From the NCBI GenBank assembly GCA_945873815.1, contig CAMCEE010000014.1, forward strand, positions 1 through 55,836: DNA of 55,836 nt, written 5' to 3'. Shown here piece after piece: positions 1-55,836 of the stretch. A program made the position numbers and the translations under genes. Within the stretch, counting starts at the first letter, position 1. Every line of letters starts with the position of its first letter. Source of the DNA: an uncultured Caryophanales bacterium (GTDB lineage: Bacteria > Bacillota_I > Bacilli_A > RFN20 > CAG-449). The notes under the pieces are model-generated. The model was not told the DNA's origin. It did no database searches and saw nothing but the letters and a program-made list of their open reading frames with translations.

Positions 1-37
1 AAATTGTATCAAAAGATGCATTTTTGTAGAAAAAAGA

Positions 38-78
38 GCTGTTAGAAACTTTTTAGTTTCTTAACAGCCCCTATTTTT
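38..78. terminator. bidirectional intrinsic terminator
   Basis: A 12-bp stem with one bulge (arms 38-49 and 56-68, loop 50-55) is followed by a T run on the + strand and preceded by an A run at 31-36 that becomes a T run on the - strand. It can end the - strand membrane gene that stops at 80 and also a + strand gene entering from outside the window. Confidence 0.85.
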
Positions 79-79
79 T

Positions 80-511
80 TTATTCGTCGTATTTAACAAT
101 TCTTCTATATACTTGGAGAACTAATCCAGTGATAGAAAGGATAGTACCAAGAATCATAAATACTAATACTACGATTGAAAGACCACTTAGTGAAACTGGA
201 CCTACTAGAAGATAGATAATATTTCCAATCCCTAAGACGATTCCTACGCTAATAAATATTAATCCTTTAGTTTTTACATCGAACGTGTTGAATGTTGATC
301 CTACAAAGATAAGAACTCCACCGACTACTGCAGTTAATAATCCTATGAATAATAGTGAACTGGTAGAATTATGCTTGATATCAGCGTTTAGGTTCCAGAT
401 TAATCCGAATAATGCGAATAATGTAGCTCCTCCAGATAATGCTAATTTTTCAAGTGTTTTTAATGTGAAGTTTTCTTTAATGTTTTTAAAGAATTCTATG
501 ATTTTGTTCAT
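80..511 (-). CDS. hypothetical four-helix membrane protein
   Basis: 143 aa. I do not recognise a family. After a basic, amphipathic first ~20 residues there are four hydrophobic segments (about 25-43, 52-72, 83-104, 110-134) joined by short loops, and a charged C-terminus. The start is supported by a GGAG Shine-Dalgarno sequence about 6 nt upstream. The gene stands alone on the - strand between a bidirectional terminator and a plausible own promoter (547-574). The small integral membrane protein at 13693-14076 has the same size and topology, but I see no convincing sequence identity between them. Function unknown. Confidence 0.75.
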   Translation of the reverse strand: MNKIIEFFKNIKENFTLKTLEKLALSGGATLFALFGLIWNLNADIKHNSTSSLLFIGLLTAVVGGVLIFVGSTFNTFDVKTKGLIFISVGIVLGIGNIIYLLVGPVSLSGLSIVVLVFMILGTILSITGLVLQVYRRIVKYDE

Positions 512-546
512 TTATTTTCTCCTTATTATTTTGAATTACATCTTAT

Positions 547-574
547 ATTCTATCATAATTTATAAGACTTGCAA
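547..574 (-). promoter_or_regulatory. probable sigma-A promoter for the gene at 80-511
   Basis: Read on the - strand: -35 TTGCAA (569-574), a 16-bp spacer and -10 TAGAAT (547-552). A TG one base before the -10 gives an extended -10 element. Confidence 0.6.
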
Positions 575-672
575 TTTATATTTTTCTTTCGAGCTCAATT
601 ATATGATAATATAATCATTTTATGAATAATTGAGATATAGAATGCATAAGGTAAATAGAAGGAAAGAATAAT

Positions 673-1140
673 ATGAAACTAAAAAAAATCATTAAAAGTT
701 TTTTACCACCTCTTATAGCTGGAGTTATAGGTGGATTATTTGTTGTGTTTGGAAAAATTGATTATAATTCCATTAATAAACCACCTTTTTCACCATCTAA
801 AAATGTTTTTATGATCGTTTGGCCAATTTTATATCTTTTAATAGGTATTTCTACATATTTGTATCTAAATAGTAAAAATGGATTAGATGAAACTAAATCA
901 AAGGGACTAGTCATCTATTATCTTGATATGTTTTTCAATTCAATGTGGACGTTTTTCTATTTTTATTTAGGTTATTTCTTATTTTCTTCCATATGGTTGG
1001 CGGTTTTAATAATCATTGTTGCCTCAAGAATATATTTATATTTTAAGATTAATAAATTAAGTGGGATAATCAATGTCATCTATTTTATATGGTTAAGTTT
1101 TGCTTTATATCTTAATTTTTCAACATTTTTATTAAATTAA
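673..1140 (+). CDS. tspO: TspO/MBR family membrane protein
   Basis: 155 aa, the usual length for the family. Five hydrophobic segments are visible. The family signatures are present: KPPFSPSKNVF followed by VWPILY after the first helix, a Trp-rich FFNSMWTFFYF segment, and the C-terminal YFIWLSFALYLNF. TspO proteins bind porphyrins and related ligands in the membrane and are often tied to stress or tetrapyrrole handling. The actual ligand here cannot be told from sequence. The gene is monocistronic. A TATAAT at 610-615 may be its -10 box, but no good -35 box is visible. The ribosome site AAGGAAAG lies a few nt before the ATG. Confidence 0.9.
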   Translation: MKLKKIIKSFLPPLIAGVIGGLFVVFGKIDYNSINKPPFSPSKNVFMIVWPILYLLIGISTYLYLNSKNGLDETKSKGLVIYYLDMFFNSMWTFFYFYLGYFLFSSIWLAVLIIIVASRIYLYFKINKLSGIINVIYFIWLSFALYLNFSTFLLN

Positions 1141-1165
1141 TTGATATTAAGTAGATTTTTACCTC

Positions 1166-1200
1166 TATTATGTTATAATAATAATCGACTTTAAGGAGAA
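1166..1200 (+). promoter_or_regulatory. extended -10 promoter and RBS of greA
   Basis: TGTTATAAT at 1171-1179 is a perfect extended -10 element; the -35 region is weak. AAGGAG at 1193-1198 is the ribosome-binding site, placing the transcription start about 25 nt before the ATG. Confidence 0.65.
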
Positions 1201-1208
1201 GAAAAATT

Positions 1209-1688
1209 ATGGAAAAGATCTATGTTACAAAAGAAGGTTTTGATAAATTAAATGCTCGATTGAGAGAATTATTAGATGTAATTCAACCAAAAGTTATTGA
1301 AGAATTAAAAGAAGCTAGAGCACAAGGTGACTTATCTGAAAATGCTGACTATGATGCAGCTAGAAAAAGACAAGCTGAAGTTGATGCTGAAATTAAAGAT
1401 TTACAATTAAAAATTGAAAACGCAGAAATTATCAATGATAAAGGTAGTACATCGACTGTAAATTTAGGTAATTACGTATTATTAAAATTCTCATTTAATG
1501 GAAAAGAAGAGGAGTACCAAATCGTTGGTTCTACTGAATCAAATCCTAATGAATTTAAAATTTCCAATGAATGCGCATTAGCAAAAGCAATAATTGGTCA
1601 TAAGATTGGTGATGTAGTTGCAGTTAAGGCAAATACTCCATATGAAGTAACAATCTTAAGTTGTTCTGCAAAATCAAAAAAGAATTAA
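1209..1688 (+). CDS. greA: transcription elongation factor GreA
   Basis: 159 aa, full length. The N-terminal coiled coil (about 1-75) contains the canonical LRELLDVIQPKVIEELKEAR and AQGDLSENADYDAA segments. The acidic tip (SENADYD) places Asp and Glu in the RNA polymerase secondary channel to stimulate cleavage of backtracked transcripts. The C-terminal domain (about 80-155) carries the polymerase-binding FKBP-like fold, ending in GHKIGDVVAVKANTPYEVTIL. The gene has its own extended -10 promoter and a strong SD. Its terminator doubles as the comEA translation start region. Confidence 0.97.
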   Translation: MEKIYVTKEGFDKLNARLRELLDVIQPKVIEELKEARAQGDLSENADYDAARKRQAEVDAEIKDLQLKIENAEIINDKGSTSTVNLGNYVLLKFSFNGKEEEYQIVGSTESNPNEFKISNECALAKAIIGHKIGDVVAVKANTPYEVTILSCSAKSKKN

Positions 1689-1703
1689 TAAGAAAAAATA
1701 TTT

Positions 1704-1738
1704 AAACTTCCGTACTTAATAAGTAAGGAGGTTTTTTT
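1704..1738 (+). terminator. greA terminator whose 3' arm is the comEA Shine-Dalgarno
   Basis: An imperfect 14-bp stem (arms 1704-1717 and 1721-1734, loop aat, one G-U pair and one mismatch) runs into a T tract at 1732-1738. The 3' arm contains AAGGAGG (1725-1731), and the T tract ends directly at the comEA ATG (1739). Confidence 0.7.
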
Positions 1739-2281
1739 ATGGTTAAATGGATTATAGGAGCAATTATTGGAGTTATAGTAGTTATCAGTACATTCTTAGT
1801 ATTAGATCCTAACGTATCAATCACGAATCAAAACAATGTTTCTAATTCTTCTGAAGTAGTAGAGGGAGAAAAAATTAGTGTTTCCATCCAAGGTGCAGTT
1901 ATTAGCCCTGGAACTTATACTCTTCCAAAAGATGCTACACTTAAGGATTTAATTGAAAAAGCAGGTGGAATAGTATCTTCTGCAGATGTGGATTGTTACG
2001 ATGAATCGGTTGCAATAATGGGACATGACTCATTTTATATCCCATACATATCTGGCTTTTCCCAAGAATGCGTGCAATCTACTATCGAGAAAGTATGTAT
2101 AAATACTGCAACCAAGGATGAACTTGCAACAGTTAATGGGATATCTGCAACTATCGCTCAGAATATTGTGGCGTATAGAGAGGAAAATGGTCAATTTACT
2201 TGTTTAGAGGATTTAATCAACGTTTCTGGTATTGGAATCAAAACGTTTGAAAGAATTAGAGATTATATCTCTCTAAAATGA
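1739..2281 (+). CDS. comEA: competence protein ComEA, DNA receptor
   Basis: 180 aa. One N-terminal transmembrane anchor (about 3-22) is followed by a short Ser/Asn linker, an SLBB-type domain (about 47-105: ISVSIQGAVISPGTY, then a GGI turn) and two helix-hairpin-helix motifs (about 116-178: INTATKDELATVNGI and LINVSGIGIKTFERI). ComEA binds double-stranded DNA at the outer face of the membrane and passes it to ComEC. The stop codon TGA overlaps the comEC start by 4 nt (ATGA), so the two are translationally coupled. Its SD lies within the preceding terminator hairpin. Confidence 0.95.
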   Translation: MVKWIIGAIIGVIVVISTFLVLDPNVSITNQNNVSNSSEVVEGEKISVSIQGAVISPGTYTLPKDATLKDLIEKAGGIVSSADVDCYDESVAIMGHDSFYIPYISGFSQECVQSTIEKVCINTATKDELATVNGISATIAQNIVAYREENGQFTCLEDLINVSGIGIKTFERIRDYISLK

Positions 2282-4272
2282 TGTTTATTCCTTATATTTT
2301 TCTTTCATTTTTTCTAGGATTAATATGCTTAGAATATCCTTTTCTATCTATATTAGTCCTTTTCATCGTTTTATTTATCGGTTTTAGGAAACGTGAAAAA
2401 AAGTTTCTCATTCTTTTAATACCATTTATTGCTGGAATTATTATTGTTTTACTAAGTAGAATCAATATTTCTTCATCTTCATTTTTTGGCATTGTAACTG
2501 ATTCTAAAAAAAATTATATTATCTTAAGATCATATTTTTCCTCTTACTATGTTTATATTGAGAATAATCCATATGAAGTGGGTGACATATTAAGAATTAA
2601 CGGAAGCTTAGAGGATATTTGGCTTACTAATTATGAATCGCAATTTGATTTTGGAGAATATTTAAGAAAGAATTTTGTTTATAAGGAAATAAAATTCAAA
2701 GAAATAAATATCATCTTCTCTTCTTTTATTCGAATAAGAACGATACTTGAACATAATCTTTTAAATTATAATGATTATTCAAAAATGATTATTGGAAAAC
2801 TTGTATATAACGTTAATCTTGATGCTCAATACAATTCCTTAATCAATGAAAATCAACTCTTCTATCTATTATCGATATCATCTATTCATGTTTATCTTTT
2901 AAATTCAATAATAAAAAAAATATGTGAAATAAAACTTAATGAAAAAACTTCTATGGTGATTGTAATAATCATTAATTCTATGATGTATGTGTTATCTTCT
3001 TACAAGTTTTCAATATTAAAGGTTTTAATTTTTTCTATTATCAATTTCATAAATGAATATTTTCTAAAAAAGAGAAGAAATCGAGTAGAAGTAATATCTC
3101 TTTCGGGAATTATTATCCTTTTATTAAAACCATCATATGCTTTGAATATATCGTTTATTTATGGATTTTCAATTCCTTATTATCTCGTATTTATTCAAAA
3201 TGCATTATCTTCATTTAAAGAGAAACATCGTAAATATATAACATTATTTTTTTTGTTTCTTTTTATTATCCCAATAAATCTTATAAACAATGGAAGTTTT
3301 TCTTTGACTTCTATGATTTTATCGCAAATGATGATTCCTTTTATTTTTCCTTTTTTTGTTTTATCGATTCTTGGAATTCTCATTCCTTTACATTTTTTCA
3401 TCAATCCATTAGGAAAATTGATTTATCGATTAATATACGTAATCAGTAAATTATCAATAGAAATCAATATTGGTGAAATATCTATATTTTTTATCATTAT
3501 TTATTATTTGTTATTGATTATTTTAATCTATTTCACAGAAAATAAATCTAAAAGGAAAGGAATAGAAGTTATTTCAATTATTTCAATTCTTTTATATTTT
3601 TATTCCTTGCCGATAAAAAATAGATTTTCAACTACGATATCATTCATTAATGTTGGACAAGGATCATCTACTTTAATAATGCATCGAGGAATCAATGTGT
3701 TAATAGATACTGGTGGAATTATTGGAATTGATATTGCAAAAGAAACATTAATCCCATATTTTAAGAAAAAAAGAGTTAGAAGAATAGATTATGTTTTCAT
3801 CACCCATCAAGATTACGATCACACTGGAGCCCTGAGTTCACTTATCAATAATTTCAATGTAATTGATTATAATCACAATAATAATTTTTCATATCTAAAG
3901 GTAGGTGATATTGAATTTTATAATTTAAATCCATCATTTAGTAATGAATCCAATGATGATTCTTTAGTTTTATCTTTTTCCATTAATGAAAAAAGATTTC
4001 TTATTATGGGAGATGCATCAAAAGAGGTGGAGAAAAAATTGATTACAAAATATGATATCGACTGTGATTATTTGCTTGTTGGACATCATGGATCAGATAC
4101 TTCTTCAAATGAGGAATTTATAAAAAAAGCTTCTCCAACAGTAGCAATTATTTCATGTGGACGAAATAATTATTATAATCACCCGAGCGATGAAGTTATT
4201 GATATATTATGTAGAAATAAAGTTGAAATAAGAAGAACAGATAAAGAGGGGACCATCGAATATAAGATATGA
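2278..4272 (+). CDS. comEC: competence protein ComEC/Rec2, DNA uptake channel
   Basis: 664 aa. Layout: N-terminal hydrophobic helices (about 1-60); a soluble OB-like region (about 65-160); the competence membrane domain with many helices (about 185-440), including LFYLLSISSIHVYLLNS; and a C-terminal metallo-beta-lactamase domain (about 450-664). The last shows INVGQGSSTLI, FITHQDYDHTGAL, IMGDAS, VGHHGSDTSS and the NHPS motif. ComEC moves single-stranded DNA across the membrane, and the lactamase-like domain is thought to degrade the other strand. It is shorter than the Bacillus protein (about 776 aa). No ComEB/dCMP deaminase gene sits between comEA and comEC, unlike Bacillus. Confidence 0.95.
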   Translation: MMFIPYIFLSFFLGLICLEYPFLSILVLFIVLFIGFRKREKKFLILLIPFIAGIIIVLLSRINISSSSFFGIVTDSKKNYIILRSYFSSYYVYIENNPYEVGDILRINGSLEDIWLTNYESQFDFGEYLRKNFVYKEIKFKEINIIFSSFIRIRTILEHNLLNYNDYSKMIIGKLVYNVNLDAQYNSLINENQLFYLLSISSIHVYLLNSIIKKICEIKLNEKTSMVIVIIINSMMYVLSSYKFSILKVLIFSIINFINEYFLKKRRNRVEVISLSGIIILLLKPSYALNISFIYGFSIPYYLVFIQNALSSFKEKHRKYITLFFLFLFIIPINLINNGSFSLTSMILSQMMIPFIFPFFVLSILGILIPLHFFINPLGKLIYRLIYVISKLSIEINIGEISIFFIIIYYLLLIILIYFTENKSKRKGIEVISIISILLYFYSLPIKNRFSTTISFINVGQGSSTLIMHRGINVLIDTGGIIGIDIAKETLIPYFKKKRVRRIDYVFITHQDYDHTGALSSLINNFNVIDYNHNNNFSYLKVGDIEFYNLNPSFSNESNDDSLVLSFSINEKRFLIMGDASKEVEKKLITKYDIDCDYLLVGHHGSDTSSNEEFIKKASPTVAIISCGRNNYYNHPSDEVIDILCRNKVEIRRTDKEGTIEYKI

Positions 4273-4313
4273 AAAAAACCAACAGAATTTTTTTAAAATA
4301 ATGCGATTTTTCC

Positions 4314-4342
4314 TTGCTTTTTTACTTAACAACACATATACT
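4314..4342 (+). promoter_or_regulatory. promoter of the rimP-nusA-infB operon
   Basis: -35 TTGCTT (4314-4319), an exact 17-bp spacer and -10 TATACT (4337-4342). The predicted start is near 4349, which gives a leader of about 90 nt before rimP. Confidence 0.75.
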
Positions 4343-4348
4343 TTAAGA

Positions 4349-4439
4349 GTAATAAGTCCGATGAGGTTTTGTTACAGGCTCAATTAGATAGTATGTAAAG
4401 AGTGGTTGAGCCACTCTTTATTTTTTGAAGGAGGAACCA
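4349..4439 (+). promoter_or_regulatory. rimP leader RNA with possible antiterminator
   Basis: The leader contains a perfect terminator hairpin just before the SD. The upstream element GGCTCAA (4377-4383) is perfectly complementary to TTGAGCC (4406-4412), which covers the terminator loop and the first two bases of its 3' arm. The two pairings are therefore mutually exclusive, the usual layout of a transcription attenuator. The signal that would switch them is unknown. NusA autoregulation is an attractive guess, because nusA is the second gene. Confidence 0.5.
4397..4426 (+). terminator. intrinsic terminator in the rimP leader
   Basis: A perfect 9-bp stem (4397-4405 with 4411-4419), a 5-nt loop, then ATTTTTT up to 4426. 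The SD AAGGAGG (4428-4434) starts two bases later, so full termination would silence the whole operon. Confidence 0.8.
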
Positions 4440-4910
4440 ATGAGCGAATTAGAATTAAAGTTAAAGGAGATTCTAGACCCAATTGCAGATTCGAATGGAT
4501 TATTTATTGAGAAACTGCAATATGCAAAAAAAGGGAAAGAATACTATCTCACTATCTATGTAGAAAAAGAAGATGACACAACTACACTAGAAGAAGTTTG
4601 TCATATTAGTGAATTGTTTTCTACTCGATTAGACGAAATCGACATGATTCAAGAAAACTACATACTCGATGTTTCTACTTCAGGAGCAGAAAAGGAAATT
4701 ACAGATTTTAGCAAATTTTCAAAGTATATTGGAAAATATATGTATGTTAAATTCAAAAATCCTTTCTCAGGACTAAATGACGTAACGGGAACTTTAGAGG
4801 AAGTTAAAGATGATATGCTTGTTATTTCATATCGAATCAAAACAAGAACGAAAACTATTTCGTTCGAAATTTCAAATATTGCAAAAGCAAATCTAGCTAT
4901 TAAGTTTTAG
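4440..4910 (+). CDS. rimP: ribosome maturation factor RimP
   Basis: 156 aa from the ATG at 4440, chosen because AAGGAGG ends 5 nt upstream. An in-frame TTG at 4425 lies before the SD and is rejected. RimP assists late assembly of the 30S subunit. The two-domain layout is visible: an N-terminal domain (about 1-85) with VEKEDDTTTLEEVCHISELF and YILDVSTSGAEKE, then a C-terminal SH3-like barrel (about 90-155) with the GxLxxV-type repeat TGTLEEVKDDMLVI. It is the first gene of the classical rimP-nusA-ylxR-ylxQ-infB-rbfA operon. Confidence 0.95.
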   Translation: MSELELKLKEILDPIADSNGLFIEKLQYAKKGKEYYLTIYVEKEDDTTTLEEVCHISELFSTRLDEIDMIQENYILDVSTSGAEKEITDFSKFSKYIGKYMYVKFKNPFSGLNDVTGTLEEVKDDMLVISYRIKTRTKTISFEISNIAKANLAIKF

Positions 4911-4920
4911 GGAGGTAAAT

Positions 4921-6522
4921 ATGTTAGATACGAAACAATTCTTAAGTGCATTCGAAGATATTGAAAAAGATAGTGGCATTCCACAAGCTGTTACTATTAA
5001 TGCACTAAAGGAAGCATTTGAATCAATTTTTAAGAAAAAGAATTATGAAGATACAAGAGTTGATGTAAACATTGATATCGAAAAAGGTGATATTTCAATT
5101 TATGTCATTAAAAAAGTAGTATCTGAAGTTATTGATGATGCAATTGAAATCGATCTTGAGGATGCAAGAGAGATTGATCCAAATATCAATATTGGAGATG
5201 ATTGCAGAATTAAAAATGAAATCGAGGATTTTACAAAAGCAGATGCGATTAAATTCAAATCAATCTTCAAACAAAAAATCAAGGAAGCAGAAAAAGCTGC
5301 AATCTACGCTGCATATTCTGATAAAGCAGGTGAACTTATTTCTGGTACTGTTGAAAAGGTTGAGCCAAGATATACAATTATCAATATTGGTAAAACTTCA
5401 GTAAATTTATCAAATCAACATAAAATTGGTGATGAAACATTTACAGTTGGTCAAACTGTTAAAGTCTACTTATCACAAGTTAACTCATCAACTGGTGGAC
5501 CATTAATTCAAGTATCAAGAGCAGATGTCGGTTTCTTAAAGAGATTATTTGAAGAAGAGATTTCTGAGATATATGATGGAACAGTCACAATTAAAAGCGT
5601 CTCTAGAAAAGCTGGTGAAAGAAGTAAAATTTCTGTATATTCTTCTGATCCAAATGTTGATCCAATCGGTGCTTGCATTGGTACAGGTGGAGCAAAAATT
5701 CAAAAGATTTGTTCTCAATTAGGAAAAGAAAAAATTGATGTTGTTCAATATTATGATTATCCAGGAGCTTTCATTGCAGAAGCATTAAAACCTGCTCAAG
5801 TAATTGGTGTTAAAGTTAATGAAGAAGAAAAAACAGCAATAGCAGTTGTTAGAAATGATGATTTAAGAGTTGCAATTGGTAAACGCGGAATTAACGCATC
5901 ACTTGCAGTTGAATTAACAAAATATAAGATCGACATTAAAGAAGAAGATGATGCACTTGCTGCAGGCATCGAATTCGAACCTCTCGATTTATTGATTAGT
6001 AAAGCTCAAGCTCGTAGATATGCAATTAAGAACGATGAATTGAAGAAGGCACGTGCTGTTCAAGAAGAAATTAAAGCAAAACAAGCAGCTGAAGAAACAT
6101 ATGATGAAGAATACTTCGATGAAGAAGAAATTGAAACTGTAGAAGATACTCCAGTTACTGTTACTGATGAAACTCCAGTTGAAGATGTAGTTGAAGATGT
6201 TCCAGAAGTTGAAGAAGTTGAAGAAGAAGTTAAAGTTGAATATAACCCAGTTCGTATGCAACCTTCATTCTCATTATCTGATTTTGAAAAACAAATCGAA
6301 GAAGAGAAGAAAAAGAAATCACAACCTGCAAGAAAGAAAGCAGTCAAGGTTGAAGAAACTAAAGAAGAGAAAGTTGTTGAACCTAAAAAGGATATTAGAG
6401 AAGGATATATGCCTATTTATACTCCTGAGGAAGAGGAAGAATTTGAGGATGAAGAAGACGATCTAAGCAAATACGATGACGATAGATTTGACGATTACGA
6501 CGACGATAGCTTATACGAATAA
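4921..6522 (+). CDS. nusA: transcription termination/antitermination factor NusA with long acidic tail
   Basis: 533 aa, against about 370 in Bacillus. The N-terminal RNA polymerase-binding domain (1-~125) is followed by an S1 domain (~130-200), KH1 (~220-285, DPIGACIGTGGAKIQ) and KH2 (~300-350, RVAIGKRGINASLA). The core is normal. From about residue 365 there is an extra tail of roughly 165 residues, first Lys/Ala/Glu-rich helical, then runs of Glu, Val, Pro and Asp, ending in a very acidic DDDRFDDYDDDSLYE. SD GGGAGG is 5 nt upstream of the ATG. NusA modulates pausing, termination and rRNA antitermination. Confidence 0.96.
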   Translation: MLDTKQFLSAFEDIEKDSGIPQAVTINALKEAFESIFKKKNYEDTRVDVNIDIEKGDISIYVIKKVVSEVIDDAIEIDLEDAREIDPNINIGDDCRIKNEIEDFTKADAIKFKSIFKQKIKEAEKAAIYAAYSDKAGELISGTVEKVEPRYTIINIGKTSVNLSNQHKIGDETFTVGQTVKVYLSQVNSSTGGPLIQVSRADVGFLKRLFEEEISEIYDGTVTIKSVSRKAGERSKISVYSSDPNVDPIGACIGTGGAKIQKICSQLGKEKIDVVQYYDYPGAFIAEALKPAQVIGVKVNEEEKTAIAVVRNDDLRVAIGKRGINASLAVELTKYKIDIKEEDDALAAGIEFEPLDLLISKAQARRYAIKNDELKKARAVQEEIKAKQAAEETYDEEYFDEEEIETVEDTPVTVTDETPVEDVVEDVPEVEEVEEEVKVEYNPVRMQPSFSLSDFEKQIEEEKKKKSQPARKKAVKVEETKEEKVVEPKKDIREGYMPIYTPEEEEEFEDEEDDLSKYDDDRFDDYDDDSLYE

Positions 6523-6533
6523 GTAGGAGAAAT

Positions 6534-6800
6534 ATGAAGATGAAAAAGATTCCGATGAGAAAATGCTTGGCAACAAATGAACTATGTCCAAAAATGGATT
6601 TATTACGCGTTGTTAAAGATCCATCAGGTAAAGTATTTTTCGATCGTTCGACTAGAGCAAATGGACGTGGAGCTTATATTAAAGCAAGTCTAGAAGCAAT
6701 CGAAATTGCTGAAAAGAAAAAAGTTCTCGATCGTGCTTTGGAAACGGAAGTTCCAATTTCGATATACGATGAATTACGTAGAGAAGTAAATGCAAGATAA
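6534..6800 (+). CDS. ylxR: YlxR family RNA-binding protein (RnpM)
   Basis: 88 aa. It carries the YlxR signature: MRKCLATNELCPKMDLLRVV, a central FDRSTRANGRGAYI and a basic C-terminus. The usual CxxC of many homologues is replaced here (CLATNELC). YlxR proteins bind RNA, and in Bacillus the homologue (RnpM) has been linked to RNase P. SD TAGGAGA lies just before the ATG. The next gene starts inside its last codons. Confidence 0.92.
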   Translation: MKMKKIPMRKCLATNELCPKMDLLRVVKDPSGKVFFDRSTRANGRGAYIKASLEAIEIAEKKKVLDRALETEVPISIYDELRREVNAR

Positions 6801-7122
6801 GATTAAAACAATGCTTAATTTTGCGCTTAGAAGCAGGAAGTATGCTCTTGGAGAAAGTGCTATTAGCTTAGCTAGAAGCAAAAAAATCCATGTAGCATTG
6901 CTTGCTTCTGATGCATCTATGGCTACAAGAAAAAAGTATATTGATAAAATGTCTTACTATCAAATTCCAATCTACACATATTTAACAAAAAAAGAATTGG
7001 GTAACTTACTAAATAAAGATGAAATATCTTTAATTGCTATAAAAGATATTAATATGGCTAAGCAAGTCATAAAATTAATAAAGGAGGGCGATGATTATGG
7101 CAAAAGACTACAAGAAGAATAA
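6790..7122 (+). CDS. ylxQ: L7Ae-like ribosomal/K-turn-binding protein YlxQ
   Basis: 110 aa with the L7Ae/L30e fold: MLNFALRSRKYALGESAISLARSKKIHVALLASDAS, then YQIPIYTYLTKKELGNLL. Members of this family bind kink-turn RNA; YlxQ itself has no settled job. It overlaps ylxR by 11 nt and infB by 26 nt, showing tight translational coupling within the nusA-infB operon. Confidence 0.93.
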   Translation: MQDKIKTMLNFALRSRKYALGESAISLARSKKIHVALLASDASMATRKKYIDKMSYYQIPIYTYLTKKELGNLLNKDEISLIAIKDINMAKQVIKLIKEGDDYGKRLQEE

Positions 7123-8959
7123 AAATCAAGGTTCTTCCCGTGTTTCAAACGGACCTAAATATGATCCAAATCATAAGAAGCAAACTCAAGTAAACAAGGT
7201 TAATGGAGGAGTATTCGAATATACAGGCTCTATTACTGTTACTGAACTTTCTAAACAATTAAATGTTCCAGTATCTGATATTATTAAATACTTATTTATG
7301 AACAAAAAGATGATGGTAACATTAAATTCGACTTTAGACGATGAAGTAATCGGTGAATTATGTTTAAATTACGGATACGATTTTAAAAAAGAGAAAATCG
7401 TTGATGTTGAAAATTTTGAAGAAATCGAAATTCACGATGATGAAAAAGATTTGGTCGAAAGACCACCGGTAGTTGTTGTTATGGGACATGTTGACCATGG
7501 TAAAACAACATTAATCGATACTATTAGAAGCTCTAATATTGCTGGAGGAGAAGCAGGAGCAATCACTCAAGCAATTGGTGCTTATCAAAAAGAGATTAAA
7601 GGTAAAAAGATTACTTTCTTAGATACTCCAGGTCATGAAGCATTTACTGCAATGCGTGCAAGAGGTGCAAAAATGACTGATATTGCAATCATTGTCTGTG
7701 CAGCAGATGATGGTGTTATGCCTCAAACAATTGAAGCGATTGACCATGCAAAAGCTGCTGGAGTTACAATCATTGTTGCAATCAATAAAATTGATAAACC
7801 TACTGCAAATGTCGAAAGAGTAAAAGAAGAAATGATGCAACATGGATTAATCCCAGAAGAGTATGGTGGAGATACTATCTTTAAAGAAATCTCTGCAAAA
7901 AAGAATATTGGGATTGATGACTTATTAGAAACGATTCTTATCGTTGCTGAATTAAAAGAATTAAAAGCAAACCCAAAACGTTATGCACTTGGTTGTGTTA
8001 TTGAAGCATCATTAGATAAAAATGAAGGAGCAAAAGCTACTTTACTAGTTCAAAATGGTTCTTTGAATTGTGGAGACTCTGTTGTCATCGGTACAGCATA
8101 TTGTAAAGTTAGAAAAATGGTTAACGAACATAAAAAAGTTATTAAGACTGCACTTCCATCTACTCCAGTAGTAGTAACTGGTCTTGATGAAGTCCCTCAT
8201 GCAGGCGACTATTTTATGGCTTATTCTGATGAAAAATTAGCAAAACAAGTTGCAGATAAACGTAAACTTGATGCTAAAACAAAAGCACAAAAAGCAACTA
8301 GTGCAATGACTTTGAATGATTTGTATAATCAAGCTCAAACTGGTGAAGTTAAATCGATTAATGTCATCCTAAGAGCTGATGTTCAAGGATCGGTAGAAGC
8401 TATTAAATCATCATTAGAAAAGATTCAAAATGATGAGGTTAAAGTTAATGTCATTAGAGCAACCGCAGGTGCTATTACTCAATCTGATGTATTATTAGCT
8501 AGTGCAAGTAATGCAATTATTTATGGATTCAATGTTAGACCTGATGCAGCAGTTCGAGCAAAAGCAGCTGAAGAAAAGATTGAGATTCGTCTCCATAACA
8601 TTATTTATGCATTGATTGAAGAAATCGAAGGTGCAATGAAGGGTTTATTAAAACCAATTGAAAAAGAAGTTGTTATGGGTCAAGCAGAGGTTAGACAACT
8701 CTTTAGAGCTAGTAAGATTGGTACTATTGCTGGTTCATTTGTTACAGATGGTACAATTAAAAGAGATACACAAATCCGTCTTATTAGAGAAGGTGTTGTC
8801 ATTTACACTGGAAAACTTGGTTCATTAAAGAGATTTAAGGATGATGTTGCAAAAGTTGAAACGAATTTTGAATGTGCATTTACAATTGATGGATACAATG
8901 ATATTAAAGAGGGCGACATTATCGAAGCATTTGAAATTCAACAAATAGCAAGAGGTTAA
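7097..8959 (+). CDS. infB: translation initiation factor IF-2
   Basis: 620 aa from the ATG at 7097 (AAGGAGGG at 7081-7088 gives proper spacing; the ATG at 7091 is too close). After a very short basic N-terminus comes the IF2_N domain (~35-90), then the GTPase with G1 GHVDHGKT (residues 130-137), G3 DTPGHEAF and G4 NKID, then beta-barrel domains II and III and the C-terminal initiator-tRNA-binding domain. It recruits fMet-tRNA to the 30S subunit. The N-terminal extension is much shorter than in Bacillus (716 aa) or E. coli, as in other compact genomes. Confidence 0.97.
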   Translation: MAKDYKKNKNQGSSRVSNGPKYDPNHKKQTQVNKVNGGVFEYTGSITVTELSKQLNVPVSDIIKYLFMNKKMMVTLNSTLDDEVIGELCLNYGYDFKKEKIVDVENFEEIEIHDDEKDLVERPPVVVVMGHVDHGKTTLIDTIRSSNIAGGEAGAITQAIGAYQKEIKGKKITFLDTPGHEAFTAMRARGAKMTDIAIIVCAADDGVMPQTIEAIDHAKAAGVTIIVAINKIDKPTANVERVKEEMMQHGLIPEEYGGDTIFKEISAKKNIGIDDLLETILIVAELKELKANPKRYALGCVIEASLDKNEGAKATLLVQNGSLNCGDSVVIGTAYCKVRKMVNEHKKVIKTALPSTPVVVTGLDEVPHAGDYFMAYSDEKLAKQVADKRKLDAKTKAQKATSAMTLNDLYNQAQTGEVKSINVILRADVQGSVEAIKSSLEKIQNDEVKVNVIRATAGAITQSDVLLASASNAIIYGFNVRPDAAVRAKAAEEKIEIRLHNIIYALIEEIEGAMKGLLKPIEKEVVMGQAEVRQLFRASKIGTIAGSFVTDGTIKRDTQIRLIREGVVIYTGKLGSLKRFKDDVAKVETNFECAFTIDGYNDIKEGDIIEAFEIQQIARG

Positions 8960-8965
8960 TGGATT

Positions 8966-9325
8966 ATGAAACAAAATAATAGCCATAATAGACAAAGAAT
9001 TGCAAGTGTGATTACAAGAAATATATCTGATATCATTCTATTTGAATTAAAAAAGCCAATTTTCAAATTAGTATCTGTTAATCAAGTAGATGTAACTCCA
9101 GATTATCAATTTGCTAAAGTTTATGTTTCACATCTTGATTTAAAAAAGATTAATGAAGCTGTAGAAGAACTTAATGCAAATAAGGGGCTAATTAGAAGTT
9201 TTTTAGCAAAGAAAATGACGATTTATAAAGTTCCTGATTTAGTTTTCATTCGTGATAATACGTATGAAAAAGGAGAACGTATTGAAGAAATCTTGAAAGA
9301 AATCAAAGAAAAAGAAAACAAATAA
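8966..9325 (+). CDS. rbfA: ribosome-binding factor A
   Basis: 119 aa, the usual size. The KH-like fold is recognisable from NRQRIASVITRNISDIILFELK, VNQVDVTPDYQFAKVYVS and PDLVFIRDNTYEKGERIEEIL. RbfA helps 16S rRNA 5'-end maturation in cold and normal growth. It is the last gene of the operon and starts 6 nt after infB with only a weak SD (AGAGG), so it probably depends on coupling. The ylxP gene that lies between infB and rbfA in Bacillus is absent, and truB does not follow. Confidence 0.95.
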   Translation: MKQNNSHNRQRIASVITRNISDIILFELKKPIFKLVSVNQVDVTPDYQFAKVYVSHLDLKKINEAVEELNANKGLIRSFLAKKMTIYKVPDLVFIRDNTYEKGERIEEILKEIKEKENK

Positions 9326-9371
9326 AATCTTTATCGCTTATTAATCATACATAAAAGTAGACTATATTTAT

Positions 9372-9397
9372 ATGGGTACATTATTGTACCCATTTTT
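9372..9397 (+). terminator. terminator of the rimP-rbfA operon
   Basis: A perfect 9-bp stem (9372-9380 with 9385-9393), loop ttat, followed by a T run. Confidence 0.85.
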
Positions 9398-9452
9398 CAT
9401 ATTTAACCTGTTTATGTCTATAAAAGTTAATCATTTTTTTTTACATTTTTGA

Positions 9453-9501
9453 TACAATACTAAAAAATGATTAAAATCGATATTTTTTTATCAAAATCGA
9501 T
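9453..9501 (+). promoter_or_regulatory. putative adh control region with spaced repeats
   Basis: TACAAT at 9453-9458 could be a -10 box. Downstream, AAAATCGAT occurs twice, at 9473-9481 and 9493-9501. The copies start exactly 20 bp apart, two helical turns, as expected for a transcription-factor operator. I cannot name the factor. Confidence 0.35.
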
Positions 9502-9564
9502 TTACTTTTGAATTCTTATGTGATAAAAATTTATTCAGGAGAAGTAAACAGGAGGAAAAATAAA

Positions 9565-10782
9565 ATGCAAAGATTTACTTTACCAAGAGATTTATATCAC
9601 GGAGCAGGTGCCCTTGAAGCTCTAAAAACATTTAAGGGAAGAAAAGCTGTAATTTGTGTTGGCGGGGGCAGCATGAAAAAATTCGGTTTCTTAGATAAAG
9701 CTATTGGCTATTTGAAAGAAGCTGGTATGGAAGTAATGGTTATTGATGGTATTGAACCAGATCCATCAGTTGAAACTGTTATGAATGGTGCAGCTAAAAT
9801 GTTAGAATTTGGACCAGATTGGATTGTTGCAATGGGTGGTGGATCACCAATCGATGCTGCAAAAGCAATGTGGATTAAATATGAATACCCTGAAACTACT
9901 TTTGAAGATATGTGCAAAGTCTTTGGCCTTCCACATCTAAGAACAAAAGCAAAATTCTGTGCTGTATCATCAACATCAGGAACAGCAACTGAAGTTACTG
10001 CATTCTCAATTATTACTGATTATAATAAGGGAATTAAATATCCTATCGCAGACTTTGAGATTACTCCAGATGTTGCAATCGTTGATCCAGAATTAGCATT
10101 CACTATGCCAAAAAAACTCGTTGCTCATACAGGTATGGATGCAATGACTCACGCAGTAGAAGCATATGTTTCAACAGCTAATTGTGATTATACAGATCCT
10201 CTTGCAATTCATGCAATCGAAATGATTATGGTTGATTTAGTAAAATCATATAATGGAGATATGGAAGCAAGAGCAAGAATGCATAATGCTCAATGTTTAG
10301 CTGGACAATCATTCTCAAATGCTTTATTAGGTATCGTTCACTCTATGGCACATAAAACTGGTGCAGCATTTGCAGATTATGGCGCACATATTATTCATGG
10401 TGCAGCTAATGCAATGTACTTACCAAAAGTAATCGCATTTAATGCAAAAGATCCAGTTGCTAAAAAACGTTATGGTGTAATTGCTGATTATATGCATTTA
10501 GGCGGAAAGAATGATGACGAGAAAGTAGCATTATTAATCGCATTCTTACGTAAGATGAACGATGATTTAAATATTCCTCACTGTATCAAGAATTATGGTG
10601 CAGATTCATATCCATGTGAACAAGGATTTGTACCTGAAAAAGTATTCTTAGAAAGATTACCTGAAATTGCTAAAAACGCTATCGGCGATGCTTGCACAGG
10701 TTCTAACCCAAGAATTCCAACACAACATGAAATGGAAGAACTCCTCAAATGTTGTTACTATGATTTAGATGTTAATTTCTAG
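9565..10782 (+). CDS. iron-containing alcohol dehydrogenase
   Basis: 405 aa from the ATG at 9565, chosen because AGGAGG (9550-9555) precedes it; an in-frame ATG at 9508 would put the SD inside the gene. The NAD-binding part has VGGGSMKKFG and MGGGSPIDAAKAMW. The metal-binding part carries the expected ligands in MDAMTHAVEAY, GIVHSMAHKTGAAF and HIIHGAANA. It resembles NAD(P)H butanol dehydrogenases and the C-terminal half of AdhE, so it probably reduces aldehydes to alcohols to reoxidise cofactor in fermentation. The gene is monocistronic between two terminators. The exact substrate cannot be read from sequence. Confidence 0.93.
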   Translation: MQRFTLPRDLYHGAGALEALKTFKGRKAVICVGGGSMKKFGFLDKAIGYLKEAGMEVMVIDGIEPDPSVETVMNGAAKMLEFGPDWIVAMGGGSPIDAAKAMWIKYEYPETTFEDMCKVFGLPHLRTKAKFCAVSSTSGTATEVTAFSIITDYNKGIKYPIADFEITPDVAIVDPELAFTMPKKLVAHTGMDAMTHAVEAYVSTANCDYTDPLAIHAIEMIMVDLVKSYNGDMEARARMHNAQCLAGQSFSNALLGIVHSMAHKTGAAFADYGAHIIHGAANAMYLPKVIAFNAKDPVAKKRYGVIADYMHLGGKNDDEKVALLIAFLRKMNDDLNIPHCIKNYGADSYPCEQGFVPEKVFLERLPEIAKNAIGDACTGSNPRIPTQHEMEELLKCCYYDLDVNF

Positions 10783-10793
10783 ATAATATCATT

Positions 10794-10834
10794 AACTGCA
10801 TTTCATATTTCAATTATGAGATGCAGTTTTTTTT
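10794..10834 (+). terminator. terminator of the alcohol dehydrogenase gene
   Basis: AACTGCAT (10794-10801) pairs with ATGCAGTT (10821-10828), extended inward by five further pairs, then a run of T. Confidence 0.85.
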
Positions 10835-10845
10835 ATATGAATTTC

Positions 10846-10878
10846 AAAAAAAAACCATAAGATATCGTATCTTATGGT
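10846..10878 (-). terminator. terminator of rpsT
   Basis: A perfect 11-bp stem (10854-10864 with 10868-10878) with a 3-nt loop. On the - strand it is followed by a T tract (10846-10853), just after the rpsT stop. Confidence 0.85.
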
Positions 10879-10894
10879 ATCAAGAATTAACTTA

Positions 10895-11158
10895 TTAGTT
10901 AAGTGCATTAACTTTAGCTTGTAATCTTGCTTTTTGTCTTGCAGCTGTATTCTTATGTGAGAAACCTTTAGTTACAGATGCATCAATTTTTGAAAATGCT
11001 AATGGAAGGAGTTTTAATGCTTCTTCTTTATTGTTAGCTTCACAAGCAACAACAACTTTTTTAATTGCAGTTCTCATTGATGATTTGAAGCTTGAATTTC
11101 TTTCATTTGCTTTTGCATTTGTTTTAATTCTCTTAACTTGTGATTTAATATTTGCCAT
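10895..11158 (-). CDS. rpsT: 30S ribosomal protein S20
   Basis: 87 aa, starting [21 protein letters not shown]; an all-helical, Lys/Arg/Ala-rich protein that binds 16S rRNA, typical for S20. The ATG at 11158 is preferred over the upstream GTG at 11167 because the SD (GAGAGGTG) overlaps that GTG. It has its own promoter and terminator. It lies divergent to gpr, the same arrangement as rpsT/gpr in Bacillus subtilis. Confidence 0.96.
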
Positions 11159-11190
11159 AGTTTTCACCTCTCAATTTCTTAACCTCTATG

Positions 11191-11219
11191 ATATTATCAT
11201 AAAATATTTATTCTTTCAA
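11191..11219 (-). promoter_or_regulatory. promoter of rpsT
   Basis: Read on the - strand: -35 TTGAAA (11214-11219), a 17-bp spacer ending in TGA, and -10 TAATAT (11191-11196), so a consensus-like extended promoter. A 13-bp palindrome (11188-11200) overlaps the -10, possibly by chance. Confidence 0.7.
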
Positions 11220-11245
11220 TAATTTTTCTTTTTTTAACCATACTA
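11217..11245 (+). promoter_or_regulatory. possible SigG/SigF-type forespore promoter of gpr
   Basis: CATACTA (11239-11245) fits the SigG -10 consensus CATnnTA, and CAATA (11217-11221) lies 17 bp upstream where a GnATA-like -35 is expected. gpr is forespore-expressed in Bacillus. The match is short, in AT-rich DNA, so it is suggestive only. Confidence 0.4.
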
Positions 11246-11267
11246 AATATAGGAGTTTTTTGATTTT

Positions 11268-12068
11268 ATGATTAGATTATTTGATATTGCAGAAGAAGGT
11301 CTTATCAATATTTCTTCTTCTAATGATTTTAGAAAGGAAGAATATAAGAAAAAGAATTATAAAGTTTGTAAAATAGAGATGATTAATGGAAATAAATATA
11401 GAATATCTAAAGGAAAATATTATTCTTTGTATTTTGATGATATAAAAGACGAAAAAACGTTTAATTCAATCTCTAAAGAACTTGTATCTTTAGTCGGTGA
11501 AATGATTGATGATAAATATAATAAGATTCTAATAGTCGGTATTGGAAATGATGATTTTGCTCCTGATTCATTAGGACCTAGAGTAGTTAAAAATATTAAA
11601 GCTACGTATCATCTAAGTGGAGAAAAGGAAACAAAAGTTGCTTGTATTATTCCAGGAGTAATGGGGGTGACGGGTTTAGAATCGGCTAGTATTGTTAAAG
11701 GGATAATAAACGAGAATAAAATCGATTGTGTGATAGTTATTGATTCTCTTGCAACAACTTCACTTGAACGTCTTAATCATGTTATTCAGATTACTGATAC
11801 GGGAATTAAACCAGGATCAGGAGTTTCTAATTATCGAAAAGGTATCAATAAAGAATATCTCGGATGTAAAGTGGTATCTCTAGGTGTAGGTACTGTAATA
11901 TCGCTTGAAGCATTGATTAATAATTTTGCATCTATAAAAATTAATAATAAATTCAAAGATTTAGTTTTTACTACGAAAGAGATTGAACTGAAAATTGACT
12001 TGATTACTGATTTATTATCTTCATCTTTGAATCATTTGTTACATCAATCCCAAAAGTTGACAAAATAG
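11268..12068 (+). CDS. gpr: germination protease GPR
   Basis: 266 aa. GPR cleaves the small acid-soluble proteins that coat spore DNA, in the first minutes of germination. The conserved core is intact: VGIGNDDFAPDSLGPRVVKNI (first acidic active-site region), PGVMGVTGLESA, VIVIDSLATTSLERLNHVIQI (second Asp) and DTGIKPGSGVSN. It is about 100 residues shorter than Bacillus GPR, mainly in the C-terminal part, and the pro-peptide region is short. The SD AGGAG is 12 nt from the ATG, unusually far. No SASP gene is in this window, but GPR only makes sense where SASPs exist. Confidence 0.93.
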   Translation: MIRLFDIAEEGLINISSSNDFRKEEYKKKNYKVCKIEMINGNKYRISKGKYYSLYFDDIKDEKTFNSISKELVSLVGEMIDDKYNKILIVGIGNDDFAPDSLGPRVVKNIKATYHLSGEKETKVACIIPGVMGVTGLESASIVKGIINENKIDCVIVIDSLATTSLERLNHVIQITDTGIKPGSGVSNYRKGINKEYLGCKVVSLGVGTVISLEALINNFASIKINNKFKDLVFTTKEIELKIDLITDLLSSSLNHLLHQSQKLTK

Positions 12069-12104
12069 AAAAGATATATAATGTAGATTATTTATGGTGA
12101 TTAT

Positions 12105-12404
12105 ATGAAACATTTCATTAGAGATATATTAATCGTTCTTTGCTTTTTAGTATTGGTGACTAGTCTATTTCAAGGTATTACTTCAAAAAAAGAAGAAACG
12201 ATTGAATCTTCCTTATCTCAATTTGAGGAAAATATTAATAAAGGAGAAATCATTGAAAATAATACTTATATTGAATCGAAGAAAGGAATTGAAGAGACTA
12301 GTAATATCTTTGGAAAAATCGGATATGTTCTAACAAATTTTGTAATAACTATCATTAATGGAATAATAAAAATAGTACTCTTTATCATACAAAAAATAGT
12401 TTAA
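12105..12404 (+). CDS. small membrane protein downstream of gpr
   Basis: 99 aa. A signal-anchor helix (about 7-25) is followed by a Glu/Lys/Ser/Asn-rich extracytoplasmic linker and a second very hydrophobic C-terminal stretch (about 70-99). I do not recognise the family with certainty. By position (rpsT-gpr-X) and topology it could correspond to Bacillus YqxA, which lies two genes after gpr. SpoIIP, which comes next to gpr in Bacillus, is not here. A TTGACA and a TATAAT occur just upstream, but only 14 bp apart. Possibly a sporulation membrane protein. Confidence 0.6.
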   Translation: MKHFIRDILIVLCFLVLVTSLFQGITSKKEETIESSLSQFEENINKGEIIENNTYIESKKGIEETSNIFGKIGYVLTNFVITIINGIIKIVLFIIQKIV

Positions 12405-12446
12405 TATCTTGATATGTGATAGAATGTTCTTAGGCGGTGACTCAGT

Positions 12447-13376
12447 ATGAATGCAAGAATAGTATTTATGGGAACTCCTGAAATAGGAGCAAAGATTTTA
12501 AAAGGATTAATTGATAATAATTATAATGTAGTTGGAGTAGTTACTCAACCAGATAAACCAGTTGGAAGAAAAGGAATCATTACACCATGTCCTACAAAAA
12601 ATGTTGCAATAAATCATAATATTCCTGTATATCAACCTTCAAAAATAAAAGATGATTTTGATTTTTTATATGATATTAAGCCTGATGTAATCATTACATG
12701 CGCATATGGACAAATTGTTCCTCAAGCATTACTAGATATTCCATCTATTGGTTCTATTAATGTTCATGGTTCGTTACTTCCTAAATATCGTGGCGCATCC
12801 CCAATTCAACAAGCTTTAATTCATGGTGATAAGATTACTGGTGCAACTATAATGGAAATGATTGATAAAATGGATGCAGGTGAGATGTATGATAAAGAAG
12901 AAGTAGTGATAAATGATAATGACAATTATACATCACTTTATGAAAAAGTTGGTGACGCTGGCTTAGTCGCACTTTTAAGAATGCTTCCTAAATATATTAA
13001 TAAAATGATAATAGGAGAAAAACAAGACGAGAATCAAGTTACTTTCTGTAAGAAAATATCAAAAGAAGAAGAGCATTTATCATTAGATTATACTAAAGAA
13101 GAATTTATTAATATGGTTAAAGGTCTTTCCGAGGTACCAGGCGGGTATTTATTATATAATGATTTGGTTTTTAAGATTTTTGATGCGAGAATAGAAAATG
13201 ATATAGTATCTCATCAAATTGGAGAAATTGTTGAAGCTAATAAGAAAAGATTATTACTTCAATTAAAAAATGGACAAATCGCATTATTAAAAGTTCAAAA
13301 GCAAGGTAAGTCAAAAATGGATTATAAATCATTTATTAATGGAGAAAATAAAATATTAGGTTCCATATTAAAATAA
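12447..13376 (+). CDS. fmt: methionyl-tRNA formyltransferase
   Basis: 309 aa, full length. The N-terminal formyltransferase domain shows IVFMGTPEIGAKILKGLI, TQPDKPVGRK, the catalytic Asn/His region INVHGSLLPKYRGASPIQQALI and MDKMDAGEM. The C-terminal OB-like domain spans about 205-309. The enzyme formylates Met-tRNA using 10-formyl-THF and so supplies IF-2 (infB, same window) with initiator tRNA. SD AGGCGGTGA precedes the ATG. The def/priA partners seen in many Bacilli are not adjacent. Confidence 0.97.
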   Translation: MNARIVFMGTPEIGAKILKGLIDNNYNVVGVVTQPDKPVGRKGIITPCPTKNVAINHNIPVYQPSKIKDDFDFLYDIKPDVIITCAYGQIVPQALLDIPSIGSINVHGSLLPKYRGASPIQQALIHGDKITGATIMEMIDKMDAGEMYDKEEVVINDNDNYTSLYEKVGDAGLVALLRMLPKYINKMIIGEKQDENQVTFCKKISKEEEHLSLDYTKEEFINMVKGLSEVPGGYLLYNDLVFKIFDARIENDIVSHQIGEIVEANKKRLLLQLKNGQIALLKVQKQGKSKMDYKSFINGENKILGSILK

Positions 13377-13692
13377 TGGGCTAAATAATAATATTATGCT
13401 TAATTATATTTTTTAGGCTTTTATCGCCTACACATTATTTAAAATAACATATTATATATTGTAAGTGGATAAATCGTAAGTACCTTCTTGTGTAGCATCT
13501 TATGCTGTTGCTACACTTTTTTTATCTAATTTATTTGGTAATTATGCCTTCGAAAATGAATTTGATTCTATGAACTTAGTAATTCCATTTCAAAACAAAA
13601 GGAAAAATCATTATCTCTTTCCTCATTTTTGGAATAATTGTAGAAATAAAAGTCCGAATTCTATATAATAATTCTCGGTAAAGGAGAATATT
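13377..13692. other. 316-bp gene-free stretch with one terminator
   Basis: The only gene-free gap over 300 bp. It holds a small hairpin (TAGGC 13414-13418 with GCCTA 13426-13430), a TATATT at about 13455-13460, a repeated GTAAGT, the strong terminator at 13490-13523, and a weak -10 (TATAAT 13664-13669) for the next gene. A run of about 60 open codons after 13479 has no start codon or SD. No protein gene is supported. A small RNA of about 60 nt ending at 13523 is possible. Confidence 0.5.
13490..13523 (+). terminator. intrinsic terminator
   Basis: A perfect 8-bp stem (GTGTAGCA 13490-13497 with TGCTACAC 13509-13516) followed by seven Ts. It lies 115 nt beyond fmt, so it ends either the fmt transcript or a separate small RNA. 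Confidence 0.8.
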
Positions 13693-14076
13693 ATGTATAA
13701 AAATAAAAGATTAAAGAGATCATATGTATTTGCATATGTTATGTCTATATTTGGTTTAGGAGTAGGTGCATTATTAAGCATTAAAATACATGCTTCTTTA
13801 GCTATTATTGTTCTAATATTAACCTTATTATCTGTTGCAGCACTTATTACTAGTCATGTTTACTATAAAAAAGATAAAAGATTATATTTCATCATTGGAG
13901 GAATTGCAATTTGTTCATATAATGTTATTGCTTTATATGGTTTTATCCTAGAAATCGTATATACAGCATTAGGAAAGGGTGCAACATATGCTTGGATAAT
14001 GAATATATTCAATTTATTATCAGGAATTATACTTGCCATTTTCTTCCTATTAGATCATTATAAGAAAGAAGATTAA
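13693..14076 (+). CDS. hypothetical small integral membrane protein
   Basis: 127 aa with a Lys/Arg-rich first 10 residues, four hydrophobic helices (about 11-27, 33-52, 61-82, 98-119) and a charged HYKKED tail. I recognise no family. It is monocistronic, with SD AAAGGAG and its own terminator. Architecture resembles the - strand protein at 80-511. Confidence 0.7.
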   Translation: MYKNKRLKRSYVFAYVMSIFGLGVGALLSIKIHASLAIIVLILTLLSVAALITSHVYYKKDKRLYFIIGGIAICSYNVIALYGFILEIVYTALGKGATYAWIMNIFNLLSGIILAIFFLLDHYKKED

Positions 14077-14091
14077 TTACTTCCAAAAACT

Positions 14092-14112
14092 GCCAGTATA
14101 CTGGCTTTTTTT
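14092..14112 (+). terminator. terminator after the membrane protein gene
   Basis: A self-complementary 14-bp sequence (14092-14105) followed by seven Ts. Confidence 0.8.
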
Positions 14113-14115
14113 ATT

Positions 14116-14139
14116 TGCTATACTTCATCCTAGGAGGTG
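14116..14139 (+). promoter_or_regulatory. extended -10 promoter and SD of the amidase gene
   Basis: TGCTATACT (14116-14124) is an extended -10. The SD TAGGAGGTG (14131-14139) begins about where the transcript should start, giving a very short leader. The terminator of the previous gene occupies the -35 position. Confidence 0.5.
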
Positions 14140-14143
14140 CAAA

Positions 14144-14920
14144 ATGAAAAAAATACCATTTGCTTTATTATTCGCATTTATTTTTATTGGAAGTGAAACT
14201 ACAATAAAACCATTAATTGAAGTTAGAAATGATAACTCATCTTCAGTATCGATTCCTGAAGAAATATACGATTCAGTCATTACCGATGGAACGATTATAG
14301 AAAAACCTGATTTAAGTTCTAATATTGAATCTAGTATTCATTTACTCCCATCCCTAAATCAAAACTCTTCAAATACTAATAATATAAGTGAAGAATTTAC
14401 AAAAAAGGTAAAGGTATATATCAATCCATCAGTTCAAAAATCAAATATGTATTCTTGTTCATTGGGGAGTGAAGCTCAAAATATGCAAGATATAGCAAAT
14501 TTGATGAAAGGATACTTATCTACATATAAGTATATTGATTTATTGGTGAATGATGGAACAAAATCATTGTCATCATCTTGTATCGATTCTAATAAATTTA
14601 ATAGCGATATTCATCTTGCACTTCATTCTAATGCAGGAGGTGGTAGAGGCTCAGAAATATATTACTATAATGATAAATCATTCAGTAAATATATTTATAA
14701 TAATTATGTTACATTAAACAGTTTTCCTCAAAGAGGAATAAAATATGGAGGTAGTCTTTACGAATTAAAAACAGTTAAAGCAAAATATACAAGCCTTATT
14801 GAACTACAATTTCATGATAACGAAGAAGAGGCGCAATGGATTGTTAATAATAAGAAATTAATTGCAAAAAATCTTTCAAAATCAATAAATGAATGCTCGA
14901 AAAAATTATTAAATTTATAA
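14144..14920 (+). CDS. exported N-acetylmuramoyl-L-alanine amidase-like protein
   Basis: 258 aa. An N-terminal signal or anchor segment (about 1-20) is followed by a Ser/Asn/Glu-rich linker (to ~85) and an Amidase_3-type domain (~88-258). Visible landmarks: the start KVYINPSVQ, a Glu in SEAQNM, the His of LALHSNAGGG, and the C-terminal catalytic-Glu region LYELKTVKAKYTSLIELQFHDNEEEA. The first zinc His of classical Amidase_3 (in DPGHGG) is replaced by NPSVQ, as I recall from a divergent Gram-positive branch. It should cut the bond between MurNAc and L-Ala in the wall. No terminator separates it from the peptide gene at 14974 and radC, so they may share a transcript. Confidence 0.8.
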   Translation: MKKIPFALLFAFIFIGSETTIKPLIEVRNDNSSSVSIPEEIYDSVITDGTIIEKPDLSSNIESSIHLLPSLNQNSSNTNNISEEFTKKVKVYINPSVQKSNMYSCSLGSEAQNMQDIANLMKGYLSTYKYIDLLVNDGTKSLSSSCIDSNKFNSDIHLALHSNAGGGRGSEIYYYNDKSFSKYIYNNYVTLNSFPQRGIKYGGSLYELKTVKAKYTSLIELQFHDNEEEAQWIVNNKKLIAKNLSKSINECSKKLLNL

Positions 14921-14973
14921 ATTATTAGTAAAAATTCATTTTCCTTCGAATTAATAAAGTAGGAGGAAAAAAT

Positions 14974-15150
14974 ATGAGAGTATTAAATGAAAAAGAAATG
15001 AATGAAATTATTGGAGGTGAAGCTATTACTTTAACTGCAGTTCTTGCGGTTTTAGCTGCTGCAGTTGTTGCAGTTATCGTCTATAAGTTATTCATCTCAA
15101 ATAAAGGAGGAGCAACTCTTCCAGGTGGATGGAAATTTAGTTGGAATTAG
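14974..15150 (+). CDS. double-glycine-leader peptide (bacteriocin- or pheromone-like)
   Basis: 58 aa, found by reading the gap before radC. A perfect AGGAGG (14961-14966) lies 7 nt before the ATG. The leader MRVLNEKEMNEIIGG matches the pattern of leaders cut after Gly-Gly by peptidase-containing ABC exporters (hydrophobic residues at -4, -7 and -12, acidic/basic between). The predicted mature 43-mer has an Ala/Val-rich transmembrane-length helix (about 18-40), a KGG hinge and a cationic aromatic tail ending PGGWKFSWN, typical of small membrane-active peptides. No exporter or immunity gene is recognisable nearby. The stop is one base from the radC ATG. Confidence is high for a gene and moderate for the role. 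Confidence 0.8.
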   Translation: MRVLNEKEMNEIIGGEAITLTAVLAVLAAAVVAVIVYKLFISNKGGATLPGGWKFSWN

Positions 15151-15151
15151 T

Positions 15152-15850
15152 ATGGGTAGAATAAAAGATATTCCTAAAACAGACCAACCTCGAGAAAAAG
15201 CTTTATTTTATGGAATAAATTCATTATCTAACGCGGAATTATTAGCCTTACTAGTTAGTAGTGGAACAAAAAATCATTCAGCGTTAGAAGTGAGTTATGA
15301 GATGTTATCACATTTTAATGGATTAGATGGAATTGTAAATGCATCGATTAATGAATTAACTAAGATAAATGGTATAAATAAAATTAAAGCATTAAAACTA
15401 AAGGCTTCATTCATTTTATATGAAAGAGCAAAGGAAGAAACACATATCGGGAATTTTTCGTTAAAAGGAAGGGAAGAAATCGCTTTATATTTTCATGATA
15501 AATTATATAAGCAAGTTCAAGAAAAAGCTTTTGTTGTGATAGTTGATGGGAAGAATAACGTTAAATCGATTAAAGAAATCTTTAAAGGTAGTACGCATAA
15601 AATGACCATATCACCAAAACTAATTATTAGAGAGGTGATTGAGAAAGGAATAAGATTTTTTCTAATTCATAATCATCCATCTAATATCTGCGAACCAAGC
15701 AATGAAGATATGATTACTACCTCTCAAATTGAAATGATGTCGTATACTTTTGGTTTACAATTGGTGGATCATCTTATCATTACTAAAGATAATTATTATT
15801 CAATAAGCGATAATAAAAGATTCGAATATAAAAATAAGTCCAAAATATAG
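15152..15850 (+). CDS. radC: RadC-like JAB domain protein
   Basis: 232 aa from the ATG at 15152; the open frame extends upstream over the peptide gene in another frame, but homologous sequence begins at MGRIKDIPKTDQPREKALFYG. The N-terminal helix-hairpin-helix region (~1-100) contains LSNAELLALLVSSGTKNHSALEVS and INGINKIKALKLKASF. The C-terminal MPN/JAB domain (~105-232) has the metal motif HNHPSNICEPSNED. Despite the name, its role in DNA repair is unsettled. It has no clear SD and begins 1 nt after the peptide stop, so it is likely coupled to it. Confidence 0.93.
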   Translation: MGRIKDIPKTDQPREKALFYGINSLSNAELLALLVSSGTKNHSALEVSYEMLSHFNGLDGIVNASINELTKINGINKIKALKLKASFILYERAKEETHIGNFSLKGREEIALYFHDKLYKQVQEKAFVVIVDGKNNVKSIKEIFKGSTHKMTISPKLIIREVIEKGIRFFLIHNHPSNICEPSNEDMITTSQIEMMSYTFGLQLVDHLIITKDNYYSISDNKRFEYKNKSKI

Positions 15851-15860
15851 GACTTATTTT
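15831..15860. terminator. bidirectional terminator shared by convergent genes
   Basis: A perfect 11-bp stem (15831-15841 with 15850-15860) with an 8-nt loop. The stop codon of radC (15848-15850) and that of the - strand gene (15854-15856) both lie inside it. The A-rich and T-rich ends give T runs in both directions. Confidence 0.75.
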
Positions 15861-16627
15861 GCTTTTATTGTATCGTTTTCTTTCGTTTCATAATTACGTA
15901 TTATCGCGTCTATATCTTCGTCTGCATCTTGGTCGATAAATGCTTGTTTTGAATAGACATTATACGTTTCTTGACCAATTTGTTGAATTAGTTTTAAAAT
16001 AATTTGTTTTGTAATTAAATTTATGCTTGGGTTGATAATTAATTTTTTGACCCAAACTACGGGATTAATTGCATTTAACACCGTATATGCGCCTGATACA
16101 ATTTTACTTACTCCTGATTTTTGAATTCCTTTAACCACTTTATTGTTTTCTACAGTATTTTTTGCATTTATTAACTTGATGATAGTAGAAATTTTAACTT
16201 TTTGTAATGGTTTGAAACCTCTATTATCGAGAAGTTCTTCAATTTTATTGACTATATAACGATCGAGAATAATGATTTCTTCAAGTGTTAATTCTGCGAT
16301 TGGTTCGATAGAATCAGGATAGAATTTCTTAGCGATTGATTTGATTAATTTTATTATTATGTCTCTAATAAAGTCAAACTTAATTGCTTTTTCTTCTGCT
16401 TTTTTTTCTAAGAATTCTTTTTGTGCTTTTTGTATTTCAAATTTGATTTCATCATAAGGAACAGTAGAGTTAACATCTTTTAATGTAAATCTCTTATCAC
16501 TCATTTTATTTATTGTGATTAATGTGTAAATTAAAACAAACAATATGATGCCAAGAACCATACCGACTATAAGACTAACTAGAGTCGCCCAATTTATCGA
16601 AAATTCACTTTTTAATAATACTTGCAT
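15854..16627 (-). CDS. membrane-anchored helical protein of unknown function
   Basis: 257 aa, not recognised. One N-terminal transmembrane helix (about 15-38) is followed by a charged, helix-rich cytoplasmic domain: Lys/Glu-rich coiled-coil-like segments (~60-85) and a moderately hydrophobic region around 175-215 (SGAYTVLNAINPVVWVKKLI) that resembles the amphipathic part of DUF697/YcjF-like proteins, a weak comparison. SD CGAGGAAA precedes the ATG. The only - strand protein gene besides rpsT and the first gene of the window. Confidence 0.7.
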   Translation of the reverse strand: MQVLLKSEFSINWATLVSLIVGMVLGIILFVLIYTLITINKMSDKRFTLKDVNSTVPYDEIKFEIQKAQKEFLEKKAEEKAIKFDFIRDIIIKLIKSIAKKFYPDSIEPIAELTLEEIIILDRYIVNKIEELLDNRGFKPLQKVKISTIIKLINAKNTVENNKVVKGIQKSGVSKIVSGAYTVLNAINPVVWVKKLIINPSINLITKQIILKLIQQIGQETYNVYSKQAFIDQDADEDIDAIIRNYETKENDTIKAK

Positions 16628-16642
16628 ATTTTCCTCGAATCA

Positions 16643-16651
16643 ATTATAACA
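16643..16651 (-). promoter_or_regulatory. extended -10 element for the gene at 15854-16627
   Basis: On the - strand TGTTATAAT, identical to the greA and ftsK elements, 16 nt before the coding start; no good -35. Confidence 0.5.
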
Positions 16652-16781
16652 TCAATATCATTTTCTTGTTATAAAAATGAAAATAATAGAACAAGAAATA
16701 ATTGGAAAATAGCATATATTATTAAAATAATATACCATTTCAAATGAAATTGATTATAATTAATAAGTTAGGAGATTTTGT

Positions 16782-18488
16782 ATGAAAGCAAGTAGAATGT
16801 TAATCGCAACCCTCAAAGAAACACCAAATGAGGCAGTAATATCATCACATGTTCTTCTTCTAAGAGCAGGTATGATTAGAAAATTAGTCGCAGGAGTTTA
16901 CAATTATCTCCCGCTTGGGTTACGTGTATTAAATAAAGTAGAAAAGATTGTTAGAGAAGAAATGGATAATAGTGGCGCCCTTGAAATCCTTTCTAGTGCG
17001 GTTCAACCTAAAGAATTATGGGAAGAATCCGGCAGATGGTATAAATATGGACCAGAACTAATGAGATTCAAGGATCGTCATGATCGTGAATTCTGCTTAG
17101 GACCTACACACGAAGAAATTTTTACTGATTTAGTTAGAAGTGAAGTTAAATCAAAAAAATCATTTCCAATTAATATTTATCAAATTCAAACTAAATATCG
17201 TGATGAATTTAGACCAAGATTTGGCCTTATGAGATCTCGTGAATTCATTATGAAAGATGCATATTCGTTCGATTTAAGTAAAAAGGGATTAGATGAATCA
17301 TACAAAAATATGTATGATACATATTGTAGGATTTTTGATCGTTTCCATTTAAATTATAAGATTGTTCTTGCAGATACAGGAGCAATTGGAGGAACAGGTT
17401 CTCATCAATTTATGGCACTTTCTGAAGTCGGTGAATCCGATATTATCTATTGTGATTGTGGATATGCTGCAGATCAAGAAAAAGCTGAATCAAAATGCGA
17501 TGCTTATAAATCAAATGAAGAAATGAAAGAAATTGAAGAGATTTCAACTCCAAATCAAAAAACGATTGAAGAAGTAAGCTCGTTTTTAGGAGTCGATCCA
17601 AAAGATGTTGTCAAATCTATTGTATATCGTGATTTAGCTCATAATACATTAGTTTTAGTAATGGTTAGAGGCGATAGAGAAGTTAATGAAATTAAAGTAG
17701 TTAATGAATTAAATATCGCTGAGCATGAATTAGTTCTATCGAGTAACGAAGATATCATTTCACTTGGAACAATTGAAGGTTTTGTTGGACCTTGTAATAT
17801 AAATAATGCAGTTATCCTAGTTGATGAAGAAGTTTCGTTAATGAAGAATATCGTCGTAGGAGCAAACAAGAAGGATTTCCATTTGAAAAATGTCAACTTT
17901 GGACGTGATTTTACAGGCAAGGTTGCTCAATTTAGAAAAACTGAAAGTGGAGATATATGCCCAGTTTGTGGTAAGTTATTAAAGAAAGAAAGAGGAATTG
18001 AAGTAGGTCAAATCTTCAAACTTGGAACTAAATATTCTGAACCAATGAAATGCACTTATCAAGATGATAATGGACAAATTAAACCATTAGTTATGGGATG
18101 TTATGGAATTGGAATTACAAGAACTATGTCTTCTATTATCGAACAATATCATGATGAATTTGGAATTAAGTGGCCATTGAATGTTGCACCATATCATGCA
18201 GTAATTGTTCCTATAGCATATCACGATGAAGCACAAAAACTTCTTGCTGAAACAATCTATGATAAATTAATAAAAAATGGTGTTGAAGTTGTTTTAGATG
18301 ATCGAGATGAAAGACCAGGCTTTAAATTTAAAGATTGGGAACTAATCGGAATTCCATATATCGTTACAGTAAATAAAAAAGCAAACGAAAATGTTGTTGA
18401 ATTTAAAACTCGTTCAACGATGGTAAAAGAAGAAATCAGCGTAGATGAAGCAATTGAAAGAATCATCTCTGCAGTGAAAGCTTTATAA
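16782..18488 (+). CDS. proS: prolyl-tRNA synthetase
   Basis: 568 aa, the bacterial long form. Class II motifs are present: motif 1 around YNYLPLGLRVLNKVEKIVREEMD, motif 2 around YRDEFRPRFGLMRSREFIMKDAYSFD and motif 3 in GCYGIGITRTMSSIIEQ. The Ala-editing insertion (~220-390) contains VDPKDVVKSIVYR, so it hydrolyses Ala-tRNA-Pro in cis. The anticodon-binding domain is C-terminal (~470-568). SD TTAGGAG is 8 nt before the ATG, and a TATAAT (16755-16760) is the probable -10. Confidence 0.98.
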   Translation: MKASRMLIATLKETPNEAVISSHVLLLRAGMIRKLVAGVYNYLPLGLRVLNKVEKIVREEMDNSGALEILSSAVQPKELWEESGRWYKYGPELMRFKDRHDREFCLGPTHEEIFTDLVRSEVKSKKSFPINIYQIQTKYRDEFRPRFGLMRSREFIMKDAYSFDLSKKGLDESYKNMYDTYCRIFDRFHLNYKIVLADTGAIGGTGSHQFMALSEVGESDIIYCDCGYAADQEKAESKCDAYKSNEEMKEIEEISTPNQKTIEEVSSFLGVDPKDVVKSIVYRDLAHNTLVLVMVRGDREVNEIKVVNELNIAEHELVLSSNEDIISLGTIEGFVGPCNINNAVILVDEEVSLMKNIVVGANKKDFHLKNVNFGRDFTGKVAQFRKTESGDICPVCGKLLKKERGIEVGQIFKLGTKYSEPMKCTYQDDNGQIKPLVMGCYGIGITRTMSSIIEQYHDEFGIKWPLNVAPYHAVIVPIAYHDEAQKLLAETIYDKLIKNGVEVVLDDRDERPGFKFKDWELIGIPYIVTVNKKANENVVEFKTRSTMVKEEISVDEAIERIISAVKAL

Positions 18489-18502
18489 TATTAATATTAA
18501 AT

Positions 18503-18547
18503 TCTCTAGAAATAAGTAAATTTCCTTATCTTCTAGAGATTTTTTTT
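18503..18547 (+). terminator. terminator of proS
   Basis: TCTCTAGAA-ATAAG (from 18503) pairs with CTTAT-C-TTCTAGAGA (ending 18539), one bulged base, then eight Ts. Confidence 0.85.
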
Positions 18548-18599
18548 CTCTGTTTATTATGAAAATTATATATTTTTTATTTTTCTAACTAGATTATTA

Positions 18600-18640
18600 T
18601 ATAATCTTGAGATATTATAAGTGTATAGGGTTAAGGGGGA
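18600..18640 (+). promoter_or_regulatory. probable -10 box and SD of the EAL gene
   Basis: TATAAT at 18600-18605 would start transcription near 18612. AAGGGGGA at 18633-18640 is a strong SD, but the codon at SD distance is ATT (18648), not ATG, GTG or TTG. Confidence 0.45.
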
Positions 18641-21374
18641 AAATTCTATTAATATTTCAAAATACATTGAGGAAGCAAAGAATATTCCGGGAAATGTAGT
18701 ACTTTTTAAAGTAAACAATAACGCTCAGGATAGTGCAATTTTATATACCTCTAATGGATTAAACGATATATTTGATTATTCAAATCAGGAATTCAAGAAA
18801 TTGATTAATGAGAATAATGCTGTTAAAGCATTTTTTGATAGATTAAGGATGAGTACTGATAGATTTTTTAGACATGTCTATTTCGCAAATGAAGAAAAGC
18901 ATTCATATCATATTAAAACAAATAATGGATATGTATGGATTAGTACGATTTCTAAAACAATTGATTATATAGACGGGTATGATATTGTCTTAAGCTGTAT
19001 TTTTGAAACCTCACATGAAACTTTAGGCTATGAAGCTCTCATTGAAGATAAAGAAACAATGTATATCGTATATGCTTTAGATACGAAAAACATTCTATAT
19101 TTTGCTGATACAATTTCTATTGTTGAGGATTCCTTGCATATTGATTTTAATAAATATAAGATTCATGAACTATTTAAATGTAATTCATATGATGATTTTG
19201 TTGAACAATATATCAAGAATGATCGATTAATCGAATATAAGAATCATTTTTACAAATTAAAAATAAAGAGCATATTTTGGAGAGAAATTCCTTCGGAAGT
19301 TATTGTTGTTGACGATATAACTGATGTTGTTTTACAAACTAGAGAAATTGAAGAATCATATAAAAAAAGAATAAAAAGTATTATGTCAAATTCAAAAAAA
19401 GGATCGTATGTATCTACTATTGATTTAACATCAAATACAATAATCGATTATAATACTGAACTCCTTAATACATTTATTAAAACTGCAGATGATGTAATTG
19501 GAGAAGTAGTACTTCATATTGGTCATATCGATTTAAAAAAGAATGTACCACTAGATAGAGAAACGTTAATTAAAATGTTTTCATATGGTAAAACATATTT
19601 TACTTATCCGATAAAGAATCGAATGGATGGGCTTATCAAGGTTGAAAACATAATTATTCAATTAGTTGAAAACCCGACTAGTAGTCACATAGAAGCATAT
19701 ATCTACATCAATGATGCGACAGATGAATCAATTGATTCTGCATTAAATCACATTATTATTAATGATAGACATAGTGTTTTAGGAATTATATCTCCTGATT
19801 TAAATAGAATGTACATCCATCGCATGAATAAAAAATATGGAGTATATTTAGGACAAAAGGAATACGATTATCTAGAAGGAATGAATATTATTTCTAGCGC
19901 TTTCTTTGATTCTCATCAAGACGAATTGATGATGTCTTCTCTTTCCTTATCTTCTATTGTAAATAAACTATCAATCATTGGAAATAAATTTTCCTTTGTT
20001 GTTAAGATAAAAAAAGAACATTCAAAAACTGGTAATGATACCTTCTTGAAATTCTCATATTATTATATTGGAGAAGATAAAGATGCTATTCTTTTTACAA
20101 TTGAAGACTTGACTTCTGATTTTGAGAAAGATCCTATTACGAATTCATTGAATCGTAATGGATTTGAAAAAGAATTGAATCGTTTATTATCTAACGAACG
20201 TTTTATTAGAACCAATTATGCTTTATTGTATTTCAATATTTCTGGATTTAAAGCTTTCAATGAACAATATGGTCATTCACTAGGTGATGAATTATTAAGA
20301 GATGTTCTTATCCTTTTATCAAGTTCTGAATTAGAACCGGTTTTATCTAGTAGATTTGATTCAGATAATTTTGTTCTATTGCTTCATAAACAACATGTAA
20401 ATATGGAATATATAAAATCTTTATCAAAAAGAATCGATAATAAGAAATATGGAGAAATCAATTTGAGATGTGGAATTTATTATCTATCCGAGGATAAATC
20501 AATCGATATATCTTCAATGTATGATCGAGCAAAGCTTGCTTCTGAGTTGATATATTTAGATAAAGTAAATAACGTTATTGAATTTAACGAGGATATGGCT
20601 GATCGATATATTGATAATAATGCAGTTATCTCGAATTTTAATGAAGCTTTAAAAAATAATGAGTTCGTCGTATATTATCAACCAATAGTTGATGCTAAGA
20701 CTAAGGAAATCAACTCTGCCGAAGCATTAATAAGATGGAAGAAAAATGATGGAACGATTATTCCACCTGGACATTTCATTCCTTTACTTGAAGAATCTGG
20801 TTATATTGCAAAACTTGATCAATATGTAATCGATTCTACTACAAATTTTATCAAACGTCGACTAAATGAAAATAAACATATTATTCCAATTTCTATTAAT
20901 TTATCAAGGAAAGATTTTTCTTCATCACATAATATTGATTTACTCATTAATAAATTTACTGTTAATAATCCTTGTAAATATTTACGAATTGAATTAACTG
21001 AATCCGATTATACAAATATCGAGAATAATGCAAAAGGCTTCTTTAGTACTATTAGAGAACATGGTGGAGTGATACTACTTGACGATTTTGGTTCTGGATT
21101 ATCAACTTTTTCAACTTTAAGAGATTACGAATTTGATATCATTAAACTTGATAGAGGATTTGTTTGTCGAATTGGTGACTCGGAAAAGAACGAAAAGATT
21201 ATTACTTCCTTATTAGATATGGCGAAAAAGATGGGTTTAAAAGTCATCGCGGAAGGAGTAGAAACAAAAGAACAAGTGGAATTACTAAAGGAGAATAATT
21301 GCGATTATTTTCAAGGCTTTTATTTTTATAAACCTATTCCAGAAGAGGAATTCATTAAATTATTAGATAAATAG
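18621..21374 (+). CDS. c-di-GMP phosphodiesterase with degenerate GGDEF domain and EAL domain
   Basis: 917 aa counted from the GTG at 18621; 908 aa if translation begins at the ATT at 18648, which has the better SD. A long N-terminal region (~1-490) without transmembrane helices probably holds divergent PAS-like sensory modules. A GGDEF domain (~500-650) follows, with its signature changed to DSDNF (580-584), so it should not make c-di-GMP. The EAL domain (~665-917) looks active: EALIRW (701), NLSRKDF, RIELTESDY, LLDDFGSGLSTF, IIKLDRGF and VIAEGVETKEQ. It would hydrolyse c-di-GMP to pGpG. The Sel1 gene follows within a few bases to 22 nt, suggesting a joint function. Confidence 0.92.
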   Translation: MYRVKGENSINISKYIEEAKNIPGNVVLFKVNNNAQDSAILYTSNGLNDIFDYSNQEFKKLINENNAVKAFFDRLRMSTDRFFRHVYFANEEKHSYHIKTNNGYVWISTISKTIDYIDGYDIVLSCIFETSHETLGYEALIEDKETMYIVYALDTKNILYFADTISIVEDSLHIDFNKYKIHELFKCNSYDDFVEQYIKNDRLIEYKNHFYKLKIKSIFWREIPSEVIVVDDITDVVLQTREIEESYKKRIKSIMSNSKKGSYVSTIDLTSNTIIDYNTELLNTFIKTADDVIGEVVLHIGHIDLKKNVPLDRETLIKMFSYGKTYFTYPIKNRMDGLIKVENIIIQLVENPTSSHIEAYIYINDATDESIDSALNHIIINDRHSVLGIISPDLNRMYIHRMNKKYGVYLGQKEYDYLEGMNIISSAFFDSHQDELMMSSLSLSSIVNKLSIIGNKFSFVVKIKKEHSKTGNDTFLKFSYYYIGEDKDAILFTIEDLTSDFEKDPITNSLNRNGFEKELNRLLSNERFIRTNYALLYFNISGFKAFNEQYGHSLGDELLRDVLILLSSSELEPVLSSRFDSDNFVLLLHKQHVNMEYIKSLSKRIDNKKYGEINLRCGIYYLSEDKSIDISSMYDRAKLASELIYLDKVNNVIEFNEDMADRYIDNNAVISNFNEALKNNEFVVYYQPIVDAKTKEINSAEALIRWKKNDGTIIPPGHFIPLLEESGYIAKLDQYVIDSTTNFIKRRLNENKHIIPISINLSRKDFSSSHNIDLLINKFTVNNPCKYLRIELTESDYTNIENNAKGFFSTIREHGGVILLDDFGSGLSTFSTLRDYEFDIIKLDRGFVCRIGDSEKNEKIITSLLDMAKKMGLKVIAEGVETKEQVELLKENNCDYFQGFYFYKPIPEEEFIKLLDK

Positions 21375-21396
21375 TTCTATGGCGTTAGGTGTTAAT

Positions 21397-24006
21397 ATGA
21401 TAGATTTGGATTTAGTAGAAAAGTATTTAAAATGTAAAGACTTTGATGGCTTATCCTCTTTCTTAGATGAAATAGAGGAGAGTAATCTTTCTAATGGAAG
21501 TCTATATTTTTATCGAACATTTATTGATTTAAAAATATCTTCTTTTAATGAATTGATTGATAAGGAATTAGAGGCCTTCACATCTTTAAATTTTCATAAA
21601 GCATTGAAATATATGAATGAAGATGCTTTAAAAGCCTATAATATTATTCAAAATCACGCGATTGCAAAGGATTATTTTTTAAAAGGAAATGATAAAGAGG
21701 GCTTTCGAATCTTATCCTTATCTCTATTATATAAATACCCACGTGATTTATATGAAATAGGTATTTGTTATAAAGAAGGTAAAGGAACAGAAATAAATGA
21801 ACAAAAAGCATTTGAACTTTTTTTAGATTCTAGTGAAAGTGGTTACCGCTTATCCATTTATGAAGTGGCATTTTCTTATCTTCTTGGAAAAGGTACAACA
21901 AAAGATTATGGAAAAGCTTTAGAATATTTGAATAAGTTGCCTCATAAAACCGATCAACTAGTTGAATTTAATCTTGGGGAAATCTATTATTATGGACTTA
22001 ACGGAGAAAAGGATTATTTGAAGGCAATTGAGCATTATTCTTTTGTTTGTTCTAATGATTATCCTCTTGCTTATAATCATTTAGGTCATATTTATAAAGA
22101 AGGTTTAGCTTTAAATAAGGACATAAATAAAGCGATTGAAATGTTTGAAAAATCAAAAAGTGAGGTTGATTCTTTATTTAACCTAGGAGAAATTTATTTT
22201 GAACTTAAGGATTATGGAAAAGCACTTAAATTCTATCTTCTTGCAAGTGAAATGAATCATTCTATTGCTTCATATCAAGCAGGTGAAATGTATTTAAATG
22301 GACAAGGAGACAAGGTAAACTATGATAAATCATTTTTCTATTTTAACCTTTCTTCTTCCTTAGGTAATTCTAATGCAACGTTTCGTTTAGGAGAATCTTA
22401 TTTTTTAGGTAGGGGATGTCAACTAAATTACGAGCTCGCTTTTAGTTTACTATCTAAATGTGATGATAAAAACTACATGATTAAATATTATTTAGGTGAA
22501 ATGTATCTAAATGGAACAGGAACTAAAAAGGATGAGAATAGAGCTTTTGAATGTTTCATGCATTCAGCAAATTTAGGATGTATAGAAGCAATTAACAAAG
22601 TAGGGGAATGTTACTATTACGGTAAAGGAATAGAAATAGATTTTAAAAAAGCAGTAGAATATTATGAAAAAGTTGCTTCTTTAGGGTATTTAGATGCAAA
22701 GATTAATTTAGGAGATTGTTTCTTCTATGGTAAAGGAGTGGCAAAAGATTATGAAAAAGCGATAGAATATTATCTTTTTGCTGCAGAACATGGAAATGTA
22801 CGTGCACAACATAATCTTGCGTATTGTTATGAGACGGGTGACGGAGCAATATCTTCCTTAAATGAAGCGATTAAATGGTATAGTAAAGCAGCTGAAAACA
22901 ATCATGTTGACTCCATTTATCGTCTTGGTTTAGTCTATAGTAAACTCGATAAAAGAAAAGAAGCATTTAATGCATTTATTAAAGCCTCTTCTTTCAATCA
23001 CATTGATGCTAGTTATTATGTTGGTTTATATTATGAGGAAGATAAGGATTATAAGAATGCTTTTAAATATTATACGATTGCTTCAAATAACAATCATAAG
23101 GAAGCTTTGTATCGTTTAGGTCTTTTATATCATGAAGGAAAAGGAATTGAGGTTAATAATGAAGAAGCATTTAAGTTAATTTTGAATGCTGCTACTTTAG
23201 GTCATATGAAGGCGGAACGATTAGTAGGAGATTTTTATTATCATGGCATTGGAGTAGAAAAAGATTTAGCTAAATCATTTATTTGGTATTCTAAGGTCGC
23301 AGAAGATGGAGATAGTGAAGTACAATGTCATCTTGGTGAATGCTATTATTACGGTAAGGGAGTTACGAAAGATTATAACATTGCAATTGATTGGTATACA
23401 AAGGCGGCAAAACAAGGAAACCTATCTGCACAAGCGTTTTTAGCTGAATGTTATTTCTATGGAAGAGGAGTGGAAAAAGATTATACAAAGGCAATCGAAA
23501 TGTATAAGAAAATCGCTTCTTTAGGAGATCCGATTGCACAATATAATCTAGGTGTTTCTTTCGAATTAGGTGAAGGAAATGAAAATAACTTTGAAGAAGC
23601 TTTCAAATGGTATATGAAAGCGGCAGAACAAGGATATGCAAACGCTCAAAATAGTGTAGGTGAATGCTACTTCTATGGAACAGGAGTTGAAGAGAATTTC
23701 ATTGAAGCCTTCAAATGGTATATGAAAGCTGGTTTGCAAAACCATCCTAAAGCACAGAATAATATCGGATATTGTTATGAAAATGGTCAAGGAGTCGATA
23801 TGGATGACAAAAAAGCATTTGAATGGTATTTAAAATCTGCGATGCTTGATTTCCCTGAAGCACAATTTAATGTAGGAGAATGTTATCGTAATGGAACTGG
23901 AGTCGATGTAGATATCGATAAGGCAATAGAATGGTATACAAAATCGGCAGATCAAGGGTATTCCTGGGCTCAAGGTCAATTAAGAGCGTTAAATAAAATG
24001 AAATAA
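21397..24006 (+). CDS. Sel1-like repeat protein with about 21 repeats
   Basis: 869 aa from the ATG at 21397, preceded by TTAGGTG; an ATG at 21379 is in frame but lies before the SD. No signal peptide or membrane helix is seen, so it is probably cytoplasmic. After an N-terminal helical cap (~1-110) come about 21 repeats of 32-37 residues with the Sel1 pattern A..LG.CYYYGKGV.KDY.KAI.WY.KAA..G, nearly to the C-terminus. Such arrays form a curved solenoid that scaffolds protein complexes. It sits in one operon with the EAL protein, so it may assemble that enzyme or its effector. Partners unknown. Confidence 0.9.
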   Translation: MIDLDLVEKYLKCKDFDGLSSFLDEIEESNLSNGSLYFYRTFIDLKISSFNELIDKELEAFTSLNFHKALKYMNEDALKAYNIIQNHAIAKDYFLKGNDKEGFRILSLSLLYKYPRDLYEIGICYKEGKGTEINEQKAFELFLDSSESGYRLSIYEVAFSYLLGKGTTKDYGKALEYLNKLPHKTDQLVEFNLGEIYYYGLNGEKDYLKAIEHYSFVCSNDYPLAYNHLGHIYKEGLALNKDINKAIEMFEKSKSEVDSLFNLGEIYFELKDYGKALKFYLLASEMNHSIASYQAGEMYLNGQGDKVNYDKSFFYFNLSSSLGNSNATFRLGESYFLGRGCQLNYELAFSLLSKCDDKNYMIKYYLGEMYLNGTGTKKDENRAFECFMHSANLGCIEAINKVGECYYYGKGIEIDFKKAVEYYEKVASLGYLDAKINLGDCFFYGKGVAKDYEKAIEYYLFAAEHGNVRAQHNLAYCYETGDGAISSLNEAIKWYSKAAENNHVDSIYRLGLVYSKLDKRKEAFNAFIKASSFNHIDASYYVGLYYEEDKDYKNAFKYYTIASNNNHKEALYRLGLLYHEGKGIEVNNEEAFKLILNAATLGHMKAERLVGDFYYHGIGVEKDLAKSFIWYSKVAEDGDSEVQCHLGECYYYGKGVTKDYNIAIDWYTKAAKQGNLSAQAFLAECYFYGRGVEKDYTKAIEMYKKIASLGDPIAQYNLGVSFELGEGNENNFEEAFKWYMKAAEQGYANAQNSVGECYFYGTGVEENFIEAFKWYMKAGLQNHPKAQNNIGYCYENGQGVDMDDKKAFEWYLKSAMLDFPEAQFNVGECYRNGTGVDVDIDKAIEWYTKSADQGYSWAQGQLRALNKMK

Positions 24007-24058
24007 TGCTTTTAAATGTTATTGATTTTATATAAACTATTTTTGTTGAGGTGAGATG

Positions 24059-25282
24059 ATGAAAACATTAATTATTGGTGCAGGTCCTGCAGGCCTTTCT
24101 GCAGCATATCATTCCGCTTGTGAAGGTAATGAAGTAATATTAATAGAAAGAAATGAAAAAGCAGGTAGAAAACTATATATTACAGGTAAAGGACGTTGCA
24201 ATGTAACGAACAATTGTAATAATGAAGATATAATAAAAAACGTGATTTCGAATCCAAAGTTTTTATATTCATCATTGTCTTCATTTTCAAGTAAAGATAC
24301 AATTGAATATTTTGAAACACATAATGTTAAATTAGTAACAGAAAGAGGAAATAGAGTATTTCCTGCTTCTTATCATGCTTCTGATATAACAAAAGCCCTT
24401 GTTGAAGGATGTTTAGAAAAAGGAGTAAAAATCATTTATCGAGAAAAAGCAAATAAAATTACTCTTGTAAATGGATTATTTGAAGTTATTGCAAGTGAAA
24501 ATAGATATTTAGTAGATAATTTAGTTATTGCAACGGGAGGCTTATCATATCCTACAACTGGTTCAACAGGAGATGGATATAAATTTGCAAAAGAATTCGG
24601 ACATACAATATGCGAACTAGTTCCAGGGTTATCTGCGATTAAATTAAAGGAAAACATCCCTTATAAATTGAATAAGATGTTGTTTAAAAATGTAAAAATA
24701 ATTGTAAATGATGAAAAATGGAAACATGAGGAATTTGGCGATATAATGTTTGATTCCAATACGTTAGATGGTCCAATTAGTCTTACTGTTTCTAGTTTGA
24801 TCAATCGCAGAAAAAAAGAAAATATTCATCTTGAATTAGATTTAAAACCAGCGCTAGATGAAGAAAAACTCGATGATAGATTACTTCGTGAGATTAGTAA
24901 AAATGCATCACATAACATATTTTATTTATTAAAACAGATCATGCCAATTGATTTTATTCCTTGGTTTTTGGAAAAATGTCCACTTGATTCTTATAAGAAA
25001 TGCGGAGATATGAGTGTAAGTGAGAGAAAGACTCTTATTAGAACAATAAAACATTTTCCACTTACATACGATGGTTTAGTTGATATTAAAAGAGCAATCG
25101 TTACTAGTGGTGGAATTAATGTTAAGGAAATAAACGCAAAAACTATGGAATCAAAGATTGTTCCTAATCTATATTTTGCTGGTGAAGTAATTGATGTTGA
25201 TGCATTAACTGGTGGATTCAATATTCAAATAGCATTATCAACTGGAGCCTTAGTTGGAAAGACAATAAAGAGTAAGATATAG
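24059..25282 (+). CDS. HI0933/BaiN-like FAD-dependent oxidoreductase
   Basis: 407 aa. The Rossmann FAD motif LIIGAGPAGLSAAYH opens the protein, followed by ERNEKAGRKLYITGKGRCNVTN, the YPTTGSTGDGY segment, and a C-terminal LYFAGEVIDVDALTGGFNIQIALSTG that closes the FAD site. This is the HI0933 (YhiN/BaiN) family; some members reduce bile acid intermediates, but most have no known substrate. The ATG at 24059 is preferred over 24056 on SD (GAGGTGA) spacing. It is the first gene of a run into murE-mraY-murD, but no functional tie to wall synthesis is evident. Confidence 0.9.
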   Translation: MKTLIIGAGPAGLSAAYHSACEGNEVILIERNEKAGRKLYITGKGRCNVTNNCNNEDIIKNVISNPKFLYSSLSSFSSKDTIEYFETHNVKLVTERGNRVFPASYHASDITKALVEGCLEKGVKIIYREKANKITLVNGLFEVIASENRYLVDNLVIATGGLSYPTTGSTGDGYKFAKEFGHTICELVPGLSAIKLKENIPYKLNKMLFKNVKIIVNDEKWKHEEFGDIMFDSNTLDGPISLTVSSLINRRKKENIHLELDLKPALDEEKLDDRLLREISKNASHNIFYLLKQIMPIDFIPWFLEKCPLDSYKKCGDMSVSERKTLIRTIKHFPLTYDGLVDIKRAIVTSGGINVKEINAKTMESKIVPNLYFAGEVIDVDALTGGFNIQIALSTGALVGKTIKSKI

Positions 25283-25313
25283 GATTATTCATCATATATT
25301 AATATGGTGACAT

Positions 25314-26438
25314 ATGAATATTTATTTAGATTCAAGAAAAATTTGTAAAGGAGATATTTATATCTCGATAAATGGAAAAAATAATGGAGATAAATATATT
25401 AAGGATGCTTTAAGACGAGGAGCATCTTTTATTCTATCTGAAAATAAGGGAAAATATTATGTTCCTAATCTTAAAAATAATCTGAATAAGATCATTATTG
25501 AGAAATATAATTTGAAGAAATATCCAAGGCTGATTGGGATAAGTGGAACGAATGGTAAGACGACATTATCTTATAATTTAAATCGCAAACTAAATGAGAT
25601 TGGGGTAAAATCCGCTTGCATAACTACCATAAAAAATGTTAAAAATTCATATTATTCTTTATTAACAACACCTCGTAATGATGATCTCATAAGGATATTA
25701 GTAGATGCATATAAAAAGGGAATCGAATATCTAATTATGGAAGTTAGTTCTATTGGCTATAAAGAAGGAAGAGTAAATGATATGATTTTTGATTTAGGAA
25801 TTCTTCTTGAAATAGATAGTGATCATTTAGATTATCATAAAACGTTATATTCCTATCATGAAGCAAAGATTGATTTCATTTTATCTTGTAACAATTTTGT
25901 TTATGGAAGAAAGAATATATATTCTAAGATTGAAGAATCATTACATGTTAAATTCGAAGATTATGAGACGATAAATCCACCAGGAAGAGACGAGATAGTT
26001 CATAGTTCACCACTTGTTGTCATTGATTATGCACATACTACATCAAGTTATGAATATATATTATCAAAATACCGTATGAAATATGATTCTAGACTTATTT
26101 GTCTTTTTGGATTTGGAGGAAACAGAGATAAATCTAAAAGAAGAGAGATAATTGATGTGATTAAAAGATATTGTGATCTAATGATCTATACAAATGATAA
26201 TCCAAGATTTGAAAATCCTAAAAAGATAATTTACCCATATATAAAAAAGGGTGAGAATATTAAAATCATCCTAGATAGAGAAAAGGCAATAAATTATGCA
26301 TTAAGTATATTAAAAGATAATGATGTCCTATTGATTATAGGTAAAGGGCATGAGGATTATCAAATAATAAAAGATAAACGTATTTTTTTTAATGATAAAA
26401 CGGTGGTAAATGAATATTTTATGAATGATAAATCATAG
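25314..26438 (+). CDS. murE: compact UDP-MurNAc-tripeptide synthetase (MurE)
   Basis: 374 aa, versus about 490 for typical MurE. Landmarks: DSRKICKGDIYISINGKNNGD (N-domain), the P-loop GISGTNGKTT (~74-83), LLTTPRNDD, MEVSS, SDHLDYH with the carbamylated-Lys region HEAKIDF, PPGRDEIV, IDYAHT, GFGGNRDKSKRREI and the substrate motif TNDNPRFENP. DNPR is the signature of meso-diaminopimelate-adding MurE, so the wall is inferred to be mDAP type. About 60-65 residues are missing from the central domain between the Lys and the GRDE segment, including the usual G.FN..N loop. The first ~20 residues are also lacking. It is the first of murE-mraY-murD. Confidence 0.92.
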   Translation: MNIYLDSRKICKGDIYISINGKNNGDKYIKDALRRGASFILSENKGKYYVPNLKNNLNKIIIEKYNLKKYPRLIGISGTNGKTTLSYNLNRKLNEIGVKSACITTIKNVKNSYYSLLTTPRNDDLIRILVDAYKKGIEYLIMEVSSIGYKEGRVNDMIFDLGILLEIDSDHLDYHKTLYSYHEAKIDFILSCNNFVYGRKNIYSKIEESLHVKFEDYETINPPGRDEIVHSSPLVVIDYAHTTSSYEYILSKYRMKYDSRLICLFGFGGNRDKSKRREIIDVIKRYCDLMIYTNDNPRFENPKKIIYPYIKKGENIKIILDREKAINYALSILKDNDVLLIIGKGHEDYQIIKDKRIFFNDKTVVNEYFMNDKS

Positions 26439-26446
26439 TTTAGGGT

Positions 26447-27424
26447 ATGAAAAGATTCATTCTATTAATATTAACTCTATTATCTAGTTTTATTATTTCA
26501 TCGATGATTACTAGGTTTTTAATTGTAATTCAAAGAAAACATAATAAAGGACAAGAGATAAACGAATATCTTTCATATTCGCATAAGAAAAAGAAAAATA
26601 CTCCTACCTGTGGAGGAGTAGCAATCATTATTTCAGTTATTTTTACTAGTTTTATGAATCTTGAATTATATAATGATTTTCGCTTTTATACATCAATCAT
26701 CATTTTAATAACCTTTATGATAATAGGTTTAATTGATGATATACTAAAAATTAAAACAACATATAAAGGACTTAGTGCATCGATTAGATTTTTAATTGAA
26801 ATGCTTATCTCAATTTTAATTTTCATTTACCTAAACAATAATTATTTAATAGATAATTCATTCTATTTAATAGGAAATATCGGGATGGATTTTGGAATAT
26901 TAAGTATAATAGTATTCGCTTTATTTATCGTTGGAAGTTCAAATGCGATGAATTTAACAGATGGACTTGATTCTCTTGCTGGAGGAATGTCACTTATTAT
27001 GATTTTCCCATTTGTGGTCTTATCAATATTTTATAAAGATGATGCTATATTGTTTCTCCTATTATCTCTTTTTGGAGGAATATTAGGATTTTTAGTGCAT
27101 AATATTAATCCCGCGAAGATCTTTATGGGAGATTCAGGAAGCTTACCAATAGGTGCAATTTTTGGTTATAGTGCTTATTTACTTAAATGTGAGTTTCTTC
27201 TTGCACTTGTTGGTGGTTTATTAATTATTGAAACCTTAAGCGTAATAATGCAAGTAACGAGTTATCAATTATTTCATAAAAGAATCTTTTTAATGACACC
27301 TTTTCATCACCATTTGGAATTGAAAGGGAAAAATGAAAGTTCAATCGTAATCTTATATTATGTTATTGGAATAACGTTATCTCTTATTAGTATTTGTTTA
27401 GAATTATTTATGTTAGGAAGGTAA
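26447..27424 (+). CDS. mraY: phospho-MurNAc-pentapeptide transferase
   Basis: 325 aa with about ten membrane helices. Family motifs: KKKNTPTCGGVAII, FMIIGLIDDILKI (catalytic Asp pair), SSNAMNLTDGLDSLAGG, IFMGDSGSLPIGA and MTPFHHHLELKG. It makes lipid I from UDP-MurNAc-pentapeptide and undecaprenyl phosphate at the inner face of the membrane. It starts 8 nt after murE and ends just before murD. Confidence 0.97.
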   Translation: MKRFILLILTLLSSFIISSMITRFLIVIQRKHNKGQEINEYLSYSHKKKKNTPTCGGVAIIISVIFTSFMNLELYNDFRFYTSIIILITFMIIGLIDDILKIKTTYKGLSASIRFLIEMLISILIFIYLNNNYLIDNSFYLIGNIGMDFGILSIIVFALFIVGSSNAMNLTDGLDSLAGGMSLIMIFPFVVLSIFYKDDAILFLLLSLFGGILGFLVHNINPAKIFMGDSGSLPIGAIFGYSAYLLKCEFLLALVGGLLIIETLSVIMQVTSYQLFHKRIFLMTPFHHHLELKGKNESSIVILYYVIGITLSLISICLELFMLGR

Positions 27425-27425
27425 T

Positions 27426-28592
27426 ATGAAAATACTTATACTTGGTTATGGAAAAACAGGAAAGGAATTAGAGAGTCTTTTATCTAAGGAAAATGATGTA
27501 TATGTATATGATGATGTAATTCTTGATAAAGAGAATTATCTTTCATTAAAAAAGATTAATAAAGAATTACCATTCTTCGATTACGTGATTAGAAGCCCTG
27601 GTATCTCTTCAAAAAGTAAAATCTATAGATTATCAAGTCAATTAACGAATCATCTTGTTTCTGAAATTGAGTTTTATAACAATTACTTTAAAGACAAAGT
27701 GATTATTGGTGTTACTGGAACAAATGGGAAAACTACTTTAGTAACAATTTTAAACCATATTCTTTCTTTTAGATACAAAGTGGCTGTATTAGGTAATATA
27801 GGAGAGACGATATCTAGTAATCTTGAAAGAATAAAAAAGAGTGAAATCTTAATTTTTGAATTGTCATCATTTATGCTTGAAGATACTTATTCACTTAGAT
27901 TAGATTATGGAATAATCACAAATCTAAGTAAGAATCATCTTGATAAAGTTCCATTTCTCTCATTTTATTATGCGAGTAAACTAAAACTAAGAAGTATATC
28001 AAAGAATCTATATATAGATAGAAAATTGAAGAAATATTGTTATAATCGTTCTTATTTTGTGATTGATGAGATTGATGCTCCAATGATATTTTTTGACAAT
28101 AAATTTAATCAAAATCATTTTAAAATAGCATACGATATTGCAGTTAGATTAGGAATTAGAAAAGAAGATATCATTTTAACAATGCAATCATATAAAGTAC
28201 CGTCATTTAGAAATGAATTAACAAAACTAAATAATCTTTATATTGTAAATGATTCAAAATCTACTAGTGTAGAATCAACAAATGCTTGTTTATCTATATT
28301 TAAAGGTAAAAGAAGAATAATAATTCTTGGAGGAATTGCAAAATCTGGCAGTTTTAAAAAGCTTAAATTGAATAAGGATGATATTATTCTTTCTTTTGGT
28401 AGAGATAGATATAAGATTGTTAAGGAAATAGGGGGAATCTACTTCAACACCTTAAAAGATGTTATTTCATATATTAAAAGGATTAAAGATGAAGTCTATA
28501 TATTGTTTTCTCCTGGATGTTCTTCGTTAGATGAATATTCTTCATACGTTGAAAGAGGGGAAATTTTCGACAAATTAATCCAAGAAAAATAA
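27426..28592 (+). CDS. murD: compact UDP-MurNAc-L-alanine:D-glutamate ligase (MurD)
   Basis: 388 aa, versus about 450 for typical MurD. Seen in order: an N-terminal nucleotide-like fold LILGYGKTGKELESLL, the RSPGISSKSK segment, the P-loop GVTGTNGKTTL, NIGE, ELSSFMLED, NHLDKV, NDSKSTSVESTNACL and the C-terminal LFSPGCSSLDEYSSYVERGE. All ligase core motifs are kept, while the central and C-terminal linkers are shortened, as in the neighbouring MurE. It adds D-Glu to UDP-MurNAc-L-Ala in the cytoplasm. Confidence 0.95.
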   Translation: MKILILGYGKTGKELESLLSKENDVYVYDDVILDKENYLSLKKINKELPFFDYVIRSPGISSKSKIYRLSSQLTNHLVSEIEFYNNYFKDKVIIGVTGTNGKTTLVTILNHILSFRYKVAVLGNIGETISSNLERIKKSEILIFELSSFMLEDTYSLRLDYGIITNLSKNHLDKVPFLSFYYASKLKLRSISKNLYIDRKLKKYCYNRSYFVIDEIDAPMIFFDNKFNQNHFKIAYDIAVRLGIRKEDIILTMQSYKVPSFRNELTKLNNLYIVNDSKSTSVESTNACLSIFKGKRRIIILGGIAKSGSFKKLKLNKDDIILSFGRDRYKIVKEIGGIYFNTLKDVISYIKRIKDEVYILFSPGCSSLDEYSSYVERGEIFDKLIQEK

Positions 28593-28610
28593 TAATCATT
28601 GCGTAATATT

Positions 28611-28640
28611 CTCCATTTATCTACAATATAAGAAATGGAG
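28611..28640 (+). promoter_or_regulatory. hairpin sequestering the mscS Shine-Dalgarno
   Basis: CTCCATTT (28611-28618) is the exact reverse complement of AAATGGAG (28633-28640), loop 14 nt. The 3' arm includes most of the mscS SD (GGAGG 28637-28641). No T run follows, so it is not a terminator; it could regulate translation. Confidence 0.5.
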
Positions 28641-28649
28641 GTAATAAAT

Positions 28650-29540
28650 ATGCTTCAAAATATAGTTACATTAACGGAAGTATTAAGTGAGGGGGAAACT
28701 TCTTCTTCTCTTACTTGGGACGCTGTTTTCAAATCGGTTATCGAATGGTGCAAGACAAAAGGCTTACAATTTCTTATCGCTTTAATTATTTTAATTGTAT
28801 GTTTTGTTCTTATTAATCTTCTTGCAAGAGCTGTCCGTAACAGATTAAGAAAAACAAAAAAGACCGAAATGGTCGCAGATGTTATCTATAAAACGATTAG
28901 AATCATTTTGAAAGTACTAGTTTTATTTATTTTCTTAGGTTTTATTGGTGTAGATATGGCAGGAGTTTCTTCCATCATTGCTTCTGGCGCGGTTGCGATA
29001 GGTTTAGCAATTCAAGGCTCTTTATCAAATATTGCTGGTTGGATTATTTTAATCGTCACTCGCCCATTTAGAATTGGAGATTATATTATCGCTCAAGGAG
29101 AATCTGGTACTGTTGAAGAAATCAACCTATTTTATACACATTTAAAAACACCTGATAACAAAGTTGTTTTCATTCCTAATGGTTCATTGAGCAATGGGGT
29201 AATCACAAACGTTTCTTCTAAGGATCTACGTCGTCTTGATGAGGTATTTTCAATTTCATATAATGATGATTCGGAAAAAGCGATTAAACTTATTAAAGAA
29301 TACGTTATGGCTCATGAATTAGTTTTGAAAGATCCAGAACCATTTGTGAAGGTTTCTAATTTTGCTGATAGTTCTGTTGACATCACTTTAAGAGTATGGC
29401 TTAAAAAGGAAAACTATTGGGATGTACATTTTGAAATTCTTGATAATATAAAGAAAATCTTTGATGAAAATAACATTACAATTCCTTATAACCAATTAGA
29501 TGTAAACATTGTAAATACAAAAGATAATAAAGAAAAATAG
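28650..29540 (+). CDS. mscS: small-conductance mechanosensitive channel
   Basis: 296 aa from the ATG at 28650; the in-frame ATG at 28635 is part of the SD region (ATGGAGG). An N-terminal tail and two helices (~40-62 and ~90-112) precede the pore helix with the Gly/Ala pattern SSIIASGAVAIGLAIQGSLSNIAGW. Then come the beta domain (RPFRIGDYIIAQGESGTVEEI, FIPNGSLSNGVITN) and the alpha/beta C-domain. The protein releases solutes on hypo-osmotic shock. It is inserted between murD and ftsW inside the wall cluster and is closed by its own terminator. Confidence 0.95.
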   Translation: MLQNIVTLTEVLSEGETSSSLTWDAVFKSVIEWCKTKGLQFLIALIILIVCFVLINLLARAVRNRLRKTKKTEMVADVIYKTIRIILKVLVLFIFLGFIGVDMAGVSSIIASGAVAIGLAIQGSLSNIAGWIILIVTRPFRIGDYIIAQGESGTVEEINLFYTHLKTPDNKVVFIPNGSLSNGVITNVSSKDLRRLDEVFSISYNDDSEKAIKLIKEYVMAHELVLKDPEPFVKVSNFADSSVDITLRVWLKKENYWDVHFEILDNIKKIFDENNITIPYNQLDVNIVNTKDNKEK

Positions 29541-29554
29541 TTTAGAATATTAAG

Positions 29555-29580
29555 ACTTCGCTTCATCGCGAAGTTTTTTT
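29555..29580 (+). terminator. terminator of the murE-mscS segment
   Basis: A perfect 7-bp GC-containing stem (29555-29561 with 29568-29574), followed by seven Ts. Confidence 0.85.
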
Positions 29581-29615
29581 ATCATAGTATATATTAATAT
29601 TTCATATAGTTTATT

Positions 29616-30701
29616 ATGATTATCAATATAAAAAAATATAAAGTAATCCTTCTTTTATCGACTATTATTCTAACTATTTTTGGTTTGTTTATGATCAAGG
29701 AATCATCTGATATATGGGCAAAATATTTATATGATGATGAGATGTATTTTTTTAAAAGACAAGCTATATTTATCATATTAGGAATCGTTTCTTTTTTTGC
29801 TGCTTCAAGAATAAGAATTGAATATTTAAAGAAAGTATCTACGCTTTTTCTTATAATAACTATTGTTCTTTTATTATTAGTATTAATTCCGGGACTCGGA
29901 ATAACTAAAAATGGTTCGACTAGTTGGCTAGGAACAAAAGAATTTTCTATTCAGCCTAGTGAATTATTAAAAATCAGCCTTATATTATATTTTGCTTATT
30001 ATCTCGAAAAGCATTTTGATGCTTCGGATAAACTTAGAACACTATTATTTCCAATATTCATTCTTTTAATTTCTTTTGGCCTAATCATGCTTCAACCTGA
30101 TTTTGGTACGGCATTTATCATAATCCTTGGAATTATATCAATGTTATTTTGTAGTCGAGTTAGGTATAAATGGTTCATTTTTCTTATCGTATGCGGATTA
30201 CTTGGAGTTACTATATTAATTATCAAAGAAGGGTATAGAATGAAAAGGATAACTGCCTTTATTGATCCTTTTTCAGATAGCCTTGGAAGTGGATTTCAAA
30301 TCATTCAATCATTATTTGCACTTGGCCCAGGTGGAATAGTTGGAAAAGGGTTTAATGGAAGCGTGCAAAAACATTATTATCTACCGGAACCTCAAACGGA
30401 TTTTATCTTTGCAATAATTGGAGAAGAGTTCGGATTAATTGGTTCATTTATTGTAATAATCTTATATGTTCTTATATTCTATTCTGCATACAAAATAATA
30501 CTCAATAGTAATTCAATATTTAAATCGATGCTTTATTTAGGAATAATAAGCATATTTGCCTTCCAAGTTTTAATTAATCTAGGAGTTGTAGTCGGATTAC
30601 TTCCAGTAACTGGAATTACATTGCCGCTTATTTCTTATGGAGGATCTTCTTTGATTATTGAATTATTCTCACTTGGAATAATATATGGAGATAAACAATG
30701 A
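29616..30701 (+). CDS. ftsW: FtsW/SpoVE family lipid II polymerase
   Basis: 361 aa with about ten membrane helices. SEDS signatures: TSWLGTKEFSIQPSELLKI, MLQPDFGTAFII (catalytic Asp region), PEPQTDFIFAIIGEEFGLIG and GLLPVTGITLPLISYGGSS. It polymerises lipid II with a partner class B PBP, which is not encoded in this window. Its position murD-X-murG matches spoVE of Bacillus. No SD is seen before the ATG; a TATAGT (29605-29610) lies so close that the mRNA may be leaderless. It begins the ftsW-murG-murB-divIB-ftsA-ftsZ run. Confidence 0.95.
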   Translation: MIINIKKYKVILLLSTIILTIFGLFMIKESSDIWAKYLYDDEMYFFKRQAIFIILGIVSFFAASRIRIEYLKKVSTLFLIITIVLLLLVLIPGLGITKNGSTSWLGTKEFSIQPSELLKISLILYFAYYLEKHFDASDKLRTLLFPIFILLISFGLIMLQPDFGTAFIIILGIISMLFCSRVRYKWFIFLIVCGLLGVTILIIKEGYRMKRITAFIDPFSDSLGSGFQIIQSLFALGPGGIVGKGFNGSVQKHYYLPEPQTDFIFAIIGEEFGLIGSFIVIILYVLIFYSAYKIILNSNSIFKSMLYLGIISIFAFQVLINLGVVVGLLPVTGITLPLISYGGSSLIIELFSLGIIYGDKQ

Positions 30702-31741
30702 AAATCGTACTTGCAGCTTCCTCTTCTGGAGGACATGTCTTTCCTTGTTTAATCTTGGGTAATTATTTAATTAATAAAGGTCATGAAGTGACTTTTATCG
30801 GGTTTAAGGATAATTATGAAGAAAAAGTCTTTCCTAAAGATAATAGCATTTTTATAAGTTATCCGAATTCTTTTAATAAAGCACTAGTCTCAAAAAATAA
30901 GAATCTAAAAAATGCATATTATTCAGTTAAAAATACGATTAAAGAGAGTGATGCGATTATAGTTTTTGGAGGGTTCATTTCACTTCTTGTTTCTTTTTTC
31001 TCTATATTAAATCATAGAAGGTACTACATTCATGAACAAAACGTTACTATTGGTGATTCAAATATGATATGTTATTTAGGGTGTAAAAGAATGTTTCGTG
31101 CTTTTAGAAAGAATCATTTAAGAAAAGAGGTTATCGTTGGTAATCCATCATGTGATATGATTGAAAGTAGAGAAGTTGTTTTTCATCATCCTATACGTGT
31201 TTTATTCGTGTATGGCTCATTAGGAAGTGAAACATTGATAAAAAAAACAATTGAATTTCTAAATGCTTATGATGTTTCTAAATATGATATTACTATAGTA
31301 AATAAACTAAATAACAACTTAAAAACTACTAATTATTTACAAAATAGTCCATCTTGGAAGAAAATTCAACGAAATAATATACATTATAAACCTTTTATTG
31401 ATTTAAGAAAGGAACTATCTCTTTATGATGTTATCTTTACTCGTGGAGGAGCGACTACTTTAATGGAACTAGTTAATAGTGGAGCATATGTTATTGCTAT
31501 CCCTTCACCATTTGTTAAACATAATCATCAATTGAAGAATGTTCTTTATCTTTCTAAGAAAGGACTTATTGAATTCATCGAAGAAAAAGATTATTCTTCC
31601 TTCTCGATTAATAAGATTCTTAATTATTATTCATCACATGAAGAAATAAGATTTGATTATTATTTGAAACGAAAGGAATATATGTGTAAAGATGTTTCCA
31701 AAAAAATAGAAGAATACATAATTTATGACCACAAAAATTAA
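30698..31741 (+). CDS. murG: lipid II synthase MurG (divergent)
   Basis: 347 aa. It overlaps ftsW by 4 nt (ATGA). The GT-B fold motifs are present but divergent: ASSSGGHVFPCL in place of GGTGGH, VFGGFISL, HEQN, VGNPS, YGSLGSETL, TRGGATTLMELVNSGAYVI and IPSPFVKHNHQLKN. MurG transfers GlcNAc to lipid I to form lipid II. Gly and Ser replacements in the first glycine loop are conservative. The gene is clearly functional by context. Confidence 0.93.
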   Translation: MKIVLAASSSGGHVFPCLILGNYLINKGHEVTFIGFKDNYEEKVFPKDNSIFISYPNSFNKALVSKNKNLKNAYYSVKNTIKESDAIIVFGGFISLLVSFFSILNHRRYYIHEQNVTIGDSNMICYLGCKRMFRAFRKNHLRKEVIVGNPSCDMIESREVVFHHPIRVLFVYGSLGSETLIKKTIEFLNAYDVSKYDITIVNKLNNNLKTTNYLQNSPSWKKIQRNNIHYKPFIDLRKELSLYDVIFTRGGATTLMELVNSGAYVIAIPSPFVKHNHQLKNVLYLSKKGLIEFIEEKDYSSFSINKILNYYSSHEEIRFDYYLKRKEYMCKDVSKKIEEYIIYDHKN

Positions 31742-32567
31742 ATATAATTTCTTCACAAATAAAATATCGTATATCCAAGTTGGTGGAAGAACAAAAGGTT
31801 ACATTGTTACTAGTTCTATTGAGCTAATATCTTTTCTCATGCGTTATCATTTCCATATTAAATATGTGGGTGCAACATCAAACCTTTTATTTGCATTTAA
31901 TTATTACGATGGATATATAGTGAGATATATCAATGTAAATATTGAAATAAGTAATAAAAATCTACTAGTTGGCTCAAGTGTTTCATTAAAGCACCTTTCT
32001 TCTTTTTGTTTAGATAATGGAATTGATGGATTTAATAGAATTAAAGGAATTCCAGGTTTAGTAGGAGGAAGTATAGTTAATAATTCCTCTTGTTTTAATG
32101 AGTCGATAAGCGATAATCTTATATCCATAAAATGCATCGATAAGAAAGGTGAAATCATTTCTCTAAAAAAAGAATCAATCAACTTTTCATATCACAAATC
32201 ATCATTAAAGGATATATGCATTTTAGAGGCAATATTTGAAATAAAATATAAAAATATAGAAGATTCGTTAATTGAACAAAATTATTATGAAAAACTTAGA
32301 AAAAAACTTCAACCACCTTCCAAAAATACATTGGGCTCAACTTTTAGAAGAATAGAGAATATCAAGCTTCCATTTATCATGGAAAAATTAAAAATTAAGA
32401 CTTTAGGTAATGATGATGTGCACGTTTCTCCTATTCATTCTAATTTTTTAGTAATCAAACGCAAAATAAGCTACGAAAAAGTCTTATCTTTAATTGAAGA
32501 AATAAGAGAAATATTATATTATAATATTAGCTATGAAATTGAATTGGAGATTGAGGTAGTTAATTAG
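31725..32567 (+). CDS. murB: UDP-N-acetylenolpyruvoylglucosamine reductase
   Basis: 280 aa, a short type II MurB. FAD-binding landmarks: YVGATSNLLF, IKGIPGLVGGSIVNNSS, then the substrate side SYHKSSLKD and the catalytic-Ser segment NTLGSTFRR, and near the end VSPIHSNFLVI with a final Glu-containing IELEIEVV. It makes UDP-MurNAc with NADPH. The start lies within the end of murG (17-nt overlap). Confidence 0.94.
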   Translation: MTTKIKYNFFTNKISYIQVGGRTKGYIVTSSIELISFLMRYHFHIKYVGATSNLLFAFNYYDGYIVRYINVNIEISNKNLLVGSSVSLKHLSSFCLDNGIDGFNRIKGIPGLVGGSIVNNSSCFNESISDNLISIKCIDKKGEIISLKKESINFSYHKSSLKDICILEAIFEIKYKNIEDSLIEQNYYEKLRKKLQPPSKNTLGSTFRRIENIKLPFIMEKLKIKTLGNDDVHVSPIHSNFLVIKRKISYEKVLSLIEEIREILYYNISYEIELEIEVVN

Positions 32568-32577
32568 GGGGATTTAT

Positions 32578-33456
32578 ATGGCTAGATTGAATTCTGAGCT
32601 AACATTTGAGGAACGTATAAAAAGTCAAAAGATAAAGCGTAAGAAAACTCTTATTGTTAAATTATCTATTATATTTTCTGTCTTTGCTTTACTTGCGATT
32701 TACTTCCTTTCACCTATATCCCGTGTTTCTAATTCTCATATTGAAGGAACAAGGTATTACTCCAAAAACCAAATTCTAAGAATAGCTGGCTTGAATGAAA
32801 GAGAATCTCTTTATACTATTTCAGATCGAGAAATAAAAGCGAAACTTGATAATTCTCCATTACTTGGTGGTAATTCAAATGTGGTCATTACTCCATTTGG
32901 AATGAAGATTACTGTCGATGAAAGATATCCAGTTTTACATTCGATAGTGAATGACAAATATTATTTTGATGATGGATCTGAAATATCTGATGAACTCCTA
33001 TCAAGTAGTGATGTTGACGTAGGGACTTTTTTAAATGAGAATATTCATCAAGTAGTTGATATCAATCTTATTCCTAATTCAACTAATATTCCAAAGAAAG
33101 CTTATAAAACTATCGGTTATATTCTTTCGTCCTTATCTAAGGATAATAGGGCATTAATCAGTTATATTGGCTATGAAAAATCCTCGAATTCTTTATTGGT
33201 ATATTACAAATCAAACAACCTTAATGGATTCATCAAATACGTATGTTGCTTGAATTCATCAATTTATAAGGATGCACTTAAAAATATTTTAAATGAAGAA
33301 TACATTCAAGAAAGAGAACAATATGTGACAAAAAACAATATGCAACCGATTATAGAAGGTGAAACAAAATTTTATACATGGGATGTAGTTATTGAAGAAA
33401 ATAGCAATAAATACATCATTAGATTTATTGATAAAAAGGAGATGCCAAATGGGTAA
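32578..33456 (+). CDS. divIB: cell division protein DivIB/FtsQ
   Basis: 292 aa. A basic cytoplasmic N-terminus (~1-22), one transmembrane helix (~24-44), then a POTRA domain (~48-118: SNSHIEGTRYYSKNQILRIAGL, then ITVDERYPVLHSIV) and the beta domain (~120-240). DivIB works with FtsL and DivIC to link the Z ring to septal PBP/FtsW. SD AGGGGGA precedes the ATG. Its last codons overlap the ftsA start by 8 nt. Confidence 0.9.
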   Translation: MARLNSELTFEERIKSQKIKRKKTLIVKLSIIFSVFALLAIYFLSPISRVSNSHIEGTRYYSKNQILRIAGLNERESLYTISDREIKAKLDNSPLLGGNSNVVITPFGMKITVDERYPVLHSIVNDKYYFDDGSEISDELLSSSDVDVGTFLNENIHQVVDINLIPNSTNIPKKAYKTIGYILSSLSKDNRALISYIGYEKSSNSLLVYYKSNNLNGFIKYVCCLNSSIYKDALKNILNEEYIQEREQYVTKNNMQPIIEGETKFYTWDVVIEENSNKYIIRFIDKKEMPNG

Positions 33457-34672
33457 TGAATCAAATAGAAGATATGCCGCGATGGAAATTTCTTCTAAAA
33501 CAGTTAAATTAATTTATGGATATGTACAAGATGATTTAGTCTATGTTTTGCATGCTCTTGAAACAAATGTCAATGCAGTTGAAAGTGGAGTTGTAGTTGA
33601 AAGTGAAGCTTTAACTTCTGCGATTAAAGGACTTATTAATACTGCAAATGACAATCTAAATATACAAATTAAGGAAGTTCTTCTTGCTCTTCCTCCAATG
33701 GGACTCAATTTTACTAATGAAAGAGCGATGAGTAATACAATTTCTAGTGATTCTATTGTTGCTCAACTCGATATAAATAACTGCATTTCAATATTAATGA
33801 AAACTAAAGTAAAAGATATGACTGAGATTATTGATGTAATACCATATCAATATATTTTAGAAACAAATGAGACTTTGACCGATTCACCTATTGGTAAAAG
33901 ATCAAGGAATATAAATGTTCTAGGAACGGTATATTCGATGGATAAACTCTTTGTAGAAGGGTATGTTAAAGCGGTGACGAATGCTGGATTAATTGTTAAG
34001 AAAGTAGTTCCTGCGCCTCTTGCTTCTGCTTTATATCTTTCCAATTGTGATCAAATTGCGAATTCATGTTCGTCATATTATTTATTAAATATCGGAAGTA
34101 ATATCACAACATTATCGCAAATTAACCAAAAAATAATGATTACGAAAAATAAATGTTTTAGATTTGGTGGAGATGTACTCACTGAAAAACTTCAACAAAA
34201 ATTTAATTTATCGATGAAAGATGCAAAAATGCTTAAAGAAAAATATGGTATCGATAAAAGTCCTTCATTTAAAGTAAAAGTATTTAATGATTTAACAATG
34301 AGCGATATTGGTGATTGTATTAAAGAAAACATTCTACCAGTTATCGAATCATTGAAACAACAAATATCAAATTGGTCCGGAACAGAGAATAAATATCTTC
34401 CTATTGTTCTAGTTGGAGGAGGAACTTCGCTTTACGGATTAAGAGAATTATTAGAAAAAAATTTACAACTTACTGTTATTGATGTAATCCCATATTCATT
34501 TGGCGCGAGAAATAAATCATATGAGAATTGCTTAGGACTAATTAAATATGCGGATAAATATATTCAAACAGAAGAGGATGATCCCTTTATTTCTACCTCT
34601 ATTTCGAGAGTTCCACAAAAAGAAGTATTACGATCATCAGGTCAACATTATGACATTAATGAAGAATTATAG
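33449..34672 (+). CDS. ftsA: cell division protein FtsA
   Basis: 407 aa from the ATG at 33449 (AAAGGAGA 7 nt upstream; the longer frame reading back into divIB is rejected). Actin-like fold: phosphate 1 segment RRYAAMEISSKTVKLIYG, the inserted 1C domain (~80-165), phosphate 2 YLLNIGSNITTLSQI and the adenosine motif PIVLVGGGTSLYGLRELL. FtsA tethers FtsZ to the membrane. The extreme C-terminus (RSSGQHYDINEEL) does not look like the usual amphipathic membrane-targeting helix, so anchoring may rely on another segment or on SepF. Confidence 0.92.
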   Translation: MGNESNRRYAAMEISSKTVKLIYGYVQDDLVYVLHALETNVNAVESGVVVESEALTSAIKGLINTANDNLNIQIKEVLLALPPMGLNFTNERAMSNTISSDSIVAQLDINNCISILMKTKVKDMTEIIDVIPYQYILETNETLTDSPIGKRSRNINVLGTVYSMDKLFVEGYVKAVTNAGLIVKKVVPAPLASALYLSNCDQIANSCSSYYLLNIGSNITTLSQINQKIMITKNKCFRFGGDVLTEKLQQKFNLSMKDAKMLKEKYGIDKSPSFKVKVFNDLTMSDIGDCIKENILPVIESLKQQISNWSGTENKYLPIVLVGGGTSLYGLRELLEKNLQLTVIDVIPYSFGARNKSYENCLGLIKYADKYIQTEEDDPFISTSISRVPQKEVLRSSGQHYDINEEL

Positions 34673-34683
34673 GAGGATTATAT

Positions 34684-35778
34684 ATGCAAGAATTCAATTT
34701 TGATGCTTTTGAAAGCTATGCAAAAATCGTTGTTATTGGTGTTGGTGGCGCAGGTAATAATGCCGTTAATCAAATGATTGAAGATCGTATTCAATCAATC
34801 GATTTCTGGGTTGTTAATACTGATGCGCAAGCACTTGCGACTTCTCAAGCTTCTCATAAATACGTTCTTGGTGCAGATTACACTCGTGGATTAGGTGCAG
34901 GAGGAAATCCGGAGGTAGGTAGAAATGCTGCAGAAGCATCCGCGGATGATATTAGAGAAATCGTTCGTGGTGCGAATATGGTATTCATTGCTGCTGGAAT
35001 GGGTGGTGGAACTGGTACTGGTGCTGCGCCTGTTGTTGCAAGAATTGCTAAAGAAGAAGGTGCTTTAACAATTGCAATTGTTACTAGACCATTTACTTTT
35101 GAAGGGAATAACCGTAAAGCAAAAGCAGTTGAAGGATTAAATGAATTAAAGAGTCAAGTAGATTCAATTATCGTTGTTTCTAATGATCAATTGATGTTGA
35201 TGAATGGTAATAAATCTATTGCCGAAGCTTTTGCTGAATCTGATCGAGTTCTTGCTCAATCTGTAAAAACAATAACAGATTTAATTTTACTTCCTGGACT
35301 TATTAACCTTGATTTTGCAGATATTAAGGCAACTCTTCAAGGAAAAGGATTAGCTCTTATTGGTTTTGGCTCAGGTTCTGGACCAAATAAGGCAATGGAT
35401 GCAGCTACTTCAGCAATCGCCTCTCCTTTACTTGAAGCATCGATTAAAGGAGCTCATAGTGCAATTATTAATGTTACTGGAGGAAGTGGAGTTACTCTTG
35501 ATGAAACGCAAGATGCGATTTCATATATTACAGAAGCTGCAGGAGCAAATATCAATATCTGTTTTGGAATACAACAAAATCCAGAATTAAATGATGAGAT
35601 GTTGATTAGCGTTATCGCAACTGATTTCGATGAAGAATATGTTCCTCAAGATCCTCAACCAATTGTTAAAAGGCCAACAAGAGTTCAAACGGAAGTTGAA
35701 AATGAACAAAAAGAAGAGAATAATTCCTCAAATGATGATGGATCTATTCTCCCTGATTTCTTCTCATCATTAGATTAA
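34684..35778 (+). CDS. ftsZ: cell division GTPase FtsZ
   Basis: 364 aa. The tubulin-like core has VVIGVGGAGNNAVNQMI, VNTDAQAL, the GTP signature AGMGGGTGTGAAPVVA, the T7 loop NLDFADIKATLQ (catalytic Asp) and GSGVTLDE. A short acidic/Asn linker follows, with the C-terminal peptide ILPDFFSSLD that binds FtsA and SepF. FtsZ forms the division ring. It is the last gene of the ftsW-ftsZ run and is followed by a strong terminator. Confidence 0.98.
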   Translation: MQEFNFDAFESYAKIVVIGVGGAGNNAVNQMIEDRIQSIDFWVVNTDAQALATSQASHKYVLGADYTRGLGAGGNPEVGRNAAEASADDIREIVRGANMVFIAAGMGGGTGTGAAPVVARIAKEEGALTIAIVTRPFTFEGNNRKAKAVEGLNELKSQVDSIIVVSNDQLMLMNGNKSIAEAFAESDRVLAQSVKTITDLILLPGLINLDFADIKATLQGKGLALIGFGSGSGPNKAMDAATSAIASPLLEASIKGAHSAIINVTGGSGVTLDETQDAISYITEAAGANINICFGIQQNPELNDEMLISVIATDFDEEYVPQDPQPIVKRPTRVQTEVENEQKEENNSSNDDGSILPDFFSSLD

Positions 35779-35783
35779 CATTC

Positions 35784-35813
35784 AAGGTACGACAATATTC
35801 GTACCTTTTTTTT
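35784..35813 (+). terminator. terminator of the ftsW-ftsZ operon
   Basis: AAGGTACGA (35784-35792) pairs with TCGTACCTT (35799-35807), then T to 35813. Confidence 0.87.
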
Positions 35814-35837
35814 AGTATTGTTTTCTTGGTGAATGAT

Positions 35838-36584
35838 ATGAATGTTTATCTAGATTTAACGCTTATTCTAGAAATCCTAATGTGTTTAAGTAGTATATAT
35901 TTTACGTTTAATATTTCCCAAAAAAAATGTAAGAAGAGATTCATTCCTCTTCCATTAATGCTTTTATCTCTACTTGTATATTCTTATAAAATTAATCTGA
36001 TTTTCATTGTGATTATAAGAATTGTAGTAGTATCATTTTTCTTCTTTTTAGAGGATAAAACGTACATTTTTCCACATGTATTCTTATATTTTGTAAGTGA
36101 CATTTTTTATCGTATTGTCACTTCTTTTTTTATTAAAGAAACTGTATTTATTAATGGTTTCATTATGATTAATGAACCGATTGGAACTCTATCATATCTT
36201 GTAATTTTTATATTAGTTATTTCGCTTTATCTTTCTACAAAGTTTGTTGATTATACCTATCGTCTATCATCTTATAAGACTTCTTGTTTTATTGAATATC
36301 TTAATAAGAAGGTCTATGCTTCGGCATATTTCGATACTGGAAATACATTAAAGTATTTAGGTGTACCTGTCGTTTTTGCTTCATTATCGAATTTTCCTTT
36401 TGAGATTAAAGAATATGAAGATATCGAAGTATCGACGATAAATGGTAATAAGACTTATAAAGCAATCCCATGTTTATTATCTCTTGAATCAAAAAAAGAA
36501 TCCATTTATATATATCTTGCTTTAATGGAAGAAAAGAGAATGTTTCATGGATGCGAAGTCTTATTAAATGCATATTTATATTGA
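35838..36584 (+). CDS. spoIIGA: sporulation sigma-E processing peptidase SpoIIGA
   Basis: 248 aa from the ATG at 35838 (GGTGA at 35828-35832 is the SD). Five hydrophobic helices (~1-150) are followed by a cytoplasmic aspartic-protease-like domain with VYASAYFDTGNTLKYLGVPVVF, the counterpart of the DSGN active-site motif (DTGN here). In Bacillus SpoIIGA removes the SigE pro-sequence when SpoIIR signals from the forespore. Placement directly before sigE and after ftsZ is the Bacillus arrangement, which secures the call. It is about 60 residues shorter than the Bacillus protein. Confidence 0.88.
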   Translation: MNVYLDLTLILEILMCLSSIYFTFNISQKKCKKRFIPLPLMLLSLLVYSYKINLIFIVIIRIVVVSFFFFLEDKTYIFPHVFLYFVSDIFYRIVTSFFIKETVFINGFIMINEPIGTLSYLVIFILVISLYLSTKFVDYTYRLSSYKTSCFIEYLNKKVYASAYFDTGNTLKYLGVPVVFASLSNFPFEIKEYEDIEVSTINGNKTYKAIPCLLSLESKKESIYIYLALMEEKRMFHGCEVLLNAYLY

Positions 36585-36596
36585 AAGGAAAAGAAA

Positions 36597-37292
36597 ATGT
36601 TAAAAAGAATTTGGAGTTTTATTAGTAGAGTATTTCACCTAGATAAAGAAACGAATTATATAGCAGGAAGTGAAAACCTAAAAGCGCCATTGCCTAAGGA
36701 AGAAGAGGATATTTTGGTTCTTGATTACAATAATACTGGAAATCTAAAATCGCGAAACGACTTAATTGAACATAATCTTCGTTTAGTCGTTTACGTTGCG
36801 AAAAAATATGAAACAAATTTATTTAATCTTGAAGATCTTATTTCAATTGGTACGCTTGGATTAATTAAGGCAATCAATACGTATAAACTAGATAAAAACA
36901 TCAAACTTGCGACCTATGCTTCAAGATGTATTGAAAATGAGATATTAATGTATTTAAGAAAAAATCAAAGAAATCGATTAGAAATATCACTCGATGAACC
37001 TTTAAAAGCAGATTATGATGGAAATGAATTGCTTTTAAAAGATATAATGCAAGATAACTCAATAGATATATTTAAAGAGATGGATGATAAAGAAAATATA
37101 TTAGAATTAGAAAAAGCTATAAGCGAACTTAAAGAAAATGAGAAAGAAATCATTTCTTATCGATATGGTCTATTTGGAAAATGTGAATTGACGCAAAAAG
37201 AGACGGCAGATTTATTAGGAATATCGCAATCATATATATCACGTCTTGAAAAGAAAATAATAAAGAAATTGTATACGGTGATGAAAAAGTAG
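36597..37292 (+). CDS. sigE: mother-cell RNA polymerase sigma factor SigE
   Basis: 231 aa, very close to Bacillus SigE in the conserved regions: region 2 LIEHNLRLVVYVAKKYE and LEDLISIGTLGLIKAINTY with KLATYASRCIENEILMYLRKN, then SLDEPLKADYDGNELLLKD, and region 4 TQKETADLLGISQSYISRLEKKIIKKL. The first ~25 residues (MLKRIWSFISRVFHLDKE) are an amphipathic pro-sequence, suitable for SpoIIGA cleavage. Directs early mother-cell genes. Confidence 0.95.
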   Translation: MLKRIWSFISRVFHLDKETNYIAGSENLKAPLPKEEEDILVLDYNNTGNLKSRNDLIEHNLRLVVYVAKKYETNLFNLEDLISIGTLGLIKAINTYKLDKNIKLATYASRCIENEILMYLRKNQRNRLEISLDEPLKADYDGNELLLKDIMQDNSIDIFKEMDDKENILELEKAISELKENEKEIISYRYGLFGKCELTQKETADLLGISQSYISRLEKKIIKKLYTVMKK

Positions 37293-37293
37293 C

Positions 37294-37518
37294 ATGAAAA
37301 AGAGAGAAACAAATAAAAGTAAAGTATATATCGTCAAATCTTTTGATGATGTCAATGATATTTGTCGTGCGATTAAAGAAAGATATATAGTCATTGTCAA
37401 TGTTAATGCAGCATCTCATAAAACGCGCTATATCGATTTCATTTCTGGGTTTATATTTGCACTTGGAGGAAAAAGAACAAAACTTGAAGATAACATTTTT
37501 TCATTTCAAATCGTATAA
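37294..37518 (+). CDS. sepF: minimal SepF-like cell division protein
   Basis: 74 aa. The whole protein is the SepF core: VYIVKSFDDVNDICRAIKER (strand-helix), YIVIVNVNAASHKTRYIDFISGF and ALGGKRTKLEDNIFSF. SepF forms rings, binds the FtsZ C-terminal peptide and tethers it to membranes. Typical SepF (about 150 aa) has an N-terminal membrane-targeting helix and a linker, both missing here (the start is MKKRETNKSK). It begins 1 nt after sigE. Classical Bacillus order has sepF further on with ylmE and ylmG, which are absent. Confidence 0.8.
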   Translation: MKKRETNKSKVYIVKSFDDVNDICRAIKERYIVIVNVNAASHKTRYIDFISGFIFALGGKRTKLEDNIFSFQIV

Positions 37519-37590
37519 TTCTTTATTTTTAGAAAGAGTAATTATTGTTAAATATACGCCCTTAATATAGAATATTGATAGAGGTAGTTT

Positions 37591-38694
37591 ATGAAGAATC
37601 TATTTGATTATGTTGAAGGATATGGAAATTTAACTTTTAATGAACTTTCATTTAATGAATTAGATGGGGTTATTTTAGCTTTAACTTCGTTAATTGATGT
37701 TGCAAACTGCATTCCTTTTATAGGAAAAGAATCAATTCAATTTAAAGAAGTTATAAAGAAACAAGTTGAACTACATGGTATTAACCAATTAGGACTAATC
37801 ATCTCTCAAGCATTAGCTCGACTATTAGTTCAAGCAAGTTCAACCATTCGTTTTTCTTCTTTATTAGTTGGAGATTTAGTTCAAAATATCAATTTAGAAG
37901 AAGAAACGCAAACAACTTGCTTTTCAGTCTTTTTGCCAAATAAAACTAGAATCGTAGTTTGTGGTGGGACAGATGATACAATAGTTGGTTGGAAAGAAGA
38001 TTTTAAAATGATGATTGATGGACACGCTCCATGTTTAGAACATTCTTGTGATTATTTAAATATGGTCGGAGTACATTCAAAAAAGATTATCGTCTTAGGC
38101 CATTCAAAAGGGGGAATGGAAGCTCTCTATGCTGCAGCATTTGCAAAAAGAAAAGTTAGAAATAAAATAATAGACGCGTATTCTTTTGATGGACCTGGCT
38201 ACCCTAAGGATGTAATTGAGAGTAAAAGTTTTATTTCTATGCTTGATAGGATGCATCTTATTGTTCCTAATGGGGGACTAGTCGGTAGACTTTTCTTAAA
38301 TCCAGTAGAACCTAAAATCGTACCTTCTTCATATCGGGGACTAAATCAACATGATCCGTTATCTTGGGAAGTTATCGACGATCATTTTGCAAAAGCAAAT
38401 GAATTCACTGTTCAAAGCAATGCTCTAATAAATAGAATGAATGAGATAATTACTAGTCTCAATGTCGACGAAAAAGAAGAATTTATATCTAATTTATTCC
38501 TTATTTTTAATGCAGGCGGTGCTTTGACTTTAACTGATATCGGCAAAAAGCCACATAAAGCTTTAGTGCAATATTTGAAGTTACCTAAGAATAAAAGATC
38601 TCTAATCAATTCATTGATAATTAAACTTGTAAATGATAAAATTGTAGCAAGAGAATTACTAATCGGTGCGATAACTATTCCAAAGACTCAATAG
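37591..38694 (+). CDS. Mbeg1-like (DUF2974) alpha/beta hydrolase
   Basis: 367 aa, soluble, no signal peptide. The lipase-like part has VVCGGTDDTIVGWKEDF, a nucleophile elbow VLGHSKGGMEALYAA (Ser in GHSKG) and AYSFDGPGYP, the signature of the DUF2974/Mbeg1-like family. A catalytic Asp is likely in the DGPG region and a His near LNQHDPLSW. The substrate is unknown; family members are often found near stress or envelope genes. The gene starts 72 nt after sepF and lies 14 nt before the next gene. Confidence 0.8.
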   Translation: MKNLFDYVEGYGNLTFNELSFNELDGVILALTSLIDVANCIPFIGKESIQFKEVIKKQVELHGINQLGLIISQALARLLVQASSTIRFSSLLVGDLVQNINLEEETQTTCFSVFLPNKTRIVVCGGTDDTIVGWKEDFKMMIDGHAPCLEHSCDYLNMVGVHSKKIIVLGHSKGGMEALYAAAFAKRKVRNKIIDAYSFDGPGYPKDVIESKSFISMLDRMHLIVPNGGLVGRLFLNPVEPKIVPSSYRGLNQHDPLSWEVIDDHFAKANEFTVQSNALINRMNEIITSLNVDEKEEFISNLFLIFNAGGALTLTDIGKKPHKALVQYLKLPKNKRSLINSLIIKLVNDKIVARELLIGAITIPKTQ

Positions 38695-38708
38695 GAAAAA
38701 ATAAATAT

Positions 38709-39197
38709 ATGAAAATAAGCAAAAAACTAGAAGATTTTCAAGAGGATATATTAGACATTCCATCAAAGAAGAGCGGTACTTCTGTTTCTGTTGGTGAAAC
38801 TTCTTTTGAGTTGTCAAATAATACGCTTGTTATTCGTAGAAGCAATAAGCATTTCAAAGAAAAAACTCTCATTGATTTTGAGGATATCATTTACACGAGA
38901 GTAAGAAAAAATTCGAATATTTTATTGCTTATTTTATCTATTGTTTTATTAGTCATATTCGGAGGAGCAACTTATCCTTTATATCGATATATCGGCAGTT
39001 ATTCCTTTATCATTTTAGGAGTTGGTGTATTTATTAGCGCTATCTTAATAGCGATATATTTTTCTATAAGAAATGTGAAAATTACGATATATTTAAAGAA
39101 CTCTAAACCGATTGTAAGAACAGGAAAAAACATGAAATTATTTTCACAAACTAATGATTTCTTCGATGAATTATTCTATTTAAAACATCGAAAATAA
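38709..39197 (+). CDS. hypothetical membrane protein with PH-like layout
   Basis: 162 aa. A soluble N-terminal part (~1-75) with alternating beta-type sequence is followed by two transmembrane helices (~77-97, ~103-124) and a soluble C-terminal beta-rich part (~125-162). This split layout resembles small bacterial PH-domain membrane proteins, but I cannot assign a family. It lies between the DUF2974 hydrolase and sigG and probably shares the upstream transcript. Confidence 0.65.
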   Translation: MKISKKLEDFQEDILDIPSKKSGTSVSVGETSFELSNNTLVIRRSNKHFKEKTLIDFEDIIYTRVRKNSNILLLILSIVLLVIFGGATYPLYRYIGSYSFIILGVGVFISAILIAIYFSIRNVKITIYLKNSKPIVRTGKNMKLFSQTNDFFDELFYLKHRK

Positions 39198-39249
39198 GTA
39201 TAATAATAGAACTATATTTCCATAATATCTCCATAAGGAGATTTTTATT

Positions 39250-40029
39250 TTGGCAAAGAATAAAGTAGATATCGTAGGATTAGATACTAATAATTTAGTA
39301 TCTTTAAGTAGTCGAAAAACAAGAGAATTATTAATAGAATATCGAAGGAATGAAAGAAAAGATATTCTTGATGATTTAGTGATGGGAAATCTTAAACTAG
39401 TATTATCTTTAGTGAATAGATTTTCAAGAAGATATGATAATCTCGATGATTTGTTTCATATTGGTGTGATGGGATTAATTAAAGCGATAAACAATTTCGA
39501 TTTAGATCAAGATGTGAGATTTTCCACATATGCAGTTCCAATGATTGATGGGGAAATAAGAAGGTATTTAAGAGATTCTTCAACTTTACGTGTTTCTCGT
39601 AATATTAAAGATCTTGCTTATCATTATATGAAGGAAAAAGATGATTTTATTACTGAATTTGGTTATATTCCTAGTAATGATGTTATGGCAAAGAAATTAG
39701 GAGTTTCTCCTTTTGAATTAGTGGAGGCGATTGAATCAACTTATCCGATTTCAAGCATTAATGAACCTTTATATAATGATTTTGATGAATCGATTCTTTT
39801 AGAGGATATATTGCCAAATTATAAGGATGAGGAGGAAAGAAATATTACTTTATATTCATTAAAGGATGGGATATCGAAATTACCAGAAATAGAAAAAAAG
39901 ATAATTAATATGCGATTTTATGAAGGACTTTCTCAAATAGAGATTTCAACGATTTTAAACATATCTCAAGCGCAAGTTTCACGTCTTGAAAAGAACGCGC
40001 TTGTTTCTCTAAAAAAATACGTAATTTAA
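39250..40029 (+). CDS. sigG: forespore RNA polymerase sigma factor SigG
   Basis: 259 aa. The N-terminal NKVDIVGLDTNNL matches the SigG-specific segment (RNKVEICGVDT in Bacillus). Region 2 NLKLVLSLVNRFSRRYDNLDDLFHIGVMGLIKAINNFDL and RFSTYAVPMIDGEIRRYLRD, and region 4 LSQIEISTILNISQAQVSRLEK, confirm the family. The start is TTG, supported by AAGGAGAT 7 nt upstream and by homology beginning exactly there. SigG drives late forespore genes such as gpr. In Bacillus sigG follows sigE directly; here three genes intervene. Confidence 0.95.
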   Translation: MAKNKVDIVGLDTNNLVSLSSRKTRELLIEYRRNERKDILDDLVMGNLKLVLSLVNRFSRRYDNLDDLFHIGVMGLIKAINNFDLDQDVRFSTYAVPMIDGEIRRYLRDSSTLRVSRNIKDLAYHYMKEKDDFITEFGYIPSNDVMAKKLGVSPFELVEAIESTYPISSINEPLYNDFDESILLEDILPNYKDEEERNITLYSLKDGISKLPEIEKKIINMRFYEGLSQIEISTILNISQAQVSRLEKNALVSLKKYVI

Positions 40030-40114
40030 ATAATTTTACTTTTTCCTCTGTATGGGATATTCTTTATAAAAAAGGTATTTATTTATTCTAAAAAAAAGAG
40101 TAAAATAGAGAATG

Positions 40115-40130
40115 TTTAAGTAAACTTAAA
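40115..40130 (+). repeat. short inverted repeat before pheS
   Basis: TTTAAGT (40115-40121), two bases, ACTTAAA (40124-40130). It may be an operator or the base of a leader hairpin of pheST; no T-box features are seen. Confidence 0.35.
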
Positions 40131-40156
40131 GAAATACATCCAGATGGAGGAACAAG

Positions 40157-41188
40157 ATGTTAGAAAAGTTAAATGAAATTTACAAAAAAGCACTTGTAGA
40201 TATTGAGGAGTGCAATGGTATTGAAGGACTACAAAATGTCCGTAATACATACCTTTCAAAAAAGAGTGAATTAATGTCTTTTATGTCCCATATGAAAGAT
40301 TTAGTAGGAGAAGAAAGAATAAAATTTGGTCAAGTAATCAATTCAATCAAAGACGATATTACAAATAAGATTGAAACAAAAAGAAAAGATCTTGAAGAAA
40401 AAAGATTGCAAGAACAATTAGAAAAAGAAGTTATAGATTTTACTTTACCAAGCGTTGAAGTTGCAAAAGGAAGTAAGCATCCATTTCAATTAATCGTCGA
40501 CGAAGTTAATAAGATTTTTATCGGAATGGGGTATGATGTTGCAGAAGGACCTGAAGTTGAGCTTGATTTGTTTAACTTTGAGCTTTTGAATGTTCCAAAG
40601 GATCATCCGGCAAGAGATATGCAAGATTCATTCTTCATTGATGATACGCATGTTATGAGAAGTCAAACTTCACCTATTCAAGCTCATGTAATGCAAAGTA
40701 AAAATGGTGTAGGTCCAATTAAAATTATCGCTCCTGGAAAAGTATATCGCCGCGATGATGATGCTACTCACTCACATCAATTCGGTCAAATAGAAGGATT
40801 AGTTATCGATAAAGATGTCAGCTTAGCAAACCTTTTATCAACTCTTGAATTATTCTCAAGGAAAATGTTTGGCGAAAAGAGACAAGTTAGAATGAGATCT
40901 TCTTATTTTCCATTTACAGAACCTTCAATCGAAGCGGATATATCTTGCTTTGAATGTGGAGGAAAAGGATGTAGATTATGTAAAGGAACAGGTTGGATTG
41001 AGCTTTTAGGTGGAGGAATGGTTCACCCTCACGTTCTAGAAATGAATGGATTCGATCCAAAAGAATATCAAGGTTTTGCATTTGGTATTGGTATTGATAG
41101 AACTGCGATGCTTAAATATGGTATCGATGATATTAGAAAACTTTATGCAAACGATAAACGCTTCTTAAAGCAATTTAATACTAAATAG
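40157..41188 (+). CDS. pheS: phenylalanyl-tRNA synthetase alpha subunit
   Basis: 343 aa. The N-terminal coiled coil (~1-85) that grips tRNA is followed by the class II catalytic core: HPFQLIVDEVNKIFIGMGYDVAEGPEVE, DTHVMRSQTSPIQAHVM, YRRDDDATHSHQFGQIEGLVID (motif 2) and GFAFGIGIDRTAMLKYGIDDIR (motif 3). A Cys-containing ECGGKGCRLCKGTGW segment is typical of bacterial PheS. SD GGAGG precedes the ATG. pheT follows after 11 nt. Confidence 0.98.
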   Translation: MLEKLNEIYKKALVDIEECNGIEGLQNVRNTYLSKKSELMSFMSHMKDLVGEERIKFGQVINSIKDDITNKIETKRKDLEEKRLQEQLEKEVIDFTLPSVEVAKGSKHPFQLIVDEVNKIFIGMGYDVAEGPEVELDLFNFELLNVPKDHPARDMQDSFFIDDTHVMRSQTSPIQAHVMQSKNGVGPIKIIAPGKVYRRDDDATHSHQFGQIEGLVIDKDVSLANLLSTLELFSRKMFGEKRQVRMRSSYFPFTEPSIEADISCFECGGKGCRLCKGTGWIELLGGGMVHPHVLEMNGFDPKEYQGFAFGIGIDRTAMLKYGIDDIRKLYANDKRFLKQFNTK

Positions 41189-41199
41189 GAGGAGTAAAA

Positions 41200-43590
41200 A
41201 TGTTAGCAAGTTATAATTTATTAAAAAAATATGTTGATTTAGATGGCATTACATACCAAGAAGTTGCTGATAGACTTACTTTTGCTGGATTAGAAGTAGA
41301 AGGCATTTCCTTTTTAGCGGAAGCGACAAATCTAGTAATTGGAGAAATCGTTGAATGCGAGAATCATCCTGATTCCGATCATTTACACATTTTAAAAGTA
41401 AATGAAGGAGATAAATACGGGATTAATCAAATTGTATGTGGAGCACCTAATGCTCGCGTTGGATTAAAAGTAATCGTTGCTAGACCTGGTGCAAGATTAG
41501 TTAAACACGATATTACGATTACACCTTCAAAGATTAGAGGTGTAGAATCTAATGGAATGTGTTGCGCATTATTCGAATTGGGCGTCGATAAATTATTCTT
41601 AAATGAAAAGCAAATTAATGGTATTGAAGAATTACCTGAAGATGCACCTATCGGAGAAGAAAATGTTTTAGGATATTTAGGCCTAGATGATATTGTATTT
41701 GATATAAATGTCCTTCCAAATAGATCTGATGCTCTTGCTTTATATTCTCTTGCAAGAGAAGTAGGAGCATTATTTAAACGTAAGGTTAATATTCCTGAAC
41801 CTAAAAAATATGATGAAGTTCCAACTAATTTTACAACTTCATCCGATACTCCTTGTTGCCCACAATTTTCTATTAAAGTTGTAAGAGATGTAGTGACAAA
41901 GCCATCTCCATTATGGCTACAAAGAGCATTAATGGCTCAAGGTATTAGAAGTATCAATAATATCGTCGACATTGGTAACTATGTTATGGTTTTGACAGGT
42001 CAACCTTTACATATGTATGATCTAGATAAATTGAAAGGTACTGATTTTTCTGTAAGTGAAGAATATGAGGGAACATTAGTTGCACTAGATGAAAAAGGAT
42101 ATGAGATTGGAAAAGGTGATTTAGTAGTTACTAATCATAAAGAACCTGTTTGTATTGCAGGTACGATGGGCTTATTAAGTGTTGCAGTTGATGAAAACAC
42201 CAAAAATATCGGTATTGAATCCGCAAATTTTAAATCAGCATCGATTAGAAGAACAAATAAGAAATTGGGTTTATCATCTGAATCAAGCGCTCACTTCCAA
42301 AAGGGAATCAATCCTTATCAAGATGAATTCGTTCTCGATTTAACTGCACAATTACTAGTTGAATTAGCTGATGCTAAGATTATTGAAAAAACTTCTAGAT
42401 ATTCTACTTTAGGAGTAAATGATACTAAGATTGATTGTTCTGTTTCATATATTAATAAGCGCTTAGGTGTTGATTTTGATGCTAATAAAGTCATTGATGT
42501 ATTAAAGACATTAAATATTAGGATTGAAGATTTTGATGGAGATAATTTCGTTGCATTCCCACCGGATTATCGTATTGATTTGAAATGTGATGCTGACTTG
42601 AGTGAAGAAGTAATTCGTTATGTTGGATTTAAAGAAATCGTTTCAAAACTTCCATTTATGCCAACTACAACGGGTGGTTTTACTCCAAATCAACAAAAAC
42701 GATTAGATATTCGTGAGATGCTAGTGAATAATGGATTGAATGAAATATTAACTTTTAACCTTGTCGCACCTAATTTTGATCATGATTTTGCACTTTTAAA
42801 CGCAAATGATGAACCATATGTTATTATGAATCCTATGACTGTTGATCATAGCGTAGTTCGTAGGAGCATTGTTCCAAGTGTTTTAGATACGATAAAATAC
42901 AATTTAGATCACCAACAAAAAGATTTAGCTTTCTTTGAAGTTGCAACAATCAATACAAAGAATTCAGATTTTGAAGAATTATGCATTGCATTAAACGGAA
43001 ATAAACATATAAGAGGAGAATTGGAGAAAAGACCATTTGATTTCTATGATATTCATGGATATTTAGAATCAATTCTTTCAATGTTAGGAATAGATAAGAA
43101 TAGATATAAAGAAACTAGACTTAAAGATTCTAAATTCTATCATCCTGGTAGAACTGTTCAAATTACTATTGGCAAAGAAGTTGTTGGGGTATGTGGTCAA
43201 ATTCATCCAAATTACGCAAAAGATCTTGGACCAACATTCGTTTTAGATTTGAATTTAACAAAAATATTTGATGTAAAAGTGTCGACACTTAAAATGGCAC
43301 AATTCTCCAAATATCCTTCAGTAAATCGTGACTATGCATTTATTGTGAATAAAAATGTTTTAGTTGGAGATATGATAAAAACGATTAAAAAGAATGCTCA
43401 TTCAATTATTAAAAATGTTGATGTATTCGATGTGTATATAAAATCTAATGAAGATGAAAAGATTTCAATTGCATTATCTCTTACTTATCAAGATGATAAT
43501 AAAACATTAACAGATTCTCAAATTAACGAAGTTGAAAATGCAGTATTACAAGCATTATTAAAAGAATATGGAGCAATATTAAGAGGATAA
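41200..43590 (+). CDS. pheT: phenylalanyl-tRNA synthetase beta subunit
   Basis: 796 aa, full length. Domains in order: N-terminal B1, the EMAP-like tRNA-binding domain (~40-150, HPDSDHLHILKVN), the B3/B4 editing domain (~200-400, with INNIVDIGNYVM), B5 (~400-480), the catalytic-like B6/B7 (~480-690) and the C-terminal ferredoxin-fold anticodon-binding domain (~700-796, FSKYPSVNRDYAFIVNKNV). It forms the alpha2-beta2 enzyme with PheS and edits Tyr-tRNA-Phe. Confidence 0.98.
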   Translation: MLASYNLLKKYVDLDGITYQEVADRLTFAGLEVEGISFLAEATNLVIGEIVECENHPDSDHLHILKVNEGDKYGINQIVCGAPNARVGLKVIVARPGARLVKHDITITPSKIRGVESNGMCCALFELGVDKLFLNEKQINGIEELPEDAPIGEENVLGYLGLDDIVFDINVLPNRSDALALYSLAREVGALFKRKVNIPEPKKYDEVPTNFTTSSDTPCCPQFSIKVVRDVVTKPSPLWLQRALMAQGIRSINNIVDIGNYVMVLTGQPLHMYDLDKLKGTDFSVSEEYEGTLVALDEKGYEIGKGDLVVTNHKEPVCIAGTMGLLSVAVDENTKNIGIESANFKSASIRRTNKKLGLSSESSAHFQKGINPYQDEFVLDLTAQLLVELADAKIIEKTSRYSTLGVNDTKIDCSVSYINKRLGVDFDANKVIDVLKTLNIRIEDFDGDNFVAFPPDYRIDLKCDADLSEEVIRYVGFKEIVSKLPFMPTTTGGFTPNQQKRLDIREMLVNNGLNEILTFNLVAPNFDHDFALLNANDEPYVIMNPMTVDHSVVRRSIVPSVLDTIKYNLDHQQKDLAFFEVATINTKNSDFEELCIALNGNKHIRGELEKRPFDFYDIHGYLESILSMLGIDKNRYKETRLKDSKFYHPGRTVQITIGKEVVGVCGQIHPNYAKDLGPTFVLDLNLTKIFDVKVSTLKMAQFSKYPSVNRDYAFIVNKNVLVGDMIKTIKKNAHSIIKNVDVFDVYIKSNEDEKISIALSLTYQDDNKTLTDSQINEVENAVLQALLKEYGAILRG

Positions 43591-43596
43591 TTCTAT

Positions 43597-44112
43597 ATGA
43601 TTCTATTAAAAAATGAAATTAAAAGTAAGAAAATTGTATCTATCGATGAAGATTTTAAAATTAAAGAGGAAGATTTAGAAGTATGTCACGATATTCTTGA
43701 AGTAAAGAATATTAAAGCAGAATTAAATGCACAATATGTCTCAGATTTAGTTGTTTGTAAATTGCATGTTATTGCAGATTTAGTTTTAAAATCAACTAGA
43801 ACTCTTAAACCGGTTGATTATCATATCGATGATAGCGATGAAATTACTTTATGCTTTGATAGTATCGATTACGATTTAGGTGAGGATATTTTAGAGATTA
43901 AAGATGATAATTATGATTTTTATCGAGATATTTTCTCACTTGTTGTTACTAACATTCCATTAAAAATTATTGGAAAAGATGATCCGGATTATCAAGAAGG
44001 AGATAATTGGGAAGTTATCACAGAAGAAGAATATAATAAAAGAAAAAAAGAAAGCATCGATCCTCGAATGGCTCAATTTGCAAATATCAATCTTGATGAC
44101 GACGATGAATGA
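43597..44112 (+). CDS. DUF177/YceD family protein
   Basis: 171 aa. The YceD/YlbN pattern is recognisable: ILEVKNIKAELNAQYVSDLVVCKLHVIADLVLKSTRTLKPVDY and a C-terminal DPRMAQFANI. Family members usually lie directly before rpmF (ribosomal protein L32) and are tied to 23S rRNA handling. Here no rpmF follows; two terminators do. The usual Cys residues of the family's metal-binding-like segment are partly kept. It ends in a TGA stop. Confidence 0.8.
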   Translation: MILLKNEIKSKKIVSIDEDFKIKEEDLEVCHDILEVKNIKAELNAQYVSDLVVCKLHVIADLVLKSTRTLKPVDYHIDDSDEITLCFDSIDYDLGEDILEIKDDNYDFYRDIFSLVVTNIPLKIIGKDDPDYQEGDNWEVITEEEYNKRKKESIDPRMAQFANINLDDDDE

Positions 44113-44120
44113 TTTAGTGT

Positions 44121-44146
44121 AACGCGATATTATGTATCGCGTTTTT
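44121..44146 (+). terminator. terminator after the DUF177 gene
   Basis: A perfect 9-bp stem AACGCGATA (44121-44129) with TATCGCGTT (44135-44143), then T. Confidence 0.85.
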
Positions 44147-44166
44147 CTTTTTACTATAGAACTAAT

Positions 44167-44191
44167 AAGCTCGGTTTCTCGAGCTTTTTTT
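44167..44191 (+). terminator. second terminator after the DUF177 gene
   Basis: AAGCTCG (44167-44173) with CGAGCTT (44180-44186), then seven Ts; it insulates the mraZ promoter. Confidence 0.82.
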
Positions 44192-44222
44192 GATAAAAAA
44201 CATAAAAAAATCATTATTTGTA

Positions 44223-44251
44223 TTTACAAAGTGGGGTAATGTGGGTATAAT
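44223..44251 (+). promoter_or_regulatory. mraZ promoter
   Basis: -35 TTTACA (44223-44228), an exact 17-bp spacer and -10 TATAAT (44246-44251). MraZ boxes overlap both elements. Confidence 0.8.
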
Positions 44252-44276
44252 GTGGTTAGAAATGGAACAAAGTGGA
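44228..44276 (+). promoter_or_regulatory. MraZ operator: GTGG boxes with ten-base period
   Basis: GTGG or ATGG cores start at 44231, 44241, 44252, 44262 and 44272, most preceded by AA(A/T). MraZ binds direct repeats of TGGG (AAAGTG-type in mollicutes) spaced by one helical turn just before its own gene. The first three boxes sit on the promoter and the last one on the SD. Confidence 0.7.
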
Positions 44277-44285
44277 GGGGAAATT

Positions 44286-44723
44286 ATGTTTTTCATTGGT
44301 ACATATTCACATAATTTAGATGATAAGTCCCGTTTAATTTTGCCCTCTAAACTTAGAGAAAAGCTTGGTGGTACAGTATACGTGAGCTTAGGATTAGATA
44401 AATGTTTGGCTGTATATCCAGAAGAAGTTTTCGAACAAATGGCAAAACAATTGTCTACTGTTTCATCTCTAAATGCAGAGAATAGATCTTACAAAAGAAT
44501 ATTCTTCTCAAGTTCGTATCAATGTGATGTCGATAAGCAAGGTAGAATTCAATTAACAAAGGATTCACTTGAAAAATGTAACATTAAAAAAGATGTCATG
44601 ATTATCGGAGTCGAAGATCATATTGAGATTTGGGATAAAGAAAGATTCTATCAAATGGAAGAAGAAAATGAAGCAGCATATGAGAGTAACGCTGCAAAAA
44701 TCTTCGAAAGTAAAGGTGAATAA
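44286..44723 (+). CDS. mraZ: transcriptional regulator MraZ
   Basis: 145 aa from the ATG at 44286, chosen for GGAGGGG (44274-44280) and because homology starts at MFFIGTYSHNLDDKSRLILPSKLRE; longer starts would read through the promoter. Two AbrB-like SpoVT halves: the first (~1-60) with the DxKxR motif DDKSRLILP, the second (~70-130) with DVDKQGRIQL. MraZ forms a ring, binds repeats before the dcw cluster and autoregulates. It is followed by rsmH after 5 nt. Confidence 0.96.
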   Translation: MFFIGTYSHNLDDKSRLILPSKLREKLGGTVYVSLGLDKCLAVYPEEVFEQMAKQLSTVSSLNAENRSYKRIFFSSSYQCDVDKQGRIQLTKDSLEKCNIKKDVMIIGVEDHIEIWDKERFYQMEEENEAAYESNAAKIFESKGE

Positions 44724-44728
44724 ATAAT

Positions 44729-45655
44729 ATGGAATATAAACATATACCTGTATTATTAGAAGAAACAATCAATGGATTAAATATTAATCCTAATAAAATA
44801 TATGTCGATTGCACCTTAGGTCGAGGAGGACATTCGAGTGAAATTCTTAAAAGATTGGACAAAGGTCATCTATATTGCTTTGATCAAGATGAACAAGCGA
44901 TAAAAGAGAGTAAAGAGAGATTAGAAGCTATATCTAATTCCTTCACTCTAATAAATGATAATTTTGTAAATCTTAAAAAAAGATTAAATGAATTAGGAAT
45001 TAATAAAATCGATGGATGTTTATTTGATTTAGGTGTAAGCTCTGCACAATTTGATGAATCAGATCGAGGTTTCTCTTATAGATTCGATGCAAGACTAGAT
45101 ATGAGAATGAATCAAAAAAATGATTTATCAGCTTACGAAGTAGTTAATTCTTATCCACTAAAGAAGATAACTGAAATAATCAGGAATTATGGAGAGGAAC
45201 CATTTGCTTACAATATCGCAAATGCAATTGTAAAAAAGAGAAGTGAAAAACCAATTGAAACAACACTTGAATTAGTAGATGTTATAAAAAGTGCACTTCC
45301 AAAAAAAGTCTTATCTAAGCCTGGACATCCAGCAAAGCAAACATTTCAAGCTATAAGAATAGAAGTAAACAATGAATTAGGAGTATTAGAAAACGCATTG
45401 AAAGATGCAGCAGAACTATTAAATAGCAAAGGGAGAATTGCAGTAATTACATTTAATTCTCTTGAAGATAGAATTGTCAAACAATTCTTCAAATCTCTAA
45501 CACAAGTTGAATCAACATCAAGATATTTGCCTCCTGTAGAACAAGAAATAAACTATGTATTAGTTAATAAAAAGGTAATTGTCGCAAGTGAAGAAGAATT
45601 AGAAAGAAATAATCGCGCTAAACCAGCAAAATTACGAATTCTAGAAAGGATTTAA
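44729..45655 (+). CDS. rsmH: 16S rRNA (cytosine1402-N4)-methyltransferase RsmH
   Basis: 308 aa. The SAM-binding fold shows KHIPVLLEETINGLN, VDCTLGRGGHSSEIL, FDQDEQAI and the family signature CLFDLGVSSAQFDESDRGFSY, then KTFQAIRIEVNNEL in the form KQTFQAIRIEVNNELGVLE. Methylates C1402 of 16S rRNA. The second gene of the mraZ block, with AAAGGTGA as SD. Confidence 0.97.
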   Translation: MEYKHIPVLLEETINGLNINPNKIYVDCTLGRGGHSSEILKRLDKGHLYCFDQDEQAIKESKERLEAISNSFTLINDNFVNLKKRLNELGINKIDGCLFDLGVSSAQFDESDRGFSYRFDARLDMRMNQKNDLSAYEVVNSYPLKKITEIIRNYGEEPFAYNIANAIVKKRSEKPIETTLELVDVIKSALPKKVLSKPGHPAKQTFQAIRIEVNNELGVLENALKDAAELLNSKGRIAVITFNSLEDRIVKQFFKSLTQVESTSRYLPPVEQEINYVLVNKKVIVASEEELERNNRAKPAKLRILERI

Positions 45656-45659
45656 GATT

Positions 45660-45872
45660 ATGAAAAACAAAATTGAAAAAAGAAACATGACAGGATTTGA
45701 TTACAAAGCAAGAAGATTAGGAATAATTGGTGCAGCAATCTTTGTTTTATCATTAGCAGTTGCTCTCCCAATAGCAGGTTCTATCTCCACTTCGAATACA
45801 AAAATGGAAATCGAAATCCAACAATTAAAAGATGAAATCAGAAACGACAATATCGTTGTTGAAAATAAATAG
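45660..45872 (+). CDS. ftsL: short FtsL-like protein
   Basis: 70 aa. A basic N-terminus (1-18), one transmembrane helix (~19-41) and a short coiled-coil-like tail (EIEIQQLKDEIRNDN). By position after rsmH and by topology it corresponds to FtsL, but the periplasmic coiled coil is only about 25 residues against about 60 or more in Bacillus FtsL (117 aa). FtsL pairs with DivIC and DivIB to activate septal wall synthesis. SD AAAGGA lies before the ATG. The class B PBP gene that normally follows is missing. Confidence 0.65.
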   Translation: MKNKIEKRNMTGFDYKARRLGIIGAAIFVLSLAVALPIAGSISTSNTKMEIEIQQLKDEIRNDNIVVENK

Positions 45873-45883
45873 AGGTGATTTCT

Positions 45884-46099
45884 ATGAAATTTGATTTTGC
45901 ATTACGATCTTTATTTGTTATTGATTTATGGTTTGCAATGTCTATCATAACTAGTATTATATTTGAAATGACTTTAATCTCACAATTTAATGGTCTTATA
46001 TCATTAAGTATTTTGATTGTCGGTGTGATTATTAATTTGTTTGTAATAATACGACTTATGAACATTAGAAAAGTAAGAAAACAAAAGATAAACAATTAA
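45884..46099 (+). CDS. small two-helix membrane protein
   Basis: 71 aa from the ATG at 45884, preceded by AGAGGTGA; the earlier GTG at 45875 is part of that SD. Two transmembrane helices (~9-30 and ~37-58), ending in a very basic RLMNIRKVRKQKINN tail. Not recognised. It takes the slot where the division PBP normally lies, but is far too small to replace it. Confidence 0.65.
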   Translation: MKFDFALRSLFVIDLWFAMSIITSIIFEMTLISQFNGLISLSILIVGVIINLFVIIRLMNIRKVRKQKINN

Positions 46100-46128
46100 A
46101 CTTTCATTGAAAAATGAAGGTTTTTTTT
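46099..46128 (+). terminator. terminator of the mraZ block
   Basis: AACTTTCATT (46099-46108) pairs with AATGAAGG(TT) (46113-46122) with one G-U pair and a GAAA tetraloop, then a T run. Confidence 0.82.
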
Positions 46129-46140
46129 AAATATGAGTGT

Positions 46141-46174
46141 TTATTATTTAATAAAATAATAAAAATGTTATAAT
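46141..46174 (+). promoter_or_regulatory. ftsK upstream region: palindrome and extended -10
   Basis: TGTTATAAT (46166-46174) is an extended -10. Just upstream, a perfect 9-bp inverted repeat (46141-46149 with 46154-46162) covers the -35 position; being pure A/T it may be chance. Confidence 0.5.
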
Positions 46175-46191
46175 AAAAAAGGGTGGAAAAT

Positions 46192-48765
46192 ATGGAAAAT
46201 AAATTCAAAAAACCTAAAAATAATTCATTAATGACAAACGAAGTTGAATATATATTGATTGGTTTAATGTTATTACTTATATCAATAATTGGATTATTGA
46301 ATAAAGGTCCAGTAGGTAACTTTTTGACTTATATTGGAGTCTATCTTTTTGGCGCATTTTATTTCATTGTTTTCCTATTTTTAATCGTTGTTTCAGTATA
46401 TATGATGATTAAGAAAAAAAACTTAAGAATTCGATTAAATATGGTTTTATTAGGCTTTGTTTTAATCTATTTAGCAACGATTATCGCTTCATCAACTAGT
46501 AATTCGGAAATTAGATTTAATAACTTAATTGAAGTTTATAATGAGCATATTGCAGTTGTTTCAAGTAAATTGTTTGTTGTAGATTCAATTTCTAATCTAT
46601 CGGTTGTCGGTGGTGGATTTATTGGTTATAGTCTAAAAGCTTTACTAAATACGTGCATTACGAACGTTGGAACTAATATTGTTGTGATTGTCTTTATGAT
46701 TGTTGGATTAATTCTTACATTAAAGGACGCAATTATTTATATTGTTAAATTCTTCGCTTCATTAATTAAAAAAGGTAAAGAAAAAAAGAAAAATAAAATG
46801 AATGAAGAAGATAATAAACCTAAAATAGATGAAAATGAGAATAGTGACATTCCTCCTTACATTGAAAGAAAGCCTCATGAAGTTTTCGTTACTCCTCTTG
46901 CACCTATTAAAGATGAAATTGTTAATGAACCTCATAGTGATTTAGTTGATACTCCTATTACTAATTCATATTTTGATGAGATAGAGGATAAGGAAGAAAA
47001 TAATGTAAACGATTATAAAACGGAAACTAATATTGAAGAACTTGATGTTCCTGTAAGAGAAGAAACTAATATCAAAGATTATTTTGCAGATAATATAGAT
47101 GAGGAAAATAATGATATTAATTTAGGAAATAATAAGAGTGAAGAGAAGATTGTTCAACCTCTTCAAGAGGAAATACCTTCTAAAGAAATATCTGTAGCAA
47201 ACGATTATTTTACTCCTAATTCACAAGATAATACTATTGAAGTTCCACATGAAGAAATAAAGAAAGAAGATACTATTGTGCCTCAACAAAATAAGGAAGA
47301 GTTAAAAAAAGAAATTAATAAACAAGTAAAGAAAAAATTTGTTTTACCATCTTCTGATTTATTAAAATATCACGCTCATGAAGATACGAGAATTTTAAAT
47401 GAAAATGAGGCTGCACTTAAAGTCGATAAGATTAATCGTACATTCCTTCAATACAAAATTGGTGCGCAAGTTATTTCATATACGATTGGTCCTTCTGTCA
47501 CTAGATTTAATATTAAGATGAATGAGGGCGTTAGAGTCAATACTTTAGCATCTATAACTAATGAAATTTCCATTGCACTTAATGGAGATAAATCGGTTAG
47601 ATTGGAACTTATCGTTGAAGGAAGGGATACTTCATCAATTGAAGTTGGAAATAAAAAGGCAACTCCTGTCTCATTTAAAGAATGTTTTGATGCGATTAAG
47701 GATCGTACCTCGGAAAAGGATAAATTATTGATTCCTTTAGGAAAAGATATTGAGAATCAAGTAGTAACTACTTATATGAATGAATTACCACATTTATTAG
47801 TCGCTGGTACAACCGGTTCAGGTAAATCAGTTTTTGTTAATTCAATCATCTCAACGTTCATTATGAGAAATACTCCTGATGAATTAAAATTAGTTCTTGT
47901 TGATCCTAAAAAAGTTGAATTTAAGCCTTTTTCTAATATTCCACATCTATTATGCCCAATTATTACAGAAGCTAGTGAAGCATCTGCATTACTCAAAAAA
48001 CTTTGTGATGAAATGGATGATCGTTATGAACAAATGTCTCTTAGAAGCGTATCAAAGATTTCCGACTATAATGAACTTGCAGAAGCAAGGGGATTCCCAA
48101 AATTACCTTCTATAGTATTAATAATCGATGAATATGCAGATTTAATAACTAAAAACGCCAAAGAAATTGAAGGTAATGTTCAAAGAATTTGTCAAAAAGC
48201 TAGAGCAGCAGGTATTTATTTAATTCTATGTACTCAACGTCCATCTGTTAACGTTGTTACAGGTGATATAAAAGCAGTTATTCCTTCTCGTATTGCATTA
48301 TTAGTTCCTCAAGCAAATGACTCTAAGGTTATATTAGATCAAACTGGGGCAGAATCACTTCTAGGATATGGTGATATGTTATGTCAAATTCCAAAAAGAA
48401 ATGGCTTAGTACGTGTTCAAAGCCCTCTTATCACAGGAGTTGAAATTGCGGATATATGTGATTATTTAAGAGCGCAACAAGAAGTTGAATATGATAGTAG
48501 ATTCTGCAATTTGGTTCAAAAAGTAGAATCAAATCAAATATTTGGAGAAAGAACAATGGAACTAGATGAATTATATGAAGAAGCAAAAGAGCATGTCTTA
48601 AAAACTAGAATTGCTTCGACAAGTAACCTTCAATCATATTTTAGAATCGGTTTTGCTCGTGCGGATGCTATTTTGTATTCTTTAGAGCAAAATGGTGTAG
48701 TAAAAAGGGTAAATGGTAATAGAAGAATTGTAGTTGGACCAAGTGAAGAAAGCGATGAAGAATAG
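46192..48765 (+). CDS. ftsK: DNA translocase FtsK/SpoIIIE
   Basis: 857 aa from the ATG at 46192 (GGGTGG 6 nt upstream). Four N-terminal membrane helices (~15-195) anchor it at the septum; a Glu/Asn/Pro-rich linker (~200-375) is followed by the motor: alpha domain (~395-490), Walker A VAGTTGSGKSVFVN, VDPKKVEF, Walker B IVLIIDEYADL and TQRPSVNVVTG. The C-terminal gamma winged helix (~790-845) STSNLQSYFRIGFARADAILYSLEQNGVV reads polar DNA motifs. It clears chromosome DNA from the septum and, in spore formers, pumps it into the forespore. Confidence 0.97.
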   Translation: MENKFKKPKNNSLMTNEVEYILIGLMLLLISIIGLLNKGPVGNFLTYIGVYLFGAFYFIVFLFLIVVSVYMMIKKKNLRIRLNMVLLGFVLIYLATIIASSTSNSEIRFNNLIEVYNEHIAVVSSKLFVVDSISNLSVVGGGFIGYSLKALLNTCITNVGTNIVVIVFMIVGLILTLKDAIIYIVKFFASLIKKGKEKKKNKMNEEDNKPKIDENENSDIPPYIERKPHEVFVTPLAPIKDEIVNEPHSDLVDTPITNSYFDEIEDKEENNVNDYKTETNIEELDVPVREETNIKDYFADNIDEENNDINLGNNKSEEKIVQPLQEEIPSKEISVANDYFTPNSQDNTIEVPHEEIKKEDTIVPQQNKEELKKEINKQVKKKFVLPSSDLLKYHAHEDTRILNENEAALKVDKINRTFLQYKIGAQVISYTIGPSVTRFNIKMNEGVRVNTLASITNEISIALNGDKSVRLELIVEGRDTSSIEVGNKKATPVSFKECFDAIKDRTSEKDKLLIPLGKDIENQVVTTYMNELPHLLVAGTTGSGKSVFVNSIISTFIMRNTPDELKLVLVDPKKVEFKPFSNIPHLLCPIITEASEASALLKKLCDEMDDRYEQMSLRSVSKISDYNELAEARGFPKLPSIVLIIDEYADLITKNAKEIEGNVQRICQKARAAGIYLILCTQRPSVNVVTGDIKAVIPSRIALLVPQANDSKVILDQTGAESLLGYGDMLCQIPKRNGLVRVQSPLITGVEIADICDYLRAQQEVEYDSRFCNLVQKVESNQIFGERTMELDELYEEAKEHVLKTRIASTSNLQSYFRIGFARADAILYSLEQNGVVKRVNGNRRIVVGPSEESDEE

Positions 48766-49966
48766 TTTATTTATCAAGAATGAAAAATTTATTACAGATT
48801 ATTGCATGATTTCAAGGGTTATTCCTTTAGAGATAATAAAAGAGAATCCTTCGCTTGCAACAGTTTATGCTAGAATAATTCTTAAATCATTAAAGAATAT
48901 TCAAGGGATAAAAGCGTACCATGATTTTATTCATGAAAATTATGGTGCCTCTTTTATCTATAGAAACTATTTAATGGGAGATTTCGATTATTTGGGCATT
49001 TGTTTTGAATGCAATTCAAAGAAATATCTTCCCCAAAATTTTGATGCATTTCTTCATCTTGTCGATGAAGCAAAAATAGCTTTTATGGAAGAACCGATTT
49101 TTGATGAAGAATTAATAAATCGTAATAAGGAAGAACTTATTGAATACATAAAAAAATCATCTAAAGTCCCTTATAAAATCTGTTACAAAAACGTCTATTC
49201 TCAACTGGATCCAGAACATCGAATAAATTTTGAACTTATTGGTACTATTAAGCAAGTAGAAGAAGTTAATAAAGATTCCCTTATTGATTTCCATCATAAA
49301 ATAAGTAAATATCCAATTTCTTTTATTTATCAAGGAAATAACGAATTTCATCAATTTGAATTATTAAAGGATATCTTTAAAGATGATTTTGAACTTCCAG
49401 TTTATAAAGATGTTCCGATAGGAAAGAATGGTTACATATATGGAGAACAAGATTTCGACAATCCTCATTCCTATTTAATAATGCTTTATAGCATCGACTT
49501 TGAATATTCTTTAAGGAAAAACTACATTTTAAGATTATTAAATGAGACTATTGGTGGATCTAATTCAATCTTATTTGATGAAATAAGAGAGAAAAGAGGT
49601 TTATGTTATTCTATTAATTCTTTGAATCTTTCTTCTGAAAAAATCATCGAGATCACAACGCAAATTAGTAAAAATAATGTTAGTAAAACAATTAAAGCGA
49701 TTGATGAAATATTATCTAATTATGATAAATATTGTGATGAATCGTATTTTGAAATCGCAAAAATGGATTTAATCTCTCAACTTATCGAAGTAGAGGATAG
49801 TGCGATTTCTACTTTTAATAATAACGTATCCATTTTATATAAAAGAGGTAGAATATATAATTTTAAAGAATGTATTGAAGCAATTGAGAGTATTCAATAC
49901 GAGGATGTTCTTGACCTTGCAAAAACGTTATGCAAACAATCAACTTATGTTGTAAAAGGAAAATAA
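48755..49966 (+). CDS. ymfF: M16 peptidase-like protein, YmfF type
   Basis: 403 aa from the ATG at 48755, overlapping ftsK by 11 nt. It has the M16 fold but no HxxEH zinc motif, as for the inactive subunit of M16 pairs. The C-terminal half includes RLLNETIGGSNSILFDEIREKRGLCYSINS, the conserved R/Y region of M16B proteins. It pairs with the active subunit encoded next. The spoIIIE/ymfF/ymfH neighbourhood is also seen in Bacillus. Confidence 0.85.
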   Translation: MKNSLFIKNEKFITDYCMISRVIPLEIIKENPSLATVYARIILKSLKNIQGIKAYHDFIHENYGASFIYRNYLMGDFDYLGICFECNSKKYLPQNFDAFLHLVDEAKIAFMEEPIFDEELINRNKEELIEYIKKSSKVPYKICYKNVYSQLDPEHRINFELIGTIKQVEEVNKDSLIDFHHKISKYPISFIYQGNNEFHQFELLKDIFKDDFELPVYKDVPIGKNGYIYGEQDFDNPHSYLIMLYSIDFEYSLRKNYILRLLNETIGGSNSILFDEIREKRGLCYSINSLNLSSEKIIEITTQISKNNVSKTIKAIDEILSNYDKYCDESYFEIAKMDLISQLIEVEDSAISTFNNNVSILYKRGRIYNFKECIEAIESIQYEDVLDLAKTLCKQSTYVVKGK

Positions 49967-49970
49967 ACAT

Positions 49971-51236
49971 ATGAAAGAATATAGATTTAGTAAGTACATA
50001 GAAAGAGAATACATTCTTCCAAATGGATTGAAGATTCATTATTTTCCTTATCCGGAATATCATACTACCTACATGGGATTTGTTATTCCTTATGGAAGCA
50101 ATATGTGTGAATATAAGATTAATGGAAGAAAAGTGAAAAGTGGAATTGCACATTTTTTAGAACATCGTATGTTCGATTCTGAAAATGGAGATATGATAAG
50201 AATGTTCTCTTCTCTTGGTGCAATTTGTAATGCCTATACGTATTACGATAGAACATGTTATTATTTTCAAACTATTCATGATCCTTTTGAAGCTTTTAAA
50301 GTATTGTGTGATCTTGTTTTTAATTTTCATTCAACTAGAGATAAAGTGATTAACGAAAGAAGTATAATCGTCGAAGAAATGCTTGGAGGATTAGAAGATC
50401 CACGTGATGAATTAAATAAGATGATGCAACATAAATTAATTGTTAAAGATGGCTTAAAATATCCAATTATTGGGACAAAAAAGGATATTATTTCCACTAC
50501 TTTAAAAGATTTAAAAGAAGCATATAATGCCTTTTATGATATAAAAGATATGTATTTAATTGTCGTAGGCCCTTATCCTATTGAACCAATTATTGATTAT
50601 CTTTCTACGAATTATAATGAAAATAAGAATCATAATTACGTTATTGAAAAAATAGATTACAAAGACGAATTTAAAAAATGTAATCATAAGAAAGTAGTGA
50701 TTGAAAGAATCGCTCAAAACGATACTCAATCATTAAAATTCAAGATCGATATCAAACCTCTTATCGATAAATATGGACGAAATTATTTTGATACAATAAT
50801 TGAATATGCTTTAAGTTTATTATTTGATGTCGGCAGTGATTTTAATGAGAGTTTCAATAATCTTGATGTCATTTACAACTCATTATCATACAGTTATTAT
50901 GATTGTGAAGGAATAGGAATATTATCGGTATTTTATATCGCAAAAAAATCGATTAGACAAAATAAATTGATATTTGATGGGTTAAATAATCCAAAGAAAT
51001 ATATTACTTCGAGGAATCTAGAATTATATGCTAGGAAAATGTATGGAAAAAAACTTGTTTTTCTTCAAGAAACAGATAGTCTTTTTCAAAATGCAACGAT
51101 TGATATCAAAGATGATAGTTTTATATTAGAATCAATTGCAAAAGAGAATAAAGTATTATTAGATGATATTGAGTATGTGTTAAAATATTTTGGGACGTGC
51201 GATTACATTAAAGGCGTAATGAAAGCTAAAGAGTAA
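49971..51236 (+). CDS. ymfH: M16 family zinc peptidase, YmfH type
   Basis: 421 aa. The inverted zinc motif HFLEH (in GIAHFLEHRMF) is intact, and the third ligand Glu is expected in NERSIIVEEMLGG. The start sits 4 nt after ymfF. Together the two form an M16B heterodimer of unknown natural substrate; in Bacillus relatives the pair has been linked to EF-P modification and to peptide processing. Confidence 0.9.
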   Translation: MKEYRFSKYIEREYILPNGLKIHYFPYPEYHTTYMGFVIPYGSNMCEYKINGRKVKSGIAHFLEHRMFDSENGDMIRMFSSLGAICNAYTYYDRTCYYFQTIHDPFEAFKVLCDLVFNFHSTRDKVINERSIIVEEMLGGLEDPRDELNKMMQHKLIVKDGLKYPIIGTKKDIISTTLKDLKEAYNAFYDIKDMYLIVVGPYPIEPIIDYLSTNYNENKNHNYVIEKIDYKDEFKKCNHKKVVIERIAQNDTQSLKFKIDIKPLIDKYGRNYFDTIIEYALSLLFDVGSDFNESFNNLDVIYNSLSYSYYDCEGIGILSVFYIAKKSIRQNKLIFDGLNNPKKYITSRNLELYARKMYGKKLVFLQETDSLFQNATIDIKDDSFILESIAKENKVLLDDIEYVLKYFGTCDYIKGVMKAKE

Positions 51237-51247
51237 GGGGGAACATT

Positions 51248-53395
51248 ATGTTAAGTAAAGACCAATCATTAAAAGCTGTATTAAAAAGAATTGATCATGC
51301 TGAAGTGGTGATTAGTAAATCTTATAATTCAAATGGGTGCAAAGCTTTTTATCTATATGAAAATGGAGCATATATTTCAAAACTTGAGATAGAATCACAT
51401 TCTGAAAATTCGAAAAACTTTGTTTACCAAGTAAAAGGTTTTCCAGAATTAAAACTTGGAAAAGAATATCAAATTTTTGATGAGAGAAATATTCCGATAT
51501 CTTTAGATTGCTCATGCCTTTGTCAATATGATAAATATATTGATCGTATGTATTATGATGGAGAAATGGGGGCAATTTATTCAAAAGAAAAGACGACTTT
51601 TAGGATTTTTTCTCCTTTAGCTAGTCAAGTAATAGTTTCTATTGTATATCATGATAAGCCTTATATTTGCTTGCCATTATTTAAAAACGATGCAACTGGA
51701 GTATGGGAAAATTCGATTCTTGGTGATTATGATGGATATAACTATACTTACATCATGAAGATTAATAACGAATACCATGAAGCAATTGATCCTTATGCAA
51801 AATCAGTAAATAAGTTTTCTCGTAGCGCTTATATTATTAATCCTGAAAAAGTATATGTCGAGAAAGATCATTCACATTTAGATGATTTTAATTCGATTAC
51901 TGATGCGATTATCTATGAAATGTCAGTTCGTGATATCACATCAGATAAAAATATGAATTTTATAAATAAAGGGAAATATATTGGACTATTAGAGAAAAAT
52001 ATAAAGACTCGTAATGGAAATCCAGCAGGAATTGATTATATTAAAGATTTAGGCGTAACTCATGTTCAACTTCAACCTGTTTTCGATTTTTGTACCACGA
52101 ACGATGAACATCCTGAAGATACATATAACTGGGGGTATGATCCTTCCAATTATAATGTTCCTGAAGGAAGTTATTCTTCTAATCCAAATGATCCATATTC
52201 TCGAATTATCGAACTTAAGAATGTTATTCAAGAATTCCATAGAGCAGGAATTAGAGTAGTGCTTGATGTCGTATATAATCATGTGTTTAATATGGAATGC
52301 TCATGTTTTGAAGCAGCTTGCCCAAATTACTATTTTAGATTTGATGAAAATGGAAATAAATCAAATGGATCTTTCTGTGGAAATGATTTTGAATCTAGAC
52401 ATTTAATGGCAAGAAAATACATTGTTGATTCATGTAAATATTGGGTTGAAGAATTCGATGTCGATGGTTTTAGATTTGATTTAATGGGAATAATTGATAT
52501 TAATACTATGAATGAAATCGAAGAAGTATGTCATAAAATTAAAAACGACTTCATTATTTACGGAGAAGGATGGGATATGCCTACTCTCATGCCTGGAAAT
52601 CAAAGAGCTAGTATGAATAATGCTTCATTATTACCAAATATTGGGTTTTTTAACGATCGTTTTAGAGATACTACAAAAGGAAAAACTGGATTTGATGAAT
52701 TATATTTAAAAGGATATTTAACAGGTGATTGCAATTATATAGATGGATTTAAACATGTTTTCGCAGGATCTACTTTACCTCTTGCTTTTCCTCCATTATT
52801 TAATACTCCAAAACAATCGATAAATTACGTTGAATGTCACGATAATAATACGCTTTTTGACAAATTGAAAGTTTGCTGCCCTGATGAAGATGAAACATAT
52901 CTTTTAAAGAGAATTAAACTTATAAATGCCTGCATTCTTCTTTCAAATGGTGTTCCATTTTTCCATATGGGACAAGAGATTGGATTAAGTAAAAAAGGAG
53001 AGCATAATTCATATAATTTGCCTGATGAAATCAATCAATTTGAGTGGAAAATATTAGATGATAGAATCGATTTATATAAATTTTTTAGACAAGTTATTGC
53101 CTTACGTAAAACGTATTCTTTCTTGCGTTATGAAACAAAAGAACAAATTGAAAAATCGATTGTTTTTACTAATGTCGAAAATGGTGGGTTATGCGTCAGA
53201 TATATCGATTTAGAATCAATTGCACCTTATAAGGATGTCAGAATATATATAAATCCTAATAAAGAAGCAATCAATGTTGATTTAGACGATTATTATCAAG
53301 TCATACTCAACGAGACTGGTACATTTACAACGCCATTATATGCTCAACACCTCACAATAAATGGTATTTCAGTTGTAATGGTTATTAAAAACTAA
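51248..53395 (+). CDS. pulA: type I pullulanase
   Basis: 715 aa, no signal peptide, so intracellular. An N-terminal region and CBM48-like domain (~95-190, TTFRIFSPLASQVIVSI) precede the GH13 barrel. The type I pullulanase motif YNWGYDPSNYNVPEG is present. Catalytic regions: DVVYNHVF, GFRFDLMGI (nucleophile Asp), IYGEGWD (acid/base Glu) and VECHDNNTL (His-Asp). It cuts alpha-1,6 branches of glycogen or imported limit dextrins. The gene is last of the ymfF-ymfH run with a strong SD (AAGGGGGA); no other starch gene is adjacent. Confidence 0.96.
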   Translation: MLSKDQSLKAVLKRIDHAEVVISKSYNSNGCKAFYLYENGAYISKLEIESHSENSKNFVYQVKGFPELKLGKEYQIFDERNIPISLDCSCLCQYDKYIDRMYYDGEMGAIYSKEKTTFRIFSPLASQVIVSIVYHDKPYICLPLFKNDATGVWENSILGDYDGYNYTYIMKINNEYHEAIDPYAKSVNKFSRSAYIINPEKVYVEKDHSHLDDFNSITDAIIYEMSVRDITSDKNMNFINKGKYIGLLEKNIKTRNGNPAGIDYIKDLGVTHVQLQPVFDFCTTNDEHPEDTYNWGYDPSNYNVPEGSYSSNPNDPYSRIIELKNVIQEFHRAGIRVVLDVVYNHVFNMECSCFEAACPNYYFRFDENGNKSNGSFCGNDFESRHLMARKYIVDSCKYWVEEFDVDGFRFDLMGIIDINTMNEIEEVCHKIKNDFIIYGEGWDMPTLMPGNQRASMNNASLLPNIGFFNDRFRDTTKGKTGFDELYLKGYLTGDCNYIDGFKHVFAGSTLPLAFPPLFNTPKQSINYVECHDNNTLFDKLKVCCPDEDETYLLKRIKLINACILLSNGVPFFHMGQEIGLSKKGEHNSYNLPDEINQFEWKILDDRIDLYKFFRQVIALRKTYSFLRYETKEQIEKSIVFTNVENGGLCVRYIDLESIAPYKDVRIYINPNKEAINVDLDDYYQVILNETGTFTTPLYAQHLTINGISVVMVIKN

Positions 53396-53461
53396 TTGAG
53401 ATAAACTTAGGATTCACCTTTCATTAATTACACTATAATTGTAAAATGAGGAGGTGAAAAG

Positions 53462-53743
53462 ATGAATAGTGTTAATATTATTGGGCGTCTAGTAGAACAA
53501 GATGAAAATGATTCTTGCATTAGATATTGTATAGTGGAAAAGCCATTTTTCTTTAATAGTGATGATGAAGCGTATGATAAAGTTCCATTAATGAATTGGA
53601 ATAAAGAAGAAAATGGGGAATTATTTTCCTTTTCGAATAATACTTTAGTAGGAATAAAAGGAAGAGTTGAAAACTATAGAAATATTCTAGTAATTGTTAT
53701 AGAATCAATAATATATTTAGGAGCAGGAAGAAAAAATGTTTAA
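53462..53743 (+). CDS. SSB-like OB-fold protein
   Basis: 93 aa. The beginning VNIIGRLVEQD and the middle NNTLVGIKGRVENYRNILVIVIESI follow the SSB/PriB pattern (N.V.L.GRL ... G..V.V.GR......... I). Most aromatic ssDNA-contact residues cannot be confirmed, and it lacks the Gly/Gln-rich linker and the acidic DDDIPF tail of a housekeeping SSB. It may be a second SSB tied to DNA uptake, or an unrelated OB protein. SD GAGGAGGTGA is excellent; TATAAT lies about 25 nt upstream of it. Confidence 0.6.
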   Translation: MNSVNIIGRLVEQDENDSCIRYCIVEKPFFFNSDDEAYDKVPLMNWNKEENGELFSFSNNTLVGIKGRVENYRNILVIVIESIIYLGAGRKNV

Positions 53744-54479
53744 AATTATTGTTGTGGTGATAAAATGTATTCCAATTCTCATATATCTATTTTTTTATGA
53801 ATTATTTCATATGAATCCGAAAAAAGTATCAAGAGTAAAAACTTGTAATATTCTAAGTGACAATCTTGAAAAAATTCTAAAAAGATGTGGAATTGAATTA
53901 GTGGTTACGGGAAGAGAAAATATTCCTAATGAGCAATCGTATTTAATCTGCCCAAATCACCAAAGTATGTTAGATGCTTTTGTTATTTTTTCACTCTACA
54001 AAAATCAACCTCTTTCCTTTATTGCAAAGAAATCAATTAAGAATATTCCACTTTTAAGCGGTATATTTAAAAGAACAAACGGATATTTTATGGATCGTTC
54101 TGATTTAAGATCTGAACTAAAAATCATGAAAAATGTTCGTAAATCTTTAGTTGAAGATGATGTAAAATGGGTTATTTTCCCTGAAGGTACAAGAACAAAA
54201 GATACAATAAACTATTCTTTGAATCCATTTAAAGCGGGAGCATTAAAGTTTCCAATGCAAGTTAAAAAATCAATTCTTCCAGTCGCATTATATGGAACTC
54301 ATCAGGTATTAGATTTAAAAGAAAAAAGAAGAAAATATAAGGTTTATGTACATATTTTTGAACCATTAACGAGTGATTTTTATATGCATAAAACTACTCA
54401 AGAAGTATCAGATTATATGCAATCGATGATTGAAGAAAAGGTTCAATATTTCCATAAACAATATTCCTTGGAAAAATAG
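53736..54479 (+). CDS. plsC: 1-acyl-sn-glycerol-3-phosphate acyltransferase
   Basis: 247 aa. An N-terminal hydrophobic segment (~1-22) is followed by the acyltransferase motifs NHQSMLDAF (HX4D), KNIPLLSGIFKRTNGYFMDR, FPEGTRTKD and LPVALYGTHQ. It adds the second acyl chain to make phosphatidic acid. It overlaps the SSB-like gene by 8 nt, so the two are co-translated. Confidence 0.95.
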   Translation: MFKIIVVVIKCIPILIYLFFYELFHMNPKKVSRVKTCNILSDNLEKILKRCGIELVVTGRENIPNEQSYLICPNHQSMLDAFVIFSLYKNQPLSFIAKKSIKNIPLLSGIFKRTNGYFMDRSDLRSELKIMKNVRKSLVEDDVKWVIFPEGTRTKDTINYSLNPFKAGALKFPMQVKKSILPVALYGTHQVLDLKEKRRKYKVYVHIFEPLTSDFYMHKTTQEVSDYMQSMIEEKVQYFHKQYSLEK

Positions 54480-54517
54480 ATAATTTGATTATTAATATAA
54501 TTTTTGGAGAATGAAAT

Positions 54518-55669
54518 ATGAAAAAAAATCACATATTAAATATTTTTGAAATGAGAATGCCTTACATATTACCCCTAATATCGATGGCTTTTCTTCCGTT
54601 TTTGTCATCTTGTAATAGTAATTCATTAGAAAATCCTTCTCGTTTACCTAACATTAGGGAAGCTATTAAAGGAGAAAAAGTTTCATTAATTAGAATAGAT
54701 TTACGTAAGAATGATACTATGTATTACTTTAATCAAGAATCATTTCAAAATGAATCGATTTCAATTTACAAGTACCAATTAAGAAGCAATTCTAATAAAT
54801 ATCTTTATTCCTATAACGATAAAAATTCTTTTAGTTTCGATTATGAAACTAATTCTTATCTAGTGTATGGAATGATCGATGGAGTTTTTGATTCCTATTT
54901 GTGCACATATGTAGGGGAAATTGGACAACTATCTTCATTATGCAATATTAATTTATATGAAGAGTCTAATTTTGTGGAAATTGAAATTGAGAATAAAAAG
55001 AATATATCATTGAATAGCAATGACTATAATACTATTGTAAATAACGAGCTAAATCAAAAAGGAAATGAAAAAGAAGACCTTATACAGACATTAAATCATC
55101 AATGTAATCAATTATCGTTGTGCGCTACTTATACTTTGTACATTGATTTGAATTGTTTTGATAGTTATGAGTATACCCCATTTGAATATAACGGAGTTAT
55201 TACTAAAAATGTAAAAAAGCAAAAAAGAACTTCCTCTTATTCTGCTTCATATTTTTCTTGCATTGATAAAAGAAAAGTAACTTACATTATAGGAGGAAAA
55301 AATAATGTACTAGAAGTAAGTAAGTTTACTAATGGTTCAGATGAAAAATATCTACCTCTATCGACAACAATTAATTCCATTATTATAGAAAATGAATCGT
55401 ATGAAAATTCGACGGAATATTTAGGGGAAGTTATAGTGGAAGTATATCCGTCTCTTAATTATGAAAAAAGTATTTGTAATCATATAGAATCTAACTATAA
55501 CAATTTAAGTATGAGTGAAGATAATTACTCGAAATTTATCAATCAAAATAGTATTGAGTATTCTATAGATAACAATGATTATTATATCAATACAAAAAAG
55601 TCTGTTTCCTATAGTGAAAATGTAGGAGAGTATGGTGCTTTTATCTTTATTAATGTCCAAAATTATTAA
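54518..55669 (+). CDS. putative lipoprotein of unknown function
   Basis: 383 aa. An unusually long n-region (~14 residues) precedes a hydrophobic core and a lipobox LSSC with Cys at residue 32, so it is probably a surface lipoprotein. The mature part is rich in Asn, Ser, Tyr and Glu with alternating beta-type sequence, four later Cys residues (around LCTYVGEIGQLSSLC and NHQCNQLSLC) and many Asn-Asn or Tyr-Ser repeats. I recognise no domain. SD TTGGAGA is 7 nt before the ATG. Monocistronic, followed by a terminator. Confidence 0.7.
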   Translation: MKKNHILNIFEMRMPYILPLISMAFLPFLSSCNSNSLENPSRLPNIREAIKGEKVSLIRIDLRKNDTMYYFNQESFQNESISIYKYQLRSNSNKYLYSYNDKNSFSFDYETNSYLVYGMIDGVFDSYLCTYVGEIGQLSSLCNINLYEESNFVEIEIENKKNISLNSNDYNTIVNNELNQKGNEKEDLIQTLNHQCNQLSLCATYTLYIDLNCFDSYEYTPFEYNGVITKNVKKQKRTSSYSASYFSCIDKRKVTYIIGGKNNVLEVSKFTNGSDEKYLPLSTTINSIIIENESYENSTEYLGEVIVEVYPSLNYEKSICNHIESNYNNLSMSEDNYSKFINQNSIEYSIDNNDYYINTKKSVSYSENVGEYGAFIFINVQNY

Positions 55670-55723
55670 TAAATGCATAAATAAGGGATAATGTATTTTT
55701 ATCATTAATTTTTAAAAAAAGTG

Positions 55724-55768
55724 GAAATAGAGAGAAAATATTAATTTTAGTTCTCCTATTTCTTTTTT
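55724..55768 (+). terminator. terminator of the lipoprotein gene
   Basis: GAAATAG-a-GAGAA (55724-55736) pairs with TTCTC-CTATTTC (55751-55762), one bulged base, followed by six Ts. Confidence 0.7.
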
Positions 55769-55787
55769 AATTTAAATAAAATATTAG

Positions 55788-55836
55788 TTGACAAAGTAAA
55801 TTCCGTTTTGTAAATGCAAACTTCCTATTGACAAAG
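55788..55836 (+). repeat. two copies of TTGACAAAG at the window edge
   Basis: TTGACAAAG occurs at 55788-55796 and 55828-55836, starting 40 bp apart. Each contains a perfect -35 box (TTGACA). A TAAATG at 55811-55816 is 17 bp after the first, a poor -10. The second copy has its -10 outside the window. Confidence 0.35.

Follow-up and report, generated by a model that had tools for sequence, protein, structure and literature searches.

What does a bacterium do with a gene for a short peptide that carries a double-glycine (GG) leader and ends just before radC? GG leaders and C39 peptidases serve as markers of bacteriocins and pheromones, and the initial annotation of the window (the whole 55,836-nucleotide stretch of DNA analysed here) read the gene as encoding a secreted bacteriocin, pheromone or fratricide factor, possibly linked to the amidase encoded upstream. 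Our comparative analysis upholds the GG-leader gene, the remote C39 peptidase and the radC pairing, and speaks against secretion, fratricide and the amidase link. We assign a probability of roughly 0.6 to a housekeeping role: a single-span membrane microprotein whose GG precursor would be cut by a C39-membrane protease without an ATPase, and whose product would be kept in the cell's own membrane. The locus comprises the following features.

14961-14966, + strand: Shine-Dalgarno AGGAGG, seven bases 5′ of the ATG, read directly from the sequence.
14974-15150, + strand: precursor gene for a 58-codon GG-leader, presumably membrane-bound peptide, read from sequence and kept across the window's order (255 of 279 genomes).
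14974-15018, + strand: leader MRVLNEKEMNEIIGG, 15 codons, with a predicted cut after GG (TIGR01847, 18.3 bits; cut-off, 15.7).
15019-15147, + strand: mature peptide EAITLTAVLAVLAAAVVAVIVYKLFISNKGGATLPGGWKFSWN, 43 residues (mean column entropy 1.12 bits, versus 2.15 for the leader).
15022-15081, + strand: Ala/Val-rich hydrophobic helix, a predicted single membrane span (sequence and alignment).
15082-15147, + strand: positively charged tail YKLFISNKGGATLPGGWKFSWN (sequence and alignments).
15152-15850, + strand: radC, translationally adjacent and the conserved downstream neighbour (RadC Pfam, 92.8 bits; TIGR00608 over its cut-off).

The gene is real. The frame, ribosome-binding site, leader, Ala/Val helix and C-terminal PGGWKFSWN are all as first described, and conservation of the frame excludes a chance reading: the peptide gene was found by sequence in 8/8 genomes of the genus and 17/18 of the family and, with a 13-row profile, across the order as counted above, almost always in one copy. 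Among the 150 order genomes with completeness of 90% or more and contamination of 5% or less (hereafter good genomes), 148 have it. These genomes were drawn from one-per-species sets and are nearly all metagenome-assembled genomes (MAGs), for which absence from any single one is weak evidence. The GG region recurs in relatives as well. Its last Gly is invariant in 74 distinct order sequences. At P2, just 26 of them have Gly and the rest Val, Thr or other residues; a P2 residue other than Gly is atypical of canonical C39 substrates.

The leader exceeds the cut-off of its TIGR01847 family, in line with the earlier suggestion that it fits ABC-exporter peptidases. Whole-family models for class II bacteriocins score below theirs, with 20 against a cut-off of 25 for Antimicrobial17 (PF08129) and 15.1 against 27.1 bits for Bacteriocin_IIc (PF10439), and a Pfam search of the mature peptide matched no family. 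The tail follows an order-wide pattern, Y[RK]LF.S..G....PGG[FW]KF.W, and its net charge is +1 to +4 in most sequences.

A single-sequence scan of genome contigs with the peptide gave no matches, and an alignment scan yielded 80 named loci, all MAGs and filed mostly under Erysipelotrichaceae, Bacillales or Bacilli. In 74 of the 80, radC adjoins the peptide gene; four of the other six end shortly past it, and two (L069 and L121) carry other genes there. The unusual pairing pointed out at the outset, with radC starting at 15152, one base past the stop codon, is thus a regular feature of the order. Spacing is mostly −22 to +6 bases, which suggests coupled translation of the two genes. The commonest gene order is lon-engB-valS-peptide-radC-rplU-prp-rpmA-obg, with gene names assigned partly by eye from translations. 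Across the 74 distinct sequences, conservation of the mature part is roughly double that of the leader, although this locus set was fetched through C-terminal motifs, so that the invariance of PGG and W is partly built in and conservation is somewhat overstated.

Such a profile differs from that of an accessory, strain-variable bacteriocin with its own immunity and exporter genes: this is a core gene in a housekeeping neighbourhood. It also differs from a pheromone of the ComC/Blp type, as the conserved neighbourhood contains no linked sensor kinase or regulator and the mature sequence is conserved rather than diversifying. We discarded a mobile or plasmid-borne bacteriocin, for plasmids and phages gave no homologue, and likewise the upstream amidase as a functional partner, whose place is taken in other loci by valS, membrane proteins or unrelated genes.

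Two minor observations concern these loci. Convergent with radC in the window lies a gene for a 257-aa protein (15854-16627, − strand) that drew a blank in a Pfam search. One locus (L116, CAMBSI010000001.1) with the order's peptide-radC arrangement belongs to a MAG labelled Staphylococcus epidermidis, probably a mislabelled bin.

If the peptide is not a bacteriocin, what would cut its leader? The initial annotation saw no exporter nearby and placed the peptidase elsewhere in the genome, correctly on both counts. The one C39 protein above the family cut-off in the window's genome is encoded on a separate contig (G000:C9:3-1160, its start clipped by the contig end) and has membrane helices C-terminal to its C39 domain, without an ATPase; ybeY comes next. 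Similar C39-membrane proteins occur in 253 of the 279 order genomes and went undetected in eight good ones. Their frames mostly stop at 380-450 aa, again with ybeY next, and thus hold no C-terminal ATP-binding domain of the kind found in peptidase-containing exporters (PCATs). The N-terminal peptidase is intact: PF03412 was found in 16/16 of these proteins, and Q7, C13, H85 and D101, the expected active-site residues, are invariant although the proteins are only 20-30% identical overall. The catalytic residues of C39 peptidases are Cys, His and Asp (PMC6363468).

An AF2 model of the C39-membrane protein (mean pLDDT 83.5) shows, beside the C39 domain, six long helices in the arrangement of an ABC-exporter membrane domain. 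Among PDB entries it matches PCAT1 structures best (6v9z, E 1.5e-12; TM-score over the query, 0.62), and it also matches the solved C39-leader complex 6mpz; by sequence, Pfam ABC_membrane gave no match. The residues past the catalytic Cys number 376 in the median, versus about 487 up to Walker A in the PCATs of a related family (f20, below), so that the membrane part would be roughly 70 residues shorter if the ATP-binding domain begins some 40 residues before Walker A. We found nothing in the open-access literature on a radC-linked GG peptide or on an ATPase-less C39 membrane protein.

The peptide and C39-membrane genes are unlinked: in several genera where both are on one contig, they are encoded on opposite strands with some 46-70 kb between them. 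This distant arrangement is itself conserved (694445 versus 764103 on G258:C1; also G142, G119 and others). Upstream of the C39-membrane gene we noted YqfD, a stage IV sporulation protein, in one locus (L020:491-1447) and a DnaI-like protein in another (L026:538-1446).

A near-complete single-contig genome of the order (G258, 1.06 Mb) was read over 1,060,000 of its 1,061,998 bases. It has one GG peptide gene adjoining radC and one ATPase-less C39 protein before ybeY, and a leader-pattern scan turned up no other convincing GG-leader gene. Pattern scans of the same genome detected neither a type II/IV pilus ATPase signature nor a prepilin-like N-terminus.

With a broader profile, the peptide reaches two further families of the class, f20 and f25; we discounted leader-only matches in f17 and f22 as the usual resemblance among such leaders. 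The f20 peptides (for example, MYELTEMEMQSINGG...) are encoded at or near radC, at times in tandem copies, and nearly all peptide-bearing f20 genomes have a full-length PCAT with its ATPase, usually beside an aminotransferase gene. One f20 genus (g154) has three tandem GG-peptide copies upstream of radC (L245:2479-3068; L246:2-639), with one copy per set diverging.

The 196 sampled f25 genomes include peptides with and without a leader. A leadered peptide is present in 21 and a leaderless one in 31, in which the gene begins straight at the helix (for example, MTTSSILMFVAIAAGIAAIYKLLTSGRGRVSIPGIEMTWGK) with a ribosome-binding site in the leader's place; radC is present in nearly all of the leaderless loci read. 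A bare C39 domain of 111-127 aa lies immediately 5′ of ybeY, the slot that in the window's order holds the C39-membrane protein, in 16/21 leadered genomes, 0/31 leaderless genomes and 1/144 genomes where no peptide was found, this last being 68% complete. It retains Cys, His and Asp, has lost the N-terminal Gln and is modelled as a C39 fold. Five leadered genomes are without a detected C39 domain, one of them (G544) 97% complete. In one direction, then, the association has no exceptions. A raw Fisher test of leader against C39 gives 2e-9, a value on which we do not rely because the RadC tree can account for leader loss with one or two events; with so few independent repeats the joint loss is a strong anecdote, not statistical proof. 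Leader and peptidase were probably lost together, in one or two events, while the mature peptide was retained.

Two further observations concern f25. Between peptide and radC, some of its genomes encode a 137-145-aa protein, probably membrane-anchored and without a Pfam match (L161:3596-4033, L162:4350-4763). One genome with a leaderless peptide (G762; L311, L322, L323) also holds bacteriocin-type loci of the ordinary kind, namely two C39 proteins in 754-759-aa frames and a short C39 fragment with a separate GG-leader-like gene after it.

We propose a mechanism that starts from the observed conservation and synteny, the lack of an in-frame ATPase, the intact catalytic residues and the joint absence of leader and peptidase. 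The precursor would be made with its GG leader, which would be removed in the cytoplasm, at the predicted site, by the C39 peptidase that the order itself encodes in fusion with an ATPase-less membrane domain of ABC-exporter type. The 43-residue product would remain in the membrane of the producing cell, with its charged, aromatic C-terminal tail probably facing the cytoplasm and cytosolic partners, as the positive-inside rule predicts for a tail of net positive charge. The conserved neighbourhood, with radC and, in f20 and f25, mreC/mreD/minD, makes a role in the envelope, division or DNA maintenance the first candidate to consider.

As to origin, the system would descend from a bacteriocin- or pheromone-type (PCAT) system taken over for a core function in the ancestry shared by the order and the related families. 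Its machinery would then have been pared down differently: f20 would have kept the full PCAT with its ATPase, the window's order an ATPase-less C39-membrane protein and part of f25 a bare C39 domain, the rest of f25 having neither leader nor peptidase. We lean slightly towards the view that a secretion-type GG-peptide/C39 system was domesticated in this way to lineage-wide, non-secretory maturation, the families forming a reduction series from PCAT through motor-less protein and bare peptidase to leaderless peptide; both the secreted ancestor and the direction of change are what we infer from comparing them.

The alternative that fares best is that the peptide is a secreted pheromone or bacteriocin after all, still exported by the C39-membrane protein with the help of an ATPase, which may be supplied in trans, or of the proton gradient, as in transporters of the SbmA type. 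The leader passing the TIGR01847 cut-off, the ABC-exporter fold of the membrane domain, with SbmA among its weak structure matches, and the full PCATs of f20 would all fit such export. We nevertheless regard it as unlikely. Order-wide retention of a single core copy, a slowly evolving mature part, a processing protein without a motor and relatives that have dropped leader and peptidase make a secreted weapon or signal hard to uphold; the apparent shortfall in membrane length, the missing plasmid and phage homologues and the retention of the mature peptide in f25 with a bare peptidase or none point the same way. A role of the mature peptide in secretion, lysis or fratricide is unlikely.

A somewhat less probable alternative holds that the leader is an uncut relic in the order and that the C39-membrane protein has a different substrate. 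The drift of P2 away from Gly and the 46-70 kb between the two genes would agree with it, and set against them are the invariant catalytic residues, the near-complete genome with a single C39 protein and a single convincing GG-type gene, and the joint absence of leader and peptidase in f25.

That the peptide instead belongs to the competence machinery, as a minimal pilin-like or other competence-related product tied to radC, strikes us as improbable. It would draw on the fact that radC belongs to the core SigX regulon of streptococci (PMC5069739) and on the comEA-like gene in the window. The peptide, however, lacks the Glu+5 prepilin motif and has a leader of the C39 rather than the prepilin type, and the near-complete genome, which has both peptide and C39 protein, gave neither pilus-type secretion ATPase signature nor prepilin-like N-terminus in the pattern scan; on these grounds we rejected a type IV pilin or pseudopilin. 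A cis-acting small frame whose sole role is translational coupling to radC, as the tight spacing might suggest, is very improbable given amino-acid conservation across many genera, f20 and f25 homologues that are gene-separated from radC or in tandem repeats, and the persistence of the peptide without an adjoining radC in L121 and L069.

Returning to the proposed membrane microprotein, known systems resemble it in parts. PCAT/AMS exporters (PCAT1-CtA, ComA-ComC, LahT; 6mpz, PMC6363468) share the Cys/His/Asp C39 domain, the ABC-exporter membrane fold and a GG-type leader on a short peptide, whereas the order's C39-membrane protein has no in-frame nucleotide-binding domain, a shorter membrane part, a location away from its presumed substrate and the status of an order-wide core gene, and its product is probably not exported. 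Class II bacteriocins (TIGR01847, PF08129, PF10439) have a similar leader and hydrophobic helix, but the order's peptide falls below the whole-family cut-offs, is without an adjoining immunity gene or dedicated ATP-driven exporter and is a vertically inherited core gene with an order-wide conserved mature part. SbmA, a peptide importer, and BacA likewise have an exporter-type membrane fold without an ATPase motor; the order's protein differs in bearing a C39 peptidase, and the fold match is weak. In the AgrB-AgrD system, an ATP-independent membrane cysteine protease acts on a small membrane-bound precursor, a functional parallel in which the protease fold is unrelated; the order's peptide has no thiolactone cysteine, and no agrCA-like partner was seen.

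With peptide and protease both core in the order, the transporter motor-less and a related family keeping the mature peptide without leader and peptidase, the case would show that a GG leader need not imply secretion. If the proposal is right, ATP-free C39 membrane proteases also emerge as a class and RadC gains a conserved small membrane neighbour.

The description of the lineage as spore-gene-bearing and equipped with comEA and comEC agrees with other genes of the window. A germination protease (Peptidase_A25, 166 bits) is encoded at 11268-12068 and a comEA-like gene (SLBB plus HHH_3) lies at 1739-2281; directly after the latter, 2278-4272 encodes a protein of 664 aa that contains, like ComEC, a metallo-beta-lactamase domain.
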